From the NCBI GenBank assembly GCA_012523755.1, contig JAAYTO010000209.1:1-38009 (forward strand): a stretch of DNA of 38,009 nucleotides, read 5' to 3'. This DNA is from Clostridium sp. (GTDB lineage: Bacteria > Bacillota > Clostridia > Acetivibrionales > Acetivibrionaceae). The notes under the pieces are model-generated. The model was not told the origin of the DNA and made no database searches. It was given only the letters and a program-made list of their open reading frames with translations. A program made the position numbers and the translations under genes. This document shows positions 1 to 38,009 of the stretch, piece after piece; position 1 is the first letter of the stretch; each line of letters opens with the position of its first letter.

Positions 1-137
1 ACGCCATATCTTAGTAATCCCGGGGGCATTTCTTAAAAAATGATTTTCTTGCCTGAATATTAAATGCTGAAATGGCATTTTAAAAAACTCTCTTGTGAGA
101 GTATTGGCAGGAGATGGGTTCATGCTTTTACCGTGTA
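1..137 (-). mobile_element. 5' end of an IS-like element / truncated transposase gene (ATG at 123 reading leftward off the window)
   Basis: Perfect inverted copy of 37870-38006. Minus-strand frame from 123 is open to the edge: MNPSPANTLTREFFKMPFQHLIFRQENHFLRNAPGITKIWR. Identity ends abruptly at 137. Confidence 0.6.
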
Positions 138-153
138 CAATGCATTGCTGGTG

Positions 154-183
154 TTAGATTTTAGCAGGTGCTTGTGGTATAAT
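154..183 (+). promoter_or_regulatory. Predicted promoter with extended -10 (TGGTATAAT)
   Basis: TG at 175-176 and TATAAT at 178-183, weak -35-like TTAGAT at 154; lies just upstream of the histidine kinase start at 213. Confidence 0.5.
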
Positions 184-212
184 AAATGTATTCGGGTGGG
201 GGTTTTTCGTTC

Positions 213-2009
213 ATGAGTCAAAGGGATAGTAAAGATATCAAGAGTGATTATAGAATGTTTACAACAAAGAAAAAAGTTATCTTTTATTTCTTTTTAGTTG
301 CCCTCATCATTTTCTTTATTTTCAACTGGTTATTTTATAAGGTGTATTCATCCAATATAGAGCAGGTTGTGTTCACTGAGAGTAAAAATGGAGTAAGCAA
401 GACAATGGAATATGTGGACATGATCTTAGATAGTATGGAGTATACCGCTGACATTGCACAAAACAATATTCAAATACAAAATAAGCTTGAGTTTGGGGAT
501 CGGAACGAAGGGAGCGACTATTTTGTTGATAGGGATATAATAAACATACTACAGAGTATTGTTACAAATTCCGTTAACAGAGCCGCATCAGTTGATTTGT
601 TTCTTGATAAAAACAGGAAGCTATACACCAGTGACTACGGAGTGTATTCAAATCTTCCGCCGGACATAGTGGATTATTATATTTCACTAAAGGAAAATGA
701 AAACAGATTTACTCTTACAGATGGATACCGCAAAAGTTTGAACTTTATATTGGACAGAAACTATGAACAGATTACGATGATAAGACCTCTGTATGAGCTG
801 TCAACGGGTAAGAAATCCGGATTGCTTGCGGTGAATTTTGACAAATACTATATAAAGAATATCATTAAGGGCAAAGCTGATTATAACAATATTATTCTAG
901 ACAGAAACAACAGCACAATTATCAGTGCTTTTGCCGAAAACATTGTATATACTGAGGAACAGATTGACGAAATTAAATCCCTTGTTGTTGGAGAAAGGGG
1001 CGAAAAACTGTGTTGGATAGGTGGAGAAAAGTACATTCTTGTGTATGATTCGTCAAAATACTCTGGGTGGAAGTTTGTAACCTTTGTTCCTGCAATCTCA
1101 TCAATGCAACATATGTCAAAACTCAGGGATTCCATATTTATTCTTTTCCTTATAATGAATGTAGTAACTGCAATGGCTCTTATATTTCTCCTTTCTAGAA
1201 AAGTTTACAGTAAGTTGAATAGATTAATAGCTTCCATGAAGGAAGTTGAGAAAGGGAATCTCAATGTAAGCATAGTGCATAGTGATACCGATGAATTTGG
1301 GTTTATGTATTCTAGTTTTAACGATATGGTGGAAAAAATACGCAATCTATTTGAAGAGCTTTATACACAGAAATTACTTCAGAAAGAAGCACAGTTAAAG
1401 CTTCTTCAGGCAAAAATTAATCCCCACTTCATATACAATATTTTTGACAATATGAACTGGTTGATTCAACTGGAACGATATGATGAACTCGAAATATTGG
1501 TCGATTCAGTTTCTACCTATTTCAAACGCAGTCTCAATGCAGGGAAGGATTTTATATCCGTTGCCGATACCCTGGAGCAACTGGAAAGTTATGTACAAAT
1601 ACAAAAAATACGCTTTAAAAACCGTTTTGAGTGTATCTTTGATTTTGATGAGGAGATCATCGACATGATAATACCTAATTTTATATTGCAGCCATTGCTG
1701 GAGAATGCTATTTGTCACGGGGTTGAGCCAAAGACCGAGAAATGCCTGATACAGGTCAAAGGTATTAAGATTAAGGAAAGAGTTTTTTTTACTATTGAGG
1801 ATGACGGTGCGGGAATAAGTGCCGATACCCTGAAAAAAATTTCTGATTTTCTCGCAAACGATAAGACAGATGAAGATAATTATTTTGCCCTTGCCAATAT
1901 AAACAAACGAATCAAGCTCTATTATGGAGAAGAATATGGCCTGACTATCCGCAGTACTGAGGGGGTGGGGACTAAGGTAACGGTGATTATACCATTCGAA
2001 TTTAATTAG
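213..2009 (+). CDS. YesM-type sensor histidine kinase (two TM segments, HAMP, His_kinase, HATPase_c)
   Basis: Motif KINPHFIYNIFDNMNWL (phospho-acceptor His), N-box LLENAICHGVEP, DDGAGI. Start refined from 186 to ATG 213, behind GGGTGGGGG and downstream of the TATAAT. Confidence 0.93.
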   Translation: MSQRDSKDIKSDYRMFTTKKKVIFYFFLVALIIFFIFNWLFYKVYSSNIEQVVFTESKNGVSKTMEYVDMILDSMEYTADIAQNNIQIQNKLEFGDRNEGSDYFVDRDIINILQSIVTNSVNRAASVDLFLDKNRKLYTSDYGVYSNLPPDIVDYYISLKENENRFTLTDGYRKSLNFILDRNYEQITMIRPLYELSTGKKSGLLAVNFDKYYIKNIIKGKADYNNIILDRNNSTIISAFAENIVYTEEQIDEIKSLVVGERGEKLCWIGGEKYILVYDSSKYSGWKFVTFVPAISSMQHMSKLRDSIFILFLIMNVVTAMALIFLLSRKVYSKLNRLIASMKEVEKGNLNVSIVHSDTDEFGFMYSSFNDMVEKIRNLFEELYTQKLLQKEAQLKLLQAKINPHFIYNIFDNMNWLIQLERYDELEILVDSVSTYFKRSLNAGKDFISVADTLEQLESYVQIQKIRFKNRFECIFDFDEEIIDMIIPNFILQPLLENAICHGVEPKTEKCLIQVKGIKIKERVFFTIEDDGAGISADTLKKISDFLANDKTDEDNYFALANINKRIKLYYGEEYGLTIRSTEGVGTKVTVIIPFEFN

Positions 2010-2031
2010 ATTAGTCTTTGGGGGTTTATTT

Positions 2032-3660
2032 ATGCTGAAAATGCTTATTGCTGATGATGAGCAGATTATTTTAGACGGACTTAAAGAAAGCATTGATTGG
2101 AAGAGCTATGATATAGAAGTTGTCGGAACGGCTCAGAATGGAGTAGAGGCACTGGAACAGGTGACTTCCTTAAAGGTTGACATTGTTATAACTGATATTC
2201 GGATGCCGGGATTGAATGGACTTGAACTTATAAAGGAAATCAGAAAAGTCAGGCAGAATGTTAAAATCATAATTATCAGTGCTTATGAACAGTTTGATTT
2301 TGCACAGGAAGCAATTTCCCTAGGTGTACAATCTTACATAACCAAGCCTCTTAAAAAGAAAAAGATTGTAGAAGAGGTTTTAAACGTAAGAAATATTATT
2401 TTGAAAGAAAAAATGGAAAAAGAGGACAAGGCTTGGTTAGAAGAACAGTATCTAAACAACCTTCCCATTCTTCGGGAACACTTCCATAATAACCTTATTA
2501 TGGGTAGAACTAGGCAGATGAGTGACTTTGCCCGGCAATTTGCAATATATGAAATTGAACTTGAAGAGACAAATATTGGCGTGGTGGTATTTACTATCGA
2601 TGGTCAAACAGATACTCAGGAGGAGTTTTTTGAAAAGAGCTTTCAACTTGTTAATATAAGAATTGCGGAAATGATACGCAAGTTTCTTCCTAAAGATTAT
2701 AAGAAGATTGTTTTCCAAAGCTACAATAATGAAGTTGTGGTTATATTCAATGCCGGCAGTGACTCTGCTACTGCTATCAAAGATGTTACTCTTATGGCGG
2801 AAAATATCAAGAATACCATTTTTCTTGAAGCGAAAGTATCGGTCAGTGCAGGAGTTGGAAGAATCTATCCCCATATAAGGGATGCTTCTCTGTCTTATCA
2901 GGAAGCTGTAAAGGCACTTAATTATCGGCTTATTTATGGAAACAGTACCGTGTTATATATTGACCATGTAGAGATGAAAGAGATGAAGCATGCGTACCTT
3001 TTCAACGATCTTAATGAAACTTTAAAAAATCTGCAGAACACTCTTTCTACCGGCAGTGCAAATGAAGTGAAGAAGTTGACCGGGACTACAATTTCGCAGA
3101 TAGTTAGTTGTGAAAGTATTCCGTATTACTATGTACAGCAGGTGTACTGCCAGCTTTTATCATCGCTTTTGAGGACGCTTTACGAAATGAACATATCTTT
3201 AGAAGACCTCTATAACACGCCTGTGCATCTCTATGGCGAATTGTTCAAAAAAGGAACTCTTGAAGAGATTGAGCAATGGTATGATGATCTGGTAGAACGG
3301 GCATGTTCTGCTATTAATCAAAAAAAGGACGAAAAAACAAGTGTAGTAATAAGTTCTGCGGTTAGATATATCAAAGAGAACTGTAAAAGGGATATATCCC
3401 TTGGAGAGGTGGCTGAATTTGTTAATTTAAACCCCTCGTACCTTAGCAGGATTTTTAAGGAGGAGAAGGGGATTCAGTTTGTGGAATATGTCAGAAATGT
3501 AAAAATGGACATGGCAAAGGAAATGTTGAAAAATAGTCATAAAAAGATTTATCAGATAAGTGAAGAACTGGGATATCAAAATGTGCAGTATTTTTCCACT
3601 ATATTTAAAAATACAGTGGGAATGACGCCCGTTGAATACAGAAAAGTGAGCAAGGGATAA
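2032..3660 (+). CDS. YesN-type response regulator with C-terminal AraC HTH
   Basis: Receiver domain (IADDEQIILDGL, DIVITDIRMPGLNG, K in SYITKPLKK) and AraC tail (YLSRIFKEEKGIQFVEYVRNVKMDMAKEMLK, GYQNVQYFSTIFKNTVGMTPVEYRK). Confidence 0.94.
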   Translation: MLKMLIADDEQIILDGLKESIDWKSYDIEVVGTAQNGVEALEQVTSLKVDIVITDIRMPGLNGLELIKEIRKVRQNVKIIIISAYEQFDFAQEAISLGVQSYITKPLKKKKIVEEVLNVRNIILKEKMEKEDKAWLEEQYLNNLPILREHFHNNLIMGRTRQMSDFARQFAIYEIELEETNIGVVVFTIDGQTDTQEEFFEKSFQLVNIRIAEMIRKFLPKDYKKIVFQSYNNEVVVIFNAGSDSATAIKDVTLMAENIKNTIFLEAKVSVSAGVGRIYPHIRDASLSYQEAVKALNYRLIYGNSTVLYIDHVEMKEMKHAYLFNDLNETLKNLQNTLSTGSANEVKKLTGTTISQIVSCESIPYYYVQQVYCQLLSSLLRTLYEMNISLEDLYNTPVHLYGELFKKGTLEEIEQWYDDLVERACSAINQKKDEKTSVVISSAVRYIKENCKRDISLGEVAEFVNLNPSYLSRIFKEEKGIQFVEYVRNVKMDMAKEMLKNSHKKIYQISEELGYQNVQYFSTIFKNTVGMTPVEYRKVSKG

Positions 3661-3671
3661 AGTTTGTTCCA

Positions 3672-3725
3672 AAATAATACAATTGTTGCTTTATACCTAA
3701 ATAATGCAATTGCTGCTTTATACCG
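3672..3725. repeat. Two-copy tandem repeat, 27-bp unit (aaataatRcaattgYtgctttatacc)
   Basis: aaataatacaattgttgctttatacct / aaataatgcaattgctgctttataccg read directly. Confidence 0.85.
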
Positions 3726-3760
3726 ATAATATGTGATTTCATATAAAAGGGAGGTAAAAA

Positions 3761-4594
3761 ATGAGAATTGGAGTAAGAGCACATGACTTTGGAAAACAGC
3801 CGGTGGAAGATCTGGCACGAAAAATATCCCAAATGGGTTATGATTGTATACAACTTGCACTTTCAAAGGCGATTTATGGCATGGATTTCAGCTTGGGAAA
3901 GTTAAATCCGGGAATGGCATGGAGAATTGGAAAAACCTTTGAGAAGTATGGTATTCAGATAGCGGTATTGGGCTGTTATATTAATCCTGTCCATCCTGAT
4001 AAGACAGAACGAAGACATCAAATTGAGCAATTTAAAGAGCACTTGAGGTTTGCACGGGACTTTGGCTGCGGTATTGTTGCAACTGAAACCGGTTCTCTTA
4101 ATGGAGACTTTTCATTTCACCCTGATAATCATGGTGAGAAGGCTTTATATGATTTAGTTGAGAGTATAAAGGAGATGACTGAGGAAGCAGAACGTTTTGG
4201 CGTAATCACTGCAATTGAAGGGGTAACCCGATATGTAACCCATACGCCGGAAAGAGTTGCTAGAGTTCTTGAGTTGATTGATTCTAATAATCTTCAAGTG
4301 GTTTTTGACCCGGTTAATTTAATTTCTATAGATAATTATAAGAATCAGGAAGACATAATTACGAGATCCTTCGAGCTTTTTGGAGATCGAATTGTAATAT
4401 TGCATGCAAAGGATTTTATTATCTCAGAGGGGCAAACCAAATCGGTGCAGGCAGGAAAAGGAATGCTCAACTATGAACTGCTGTTTAAGTTGCTAAAGGC
4501 TTACAAGCCCGATATTAATATTTTGATGGAGAATGCTAAACCCGAAACTATGGCAGAGGGGATATCATATCTGAAATCAAAATATTATGATTAA
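3761..4594 (+). CDS. Sugar phosphate isomerase/epimerase (xylose-isomerase-like TIM barrel)
   Basis: MRIGVRAHDFG, TETGSL, ITAIEGVTRYVTHTPERVARVLELI, VVFDPVNLI, HAKDF; SD aaagggaggt. Confidence 0.88.
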   Translation: MRIGVRAHDFGKQPVEDLARKISQMGYDCIQLALSKAIYGMDFSLGKLNPGMAWRIGKTFEKYGIQIAVLGCYINPVHPDKTERRHQIEQFKEHLRFARDFGCGIVATETGSLNGDFSFHPDNHGEKALYDLVESIKEMTEEAERFGVITAIEGVTRYVTHTPERVARVLELIDSNNLQVVFDPVNLISIDNYKNQEDIITRSFELFGDRIVILHAKDFIISEGQTKSVQAGKGMLNYELLFKLLKAYKPDINILMENAKPETMAEGISYLKSKYYD

Positions 4595-4694
4595 AACACT
4601 GTAGGATATAGATGCATTAAAGACATATATTAAATTGGAAAATACAGTGAAAACTGATTTGTTGTTTAATAAAATGAAAAGGAGCTATTTTATA

Positions 4695-4735
4695 AAACCC
4701 ACGAGACAATGCTTTATGCATTGTCTCGTGGGTTT
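4695..4735. terminator. 18-bp perfect hairpin, probable bidirectional terminator between convergent genes
   Basis: aaacccacgagacaatgc-tttat-gcattgtctcgtgggttt; contains the stop codon of the GH28 gene. Confidence 0.75.
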
Positions 4736-6033
4736 ATATCAAAATTGCAGGAGGACAGTTTTATTTTATGGGAATTTTCCAATTCAATTGCCGATCCTTC
4801 CTGTTCAAATATTGTTACATGGTCAAAGTGTATATCCTTTGCATTGCAACAATAGATTCCTTTCTTTTTCATTGGCTGAAGGTCACTCATCATTGCAGGT
4901 ATTCCTTCGGAGGCGTCTTTTGCCATTGATATGGATACATGGCTAAAGAGGATTTGGATGACTGGCATTTCAGGAAGTCCGTATATGAATGCAGCAGAAG
5001 CGTGGGTATTGCGGGCAATAATGTTGCAGAAGCGGAGATTCCTGAAAACAGGTGTTTGAGATGTAACACGATGAGGGGACTTGTCTTGAACACTCGGGTC
5101 CTTTCCTCCTTCACCACAGAAATAGAATTGGTTAATAACTATTGGACACATCACGTTATTCATCTCCAGGTCGGTGACTAAAATGTTTTCAACGACACCG
5201 CCCCTTTGGCGACGGGTTTTCAAACGTATACCTCTATCCGTACCTTCAAACACACAATTGGAAATAATGACGTTTTTTACCCCGCCGCTCATTTCGCTCC
5301 CTATAACTACCCCACCATGTCCATGCAATAAGGTACAATTCTCAATGGTGACATCCTCACAGCTCACCATGGTGTTGCATTTTTCGGTGCCGGATTTAAG
5401 GGCTATACAATCGTCTCCGACATCTACATAGCAATTGGTGATATGTACTTTTTTGGATGAGTCGGGATTTATTCCGTCGGTATTGGGCGAATCAGCTGGA
5501 TTTATTACGGTGACATTATTGATCTTAATATCTACACACCGAATGGGATTAATTGTCCATGCCGGTGAATTTATAAGCTTGATTCCGTCTATGGTTATCC
5601 GGCTGGAATCTTCGAAGCTTACCAAGCGGGGTCTTGGATGTGACAAAGTGCCTGCTTTAAACTGTTTCCACCAGAAATCTCCCTGTCCGTCGAGAGTGCC
5701 TTGACCTGTGATAGATACATTTTCTATGTTTTTCCCATAAATCATAGGCATATAAACTTCTTGAGAGGATCCTTCCCACTGGGAGTGGATTACGGGATAG
5801 TCGGAGATGTTTTGCGAAAAAATAATGTTTGCTTTTTTGCTCAGTTGTAGGTGGATATTGCTTTTAAGCTCAAGGGGACCTGTTAAAAAAACGCCATCCG
5901 GCACGTATACTGTGCCTTCTCCGCATTTTAGGCATTCTTCTATGGAAGCTTTAAAAGCTGATGTGCTAAGGGTTGAACCTGTAGGATCAGCTCCAAATTG
6001 TGTGATATCAAATGTTTTGGATACTCTATTCAT
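4714..6033 (-). CDS. Glycoside hydrolase family 28 (polygalacturonase-like)
   Basis: FDITQFGADPTGSTLSTSAFKASIEEC, GQGTLDGQG, NTDGINPDSSKKVHITNCYVDVGDDCIALKSG, GHGGVVIGSEMSGGVKNV, RGIRLKTRRQRGG; ATG 6033 chosen by homology style over 6045. Confidence 0.93.
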   Translation of the reverse strand: MNRVSKTFDITQFGADPTGSTLSTSAFKASIEECLKCGEGTVYVPDGVFLTGPLELKSNIHLQLSKKANIIFSQNISDYPVIHSQWEGSSQEVYMPMIYGKNIENVSITGQGTLDGQGDFWWKQFKAGTLSHPRPRLVSFEDSSRITIDGIKLINSPAWTINPIRCVDIKINNVTVINPADSPNTDGINPDSSKKVHITNCYVDVGDDCIALKSGTEKCNTMVSCEDVTIENCTLLHGHGGVVIGSEMSGGVKNVIISNCVFEGTDRGIRLKTRRQRGGVVENILVTDLEMNNVMCPIVINQFYFCGEGGKDPSVQDKSPHRVTSQTPVFRNLRFCNIIARNTHASAAFIYGLPEMPVIQILFSHVSISMAKDASEGIPAMMSDLQPMKKKGIYCCNAKDIHFDHVTIFEQEGSAIELENSHKIKLSSCNFDINPRDNA

Positions 6034-6061
6034 AATTAAATGCATCCTTCCTAAATATTTT

Positions 6062-7174
6062 TTAATTTTTATTAAAAAGTTTAATTATTTCAGCTGTAGC
6101 AAGCATGAGTGGACCATAGCCCTTGTAGTCGTTTGTTGCCACAGGCTCGTTGATATAGTAAGCGAAGGAGCCGTTACGGTATGGATTGCCTCCAAGGCCT
6201 GCAACAGAACACACATTTTTTAGATCGACAAAATCATCGGGGGTAAATTCAATAAATTGTTCCACAATGCCGTCAAAGGCTTTTTTGACATAAGGTATAT
6301 ATTTATCATCGAGATATCCTAATCGAATACCTTTTGCCAAGGTATATGTAAACATGCATGATGCAGAAGATTCAAGATAATTCCCCGCTTGGTTTCCTTT
6401 ATCAAGAACCTGATACCATACACCGGTTTTAGTATCCTGAATTGAAATTATAGCTTGTGCAAGATCGCGAAGAATAGCAACAATATTGTTTCTGTTTTTA
6501 TGGTGACTGGGGAAGAAATCAAGGGTGTCTGCCAGTGCCATAGAGTACCATCCCATGGCACGCCCCCAAAAATGCGGAGAACAGCCCGTGACATCATCAG
6601 CCCATTTCATGCCCTTGCTTTCGTCCCAAGCATGATAGAGGAGTCCGGTTTTCGGATCCCGGGTATGTTCATTGATTAATATAACCTGATTTGCAATATC
6701 GTCAAAGGCTTTTGGTGTATTCATCATCAATGCGTATTGTGCGTAGAAGGGTGAGCTCATATATACACCGTCAAGCCACATCTGGTGGGGATAAATTCTT
6801 TTGTGCCAGAAACCGCCTTGAAGATTTCTTGGCTGCAGGATAAGCTGTTTGCAGAGTAAAGAAGCAGCGTTTATATAGCGTTCTTCATGCGTGTGTTGGT
6901 ATAAAAATAGCAGGACTTTTCCGGGGTTTATATGATCCAGATTCAATTCGTAGATATCATAGCCTGAAATATTTCCATCTATATCAATAAAGCGATCCAT
7001 ATGTTCTTTAATATAATGAAAATAGACTTCATCTTTTGTTTCGTACCAAACGGCTTCAATAGATTTTAGTATAAGACCAAATTCATAGCACCATTTTTCC
7101 ATGTATTTCGATTTTCGGTTCATAACACTATGAGCCATTTTTTTTAGTAATACAGAATTATTTATATCCATCAT
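6062..7174 (-). CDS. Glycoside hydrolase family 88/105, unsaturated (rhamno)galacturonyl hydrolase, YteR-like
   Basis: WLDGVYMSSPFYAQYA, HAWDESKGMKWADDVTGCSPHFWGRAMGWYSMALADTLDFFP; SD AAAGGAG before ATG 7174. Confidence 0.92.
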   Translation of the reverse strand: MMDINNSVLLKKMAHSVMNRKSKYMEKWCYEFGLILKSIEAVWYETKDEVYFHYIKEHMDRFIDIDGNISGYDIYELNLDHINPGKVLLFLYQHTHEERYINAASLLCKQLILQPRNLQGGFWHKRIYPHQMWLDGVYMSSPFYAQYALMMNTPKAFDDIANQVILINEHTRDPKTGLLYHAWDESKGMKWADDVTGCSPHFWGRAMGWYSMALADTLDFFPSHHKNRNNIVAILRDLAQAIISIQDTKTGVWYQVLDKGNQAGNYLESSASCMFTYTLAKGIRLGYLDDKYIPYVKKAFDGIVEQFIEFTPDDFVDLKNVCSVAGLGGNPYRNGSFAYYINEPVATNDYKGYGPLMLATAEIIKLFNKN

Positions 7175-7279
7175 ATATACTCCTTTCTTATAGATGATAT
7201 TTACATATAAATTATATATCAACCTCTTAACAAAATCTGCGTGAATCGTGCTTAAAAGTATAAATAACAATCAAATATT

Positions 7280-7308
7280 GCTTTTTGGCAAAGAAAGTGA
7301 TATACTGC
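7280..7308 (+). promoter_or_regulatory. Predicted sigma-A promoter TTGCTT-N17-TATACT
   Basis: Upstream of the AraC regulator and divergent from GH105. Confidence 0.5.
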
Positions 7309-7396
7309 TTATCAGGGAAAGGAGGGGATTTTTGTCAGTAACTATATAGAGACATATTCAACAGCGGATAATACCTTTTCAATTTCAAGCAGTACC

Positions 7397-8188
7397 GTGA
7401 CCGGCTTTTTTTCAATGAACCAAAAGCATGTCCATGAAAAGTATGAGATATATTATCTAGCTTCGGGAGAAAGGTATTACTTTATTAAAGACAGTGTTTT
7501 TCGGATTAAAAAGGGACATCTAGTCTTTATCAATCAGGGAGTTATGCATAAGACCACTGATGCAGATTTACCGGATCACCGGAGGATGCTGGTGTATTTT
7601 GAAAAAAGATTTCTTGAAACCTTAAATGGATCCGTGGGATTGCTTCTTGATTTCCTTGCACAGAAAAATTATTGTGTTATGGAGCTATCTATAAAAGAAC
7701 AAAACTATGTTGAAAACGTATATCAAGAGATGAATGAAGAAATTCTTAAAAAGGAAGTTGGTTTTGAAGTATCTCTTCAGGGGCTTTTGATGAAGTTTCT
7801 TGTATTTATTGCAAGACATTTGGAGGAGCATAATGAAAGGAAATACTTTTCCAATTGTCCAAAACACGAAAAGATAGCAGATGTTGTTAAGTTTATCGAT
7901 TCACATTATAGTGAGCAGTTATCTATTGGAGAAATCGCAGAGCATTTCTATATCAGTCAGTACTATTTGTGCCGTACCTTTAAAGAGATTACGGGGTATA
8001 CGCTGGTACAATACATCAATAGTGTTCGTGTTAAAGAGGCACAGAGGCTTTTGGTCAACGATGAGCTGAAGATGATACAAGTTGCTGAAAAGGCCGGATT
8101 TGGCAGTGTTGCACAGTTTAATAGGGTATTCCGTGAGCTTATCGGCTCCTCGCCACTAAGTTACAGAAAATCACTTAAAACCAAATAA
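7397..8188 (+). CDS. AraC family transcriptional regulator (cupin N-term plus HTH); true N-terminus probably further upstream
   Basis: HEKYEIYYLASGERYYFIKD, HYSEQLSIGEIAEHFYISQYYLCRTFKEITGYTLVQYINSVRVKEAQRLL, GFGSVAQFNRVFRELIGSSPLSYRK. Confidence 0.9.
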   Translation: MTGFFSMNQKHVHEKYEIYYLASGERYYFIKDSVFRIKKGHLVFINQGVMHKTTDADLPDHRRMLVYFEKRFLETLNGSVGLLLDFLAQKNYCVMELSIKEQNYVENVYQEMNEEILKKEVGFEVSLQGLLMKFLVFIARHLEEHNERKYFSNCPKHEKIADVVKFIDSHYSEQLSIGEIAEHFYISQYYLCRTFKEITGYTLVQYINSVRVKEAQRLLVNDELKMIQVAEKAGFGSVAQFNRVFRELIGSSPLSYRKSLKTK

Positions 8189-8367
8189 GTGAATATTTGT
8201 TTAAAGGTATAACAGCAATTTTTGCAATATATAGGTCAACTAAAGACGAGAAATATAGAATTGGGCTGCTATATAATATATTTGCATATTGATGTTTGCG
8301 GGGTGTATATTTTTCTTCACACCTAATAAATGCACCCGTGCTTATACCAAAACAGGGGGGTACTGGA

Positions 8368-9897
8368 GTGGAAGTACTAAGCAGAATGCTCATAAAGGAA
8401 AAAAGCTATAAAAATGTACCGGATTTAAAGATCGGTTCATTAGAACCCCATCCGGAAAAGGTACTTCAGTTTGGTGAAGGAAATTTTCTTCGGGGATTTG
8501 TCGATTGGATGTTTAACCGTTTAAACTCAAAGGGACTGTTTAATGGCAGTGTTGTTGTGGTTCAGCCTATAAAAAGTGGGCTTATAGATGTCATCAACGG
8601 CCAGGATGGCTTGTATACACTCTTGTTGAGAGGTATTCAAAACGGAACGGTTGTAAATAACAAGGAGATCATTACTGCCATTAGTCGGGGAATAGATTTA
8701 TATTCCGGTTTCGATGAATTTCTTCAATTGGCACAAAACCCGGAGCTAAGGGTAATTGTATCTAACACCACGGAAGCGGGGATTGGGTATAGTTCCACCG
8801 ATAAGCCGGATGATAGGCCGCCTGAATCATTTCCGGGGAAGCTTACAGTATTTTTATATCATAGATTCAAAGCCTTTGATGGTGATATAAATAAGGGGTT
8901 TATTATCATGCCTTGTGAATTGATTGATAGAAATGGGGACAATCTTAAAGAAATTGTTCTGAGGCTGGCAAGGGAGTGGGAATTGGGAAATTCCTTTGAA
9001 GAATGGATTGAAAAGGCCAATTATTTTATGAATACACTGGTGGACAGAATAGTAACTGGTTATCCCAAGGATGAAATAGAGAGTATTACCGAGATGCTAG
9101 GATACAAGGATAACCTTGTGGACACAGGAGAAATATTTCATCTGTGGGTGATTGAGGGGGATAAAAAGCTTGAAAAAGAGCTTCCGTTTAGGGAGGTCGG
9201 TCTCAATGTCATATGGACGGATGATATGGAGCAATACAGAACCCGAAAGGTAAGGATACTCAATGGAGCCCATACCATGACAGTGCTTGCGGCGTACCTT
9301 TATGGACTCAATACCGTCGAAGAATGCATTGATGATAAGATAATCAATGCTTATATGAAAAAGGGTATATTTGAGGAGATTATTCCTACCCTTAGTCTTT
9401 CGGAAAAGGAACTGAAGCAATATGCAAAAGATGTGTTAGAAAGATTTTCCAATCCCTTTATTAAGCATTATCTTCTGAGTATTTCGTTAAATTCGGTATC
9501 CAAGTTCAAAACCCGTGTACTTCCCTCTATTTTGGAGTATGTGAAAAGAAAGGGAAATCTGCCTCAGGTACTTACTTTTTCATTGGCTGCAATGTTTGCA
9601 TTTTACAAAGGGGAGTCAATAAAGGACGGTTCACTTATTGGAAAGAGAAACGGGAAGGAGTATAAAATAACGGATGCTCCGGACGTACTTAACACTTTTT
9701 TATATGAGTGGAACCGTTGGGACGGAACAAAAACAGACATGGAATTGATGTGTTCTAAACTTCTTTCCAGAGAAGATTGGTGGGGTTGTGATCTAAGCAT
9801 CGTGCCCGGATTATTAGATCAGGTATCGGATTACCTTTTTGGAATCACAGCTTATGGAATGGAAAAGATACTAAAAGATATGATGACAGGACGCTAA
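8368..9897 (+). CDS. uxaB: Tagaturonate reductase (altronate oxidoreductase)
   Basis: LQFGEGNFLRGFVDWMFNRLN, VVVQPIKSG, SNTTEAGI, CELIDRNGDNLKEIVL, RKVRILNGAHTMTV; GTG 8368 behind GGGGGG. Confidence 0.92.
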   Translation: MEVLSRMLIKEKSYKNVPDLKIGSLEPHPEKVLQFGEGNFLRGFVDWMFNRLNSKGLFNGSVVVVQPIKSGLIDVINGQDGLYTLLLRGIQNGTVVNNKEIITAISRGIDLYSGFDEFLQLAQNPELRVIVSNTTEAGIGYSSTDKPDDRPPESFPGKLTVFLYHRFKAFDGDINKGFIIMPCELIDRNGDNLKEIVLRLAREWELGNSFEEWIEKANYFMNTLVDRIVTGYPKDEIESITEMLGYKDNLVDTGEIFHLWVIEGDKKLEKELPFREVGLNVIWTDDMEQYRTRKVRILNGAHTMTVLAAYLYGLNTVEECIDDKIINAYMKKGIFEEIIPTLSLSEKELKQYAKDVLERFSNPFIKHYLLSISLNSVSKFKTRVLPSILEYVKRKGNLPQVLTFSLAAMFAFYKGESIKDGSLIGKRNGKEYKITDAPDVLNTFLYEWNRWDGTKTDMELMCSKLLSREDWWGCDLSIVPGLLDQVSDYLFGITAYGMEKILKDMMTGR

Positions 9898-9924
9898 ACC
9901 TAAAAGAAGGATGGAAGATATAAT

Positions 9925-11487
9925 ATGGATAACAAAAAGGTTATAGCATTAAAGATACACGAAGGGGATAATGTGGCGGTGGTGCTGGAGGATGTCAAAA
10001 GGGGACAGAGGGTGCAATGCGGTGATAGAGAGATTATAGCCAATAGTGGTATTGGTAGGGGTCACAAGATTGCACTGACGGATATAGATATGGGAGAAAA
10101 AGTTATAAAGTATAGTTTCCCGATAGGATATGCCATAGAAAACATATCGGAGGGGGAACATGTGCACATCCATAATACAAAAACCACGCTGGAAGGAATT
10201 GTTGAATACACATATAACCCTGCTGAGCCATCGTTAGAAAAACAATCGGAATCCATATCCAATGAATATATACAAATAAATTCCTCTGGTACCGATAACA
10301 ATTCCCGCAATTTGGAATCTACTTTTAATGGCTATGTACGAGCCGATGGCAGGGTAGGTATCCGCAACGAAATATGGATTGTCAATACTGTAGGATGTAT
10401 GAATAAGACTGCTGAAGTCCTTGCTCGTGAGGCAAGCACCAAGTATGCAGGAAAGACAGACGGAATATTTGCATATACCCATCCCTATGGTTGTTCACAG
10501 ATGGGAGAGGATGAGCAGAATACTCAAAAAATACTTGCCGGTTTGGTGAATCACCCAAATGCCGCAGGGGTGTTAGTACTGGGATTGGGTTGTGAAAATA
10601 ACAATATACCCGAATTCAAAAAGGTGTTGGGGCAGATTGACGAAGAACGGGTTCGCTTCCTTGTATCCCAGGATGTTGAGGATGAGATTGAGGAAGGATT
10701 AAAACTGATTGGAGAATTGGTAGAGTATGCACATTGGTTCAAAAGGCAGAAATGTCCTTCTTCGAAGTTAGTGGTTGGCCTTAAATGCGGCGGATCCGAT
10801 GCTTTTTCCGGAATAACAGCAAATCCATTGGTGGGAGCATTTTCGGACATCTTAACTTTACAGGGGGGTATTTCGATATTGACGGAGGTTCCGGAAATGT
10901 TTGGTGCTGAAACGCTGCTGATGAACAGGTGTGTAAACAGGGAAGTTTTTAATAAAACGGTGGCACTTATTAATAATTTTAAAGAGTATTACATAAAACA
11001 CGGTCAGGTGATTTATGAAAATCCCTCACCGGGAAATAAAAAGGGAGGAATTTCGACTCTTGAAGAAAAGTCCCTTGGTTGTACTCAAAAGGGCGGAACA
11101 GGAAGTCTTACCGATGTACTGGATTATGGTGAGCCTGCGACAATGCCTGGACTTAATCTTTTGAAGGGACCGGGAAATGATATTGTTGCCTCTACGGCAC
11201 TGACTGCCTCAGGTGCACATATGATATTGTTTACTACGGGCAGGGGTACACCGCTGGGGGCACCGGTTCCCACTGTTAAAATATCAACTAACACAGATCT
11301 TTACAGAAGGAAATCCGGGTGGATTGATTATAATGCGGGATCATTGATTGAGGGCGCGAAAATGGGAGAACTTAAAGAAGAATTTTGGCAATATGTAATG
11401 GCTATAGCATCGGGTGAAATCTTAACTAAGAATGAAATAAACGGTTATCGTGAAATAGCAATATTTAAAGATGGTGTCACATTGTAA
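9925..11487 (+). CDS. uxaA: Altronate dehydratase
   Basis: FNGYVRADGRVGIRNEIWIVNTVGCMN, THPYGCSQMG, GLGCENN, LKCGGSDAFSGITANPLVGAFSD, TTGRGTPLGAPVPTVKISTN. Confidence 0.95.
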   Translation: MDNKKVIALKIHEGDNVAVVLEDVKRGQRVQCGDREIIANSGIGRGHKIALTDIDMGEKVIKYSFPIGYAIENISEGEHVHIHNTKTTLEGIVEYTYNPAEPSLEKQSESISNEYIQINSSGTDNNSRNLESTFNGYVRADGRVGIRNEIWIVNTVGCMNKTAEVLAREASTKYAGKTDGIFAYTHPYGCSQMGEDEQNTQKILAGLVNHPNAAGVLVLGLGCENNNIPEFKKVLGQIDEERVRFLVSQDVEDEIEEGLKLIGELVEYAHWFKRQKCPSSKLVVGLKCGGSDAFSGITANPLVGAFSDILTLQGGISILTEVPEMFGAETLLMNRCVNREVFNKTVALINNFKEYYIKHGQVIYENPSPGNKKGGISTLEEKSLGCTQKGGTGSLTDVLDYGEPATMPGLNLLKGPGNDIVASTALTASGAHMILFTTGRGTPLGAPVPTVKISTNTDLYRRKSGWIDYNAGSLIEGAKMGELKEEFWQYVMAIASGEILTKNEINGYREIAIFKDGVTL

Positions 11488-11585
11488 AAAAATAGTTTCA
11501 TAGCACAAAATAAGACCTAAAGAAATAGAAGGGAAAAGATATATTTTTACCATTCTAAAATAATAAAGAAGAAGGAGAGATTTGA

Positions 11586-12413
11586 ATGGAGGTAAGGAAT
11601 GCGGCAAATCCAAAGGACGTAAAGAATTATGATACAACAAGGCTCAGGGAGGACTTTTTGATCCAAGGATTGTTTGTTCCGGGAGAGATCAAACTGGTTT
11701 ACAGCCAAGTTGATAGAATGATTACCGGCTCAGTGTGTCCGGTGGAACCTATTACTTTAGAAGCGGGAAAGGAACTGCGTTCGGATTATTTTCTTGAAAG
11801 AAGGGAAATGGGTATTATCAATATAGGTTCTAAAGGGTCTGTAACCGTTGATGGTACCGTGTATGAGCTGGATACTAAGGATGGTTTGTACATAGGGATG
11901 GGATCAAAGAATGTGGTTTTCTCCAGTGAAGACCCGGAAAACCCTGCAAAGTTTTATTTTAACAGTGCACCTGCACACAAGACATATCCAACGGAGAAAA
12001 TTGAAATAAGCAAGGCGGAACCGGCTAAGATGGGTTCACAGCTTGAGTCCAACCAGAGAACAATTTACAAATATATTCATCCACTGGGAGTCAAAAGCTG
12101 TCAGCTGGTTATGGGAATGACCATTTTAGAACCGGGCAGTGTGTGGAACAGCATGCCATGCCATACTCATGACCGCAGAATGGAGGTCTATCTGTACTTC
12201 AATATGCCGGAGGATGCTGTTATGTTCCACTTCATGGGGGAACCGAACGAGACAAGGCATATTGTTATGAGAAATGAGGAGGCGGTTATTTCCCCAAGTT
12301 GGTCTATACATACCGGCTGCGGTACGTCAAACTATACCTTTATATGGGGGATGGCCGGAGAAAATCAGGTGTTTTCGGATATGGATCATGTAGCGATGAA
12401 AGATATCAGATAA
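11586..12413 (+). CDS. kduI: 5-dehydro-4-deoxy-D-glucuronate isomerase
   Basis: Full-length match in style: VKNYDTTRLREDFLI, YFLERREMGIINIG, HPLGVKSCQLVMGMT, MPCHTHDRRMEVYLYF, SPSWSIHTGCGTSNYTFIWGMAGEN. Confidence 0.96.
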   Translation: MEVRNAANPKDVKNYDTTRLREDFLIQGLFVPGEIKLVYSQVDRMITGSVCPVEPITLEAGKELRSDYFLERREMGIINIGSKGSVTVDGTVYELDTKDGLYIGMGSKNVVFSSEDPENPAKFYFNSAPAHKTYPTEKIEISKAEPAKMGSQLESNQRTIYKYIHPLGVKSCQLVMGMTILEPGSVWNSMPCHTHDRRMEVYLYFNMPEDAVMFHFMGEPNETRHIVMRNEEAVISPSWSIHTGCGTSNYTFIWGMAGENQVFSDMDHVAMKDIR

Positions 12414-12425
12414 GGGAGGAAAAAG

Positions 12426-13187
12426 ATGGTTCTGGATAAATTTAAGCTTGACGGTAAGGTTGCAATAGTAACGGGAGCAAACACAGGGCTTGGCAAGGGT
12501 ATGGCTCTTGGACTTGCAGAAGCCGGGGCTGATATTGTCGGAGTGGGTCATTCAAGTGTGCCGGATATAAAGGGAGAAGTTGAAGCAATGGGAAGAAGAT
12601 TTCTCGGCTTGAAAGCAGAACTTGCGGGTATTGAGCCTGTTTCGGATATTGTAGAAAGTACAATTGAAGCCTTTGGAAAGATTGATATACTGGTAAATAA
12701 TGCAGGAACCATTAGAAGAGAGGATGCCATCAATTTTTCTGAGAAGGACTGGGATGATGTGATGAATGTCAATCTTAAGTCTCTGTTCTTCTTGAGTCAG
12801 GCTGTAGCGAGACAATATATAAAACAGGGAACTGGGGGAAAAATCATTAATATTGCTTCCATGCTGTCTTTTCAGGGAGGGATTCGTGTACCGTCATACA
12901 CAGCCAGCAAGAGCGGTGTTATGGGTGTGACAAGATTGATGGCCAATGAATGGGCAAAATATAAAATCAATGCCAATGCTATTGCACCCGGTTACATGAT
13001 AACCAACAATACGCAAGCGTTGCGTGAAGATAAAGAAAGAAATGCCGCCATTTTAGAACGCATTCCCGCAGGAAGATGGGGATTACCGGAAGACCTTAAG
13101 GGGACAGTGGTTTTTCTTGCATCGGATGCATCGGAGTATGTGCACGGATATACGATCGCGGTAGATGGCGGATGGCTTGCAAGGTAG
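12426..13187 (+). CDS. kduD: 2-dehydro-3-deoxy-D-gluconate 5-dehydrogenase (SDR)
   Basis: VTGANTGLGKGMALGLAEAGADIVG, NNAGTIRREDA, YTASKSGVMGVTR, GYTIAVDGGWLAR; follows kduI. Confidence 0.94.
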   Translation: MVLDKFKLDGKVAIVTGANTGLGKGMALGLAEAGADIVGVGHSSVPDIKGEVEAMGRRFLGLKAELAGIEPVSDIVESTIEAFGKIDILVNNAGTIRREDAINFSEKDWDDVMNVNLKSLFFLSQAVARQYIKQGTGGKIINIASMLSFQGGIRVPSYTASKSGVMGVTRLMANEWAKYKINANAIAPGYMITNNTQALREDKERNAAILERIPAGRWGLPEDLKGTVVFLASDASEYVHGYTIAVDGGWLAR

Positions 13188-13246
13188 CTACAATAGCGGT
13201 GTGCGTATTTTTTAAGTGAAAAAAATATAGAAAAAACACTAGTTTG

Positions 13247-13255
13247 TGGTATATT
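13247..13255 (+). promoter_or_regulatory. Possible extended -10 element (TGGTATATT)
   Basis: Similar to the TGGTATAAT at 175-183; no convincing -35. Confidence 0.3.
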
Positions 13256-13323
13256 CTTTATTACATATGCTAAATGTACACGCAGCAGCCGGGGCAAGTA
13301 TATTGAGGGGGAGTGAATGTTCA

Positions 13324-14184
13324 TTGGAGCAAAAGTTCACAACAAGGCAATATATGATAAAGAGTGACTTTGAGTTTTTTCATAACAGAGATACGTCTCT
13401 TTTTGAGGTGGATTACCATAGCCATGATTTTTACGAAGTATATTTCTTTATATCGGGTTATGTGACTTACTATATTGAGGGGAAGGCATATAAGCTCAAG
13501 CCCGGTGATATTATTCTGGTGAACAATAAGGAGATACATAAGCTGGTTATTGGAGATGGTGCGTTGTATGAGCGTGTAGTAATATGGATTGATCCGGATT
13601 ATATCTCTAGACTTTGCACCGACAGTACAGACTTGTTTATGTGTTTTGAATACTCTTCTCAAAGAAAATATAACTTGCTCCGCCCCGATATTGAAAGTCT
13701 GTCATATTTGAGAAGTATTGTGACAAAGCTGGAAAAGGCTCACAATAGCATGGCGTTTGGCAGTGAGGTATTAAAAAATGTGTACCTGAACGAATTAATT
13801 GTGTACTTGAACAGGGCTTATCTCGAAACCTCCGAAGAAGAGATTGAAGCGGATATCGAAAACAATCCGCAAATTAGTGAAATCATCAGGTATATCAATT
13901 TGAATATTGATGAGGAGCTTTCACTGGATAAGCTTGCTACAAATTTTTTTATCAGTAAATATCATCTATTGCGTGAATTTAAAAAATGTACGGGATATAC
14001 CATTCATAATTATATTCAAAAGAAGCGGCTTATAATGGCAAGAGTTCTACTTAAGGAGGGCTCTAAGATAATGGATGCAGCAATGAATTGCGGTTTTGGT
14101 AATTATTCTAGCTTTAGCCGTGCCTTTAAAAAGGAGTACGGTATGTCTCCAAGGGAGTTTTGCAGTAGTGTTAGCGGAGAATAA
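13324..14184 (+). CDS. AraC family transcriptional regulator, probable TTG start
   Basis: DYHSHDFYEVYFFISGYVTYYIEGKAYKLKPGDIILVNNKEIHK; HTH YHLLREFKKCTGYTIHNYIQKKRL, GFGNYSSFSRAFKKEYGMSPREF; TTG 13324 downstream of GAGGGGG. Confidence 0.88.
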   Translation: MEQKFTTRQYMIKSDFEFFHNRDTSLFEVDYHSHDFYEVYFFISGYVTYYIEGKAYKLKPGDIILVNNKEIHKLVIGDGALYERVVIWIDPDYISRLCTDSTDLFMCFEYSSQRKYNLLRPDIESLSYLRSIVTKLEKAHNSMAFGSEVLKNVYLNELIVYLNRAYLETSEEEIEADIENNPQISEIIRYINLNIDEELSLDKLATNFFISKYHLLREFKKCTGYTIHNYIQKKRLIMARVLLKEGSKIMDAAMNCGFGNYSSFSRAFKKEYGMSPREFCSSVSGE

Positions 14185-14243
14185 ATGAAAATATTACTTT
14201 AAGAGACATATAATTTACGAGTTTTTTATCGGGAGTGAATTTA

Positions 14244-14888
14244 ATGGACAAAAGTGAAGTAATACAAAGAATTTGTCAGTGTGGAGTGGTAGCGGTAGTA
14301 AGAGCAGAAAATGAACAAATGGCGATGAAAATTGCAGGTGCATGTGTAGAAGCCGGAATTGCCGGAATCGAAGTTACCTACACTGTTCCCGGGGCAACAG
14401 ATGTTATAAAAGCATTATCCGAGACATATAGTAACGGCGAGATTATTATTGGTGCGGGAACTGTTTTGGATCCGGAAACTGCTAGAACAGCAATTCTTGC
14501 CGGTGCCAGCTTTGTGGTCAGTCCTTGCCTTAACACTGGGGTTGTAGAGATGTGTAACAGGTATCAGATAGCCTGTATGCCTGGGGCTATGACCATTAAA
14601 GAAGTGGTGGAATGTATGCAGGCGGGGGCGGATATTATAAAAGTTTTCCCGGGAGAGCTTTTTGGACCGGCATTTATTAAGGCAATAAAAGGACCGATTC
14701 CCTATGCAAAGTTGATGCCTACCGGAGGAGTTAGCTTGGAAAATGTAGATGCGTGGATTAAAGCCGGGTGTGTTGCGGTCGGGGTTGGAGGGAATCTGAC
14801 CGCTGGAGCAAAAAAAGGTGATTATCAGTCTATTTCGGATATAGGCAGAAAGTTTGTTGAAAAGGTAAAGGAAGCCCGGAGAAAGTAA
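14244..14888 (+). CDS. kdgA: KDPG/KHG aldolase
   Basis: VVAVVRAENEQMAMKIAGACVEAGIAGIEVTYT, IGAGTVLDPETA, FVVSPCLN, KVFPGELFGPAFIKAIKGPIPYAKLMPTGGV; ATG 14244 behind GGGAGTG. Confidence 0.95.
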   Translation: MDKSEVIQRICQCGVVAVVRAENEQMAMKIAGACVEAGIAGIEVTYTVPGATDVIKALSETYSNGEIIIGAGTVLDPETARTAILAGASFVVSPCLNTGVVEMCNRYQIACMPGAMTIKEVVECMQAGADIIKVFPGELFGPAFIKAIKGPIPYAKLMPTGGVSLENVDAWIKAGCVAVGVGGNLTAGAKKGDYQSISDIGRKFVEKVKEARRK

Positions 14889-14920
14889 CACATATCTTCA
14901 ATAATTAAGGAGGGGTAACA

Positions 14921-16021
14921 GTGTCCGTTTTAAATGTGAAAGATAAAGGAAGCTGCAAATATGATTGTATTTCATTGGGGGAGGTTATGCTTAGGTTCGA
15001 CCCCGGTGATGTCAGAATTAAAAATGCAAGGGAGTTTAAGGTGTGGGAAGGCGGTGGAGAATACAATGTATCCCGGGGACTTAGGAAATGTTTTGGACAA
15101 AACACCGCTGTGGTAACTGCACTTGCAGACAATGACATTGGCAGGCTTGTGGAAGACCTGATGATGCAAGGTGGTGTGGATGTTTCCTTGGTTAAATGGG
15201 TACCTTATGACGGAATTGGACGTATGGTTCGTAATGGATTCAATTTCACTGAAAAAGGTTTCGGTATCCGTGGTGCGTTGGGGGTCTCTGACCGCGGTAA
15301 TACTGCTGCTTCCCAGCTTAAAAAGGGAGATATTGATTGGGAATATATCCTTGGTACATTGGGTTCCCGTTGGTTCCATACGGGAGGTATATTTGCAGCA
15401 CTTTCCGATACGACACCGGAAGTAGTTGTGGAAGCAGTTAAGACTGCTAAGAAGTATGGAACAATTGTGTCCTATGATCTAAACTACAGACCGTCATTGT
15501 GGAATAGTATCGGCAGCAAGTCCCGGGCACAAGAGGTGAATCGTGAGATTGCTCCTTATGTCGACGTAATGATTGGAAATGAAGAAGACTTTACCGCTTG
15601 TCTTGGCTTTGAAGTTGAAGGAAACGATGAAAATCTAAAAGAACTAAATCTGAGCGGATATAAAAAAATGATAAATGAGGTAGTGAAAACCTATCCAAAC
15701 TTTAAGGTTGTAGCAACAACCCTTCGTGCAGTAAAAACAGCCACTGTAAATGATTGGAGTGCAATTTGCTGGGCAGATGGACAAATATATAAGGCTAATG
15801 CGTATGATGATCTTGAAATATATGACCGTGTTGGGGGCGGCGATAGCTTTGCCTCAGGGCTAATATATGGCTTAATGACTACAGGTGACCTGCTGAAGGC
15901 AGTTAACTATGGTGCAGCCCATGGTGCCCTTGCAATGACAACACCGGGTGATACGTCCATGGCAAGCCTGAAAGAGGTTGAAGGAGTTATGAAGGGTGCA
16001 GGTGCAAGGGTTCAAAGATAG
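14921..16021 (+). CDS. kdgK: 2-keto-3-deoxygluconate kinase (PfkB family)
   Basis: GEVMLRFDPGD, GGGEYNVSRGLRKCFG, YDLNYRPSLW, IGNEEDF, DRVGGGDSFASGLIYGLM; GTG start behind AAGGAGGGG. Confidence 0.93.
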   Translation: MSVLNVKDKGSCKYDCISLGEVMLRFDPGDVRIKNAREFKVWEGGGEYNVSRGLRKCFGQNTAVVTALADNDIGRLVEDLMMQGGVDVSLVKWVPYDGIGRMVRNGFNFTEKGFGIRGALGVSDRGNTAASQLKKGDIDWEYILGTLGSRWFHTGGIFAALSDTTPEVVVEAVKTAKKYGTIVSYDLNYRPSLWNSIGSKSRAQEVNREIAPYVDVMIGNEEDFTACLGFEVEGNDENLKELNLSGYKKMINEVVKTYPNFKVVATTLRAVKTATVNDWSAICWADGQIYKANAYDDLEIYDRVGGGDSFASGLIYGLMTTGDLLKAVNYGAAHGALAMTTPGDTSMASLKEVEGVMKGAGARVQR

Positions 16022-16045
16022 AGAGTTAATATTTGATTATACGAA

Positions 16046-16087
16046 GTCATAAAAACTCAGGGGGTATAAATCACCTGAGTTTTTTAT
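16046..16087 (+). terminator. Rho-independent terminator after kdgK
   Basis: aaaactcagg ... cctgagtttttt hairpin with T tract. Confidence 0.85.
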
Positions 16088-16335
16088 GACTCAAAGAAAT
16101 TTAAAACAAGATCGAAAACCCGGCAAGTGAATAACGGTGAAGAAAAGTGTTCCAGAAACTTAAGTTACGCAAGCAAAGAGCCTGTAAATACTCCGCGGGA
16201 TCGAGCAAAACTTGCTTCGCTTCATACAATGCTCTCCCTTTCGGTGTCGTATTAACATGCTCTACAACTTGCTTCATGATGTTTTTTCACATTTTTCCTC
16301 GATCAAATAATATACGCCCACCGAAAAGGGGTGTA

Positions 16336-17739
16336 TTAAGTGAATGTAAAGTAGCGGACTGCATTGTTGTAACAAATGTCCTGAACCATTTTTCCTAGAA
16401 GCTTCATGTCCTTTGGGGCTTCCCCATCTTCTACCCAGATTCCAATCATGTTGCACAGTATGCGGCGAAAGTATTCATGCCGGGTATATGAAAGGAAACT
16501 CCTTGAATCCGTAATCATGCCGACAAAGTTGCTTAGAAGACCAAGGTTGGCAAGAGAAGTGAGATGCTTTTGCATACCATCCTTTTGGTCGTTGAACCAC
16601 CAAGCGGAGCCCAGCTGGATTTTTCCGGGTACACAATTGCCTTGAAAACAGCCCATTATTGTTGCAAGTACATCGTTATCCGATGCGTTTAAGCTGTATA
16701 AAATGGTTTTTGGAAGCTCATCGATTTCATCCAGAGCATCTAAAAATTTTGCAAGGGGTTGTGCATGGTTCCAGTCACCTATGGCATCAAAGCCTGTATC
16801 TGGGCCGAGAAGACGCATCATTTTACTGTTGCAATTTCTCATGGTTCCAAGATGCAGCTGCATTGTCCAGCCCAATTTAGAATACTGTCTTGCAAGGAAG
16901 AGCATTACTACAGTTTTATATTTTTCGGCTTCATAAGAATCCGGTATCTGACCTGATAATGCTTTTTGAAATATTTCTGATGCCTCCTTATCGGTGCTTT
17001 CCCTATAAATCATAGGATCCATAGCGTGGTCAGAAATTCTGCAGCCTGCATTGTTGAAAAACTCAATACGATCTAAAAGAGCTGCTTTCAAGTTCTCTAT
17101 ATCCTTGATATCACGGTTTGTAACATGCTCGAGTTTATGAATCCAATCGGCAAATCCGGAAGATGTGATGTTTAAAGCCTTATCCGGACGAAATGTAGGT
17201 AGCACCTTCACATCAAAGTTTTCATCGGCTGATATGATCTTATGGTATTCTAGGGTGTCTGTCGGGTCATCGGTGGTGCAAAGCACACGTACATTGGATC
17301 TGCGAATTAGTGTTTTCGCTGAAAAATCTTCACTCTCGAGCATTTCATTGCATATGTTCCAAATCTCATTTGCAGTGTCCGGCGAAAGCAATTGTTCAAT
17401 TCCAAAATATCTCCTGAGTTCTAAATGTGTCCAGTGATATAGCGGATTTCCAACACAGCTGGGAATGGTTTGAGCCCATTTCATAAATTTATCCCTATCA
17501 CTTGCGTCTCCTGTAACATATTTTTCATCTATACCATTGCTTCTAATAGCTCTCCATTTGTAGTGATCGCCACCGAGCCAGAGTTTCGTAATATTTCTAT
17601 ATTTTTTGTCTTCGGCTATTTCGCCGGGATTGAGGTGACAGTGATAATCAAATATGGGCATTGGTTTTGCGTATTCGTGATAAAGCTCAACGGCGGTATC
17701 ATTTTGAAGTAAAAAATCTTCGTTTAAAAAAGGTTTCAT
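16336..17739 (-). CDS. uxaC: Glucuronate/galacturonate isomerase
   Basis: MKPFLNEDFLLQNDTAVELYHEYAKPMPIFDYHCHLNPGEIAEDKKYRNITKLWLGGDHYKWRAIRSNG; MITDSRSFLSYTRHEYFRRILCNMIG; SD TTGGAGAA. Confidence 0.97.
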   Translation of the reverse strand: MKPFLNEDFLLQNDTAVELYHEYAKPMPIFDYHCHLNPGEIAEDKKYRNITKLWLGGDHYKWRAIRSNGIDEKYVTGDASDRDKFMKWAQTIPSCVGNPLYHWTHLELRRYFGIEQLLSPDTANEIWNICNEMLESEDFSAKTLIRRSNVRVLCTTDDPTDTLEYHKIISADENFDVKVLPTFRPDKALNITSSGFADWIHKLEHVTNRDIKDIENLKAALLDRIEFFNNAGCRISDHAMDPMIYRESTDKEASEIFQKALSGQIPDSYEAEKYKTVVMLFLARQYSKLGWTMQLHLGTMRNCNSKMMRLLGPDTGFDAIGDWNHAQPLAKFLDALDEIDELPKTILYSLNASDNDVLATIMGCFQGNCVPGKIQLGSAWWFNDQKDGMQKHLTSLANLGLLSNFVGMITDSRSFLSYTRHEYFRRILCNMIGIWVEDGEAPKDMKLLGKMVQDICYNNAVRYFTFT

Positions 17740-17951
17740 ATATCATTTCTCCAATATCTTTTTTGAATATTATATAATGCAGAGTTTCCATAGACATTGC
17801 GTATATTGCTTATTTTATTGAAAAAAGTTGCTAACCCGATTATAATATGCACTTATATACAGTAGTTGTTGAACCACAGTAAAGTCAAATATATAATGGA
17901 AATGAACATCTGTCGGTTCTGCAAAAAATAGTGTTTAAGAGGGGGAGCACA

Positions 17952-18638
17952 ATGAATTTTAAGGAATATAGGCATGCAATAATAATTTTAATAATTTGCG
18001 GTATTTTACTTTTAGGTGTTTTCTTCATGGATATATTTTGTTTGATGGGAGTTACTATTTTTCTATATTTATACTCAATTTTAGCAATACCGCTTTTGTT
18101 GGCTTTATCAATAATAAGCATAATTGTATTGATTATAAAAAGAAAATTTAATTTACGGGGATTTTTGCCCTTGATTATTATTGTTTCAACAGTTTTTATC
18201 ATGTTGGTTAATTTTTGTTTAGTTCCAGGTACTACTCTATCACATGAAATTAGTTTATATTTTTTCTCAAGAAAACTGTTTAATTGTCCCTTACCTCCTG
18301 ACAGCGACTTGATTTTAAAGGGAACTGAACACGGTAATGGCTCCGGAAGCGGGAACCATTGCGAAAATCTTGCGTATATTGCTATTTCTTCCAATAGCGA
18401 TATTGAAGAAATAACAAGCTATTATAAAAGTAAATTGTCAAATAAAACGGGAGGGGGCAATCTGTATATCTATTTGTTTGATAAAGACGAAGAATATCCC
18501 TTTAAATACCAATATGTTCTTTTCCGTTTTACCGAAGAAGAAAAAAACCAATTAATACAAGCAGAAGGGAAGAAAAAGGCAATATATTTAGTAACAGCAG
18601 TTGAGGGTTGCTGGCCCACGTGTCTTTCGGGTCATTAG
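17952..18638 (+). CDS. Hypothetical multi-TM protein with C-terminal soluble domain
   Basis: ATG 17952 behind GAGGGGG; three hydrophobic N-terminal segments then a soluble ~110 aa tail. Confidence 0.7.
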   Translation: MNFKEYRHAIIILIICGILLLGVFFMDIFCLMGVTIFLYLYSILAIPLLLALSIISIIVLIIKRKFNLRGFLPLIIIVSTVFIMLVNFCLVPGTTLSHEISLYFFSRKLFNCPLPPDSDLILKGTEHGNGSGSGNHCENLAYIAISSNSDIEEITSYYKSKLSNKTGGGNLYIYLFDKDEEYPFKYQYVLFRFTEEEKNQLIQAEGKKKAIYLVTAVEGCWPTCLSGH

Positions 18639-18761
18639 TGAATCTACATGGAATTCTCTATGGCTGAATAAAAAATATACAGTTTGTTTTTATTGGTTCT
18701 ATCTTTAAATTAAAGACAATAGATTATTAGTATGAGACTATAAATCTATTGGGGGGCTGTT

Positions 18762-19202
18762 ATGATTAATAGAACCGGACAGACGGCGAAGAACATTATA
18801 AGTGAACATTCCAACCTGGTGACAATAATAATGGGGATATTTGTGTCCTATGCCATTACATTGCCAATTGCTGCGGTTTTTGCGTATATTTTGATGTTTA
18901 CGGATTTTCCGCAGAAGTATCTGCCTACGGCTGTTATAATTACAACACTTTTAAGTATTGTGATAGCAGGATGGGTGTCTACAAAAAGCGTAAAAAGCAA
19001 GGGATGGTTAAATGGTGGAATTGTGGGTATCGTATACATGCTGATTCTTTATATTTTGAGCAGCGTGGTTTATAGAGACTTTTCCATTAATATGCATGTT
19101 CTAACCCTGTTTTTTATAGGGATTTTGACGGGAAGCATCGGAGGAATACTAGGCATTAATTTAAGAAGAGAACCCCGGGCGACCTCCAGAAACAGAAAAT
19201 AA
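18762..19202 (+). CDS. TIGR04086-type small four-TM membrane protein
   Basis: Four hydrophobic segments, GWVSTKSVKSKGWLNGGIVGIVYMLILYIL, GSIGGILGINLRRE; strong GGGGGG SD. Confidence 0.75.
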   Translation: MINRTGQTAKNIISEHSNLVTIIMGIFVSYAITLPIAAVFAYILMFTDFPQKYLPTAVIITTLLSIVIAGWVSTKSVKSKGWLNGGIVGIVYMLILYILSSVVYRDFSINMHVLTLFFIGILTGSIGGILGINLRREPRATSRNRK

Positions 19203-19295
19203 ATTTGCCGGGCTAAAACTGAATAAAAAATAATAGTAAATGTATAGACAACAAACTTTCATTATGTTAATATTAGAAAGAACTGAATAAACAAG

Positions 19296-19396
19296 CCTTT
19301 AATTAAGTCCAGAGAGACTCAAAAGGTAAGAGTATTATTGATTAGCGAATATCTATGCATTTATTGGCTTCTTACCTTGTGGTAAGGAGCTTTTTT
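19296..19396 (+). promoter_or_regulatory. PyrR-dependent transcription attenuator (anti-antiterminator, antiterminator, terminator)
   Basis: PyrR-binding loop AGTCCAGAGAGACT (19306-19319) in a CCTTT/AAAGG stem; GGTAAG (19325-19330) can pair with CTTACC (19371-19376); terminator gcttcttacc-ttgt-ggtaaggagc-tttttt (19367-19396). Confidence 0.9.
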
Positions 19397-19447
19397 AGTG
19401 GGGTTTTACGAAAGGAAATAACCAAAAATAAAACGGGGAGCAAAAAA

Positions 19448-20002
19448 ATGGTTGACAAAGCTATAATAATGGATGAAAGTGGAATAGTAAGGGCCGCAAC
19501 AAGAATATCCCATGAAATTATTGAGAAGAATAAGGGTGTGGACAACCTTGTGCTGATTGGCATTCAAAGGCGGGGAGTGCCCCTTGCAAAGATGATTTCC
19601 GAAAAAATCAAGGGAGTTGAAGGCAGGACGGTTCCTGTTGGCATCCTTGATATAACCTTTTATAGAGACGATTTAAGCATGCTTTCGGAGCATCCAATAA
19701 TAAACGGCACAGAAATAAATTTTTCTATAACCGGTAAAAAAATAGTGCTTGTGGATGATGTTATTTATACGGGAAGAACTGTAAGGGCGGCTATTGATGC
19801 ATTAATGGACATAGGAAGGCCTAAGGCTATTCAATTGGCAGTATTAATCGACAGAGGGCATAGGGAGTTGCCCATACGACCGGATTATGTTGGTAAAAAC
19901 GTTCCTACCTCAAAGCTTGAGGTAGTAAATGTTAAACTTTATGAGTTTGATGGAGAAAACGCAGTAACAATCAGTGACCTAGAAAAAGGAATAAGCCATT
20001 AA
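19448..20002 (+). CDS. pyrR: Bifunctional pyr operon regulator / uracil phosphoribosyltransferase
   Basis: [77 protein letters not shown] 19448 behind GGGGAG. Confidence 0.97.
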
Positions 20003-20049
20003 GCTTTGTTTTATAAAATATATAAACAATTTTTGGAGAGGGTTTTAAA

Positions 20050-20184
20050 ATGAAAAGTGTGGTATGCTTCTATATTGAAAAACTAAAGGATGGGATTAAA
20101 AGGTGTACTATTGTTTCCATTTTTAAACCTGAGATTGTTTTTGTTAAAGGTATAAATGTTTTTAATATTATAGGTGTTTTTTAA
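20050..20184 (+). CDS. Small 44-aa ORF, candidate pyrimidine leader peptide upstream of pyrB
   Basis: SD GGAGAGGG (20035-20042), 7-nt spacing, ATG 20050, stop TAA 20182-20184 at base of terminator. MKSVVCFYIEKLKDGIKRCTIVSIFKPEIVFVKGINVFNIIGVF. Not in the supplied ORF track because it is below about 60 aa. Confidence 0.6.
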   Translation: MKSVVCFYIEKLKDGIKRCTIVSIFKPEIVFVKGINVFNIIGVF

Positions 20185-20185
20185 G

Positions 20186-20217
20186 ATAGTAAGGAGACAA
20201 TTCTCCTTACTATTTTT
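20186..20217 (+). terminator. Intrinsic terminator/attenuator between pyrR and pyrB
   Basis: atagtaaggag-acaatt-ctccttactat then TTTT; 11-bp perfect stem. Confidence 0.88.
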
Positions 20218-20391
20218 ATGTACACAGTACAAAGACTTTAGTATAGGGGTTTTTATGAGGAAGAGAAAATCGGTTAACTTCAAACCCGGTTAGCTAAATT
20301 GCAAAGTTAAGCCCAAAATATGTTTTGTATAATATTGGAGACATTCTTGTCTTCCATTAATAATAAGTTTTATTAAGAGTGGGGTGTAAGG

Positions 20392-21330
20392 ATGGCACTA
20401 AAATCAAAAGATCTCTTAGGACTTAAAGATTTGACAAAAGAAGAAATCGAGTATATTTTACGCACTGCAAAAACCATGAAGCTTATTCTTGAATCAAAGA
20501 ATAAGAAGACTCCTCATCTTCAAGGTAAATCGGTCATTACTCTGTTTTACGAGAACAGCACAAGGACGAGATTGTCCTTTGAACTTGCTGCCAAGTATAT
20601 GAGTGCCAGTGCTGCGAATATTTCGGTTGCCGCAAGCAGTGTTGCAAAGGGTGAGACACTTATCGATACAGGAAAAACAATAGATATGATGGGGGCAGAT
20701 GTGATTATAATAAGGCATTCCATGGCTGGAACGCCGCATTTGCTCGCGAGAAATGTAGAGGCTTCAGTAATAAATGCCGGAGATGGGATGAATGAGCACC
20801 CGACTCAGGCACTTTTAGACATGTTTACCGTTATTGAAAAGAAGGGAAGTCTCGCGGGATTGAAGGTTGCGATAATAGGTGATATTTATCACAGCAGAGT
20901 GGTGCGGAGCAATATCTTGGGAATGACAAAATTGGGTGCTGAGGTGTGTGTTGCCGGACCTTCTACTCTGATACCCCGTGAACTGGATAGGGTTGGTGTT
21001 AAGGTCTTTAACACGGTTCAGGAGGCACTTATTGATGCCGATGTGGTTATGGGGCTCAGGATTCAGAAGGAAAGACAGAAGAAAGGGTTGTTCCCGAGCT
21101 TAAGAGAATATTACAGATTTTTCGGACTGGATGATAAAAGGTTAAAGCTTGCAAAAGAAGATGCATTGGTGTTGCATCCCGGACCGGTTAACAGAGGTGT
21201 TGAGCTGTCAACTGCGGTAGTCGACGGTGAAAAATCTCTGATAAATGAACAGGTTACAAACGGAGTGGCGGTAAGAATGGCTCTTCTGTATCTTTTGACG
21301 AGGAGGGATAATGTTGAGGGTGTTAATTAA
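20392..21330 (+). CDS. pyrB: Aspartate carbamoyltransferase catalytic subunit
   Basis: [57 protein letters not shown]. Confidence 0.97.
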
Positions 21331-22609
21331 AGGTGGACATGTTATAGATCCTAAAACCAATACGGACGGCATAAGCGATATATTGATTGAGGATGGGATG
21401 ATAACGGAGGTTGACAATATCAGCGATGACCTAGAGATCTTAAATGGTGATGTGATTAATGCAGAGGGCAAATTGGTGCTGCCTGGTTTGGTGGATGCCC
21501 ATTGTCATTTGAGGGATCCGGGGTTTGAGTATAAGGAAGACATTGAAAGCGGAACAAGAAGTGCTGCAGCGGGAGGATTCACATCGGTAGCCTGTATGCC
21601 GAATACAAATCCTGTCGCAGATAATGAGTCAGTTATAAAATATATTATCAATAAGGCCAAACAGGATGGAGTGGTTAATGTTTACCCCATTGGTGCTATT
21701 TCAAAGGGGCAAAAGGGTGAAGAACTTTCGGAAATCGGTGAATTGAAATTTGCAGGAGCGGTTGCCATATCCGACGACGGAAAGCCGCTAAAAAGGTCTT
21801 CCCTTATGAAGAGAGCTCTTGAGTATTCGTCAATGTTTGATATAACCGTAATTTCACACTGCGAGGATATGGATATTGTAGATGAAGGTGTGATGAATGA
21901 AGGATACTGGTCTACAATAATGGGGCTTAGGGGAATACCTTCCGCGGCAGAAGAGATAATGGTGGCAAGGGATCTTATATTAGCGGAGTATACGAAGGTT
22001 CCGATTCATATAGCCCATGTGAGTACGGAATTGTCTGTTGAGCTTATAAGGCATGCCAAAAAGAGAGGGGTAAAGGTGACCTGTGAGACATGTCCCCACT
22101 ACTTTGTTCTTACGGATGAAGCATGTACTGGTTTTAATACCTATGCCAAAGTTAATCCCCCGCTTAGAACCGAAAGGGATGTTAAGGCGGTAATTGAAGG
22201 TCTGAAAGATGGGACTATTGACGTAATTGCCACTGACCATGCACCCCATCATATAGATGAAAAAAATGTAGAGTTCAATCTGGCGGCAAATGGCATTGTC
22301 GGGTTTGAGACGGCCTTGCCCTTGGCAATAACATATCTTGTAAAGCCGGGACATCTTACAATGAATCAACTGGTGGAAAAGATGTGTGTGAACCCGTCAA
22401 AAATACTGGGACTTAACAAAGGAACACTGGAAGTAGGGCGGAGTGCGGACATAACCATTCTAGACGTTGAAGAAGAGTTTGTTGTGGATGTCAACAAGTT
22501 TAAATCAAAGGCTAAAAATTCACCCTTTGACGGATTTAAGCTAAAGGGGTCGATTTATTACACAATAGTAAACGGCAATGTTGTTGTTAGAGAAAAGGTA
22601 CTTCTTTGA
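21311..22609 (+). CDS. pyrC: Dihydroorotase
   Basis: [88 protein letters not shown]; overlaps pyrB by 20 nt. Confidence 0.96.
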
Positions 22610-22665
22610 AATAACTTTGCAGATTAAACCATAAACCATATTATGTAAAATAAGGAGATAGGATT

Positions 22666-23613
22666 ATGTTTGTTGATACACTGATTGAGAAAATTAAGGA
22701 AAAAAATAACCCTTCCGTTGTGGGATTGGATCCTAAAATAGAGTATGTACCTTCTTTTGTAAAAGAAGAGATGTTTGGAAAATACGGTAGGAATTTAAAA
22801 GGGGCATCCGAAGCCATTTTAGCTTTCAATAAATATATTATTGATGCAATTTATGATATTGTACCGGCAGTTAAACCCCAGTTGGCATATTACGAAATGT
22901 ACGGGCTGGAGGGAATCAGGGTGTTTAGTGAAACCTGCAGGTATGCAAAGGAAAAAGGGCTTTTGGTTATTGCCGACGGAAAAAGAAATGACATTGGTTC
23001 AACAGCAGAAAGCTATTCGGCTGCATATCTGGGAAGAACACTCATAGACGAAGGAATAAGCGAACCTGTTTTTGATGTGGATGCACTGACTGTTAACCCA
23101 TTTTTGGGTATAGACGGGATAAAACCTTTTATATCCGACTGCAAAAAGTATGGTAAGGGGATATTTGTGATAGTAAAGACTTCAAACCGCTCATCGGGGC
23201 AGTTTCAAGATGTGCTTACCATGGAAAGCAAGAGTATGTATGAAGTTGTTGCCCGATATGTTGAGGAATGGGGACAGTATGTTAAAGGAAAGTATGGATA
23301 CAGCAGTATTGGGGCAGTAGTAGGGGCAACGTATCCCAATCAGGCAAAAGTACTGAGAAAGATTCTGAAAAGTTCTTATATACTGGTTCCGGGTTATGGT
23401 GCCCAAGGAGGAACCGCCAGGGATGTGGCTCATTCCTTTAATTACGATGGAATGGGAGCAATAGTGAATGCATCAAGAAGTATTATGTGTGCCTATAAGG
23501 CTGAACAATGGAAAGATGTCTACAGCGAAGAGAGATTTTATGAAGCATCCCGGGCTGAGGCAATAAGGATGAGGGATGACATAAACAATGCGGTTAACGG
23601 TTCAAAAAAATGA
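22666..23613 (+). CDS. pyrF: Orotidine-5'-phosphate decarboxylase
   Basis: VVGLDPKIEYVP, AVKPQLAYYEMYG, IADGKRNDIGSTAESYS, TVNPFLGIDGIKPF, VPGYGAQGGTARDV. Confidence 0.95.
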   Translation: MFVDTLIEKIKEKNNPSVVGLDPKIEYVPSFVKEEMFGKYGRNLKGASEAILAFNKYIIDAIYDIVPAVKPQLAYYEMYGLEGIRVFSETCRYAKEKGLLVIADGKRNDIGSTAESYSAAYLGRTLIDEGISEPVFDVDALTVNPFLGIDGIKPFISDCKKYGKGIFVIVKTSNRSSGQFQDVLTMESKSMYEVVARYVEEWGQYVKGKYGYSSIGAVVGATYPNQAKVLRKILKSSYILVPGYGAQGGTARDVAHSFNYDGMGAIVNASRSIMCAYKAEQWKDVYSEERFYEASRAEAIRMRDDINNAVNGSKK

Positions 23614-23666
23614 TTTGATATAAATTATCAGATGTTTTAGAAGGAATAGTATTGGGGGAATATTAA

Positions 23667-26600
23667 ATGCCTAAAAGAAAAGACGTTAAGAAGGTCTTGG
23701 TTATTGGTTCAGGTCCTATTGTAATAGGTCAGGCGGCTGAGTTTGACTATGCAGGGACTCAGGCCTGCCGGGCTTTAAAGGAAGAAAATATAGAGGTTGT
23801 ATTGGTTAACAGCAACCCAGCTACAATTATGACAGACACTAATATTGCGGACAGGGTTTATATAGAGCCTCTTACGGCAGAGATGGCAAAAAATATCATA
23901 AGAAAAGAGAAAACGGACAGCATACTTCCCACATTAGGTGGACAGACTGGTTTGAACCTTGCTATGGAGCTTGCGGAGTCGGGATTCTTGCAGGAAAATA
24001 ACGTAAAGCTTTTGGGCACAGCAACCGAAGCGATAAAGATGGCAGAAGACCGGCAGGCTTTTAAGGACGCTATGGAGAGAATTGGTCAGCCCTGTATTGC
24101 TAGCAAGGTGGTTAATACAATTGAGGATGCTTTAGAATTTGCAAAAGAGATCGGCTACCCGGTTATTGTACGGCCTGCTTATACTTTAGGAGGAAGCGGT
24201 GGCGGCATAGTTTATAACGAAGAAGAACTTTTGGAAATAGGAAGCAATGGGTTGAGATTGAGCAGGGTGCACCAGGTGCTGATAGAAAAGTGCATATCCG
24301 GATGGAAGGAAATTGAATACGAGGTTATGCGGGATGGCAAGGGCAATGCCATTACCATATGCAGCATGGAGAACATTGACCCTGTAGGTGTCCATACCGG
24401 GGACAGCATAGTGGTGGCACCGTGCCAGACCCTATCCGACAAGGAATACCAAATGCTTCGTCGTGCGTCACTTAAGATAATAAGTGCTTTGGGAATAGAA
24501 GGCGGATGTAATGTGCAGTTTGCCCTAAATCCCCATAGCTTTGAATATGCAGTAATCGAGGTTAATCCAAGGGTCAGCCGTTCTTCGGCTTTAGCCTCGA
24601 AAGCAACAGGCTATCCCATTGCAAAAGTGGCAACTAAAATTGCTATAGGCTACAGCTTGGATGAGATAAAAAATACAGTGACAGGAAAGACCTATGTTTG
24701 TTTTGAGCCAACCCTTGACTATGTTGTTGTAAAAATACCCAAATGGCCTTTTGACAAATTTGTAAAGGCAAGCAGGACCTTAGGTACACAGATGAAGGCT
24801 ACTGGAGAGGTTATGGCAATAAGCAGTTCCTTTGAAGCTGCGATTATGAAAGCCATCAGGTCTTTAGAACTGGGTATTTTCACGCTGGAGCAGGATATTT
24901 ACAAAAAATATAGCGATGGGGAAATAAGAGAAAAAATAAAGGATATTAATGATGAAAGGCTGCTGGTTTTAGCAGAGGCAATAAGAAGGGGAATTACGCT
25001 GGAGGATATAAATGATATTACTAAGATTGATATGTTTTTCTTAAACAAAATCAAGAATCTGGTTCTTACCGAAGAGAAGCTTAAAACCATGAGTCTTTCG
25101 GATTTTACCCCGGATTATTTGGAAAAGGTAAAAAAACTGGGCTTTACCGATGGGGTTATTGCAAAGTATGTGGGATGCAGTAAAGAGGAAGTCAGGGCCA
25201 AAAGAAAAGAATTTAACATTTGTGCGGTGTATAAAATGGTTGACACCTGTGCCGCAGAGTTTGAGGCTGTGACCCCGTATTATTACTCAACCTATGACCG
25301 GCATTGTGAGGTAAAAAAATCAGATAAAAAGAAGGTTCTGGTAATTGGCTCCGGTCCTATAAGGATTGGCCAGGGAATTGAGTTTGACTACTGCTCTGTT
25401 CATTCGGTATGGGGACTTAAAGACGAGGGTTATGAAACCATAATTGCCAACAACAATCCGGAAACGGTCAGCACGGATTTTGACACCGCCGACAGGCTGT
25501 ATTTTGAGCCATTGACCGAAGAAGATGTGGAAAATATTATTGAGAAAGAAGGGATCGAGGGAGCGATTGTCCAGTTTGGAGGTCAGACAGCAATAAAGCT
25601 TACAAAAGCCCTTGATGAAATGGGTGTCAGGATTTTTGGCACGGAACCCAAATATGTAGATGCGGCAGAAGACCGGGAAAAATTTGATGAAATGCTCGAA
25701 GAACTGGGTATTCCAAGACCAAAGGGAAAGACGGTGTTTACCCTTGATGAGGCTTTGGCGGCTGCTAATGAATTGGGGTATCCTGTACTTGTCAGACCGT
25801 CCTATGTTTTAGGCGGACAAGGTATGGAAATTGCTTATAACGATAAAGATGTAGCCGAGTTTATGGAAATAATAAACAGGGTAAAACAAGAACATCCCAT
25901 ATTGATTGATAAATATATGATGGGAAAGGAAATTGAAGTTGATGCCATTTGTGACGGTGAAGACATCCTTATTCCCGGTATTATGGAGCATTTGGAGAGG
26001 GCAGGGGTTCATTCCGGTGACAGCATATCGGTTTATCCTTCGCAGACCATTGATGAGAAAGTAAAACATAGGGTTGTCGATTATACCCAAAAGCTTGCAA
26101 AAGCATTAAAGGTAGTGGGAATGGTAAATATACAGTATGTGTATTACAACAATGAACTGTATGTAATAGAGGTTAATCCAAGATCCAGCCGTACTGTACC
26201 GTATATAAGCAAAGTAACCGGTATTCCCATGGTGAACCTGGCTACCAGGGTCATGATGGGCAGGAGGCTTAAGGAGTTTGGGTACGGCACCGGGCTTTAT
26301 AAAGAATCGGAATATGTTGCGGTAAAGGTTCCGGTGTTTTCCTTTGAGAAGCTTCACGATGTAGATACCAGTCTTGGCCCTGAAATGAAATCCACTGGTG
26401 AGGTGTTGGGAATTGCCAGGACGTTCCATGAGGCATTATATAAAGGGATTATTGGCACAGGCATAAAGCTTCCTCAAAAAGGCGGGGGCATTCTTATGAC
26501 TGTCAGGGATACGGATAAGCCTGAACTGATACAATTGGCGGAAGAGTTTGAAAAGCTAGGATTTGAGCTTTATGCCACAGGAAAGACTGCCAATATGCTA

Positions 26601-26885
26601 AACAACCAGGGAATTGCTACCAATGCCGTAAAGAAAATAGGGGAGGGTGAGCCTAATTTACTGGAACTAATACACTCAGGCAGGATAAACCTTATTATTA
26701 ATACCCCGACAAAGGGTAGAAAACCCGAAAGAGATGGGTTTAAAATAAGGAGAAAGGCTGTGGAAATATCAATACCCTGTCTTACTTCTCTTGATACGGC
26801 AAGGGCCGTTCTAGAATGCATCAAGCTTGGCAGGAATGAAGAAGATCTTGAGGTTGTTGATTTGAGTGTTTTTAATAAAAAGTAA
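23667..26885 (+). CDS. carB: Carbamoyl-phosphate synthase large subunit
   Basis: 1072 aa, duplicated ATP-grasp halves ([55 protein letters not shown]) and MGS C-terminal domain. Confidence 0.98.
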
Positions 26886-26897
26886 TTGGAGGAAACT

Positions 26898-27683
26898 ATG
26901 TCTAGGATTTTAATGGAAAAAATTGTAAGTATCGAGGAAGTTGCAAAGACCATATTTAAAATGACCGTTAAATCGGAATATATATCTATGAATGCTGTAC
27001 CCGGCCAGTTTGTGAACGTAAAATGCTGTGAGGGAGTAGATGCACTTTTAAGAAGACCAATAAGTATTTGTAGTGTGGATAAGGACAAGGCGACTTTTGA
27101 TATAGTTTTTCAGATGAAAGGAAAAGGTACCCAATACCTTTCCCAAAAGAAGGTCGGGAGTGAAGTTGACCTGATTGGCCCTTTGGGAAATTCCTTTCAT
27201 ATATCCGAAGATTATAAGCGTATTGCGGTGGTAGGCGGAGGAATAGGCATATTTCCTCTGCTGTACCTTCTGAAGGAGTTAAAGGGTGCCGACAGATCCG
27301 CTTTTTTAGGATTTAGAAGCAGTGAGTATGCTGTGTTGCTTGAGGAGTTTGGTGCAGAAAGTGAAGCACTGTCCATATCAACTGATGACGGAAGCAGAGG
27401 CTATAGAGGGCTTGTTACGGACCTTCTTGAAAGGGATATCGAGGAGAGGGGATTTGATATTATTTATACCTGTGGTCCTACGCCGATGATAAGAAAGGTT
27501 TCCGAGATAAGTAAAAAAACGGGTATTCCATGCCAGGTTTCTTTAGAACAGAGAATGGGCTGCGGAATAGGGGCATGCCTTGTGTGCGCATGTAAAATCG
27601 GTAAGCCAGATAACTGGGAATATAAGCATGTTTGTAAAGACGGTCCTGTTTTCTGGAGTGATGAGGTGATTTTTGATGACTGA
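26898..27683 (+). CDS. pyrK: Dihydroorotate dehydrogenase electron transfer subunit
   Basis: PGQFVNVKC, LLRRPISICSVD, GGGIGIFPLLYL, YTCGPTPMIRKV, QVSLEQRMGCGIGACLVCACK [2Fe-2S] motif; ATG 26898 behind TTGGAGGAA. Confidence 0.95.
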   Translation: MSRILMEKIVSIEEVAKTIFKMTVKSEYISMNAVPGQFVNVKCCEGVDALLRRPISICSVDKDKATFDIVFQMKGKGTQYLSQKKVGSEVDLIGPLGNSFHISEDYKRIAVVGGGIGIFPLLYLLKELKGADRSAFLGFRSSEYAVLLEEFGAESEALSISTDDGSRGYRGLVTDLLERDIEERGFDIIYTCGPTPMIRKVSEISKKTGIPCQVSLEQRMGCGIGACLVCACKIGKPDNWEYKHVCKDGPVFWSDEVIFDD

Positions 27684-28599
27684 TAAAAGTATTGATTTGA
27701 GTGTTGAGATAGCGGGAATAAAGTTTTCAAATCCTGTAATTGCAGCTTCCGGAACCTTTGGGTTTGGGAGAGAGTTTAGTAACTATATGGATCTTAATGC
27801 CCTTGGAGGTATATCGGTAAAAGGGCTTACCCTAGAAAAACGTCAGGGAAACAGACCGCCAAGGATTGCAGAAACCCCTGCGGGTATTTTAAATAGCGTG
27901 GGGCTTCAAAATCCCGGTGTTAAGGCATTTATTGAAGACGAGATTCCTTTTTTGAAAGGGTTTGATACAAAAATAATTGCCAATATTGCCGGAAACACTA
28001 TAGAAGAGTATTGCAGCATGGCCGATATGCTTTCGGATACGGGTATAGATGCCATTGAGCTTAATGTATCCTGTCCCAATGTAAAAAAGGGCTGTGTTGC
28101 CTTTGGAAACTCCGTAGAAGGTATAAGGGAGATTACCGGCAGGGTGAAAAAACACTGTAAAAAACCATTAATAGTCAAGCTTACTCCCAATGTTACCGAT
28201 ATAAAAGAAATAGCCCTAGCGGCAGAGGATGCCGGTGCTGATGCTGTGTCACTTATAAATACCCTTTTAGGCATGGCCATTGATGTTCACAGAAAAAGCC
28301 CCATCCTAGCCAATAATGTAGGAGGTCTTTCAGGACCGGCGGTTAAACCCATTGCGGTAAGGATGGTCTATGAGGTGGCAAAGGCGGTCAGGATTCCTGT
28401 GATCGGAATGGGGGGAATCTCCAGTGGAGAAGATGCCATAGAATTCATGCTTGCGGGAGCCAGTGCGGTGATGGTGGGAACGGCTAATTTTGTAAACCCA
28501 AGGGTCTGTGTTGATGTTGTAGAAGGAATAGAGCATTACCTTAAAAGGTATAACCATAGCAGTGTACATGAAATTATAGGAAAGTTACAAATATATTAG
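27676..28599 (+). CDS. pyrD: Dihydroorotate dehydrogenase (class 1B)
   Basis: FSNPVIAASGTFGFGREFSNYMDLNALGGISVKGLTLEKRQGN, ELNVSCPNVKKG, VGGLSGPAVKPIAVRMV, GMGGISSGEDAIEFMLAGASAVMVGT; overlaps pyrK. Confidence 0.96.
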   Translation: MTDKSIDLSVEIAGIKFSNPVIAASGTFGFGREFSNYMDLNALGGISVKGLTLEKRQGNRPPRIAETPAGILNSVGLQNPGVKAFIEDEIPFLKGFDTKIIANIAGNTIEEYCSMADMLSDTGIDAIELNVSCPNVKKGCVAFGNSVEGIREITGRVKKHCKKPLIVKLTPNVTDIKEIALAAEDAGADAVSLINTLLGMAIDVHRKSPILANNVGGLSGPAVKPIAVRMVYEVAKAVRIPVIGMGGISSGEDAIEFMLAGASAVMVGTANFVNPRVCVDVVEGIEHYLKRYNHSSVHEIIGKLQIY

Positions 28600-28658
28600 A
28601 GATGTTAAGGTTTTAATGATATAATGTAGTACAAGGAGTATACAAATACTTTGAAAGG

Positions 28659-29384
28659 GTGATAAAAATAAAGACTAGGGTTATATTTGTCCGTCATGCC
28701 GAGGCAGAAGGCAATGTCAACAGGGTTTTTCATGGCTGGACAGATTCAAGTATTACCGAAAAGGGTCATATTCAAGCAAAAAGGGTTGCTGAACGGTTTA
28801 AGGATGTGGATATTGATGTAATTTATTCAAGCAGTTTGAAAAGAACTCTTCAAACAGCTCAGTATATAGCAGATGTTAAGAACCTCCCGATAATCAGAAC
28901 AGATAAACTTAAGGAAATAAACGGTGGAGAATGGGAAGGAAAAAGGTGGGAAGAGCTTCCTGGTTTATGGCCAGATGCCTACGACAGCTGGGAAAACAGG
29001 CCTCACGACCATGAAATGCCCGGTGGAGAGACCATGGTGGACTTTCAAAAAAGATTGATCGACGAGGTAATGTATATTATAAAAAACAATAAGGGCAAAA
29101 ATATATGCATAGTTACCCATGGAACAGCATTAAGGACAATGATGTGCTATTTTTTGGGGATGGACTTTACCGAATTGATAAATATCAAATGGTATGACAA
29201 CACGTCTGTCAGTATTATAGATTATGAGGACGGCAAGTTTGATGTTGTGGCGGAAGGGGATATTTCTCATTTGGGAAAAGAGCTTTGCACCGTGTTAAAT
29301 CAGGAATGGTGGAATGAATACAATGAGAAATACCAGCAGAGAAATAAAAATCAGGTGTATGGAAATATCCGAACAAATCAATGA
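28659..29384 (+). CDS. Histidine phosphatase family protein (phosphoglycerate mutase-like)
   Basis: VIFVRHAEAEGNVNR, YSSSLKRTLQTAQYIA, EINGGEWEG, IVTHGTALRTMM; GTG start. Confidence 0.92.
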   Translation: MIKIKTRVIFVRHAEAEGNVNRVFHGWTDSSITEKGHIQAKRVAERFKDVDIDVIYSSSLKRTLQTAQYIADVKNLPIIRTDKLKEINGGEWEGKRWEELPGLWPDAYDSWENRPHDHEMPGGETMVDFQKRLIDEVMYIIKNNKGKNICIVTHGTALRTMMCYFLGMDFTELINIKWYDNTSVSIIDYEDGKFDVVAEGDISHLGKELCTVLNQEWWNEYNEKYQQRNKNQVYGNIRTNQ

Positions 29385-29489
29385 AATATTTTTTTTAAAA
29401 GGTATATACTAAATTTGATTTATGTGTATATGAATGAAATATTTACTGTTGGAATTTAGAGGTATTCACTCCGGAAAGTAGGAAGGGTT

Positions 29490-30479
29490 ATGAAATTTCT
29501 TTTTTTTACAGACTCCCATATTAGAGGGACAACACCAAAAAATAGAAAAGACAATTTTTACAAGACGTTGAAGAACAAATTCCACGAAGTAAAGGATATT
29601 GCACAACGCCTGAATGTTGATTATATACTCCATGGGGGAGATTGGTTTGACAGACCTGATATTTCTCCTTCCATTGTCAGGGAGTTTGCTGTTATTCTAA
29701 AAGGATTCAAAAGACCTGTTTATACTGTGGCAGGCAATCATGATATCTATGGTCACAATCCCGATACCATTGGCAGGACAATGCTCGGACTTTTAGAGGG
29801 TACGGGCATTCTCAATCTAATTGGCTATGATGATGAAATAATTTTGAAAAAAGACGGGATAACCGTACAGCTTACCGGAAAGGCGTACAATTACGAAATA
29901 GACAGTGAACAATATAAAAAGTATTATGTCATAAGAAAGCAAGAAGGGGTGGATTATGCCATAAACATAGTTCACGGGATGCTTCTTCAAAAGCCGTTTT
30001 ATGAAGGCATACAGTACACGTTGATTGATGATTTAAAGGATACCGGAGCGGACATAACCTTTGCAGGTCATTATCACAGCGGTTTTGGGATAAAGAAAAT
30101 CGGCACCAGGTATTTTGTAAATCCCGGTAGCATTGTGAGGATATCCAGCAGTTTAGCAGAAATAGGCAGGAGACCCATGGTGGTTTATGCCAAGCTTGAC
30201 GAAGAGATATATATTGAAACAATAGAGCTTCAGACGGCTTTGCCGGGGGATGAAGTGCTGGACAGAGAGAAGCTTGAGGCTGCAAAGGACAGAACCGTAA
30301 AGCTTCATCAGTTTTATCAAAGTGTTACGGCCACGGGAGAGTACAAAAAAATTGATATTTCTGAACTAATTGAGGAAATAGCGGCAAATGACGAGTTGGG
30401 GCGTAATGTTAAGGAAGAGGCATTAAGAAGGATTGCCATTGCAAGGGAAAGTTTTTCTACAGGGCAGGATGAAGTATGA
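29490..30479 (+). CDS. Calcineurin-like metallophosphoesterase, SbcD/Mre11-like
   Basis: FFTDSHIRG, YILHGGDWFDRPD, TVAGNHDIYGH, IVHGM, FAGHYHSGFG, NPGSIVR. Confidence 0.9.
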   Translation: MKFLFFTDSHIRGTTPKNRKDNFYKTLKNKFHEVKDIAQRLNVDYILHGGDWFDRPDISPSIVREFAVILKGFKRPVYTVAGNHDIYGHNPDTIGRTMLGLLEGTGILNLIGYDDEIILKKDGITVQLTGKAYNYEIDSEQYKKYYVIRKQEGVDYAINIVHGMLLQKPFYEGIQYTLIDDLKDTGADITFAGHYHSGFGIKKIGTRYFVNPGSIVRISSSLAEIGRRPMVVYAKLDEEIYIETIELQTALPGDEVLDREKLEAAKDRTVKLHQFYQSVTATGEYKKIDISELIEEIAANDELGRNVKEEALRRIAIARESFSTGQDEV

Positions 30480-31927
30480 TTAGGATTAACAGGGTAAAGA
30501 TTGAGAATTTTCAGTCACATGTGAATACGGAGCTTACCTTTGATAAGGGTTTGAATGTTATAGTAGGGCCTTCAGACCAGGGAAAGTCTGCGGTAGTCAG
30601 GGCTATAAAATGGGCTTTATATAACGAACCCCGGGGCACTGATTTTATCCGGCAGGGCACAAAATCTGCCAAGGTAGCCCTGGAACTGAGTAATGGTTAT
30701 ACCATTACCCGGGAAAGATCGCCGGGCAAAAATCGGTATGTCCTTGAAGACCCAGAGGGAAATGCAAGTATATTCGAAGGTTTTGGAAATGAAGTGCCTT
30801 TGGAGATCATCAAAGCCCATGGAATACCAAAAGTGGTTTTGGATACGGATGTCAGCTCCTGCATTAATATCGGAGGACAGCTTGAGGGACCTTTCATGTT
30901 GTCGAAATCCGGTTCTACACGGGCAAAAGCGATAGGCCGGCTGACGGGAATCCATATTATTGACAGGTCAATCAGGGATTGTATTACGGATATCAGAAGG
31001 GAAAATCAGACCTGTGACCGGGTCAGAAGTGAGATCGAAGATATTGATGAAAGGCTTAAAGATTATAATGATATAATTCAACTCGGTGAAAAACTCGATA
31101 AGGCACAGGAGTCTATTACCCGGATGGAAGCTTTATTAAAAAAGGTTGACACTCTTTTGGATAAAAAACAGCGTTTGGGAGTTATTGAAAGTGAATACAG
31201 TAAAACAGCGAAGATATTGGCCAAGCTGGATAAGCTCAATGAGTGTGATATATATATAAAAAGTGCTGAGTTATCTCTTCATAAAATGGAAAATATCGAG
31301 GGTATTAAGAAAAAATACAGCGATGTAACAAAAAGAGCAGGGGAAATAGAAAAAGTAATGGAGCAAACCACCAAGGTAAGTGAAGGAAAAGAGATTTTAG
31401 GCGTGATATTTGAGCACTCCGCGAAATTTGACAGGCTGAAAAAGATTCAAACGGAGCTTATTAAGATAAACCGTGAACTGGGCAGGGCAAAGGGTATCTT
31501 AGAAAAAACAAAGGATATCGAAAATCTCGAATTGATAATAAAAAGAATCCGTGACAGTGTACTAATCGAGTCAAAGCTTGCTCCGACAGCAAAGAGGTTA
31601 CTGTCTATTGAAAGGGAGATTAAAAGGCTTAAGGCCGTAATATCTTCCTATGAAAACGTGAGAGAATCCCAAAGCCTTATACTTTTAGCAGGGGAGAAAC
31701 TGGAAAATTTAAAGAGACTGGAAACTCTTAATAAAGACTATAAAGAAAAGATCGACAGCATAAGGGAGGGTATGAGGTTTCTTGAGGAAAAAAAGACGGA
31801 AATCAACCGATTACTCAAGGATTATACCACAGTATTAAGACAGAAGAAGGTATGTCCGTTATGCGGAAGTGATATAAAAGAGGAAAAGCTTGAGAATATT
31901 ATAAGGCATTATGAGGAGGTGCACTGA
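30476..31927 (+). CDS. Rad50/SbcC-like AAA ATPase, N-terminal half plus coiled coil ending at a zinc-hook CPLCG
   Basis: IENFQSHVNTELTFDKGLNVIVGPSDQGKSAVVRAIKWALY (Walker A), long coiled coil, C-terminal KKVCPLCGSDIKEEKLENIIRHYEEVH; 4-nt overlap with upstream nuclease. Confidence 0.88.
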   Translation: MIRINRVKIENFQSHVNTELTFDKGLNVIVGPSDQGKSAVVRAIKWALYNEPRGTDFIRQGTKSAKVALELSNGYTITRERSPGKNRYVLEDPEGNASIFEGFGNEVPLEIIKAHGIPKVVLDTDVSSCINIGGQLEGPFMLSKSGSTRAKAIGRLTGIHIIDRSIRDCITDIRRENQTCDRVRSEIEDIDERLKDYNDIIQLGEKLDKAQESITRMEALLKKVDTLLDKKQRLGVIESEYSKTAKILAKLDKLNECDIYIKSAELSLHKMENIEGIKKKYSDVTKRAGEIEKVMEQTTKVSEGKEILGVIFEHSAKFDRLKKIQTELIKINRELGRAKGILEKTKDIENLELIIKRIRDSVLIESKLAPTAKRLLSIEREIKRLKAVISSYENVRESQSLILLAGEKLENLKRLETLNKDYKEKIDSIREGMRFLEEKKTEINRLLKDYTTVLRQKKVCPLCGSDIKEEKLENIIRHYEEVH

Positions 31928-32178
31928 TGTCTGATTATGACAGGAAGCTCAATCGGATAAAAGAGAACCTGGACAAGGCAAATAACCTTAGAATACGGGC
32001 GGAGGCGAAGCTGGAACAGCTTAGCAGGCAAAAGGAGGATATTCTTTCAGAGCTTAAGGAACTGGGGGTGGAACCGGAAAATCTTGACAGTGAAATAAAA
32101 AAACTTAAGGATGAAATTGAAGATCTTATAACAAAAGCAGAAGAATTAATACCAGAAGAACTAATAAAAAACAATTGA
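31927..32178 (+). CDS. Small coiled-coil protein translationally coupled to the Rad50-like gene
   Basis: 83 aa heptad-rich sequence; GAGGTG SD and tgATG overlap with upstream stop. Confidence 0.75.
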   Translation: MSDYDRKLNRIKENLDKANNLRIRAEAKLEQLSRQKEDILSELKELGVEPENLDSEIKKLKDEIEDLITKAEELIPEELIKNN

Positions 32179-32203
32179 CATTTTCTTTTTAACAATGAAT
32201 AAT
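32175..32203 (+). promoter_or_regulatory. Predicted promoter TTGACA-N17-AATAAT for rimO-pgsA
   Basis: Perfect -35, 5/6 -10, 17-nt spacer; -35 overlaps the upstream stop codon. Confidence 0.55.
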
Positions 32204-32285
32204 GTAATTGAATATAATATTGTATATATAATATTGTATATAGACAATGCAATGAATATATTATAGCTTTGATGAGGTGTATATT

Positions 32286-33644
32286 TTGAATAAGAAAATA
32301 GGTGTTGTTTCACTGGGGTGTCCCAAAAATCTTGTTGATAGTGAAATAATGCTGGGATCACTAAAGAAAAAAGGTTTTGAAATTACAGGCGATAAAGAAG
32401 AGGCCAATGTCATAATAGTAAATACATGTGGTTTTATTGAATCCGCAAAAGAAGAATCAATAAATACCATCCTTGAAATGGCTGAGTATAAAAAAGGCAA
32501 ATGTAAGCTTTTGATAGTTACGGGTTGTCTCGTCCAAAGATACAGGGATGAGATAAAAAAGGAGATACCTGAGGTGGATTTTGTTGTCGGAGTCTCGGGT
32601 TACTGTGAGATAGCCGGAATTATTGACAAGGCTTATAATAGTGGCATTGAGGCCGTTTCTTCCAATGCTGTGTACTGTGATAATAACTGTGGTGTTGAGT
32701 ATCTTACAAATGACCGCTTGCTTTCCACAAATAAAGGATATGCATACTTAAAAATAGCTGAAGGATGCGATAATTGCTGTACTTACTGTGTTATTCCTTC
32801 CCTGCGGGGTTCCTATAGAAGCAGGAGCATGGAGGATATTGTTTGTGAGGCACAGTCCTTGGCGAAAAACGGGATAAAAGAAGTTATTCTGGTGGCTCAG
32901 GATGTAACGGTGTATGGCAGGGATCTCTATGGTGAAAAGAAACTGGTGGATTTAATCAGAAAAATCAGCGGCATTCAAGGGATTGAGTGGATTAGGCTTC
33001 TTTACTGCTATCCTGAGGAAATTGATGATGCATTGATAAAGGAAATTGCAGATAATCGCAAGGTTGTGAAGTATCTGGACATGCCCATTCAACATGCAAG
33101 CGATAAGATACTTAAGATGATGGGTAGAAGGGGAAACAGTGAAGACATTAAAAACACATTGGCAAAGCTCAGGTCTTCAATACCCCGCCTTGTTTTAAGA
33201 ACCTCTTTGATAGTGGGCTTTCCCGGGGAAGATGATAAGGACTTTAAAATTCTTTATGATTTTGTACGGGGATTTGAGTTCGACAGGCTTGGTGTGTTTA
33301 CCTATTCACGGGAAGAGGGGACACCTGCCTATAATTTAAAGCCGCAAATCAAAAAAAGTGTTAAAGATTCGAGAAGAAGTGATATAATGCAGATACAGAA
33401 GGAAATCACAGTAAGAAAGAATGAAGGCAGATTGAACAGGATATATAAAACCCTGGTAGAAGGTGTGGCTGACGACGGCATATTCTACTGCGGAAGAACC
33501 TATGCAGAAGCTCCGGATATTGATGGTTCAATCTTTTTCACAAGCCAGGAACCGTTAAAAATCGGGGGGTTTGTAAATGTAAAAATACTTAATGTTGATG
33601 ATTATGATTTAATAGGAGAGGTTATGAATGAATCTTCCAAATAA
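32286..33644 (+). CDS. rimO: Ribosomal protein S12 methylthiotransferase
   Basis: KIGVVSLGCPKNLVDSEIMLGSL, VNTCGFIESAKEESI, YLKIAEGCDNCCTYCVIPSLRGSYRSR (radical SAM), C-terminal TRAM; TTG start at 32286. Confidence 0.95.
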   Translation: MNKKIGVVSLGCPKNLVDSEIMLGSLKKKGFEITGDKEEANVIIVNTCGFIESAKEESINTILEMAEYKKGKCKLLIVTGCLVQRYRDEIKKEIPEVDFVVGVSGYCEIAGIIDKAYNSGIEAVSSNAVYCDNNCGVEYLTNDRLLSTNKGYAYLKIAEGCDNCCTYCVIPSLRGSYRSRSMEDIVCEAQSLAKNGIKEVILVAQDVTVYGRDLYGEKKLVDLIRKISGIQGIEWIRLLYCYPEEIDDALIKEIADNRKVVKYLDMPIQHASDKILKMMGRRGNSEDIKNTLAKLRSSIPRLVLRTSLIVGFPGEDDKDFKILYDFVRGFEFDRLGVFTYSREEGTPAYNLKPQIKKSVKDSRRSDIMQIQKEITVRKNEGRLNRIYKTLVEGVADDGIFYCGRTYAEAPDIDGSIFFTSQEPLKIGGFVNVKILNVDDYDLIGEVMNESSK

Positions 33645-34242
33645 ACTGACTATATCAAGGATTTTGCTGGTACCTGTTTTTTTGTTAATTATTGTACCTA
33701 TTCCGGAATGGATAATAAACAGCAGTTTGCTCAGCTTCATGAGTTTCCAGCTTGAAGCGGTGAATAATTTTATTATAAATTACGGAAATTACATTGCAGC
33801 GTTTTTATTTTTTGTTGCTGCCAGTACCGATGGTTTGGATGGCTATATAGCCAGAAAAAGAAAACAGGTAACGAGGTTCGGAAAGTTTTTGGATCCTATA
33901 GCGGATAAGCTTTTGGTTGCGGCTGCCCTTATTGCTCTTGTGGAAAGAAATGAGTTGTCTTCGTGGGTTGCTGTTATTATTATCGGCAGGGAGTTTATGA
34001 TCACCGGGTTAAGGCTGGTGGCTGCCAGTGATGGGATAGTCATTGCTGCCAGCAAGTGGGGAAAAATAAAGACAGTCACTCAGATTGTAGCTATTTTGGC
34101 TGTGCTCATGAAATATTATGTTCACATGTTGTTCGGTTTTCCTCTTGAAAGGTATCTGATGTTTATTGCTATTGTAGTAACCATTTACTCTGCCTACGAT
34201 TATATTGTAAAAAACGCTCATGTTATTGATTACAATCAATAA
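33628..34242 (+). CDS. pgsA: CDP-diacylglycerol-glycerol-3-phosphate 3-phosphatidyltransferase
   Basis: MNLPNKLTISRILLVPVFLL, DGLDGYIARKRKQVTRFGKFLDPIADKLLVAAALI. Confidence 0.95.
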   Translation: MNLPNKLTISRILLVPVFLLIIVPIPEWIINSSLLSFMSFQLEAVNNFIINYGNYIAAFLFFVAASTDGLDGYIARKRKQVTRFGKFLDPIADKLLVAAALIALVERNELSSWVAVIIIGREFMITGLRLVAASDGIVIAASKWGKIKTVTQIVAILAVLMKYYVHMLFGFPLERYLMFIAIVVTIYSAYDYIVKNAHVIDYNQ

Positions 34243-34260
34243 CAGCGGCGTTTTCTTTTT
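34211..34260 (+). terminator. Rho-independent terminator overlapping the end of pgsA
   Basis: aaaacgc..tgttattgatt-ac-aatcaataaca..gcgttttcttttt; stop TAA (34240-34242) lies inside the 3' arm. Confidence 0.85.
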
Positions 34261-34415
34261 AGTTGGGTTATCATGAGGGAAAATGATTGAATGAGAATAA
34301 TCAATATATACTTTTTATAAAATAAATGATGTAGTAGGCTTTGTCAGAAGGAACAAGCATTATTTGTCAAAAAAATTCCTCTATACACTGTGAGCATATA
34401 GGGAAGAGCTGTCTA

Positions 34416-35033
34416 TTATTCAGAAACACCATACCAATATAGGATGTTTGGGTATAGTTTTGGATCGGGATTATCCAATATCCATTTTTCTAACTCAATA
34501 CAGTCCTCAATCGTAAGAAAACTACGTTCTTTGCCATTAAATTTTTCATTATTAACCTCTAGATATTTATCGTAAGCACTCATAATCTCAACAACATAAT
34601 TAAATACATCTTTATCTCCACCTGAACGATAGAAACTCATTAGGTCACGGAACTTAGCTTTTATTTCATCGTTTTCTTCAGTATAAAGACTGCATAATTC
34701 TTCTACTGTCACTGTGTATTTCGGTTTACATGCCAAATTAAATACTCGAATCCAAACTTCAAAGTATTCATCATATATATATAATCCGTTTATTTCTTTA
34801 GGTATAAAATAAATATCATCTCTTTTATTCGAATCTCTTTCGTCATATAATACACCTAATCGTTTGAATGATGCTATAAATAGCTTTTTATATGTTTCAT
34901 ATGACATTTCATACTCTTCCTTTCTATTAATTTGAGATCTATTCTTATAATCATGGGCGGCTATGCTCAAAAATCCAACCACTATAAGTGAAATTCCAAT
35001 TACAGCAAGAATTATTTTACTTTTATTAATCAT
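34416..35033 (-). CDS. Hypothetical protein with N-terminal TM anchor; candidate immunity/accessory protein of the adjacent effector
   Basis: MINKSKIILAVIGISLIVVGFLSIAAHDYKNR then an acidic soluble domain; ATG 35033 overlaps the end of the upstream gene. Confidence 0.7.
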   Translation of the reverse strand: MINKSKIILAVIGISLIVVGFLSIAAHDYKNRSQINRKEEYEMSYETYKKLFIASFKRLGVLYDERDSNKRDDIYFIPKEINGLYIYDEYFEVWIRVFNLACKPKYTVTVEELCSLYTEENDEIKAKFRDLMSFYRSGGDKDVFNYVVEIMSAYDKYLEVNNEKFNGKERSFLTIEDCIELEKWILDNPDPKLYPNILYWYGVSE

Positions 35034-36657
35034 ATAAACCCCCAAAACCATTGTTTTTTATTTCTTTAGCATAACTTTTGATATCAGTAAGTCCTTGTTT
35101 ACAGTACCACTGGATAAATTTATCAAAATCATTACCCAAATCGTTGAGTTCCCCTGAAAGAGTTTTCTGAATAATATCCTCAGCAGTTAAATTGAATTCA
35201 AGTTCTTCTCCTTTAAAGTATTTATATGCCTCCAAGTGAAAGGATAATTGCTCAGGATCTATGAAACACATATTAAGTGTATATTCTCCTTCCGAATTCA
35301 TGATAACTGAACCACCGCAACCTAATGCAGTAAGAATATTACCAAGAACGAGTGTTTTTTTGATGCTGTCAATTTTGGCATTTGTCTCCATACCCTCAAT
35401 GTAAATATTTATTCCATCTAATGCTGATTGGCTAAGAGTCAATATAGTATCAGTGACTGGCTCCAACTCCGCAAAACCAAGAGCTACATCTCCAAGCGTT
35501 CCTATTCCTAAGAGAGCTAACTCCTGACCAATGTCTACTCTTAAGGTTTCAGAAGTTCTAATTACGCACCCATCAAGTTCTGTATCTAAGTTTGTTCCAA
35601 ATTCAAATACGTCAATAATTGTATCGATGGCAGATGTGGTCCGATAATTTGTCGAGGGATTATCCATATAGGGTTTGTCTGAACCATGGATTACTATTTG
35701 ATAGTCATTGGCACCGTTAGAATTCATATTGGGTTTTAGTTCAATATTTACTTTTCCCTTTTTACCCTCAAAAGATACATTTGCACCGCTTACATACATT
35801 TTATTAAATTGGGTAGCAAAAACATACAGAATATTAAAATCTGTTATGAGTTTTTTTAAATGATTATTATTTTGGTTATCGAAAAGTACATCAGGTGTAA
35901 TGTCATCCCTAAGGCGTTGTTCGTATATTTTTACCATTGCTTTGAATACATCGCTAACCCCATATTCCCATGTTCCAGAAGTTTCAATATGGGGAATATC
36001 AAAAGTGTACAAATTATTATTGTTTAGAAAGAATCCATCAGTGTATATATATGAATTCTCAATAAACTTTGCTTTTTGCTCATCATTCATCTCATTAAAT
36101 ATTTCAATTAGAGCTATATACATAGGAAGCGAAATTTCGGAAGGGTCTTTTTGCATTAATTCCCTGATATAATCATAATCGTACTCCCCGTCACCGTTAC
36201 CGTTTCTGATAATCGCCATGTAACTTAGAATTAGTAATTCTTCTGTTTTTGCACTTTTATCCGTTGTTAAATATGAATTTATCTTTTCTGTTGTAAAGGC
36301 TCCATGGGCAGGATCAATGACTTCAGACATTCTATCAATAAAGTTCTTTTGCTCTTTAACAGTCTCAATAAGGCTTTGAAAAATACTTTTATATGACTCA
36401 TCCACATATTGAACATCTTCAAAGATTTTATCAATATCTTCTTTTGCTGTGTCATTTTTATCTAGGATTTTCTTATGGTATTCGTCAATTTTATCAGTAT
36501 AATCTTGAATATCCAGCCATCCAACCCAATCTTGGAAATCATACCAACGGTCGCCAAGCCAGTCAGTAAAACCACACCATTCTTCATCGTTAATTTCGTC
36601 AATAGTATTATACAGTTCTTGTCTTGTCTCTTCTGAAAATTCTCTTTTTAATCCCAC
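35026..36657 (-). CDS. Large T7SS/LXG-like effector candidate, no recognised toxin domain
   Basis: 543 aa, helical Trp-rich N-terminus (EEWCGFTDWLGDRWYDFQDWVGWLDIQDYTDKIDEYHKKIL), Gly-rich central segment (LALLGIGTLGDVALGF), follows YwqH/YwqI-like small genes. Confidence 0.65.
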   Translation of the reverse strand: MGLKREFSEETRQELYNTIDEINDEEWCGFTDWLGDRWYDFQDWVGWLDIQDYTDKIDEYHKKILDKNDTAKEDIDKIFEDVQYVDESYKSIFQSLIETVKEQKNFIDRMSEVIDPAHGAFTTEKINSYLTTDKSAKTEELLILSYMAIIRNGNGDGEYDYDYIRELMQKDPSEISLPMYIALIEIFNEMNDEQKAKFIENSYIYTDGFFLNNNNLYTFDIPHIETSGTWEYGVSDVFKAMVKIYEQRLRDDITPDVLFDNQNNNHLKKLITDFNILYVFATQFNKMYVSGANVSFEGKKGKVNIELKPNMNSNGANDYQIVIHGSDKPYMDNPSTNYRTTSAIDTIIDVFEFGTNLDTELDGCVIRTSETLRVDIGQELALLGIGTLGDVALGFAELEPVTDTILTLSQSALDGINIYIEGMETNAKIDSIKKTLVLGNILTALGCGGSVIMNSEGEYTLNMCFIDPEQLSFHLEAYKYFKGEELEFNLTAEDIIQKTLSGELNDLGNDFDKFIQWYCKQGLTDIKSYAKEIKNNGFGGLYD

Positions 36658-36689
36658 AAACTTTGTCCTCCCCTCAGGTTATTGTGGAT

Positions 36690-36947
36690 TTACCCTATAG
36701 ATGTATTTTTATCCAATTCTTCATATGAATTTTTTAAGTTACGAAAATACTCAATAGTGTTATCAGTTAATTTTAAGATTGAATTATAAAGGTCTTCATA
36801 GCAATCTGCAAGCAACTCCATTTCAGTAACTGTTCGACCCGCACCAACCTTTGAAGGTCTTGATTTTTTACACCAGCCAGACTTCATAGCATCAATTTGT
36901 GATATGCATTTTTCCAGTATGTCAAGATTTACATCTATTTTAAGCAT
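36690..36947 (-). CDS. Small helical protein, WXG100/TI-like accessory (85 aa)
   Basis: MLKIDVNLDILEKCISQIDAMKSGWCKKSRPSKVGAGRTVTEMELLADCYEDLYNSILKLTDNTIEYFRNLKNSYEELDKN; AGGTGAAAAG SD. Confidence 0.65.
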   Translation of the reverse strand: MLKIDVNLDILEKCISQIDAMKSGWCKKSRPSKVGAGRTVTEMELLADCYEDLYNSILKLTDNTIEYFRNLKNSYEELDKNTSIG

Positions 36948-36961
36948 ACACTTTTCACCTC

Positions 36962-37258
36962 TTAAAATAAAAAGTTATCCTTTTCATCAATTTGAACTAA
37001 AAATTCATCAGCCGCACGCTTGGCTAATTGTGCGGTTTCATTTATACATCCCTTCATTTGCTCGGCACAAGTTACAAATGCTCTAATTGCTTCATGGACT
37101 TCACCGGATTTTATAGCAAAATTAAGAATAAGATTCATTATGTTTATATAAGCATCAATCATATTCTGCAATAATATGCCTGTGTCATTGTAATAATATG
37201 CCACTTCTTCAATATAATCGTCATCTACTATGATTTTTTTATAAGACATCATTTTCAC
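36962..37258 (-). CDS. Small helical protein, YwqI/DUF5344-like or WXG100-like (98 aa)
   Basis: MKMMSYKKIIVDDDYIEEVAYYYNDTGILLQNMIDAYINIMNLILNFAIKSGEVHEAIRAFVTCAEQMKG. Confidence 0.65.
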   Translation of the reverse strand: MKMMSYKKIIVDDDYIEEVAYYYNDTGILLQNMIDAYINIMNLILNFAIKSGEVHEAIRAFVTCAEQMKGCINETAQLAKRAADEFLVQIDEKDNFLF

Positions 37259-37265
37259 TCCCCAT

Positions 37266-37688
37266 TTAAGTTTCTAATAACTTTCTAAGCTCAGACTTTA
37301 AATATGAGATGTTGTCGTTGCAAGACCGAATTTTTGCCCGGTATGAATCAATTTCATCCAGCATATTTTGTATCTTGGAGTTTATCACTGTTTTGACATT
37401 GTCCAGTCCATTATAAGCGTTAAGGAAGTCATTACCCGTCAGTAATTGCTGCATACCTTCATAATATTTAGAGACAATTTTAGCACTCACACGGTTTTCC
37501 TTAACATTCTCCAGTGTGTTTTTTCTTTTTGATTGGTGCATTTCAAATTCCCTTTGGTAAGAACTATATTTTGATTTCAAATCCTCTAATTCAGAGATAT
37601 CTTGCTCAAGTTTTTTTATTTTTGAATAGTACAAATCTATGTCCTTTTCATACTGATATATTTTGTTTCTTATATTTGATTCCGACAT
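37266..37688 (-). CDS. YwqH/DUF5082-like coiled-coil protein (140 aa)
   Basis: IRNKIYQYEKDIDLYYSKIKKLEQDISELEDLKSKYSSYQREFEMHQSKRKNTLENV; first gene of the minus-strand cassette, AAGGGGGC SD-like region upstream. Confidence 0.65.
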   Translation of the reverse strand: MSESNIRNKIYQYEKDIDLYYSKIKKLEQDISELEDLKSKYSSYQREFEMHQSKRKNTLENVKENRVSAKIVSKYYEGMQQLLTGNDFLNAYNGLDNVKTVINSKIQNMLDEIDSYRAKIRSCNDNISYLKSELRKLLET

Positions 37689-37869
37689 TTACCGTGAGTT
37701 ATAAAGCCTTATAACTCCTGCCCCCTTTCGTATAAAGAAATTAATTATAAATCACTTGTGTTTTTATATATGTTAAATTATATAGATGATTTAGTTCTGA
37801 TAGTTAATTAATTTTATTTCAAAATTATACTATAAAATATTTAGATTTGCAATTTAATTATTTAGAGGA

Positions 37870-38009
37870 TACACGGTAAAAGCATGAACCCATCTCCTGC
37901 CAATACTCTCACAAGAGAGTTTTTTAAAATGCCATTTCAGCATTTAATATTCAGGCAAGAAAATCATTTTTTAAGAAATGCCCCCGGGATTACTAAGATA
38001 TGGCGTGTG
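37870..38009 (+). mobile_element. 5' end of an IS-like element / truncated transposase gene (ATG at 37884, runs off the window)
   Basis: MNPSPANTLTREFFKMPFQHLIFRQENHFLRNAPGITKIWRV open to the last base; perfect inverted copy of 1-137. Confidence 0.6.

Follow-up and report, generated by a model that had tools for sequence, protein, structure and literature searches.

A putative ribosome-operated attenuator between pyrR and pyrB in a clostridial pyrimidine operon

The stretch of DNA analysed here (38,009 nucleotides from a Clostridium sp., hereafter the window) carries a pyrimidine operon in which a PyrR attenuator precedes pyrR and a further terminator, with a short ORF in front of it, lies between pyrR and pyrB. 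This raises the question of what a second terminator is doing in this operon and which signal it could be reading. The answer that we favour, with a probability of roughly 0.6, is that the operon has two serial attenuators and that the second one is independent of PyrR, operated by a ribosome in the manner of pyrL and responsive to UTP.

The operon and the pyrR-pyrB interval

The main features of the operon are given in Table 1, and two more ORFs that follow look like PyrK and PyrD, as judged from their translations. The gene pyrF is followed directly by carB (23613-23667) and no carA was seen in the operon. The original prediction of a PyrR attenuator upstream was borne out by the RF00515 match before pyrR, whose score lies just below the gathering score of 54, the elements of the relatives lying above it. 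The terminator hairpin of this first attenuator occupies positions 19366-19391, upstream of pyrR. Inside the attenuator there is also an ATG that shares the pyrR frame, with no stop codon across the attenuator terminator (19355-20002), giving a possible 31-aa N-terminal extension of PyrR, seen in the window sequence only.

Table 1. Features of the pyr operon and of the proposed second attenuator, in window positions
Feature	Position	Strand	Evidence
First attenuator (PyrR-binding element and its terminator)	19292..19399	+	RF00515, 50.6 bits, E 1.1e-5
pyrR	19448..20002	+	NCBIfam PyrR equivalog NF003549, 260 bits (cut-off 138)
Shine-Dalgarno-like GGAGAGGG	20036..20043	+	Sequence; relatives have a purine-rich GGA/AGGG element at the equivalent site
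Leader ORF, 44 codons, MKSVVCFYIEKLKDGIKRCTIVSIFKPEIVFVKGINVFNIIGVF, UAA at the terminator base	20050..20184	+	Sequence, conservation, shuffles
U-rich tract, about 72 nt before the stem, 53% T (putative UTP-sensitive pause zone)	20111..20182	+	Composition
Intrinsic terminator: 12-bp stem, CAAT loop, U tail	20186..20217	+	Folding, order-wide conservation
pyrB (predicted first gene controlled)	20392..21330	+	NCBIfam match
pyrC	21311-22609	+	NCBIfam match
pyrF	22666-23613	+	NCBIfam match
carB	23667-26885	+	NCBIfam match

The leader ORF between pyrR and pyrB starts with ATG, encodes 44 aa and ends with a UAA at 20182-20184. It is followed by a hairpin with 12 perfect base pairs, formed by ATAGTAAGGAGA (20186-20197) and TCTCCTTACTAT (20202-20213) around the CAAT loop, with U's up to 20217; when folded, the hairpin extends to 15 bp with outer A-U and G-U pairs (-18.6 kcal/mol, z = -7.4). 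The original prediction had placed an ORF at 20050-20184 in front of a hairpin, with four U runs in its second half, and all of these were located. Its Shine-Dalgarno-like element is also present, at a spacing of 6 nt from the ATG instead of 7 nt, and its terminator stands with a stem of 12-15 bp instead of 11 and with the UAA ending 1 nt, not two, ahead of the 12-bp stem. An ORF of at least 30 codons with an ATG and a Shine-Dalgarno element that reaches the stem arose in 1.3% of dinucleotide shuffles of the window interval; the leader ORF of the window is no chance product.

The hairpin (20186-20213) was missed by a simple consensus terminator scan and is revealed by folding and conservation. 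Across 38 loci, namely the window and 37 homologous hairpins, the terminator core AGTAAGGA/TCCTTACT (window 20188-20211) is nearly invariant and the outer stem pairs show compensatory changes. Exact pattern matches to the core occur once per genome, in 8 of 14 members of the family, among them every one of the six from the genus to which the window belongs. So constant a sequence is unusual in a plain intrinsic terminator. Moreover the 5' arm itself resembles a Shine-Dalgarno sequence (UAAGGA) and, as a speculation, it might help to hold a ribosome. Another hairpin (TGGAGACATTCTTGTCTTCCA, window 20334-20355) is found ahead of pyrB, and two other genomes keep it with altered but pairing bases.

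Conservation of the leader and constraint on its RNA

For comparison with the genome of the window, 58 genomes of its order and a sampling of its class were used. Many members of the order have a long pyrR-pyrB interval, and in all 25 long intervals that bear the terminator (13 genera, seven families) an ORF led by a Shine-Dalgarno element reaches or crosses the hairpin. Under a strict rule (ATG, Shine-Dalgarno element, at least 30 codons and an ORF end no more than 15 nt before the core) 24 of the 25 loci qualify, against 0.46 expected in all when the sequence in front of each stem is dinucleotide-shuffled, these loci being related to one another and the counts therefore not independent; the remaining ORF starts with GTG. 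Twelve of the ORFs have their stop codon at or in the 5' arm, and in the other 13 loci the ORF is open through the whole hairpin, which is also how the hairpin lies within E. coli pyrL. One leader ORF overlaps the start of pyrB, and two others end 9 and 13 nt ahead of it.

Nine leaderless relatives have the pyrR stop codon abutting or overlapping the conserved terminator. Because these members of the order retain the terminator without a leader ORF, the leader is dispensable in them, which counts against the mechanism proposed below. At one other locus (L133) the interval has 231 nt and repeated hairpins, is unlike those of its relatives, and perhaps represents a small inserted repeat.

An alignment of related loci had been proposed as a check, and ORF, U-rich tract and terminator are indeed kept together in 13 genera while the peptide drifts. 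Leader peptides are 34-84% identical within groups, with dN/dS of 0.17-1.6, a ratio that is unable to separate peptide from RNA constraint in pairs that are this short and diverged; the aligned gaps are whole codons by construction. Peptide length ranges from 36 to 94 aa and the C-termini are unrelated between genera. One genus retains a CT(I/V)xx(I/V)F block, at which constraint on the peptide is indistinguishable from constraint on the RNA, and the 3' codons of the leader are hydrophobic (I, F, L, V). No family in Pfam or NCBIfam matches the leader peptides; PF08052 and NF007587 did pick up the E. coli leader peptide that served as the control. Inspection of the leader peptides revealed no run of codons for one amino acid.

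The composition of the leader changes sharply along its length. Counted back from the stem in 12-nt bins, T makes up 0.40-0.51 as far as 72 nt and 0.22-0.25 beyond, where A rises to as much as 0.5, so that an A-rich sequence switches to a U-rich one about 72 nt before the stem. In each of the 25 loci T is more frequent in the 3' half of the ORF than in the 5' half; the flanks of the interval have 0.37. With expectations drawn from how each genome uses codons in its own pyrR and pyrB, third-position T was in excess in the last 72 nt (316 observed, 237 expected, z 6.7) and matched the expectation before them (139 and 137). Third-position A in the zone was close to expectation (154 against 144), and C and G were depleted. 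Since third positions are enriched for U in the 3' zone and not in the 5' part, the excess points to selection on the RNA. In 400 kb sampled from a genome of the same genus, coding windows of 72 nt average 0.267 T, and the tract of the window (0.528) falls at percentile 0.9991 of these; elsewhere in the genus the tracts stand out less (0.375-0.514, percentiles 0.938-0.9986). Part of the U excess could come from hydrophobic coding and relaxed codon use, though the silent positions argue otherwise.

Other regulatory elements were sought in the interval. The PyrR loop UCCNGNGAGRCY occurs in no interval tested in the order, yet it is present upstream of pyrR in all leader-bearing members whose upstream sequence was examined, and Rfam reports no PyrR element (RF00515) between pyrR and pyrB. 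Complementarity of the leader to the 5' arm, as an antiterminator would show, does not exceed that of shuffles overall, a few loci (L039, L143) being individually low in this test. A pairing of UACUAUU in the leader with AAUAGUA in the 5' arm, noticed in one genus, was dropped as it is not above shuffles across the order. No conserved promoter site was found between the stem and pyrB, where shuffles match equally well.

A proposed mechanism and its rivals

The first attenuator is a standard PyrR element. In the mechanism that we propose for the second, ribosomes would initiate at the start site of the short leader ORF itself, whose second half is rich in U and whose end lies at or in the 5' arm of the second terminator or beyond it. 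When UTP is plentiful the polymerase would clear the U-rich tract with the ribosome still lagging behind; the hairpin would then form and transcription would stop ahead of pyrB. When UTP is scarce the polymerase would slow in the tract and the ribosome would close up and cover the 5' arm, leaving pyrB and the genes behind it to be transcribed. From the comparison of loci, a conserved, translated-looking attenuator of the ribosome type is quite probable. Translation of the leader ORF and occlusion of the terminator by the ribosome are what we infer from this arrangement, with UTP as the likely signal.

The closest known counterpart is the pyrBI leader of enterobacteria (PyrL, E. coli b4246, PF08052), which likewise has an ORF of about 44 codons led by a Shine-Dalgarno element ahead of pyrB, a U-rich tract inside the ORF before the hairpin and a terminator at or inside the ORF, with no need for an antiterminator. 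The clostridial peptide is however not homologous, as PF08052 and NF007587 matched nothing but the E. coli control, and there is no pyrI, PyrI being absent from the 15 genomes searched, including that of the window. Whereas pyrL stands at the 5' end of its transcript, the clostridial leader stands between pyrR and pyrB, behind a PyrR attenuator; its U zone is longer and further upstream, and the ORF of the window ends at the base of the stem and not through the hairpin. The original prediction of a pyrBI-like architecture holds for the ORF, U-rich tract and terminator; the leader is no member of the PyrL family, with neither PF08052 nor PyrI found. Because the peptide is not homologous to PyrL and PyrI is absent, the best explanation is a convergent variant which works like pyrL outside the PyrL family. 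Literature searches, limited in reach, found no pyrL-like leader described in Firmicutes, which within those limits is consistent with the earlier remark that no such example had been described.

With PyrR attenuators of the B. subtilis type (RF00515) the second attenuator shares the operon and termination before pyr genes, but it lacks the PyrR-binding loop and the antiterminator. Amino-acid attenuators (trp and his, and the hisS leaders of bacilli, PMC2965389) also place a short translated leader before a terminator. They differ by their run of a single codon and their alternative hairpin, neither of which is seen in the clostridial leader, and by keeping more than 20 bp between stop codon and terminator (PMC4824070), whereas the stop is 1 nt from the stem in the window and lies at, in or past the stem in 25 of 25 clostridial loci. 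In E. coli a terminator a few bp past the stop codon is repressed by the ribosome (PMC4824070), and by this comparison the present geometry is of the pyrBI kind. In a sample of 400 kb from a genome of the same genus, the median stop-to-stem distance was 24 nt (51 terminators from a crude detector, some of them doubtful), so the stop-on-stem arrangement is not the rule there. In B. subtilis transcription has been reported to run ahead of translation (PMC13323073); this would weaken a mechanism based on coupling. A U-rich tract could let the ribosome catch up in such a setting. Rho is encoded in the genome of the window (Rho_N match), and Rho-dependent effects of the pyrimidine-rich tract in this leader are conceivable.

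The same anatomy would serve a translation-coupled attenuator that does not sense UTP and reads general translation capacity, growth rate or initiation strength, the U-rich tract being merely a fixed pause that synchronises ribosome and polymerase. The leaderless relatives with the pyrR stop on the stem suggest that a ribosome may exert control even where no dedicated U-rich leader is present. We consider this rather unlikely, given that the genes controlled are those of the pyrimidine pathway, that E. coli uses UTP for the same task and that silent sites are enriched for U specifically, with A hardly raised and C and G depleted. It is improbable that the hairpin is a plain partial terminator that fixes a constant pyrR:pyrB ratio, with the ORF incidental or only a shield for the RNA: versions with the terminator alone do occur in the order, but the ORF is kept far beyond the shuffle expectation, it stays open past the hairpin in many loci, and the U excess is position-specific.

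A small functional peptide, perhaps membrane-associated, beside an ordinary terminator would agree with the hydrophobic 3' codons, the block kept in one genus and some pairs with dN/dS near 0.2; set against the variable lengths, the unrelated C-termini, dN/dS values up to about 1.5, the lack of a Pfam or NCBIfam family and an ORF end tied to the hairpin, it is very improbable. It is hardly credible that the second attenuator is a PyrR attenuator whose binding loop has decayed. Several PyrR attenuators occur in B. subtilis, and other clostridial families have a PyrR element between pyrR and pyrB, but in this order the loop is missing from every interval tested and present upstream of pyrR, Rfam finds no element in the interval and antiterminator pairing is wanting overall. 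The UTP-responsive leader of the pyrL type remains our preferred reading. A bolder version of it, in which a Firmicute operon gauges its pyrimidine supply at two points, first through PyrR and then through a convergent kinetic UTP sensor that depends on local coupling, and in which the near-invariant Shine-Dalgarno-like 5' arm UAGUAAGGA also holds a ribosome or 30S subunit to keep the terminator open, is doubtful.

Origin and significance of the second attenuator

On a tree of PyrR and PyrB the leader form is found in the tested members of the family of the window and in six more families; other members either have the terminator alone, next to a pyrR stop codon that abuts the stem, or lack a terminator. 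An early origin of the leader form followed by losses is likely from this distribution, with mixed tree support inside the order. In other clostridial families, six loci (L180, L181, L183, L190, L176 and L187) have a PyrR loop between pyrR and pyrB followed by a AGAAGGGGGAA-like Shine-Dalgarno element and an ORF of 14-23 codons whose stop abuts the terminator; in four of the six the product has 18 aa, and it ends in GYG or CYG. We read these as putative hybrids of PyrR and ribosome control. Because other clostridial families have a PyrR element at this site and six loci have an added ORF with its stop on the terminator, a switch from PyrR to ribosome control at the pyrR-pyrB site is plausible. 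In the pyr leader of Thermus ZO5, a translating ribosome was reportedly proposed by Van de Casteele et al. in 1997 to block the pyr terminator; that operon is said to include pyrR, and PyrR would act on that very leader, which precedes pyrR. It is closer to the PyrR loop and 18-codon ORF of L180, L181, L183 and L190 than to the window.

If our reading is true, control of the pyrL type, by a trailing ribosome, had a separate origin in clostridia, beside PyrR and in a phylum where the polymerase is thought to outrun ribosomes. One operon would then have swapped an attenuator that senses a protein for one that senses a ribosome, and it would offer a natural and genetically testable case of regulated coupling of transcription and translation in Firmicutes.
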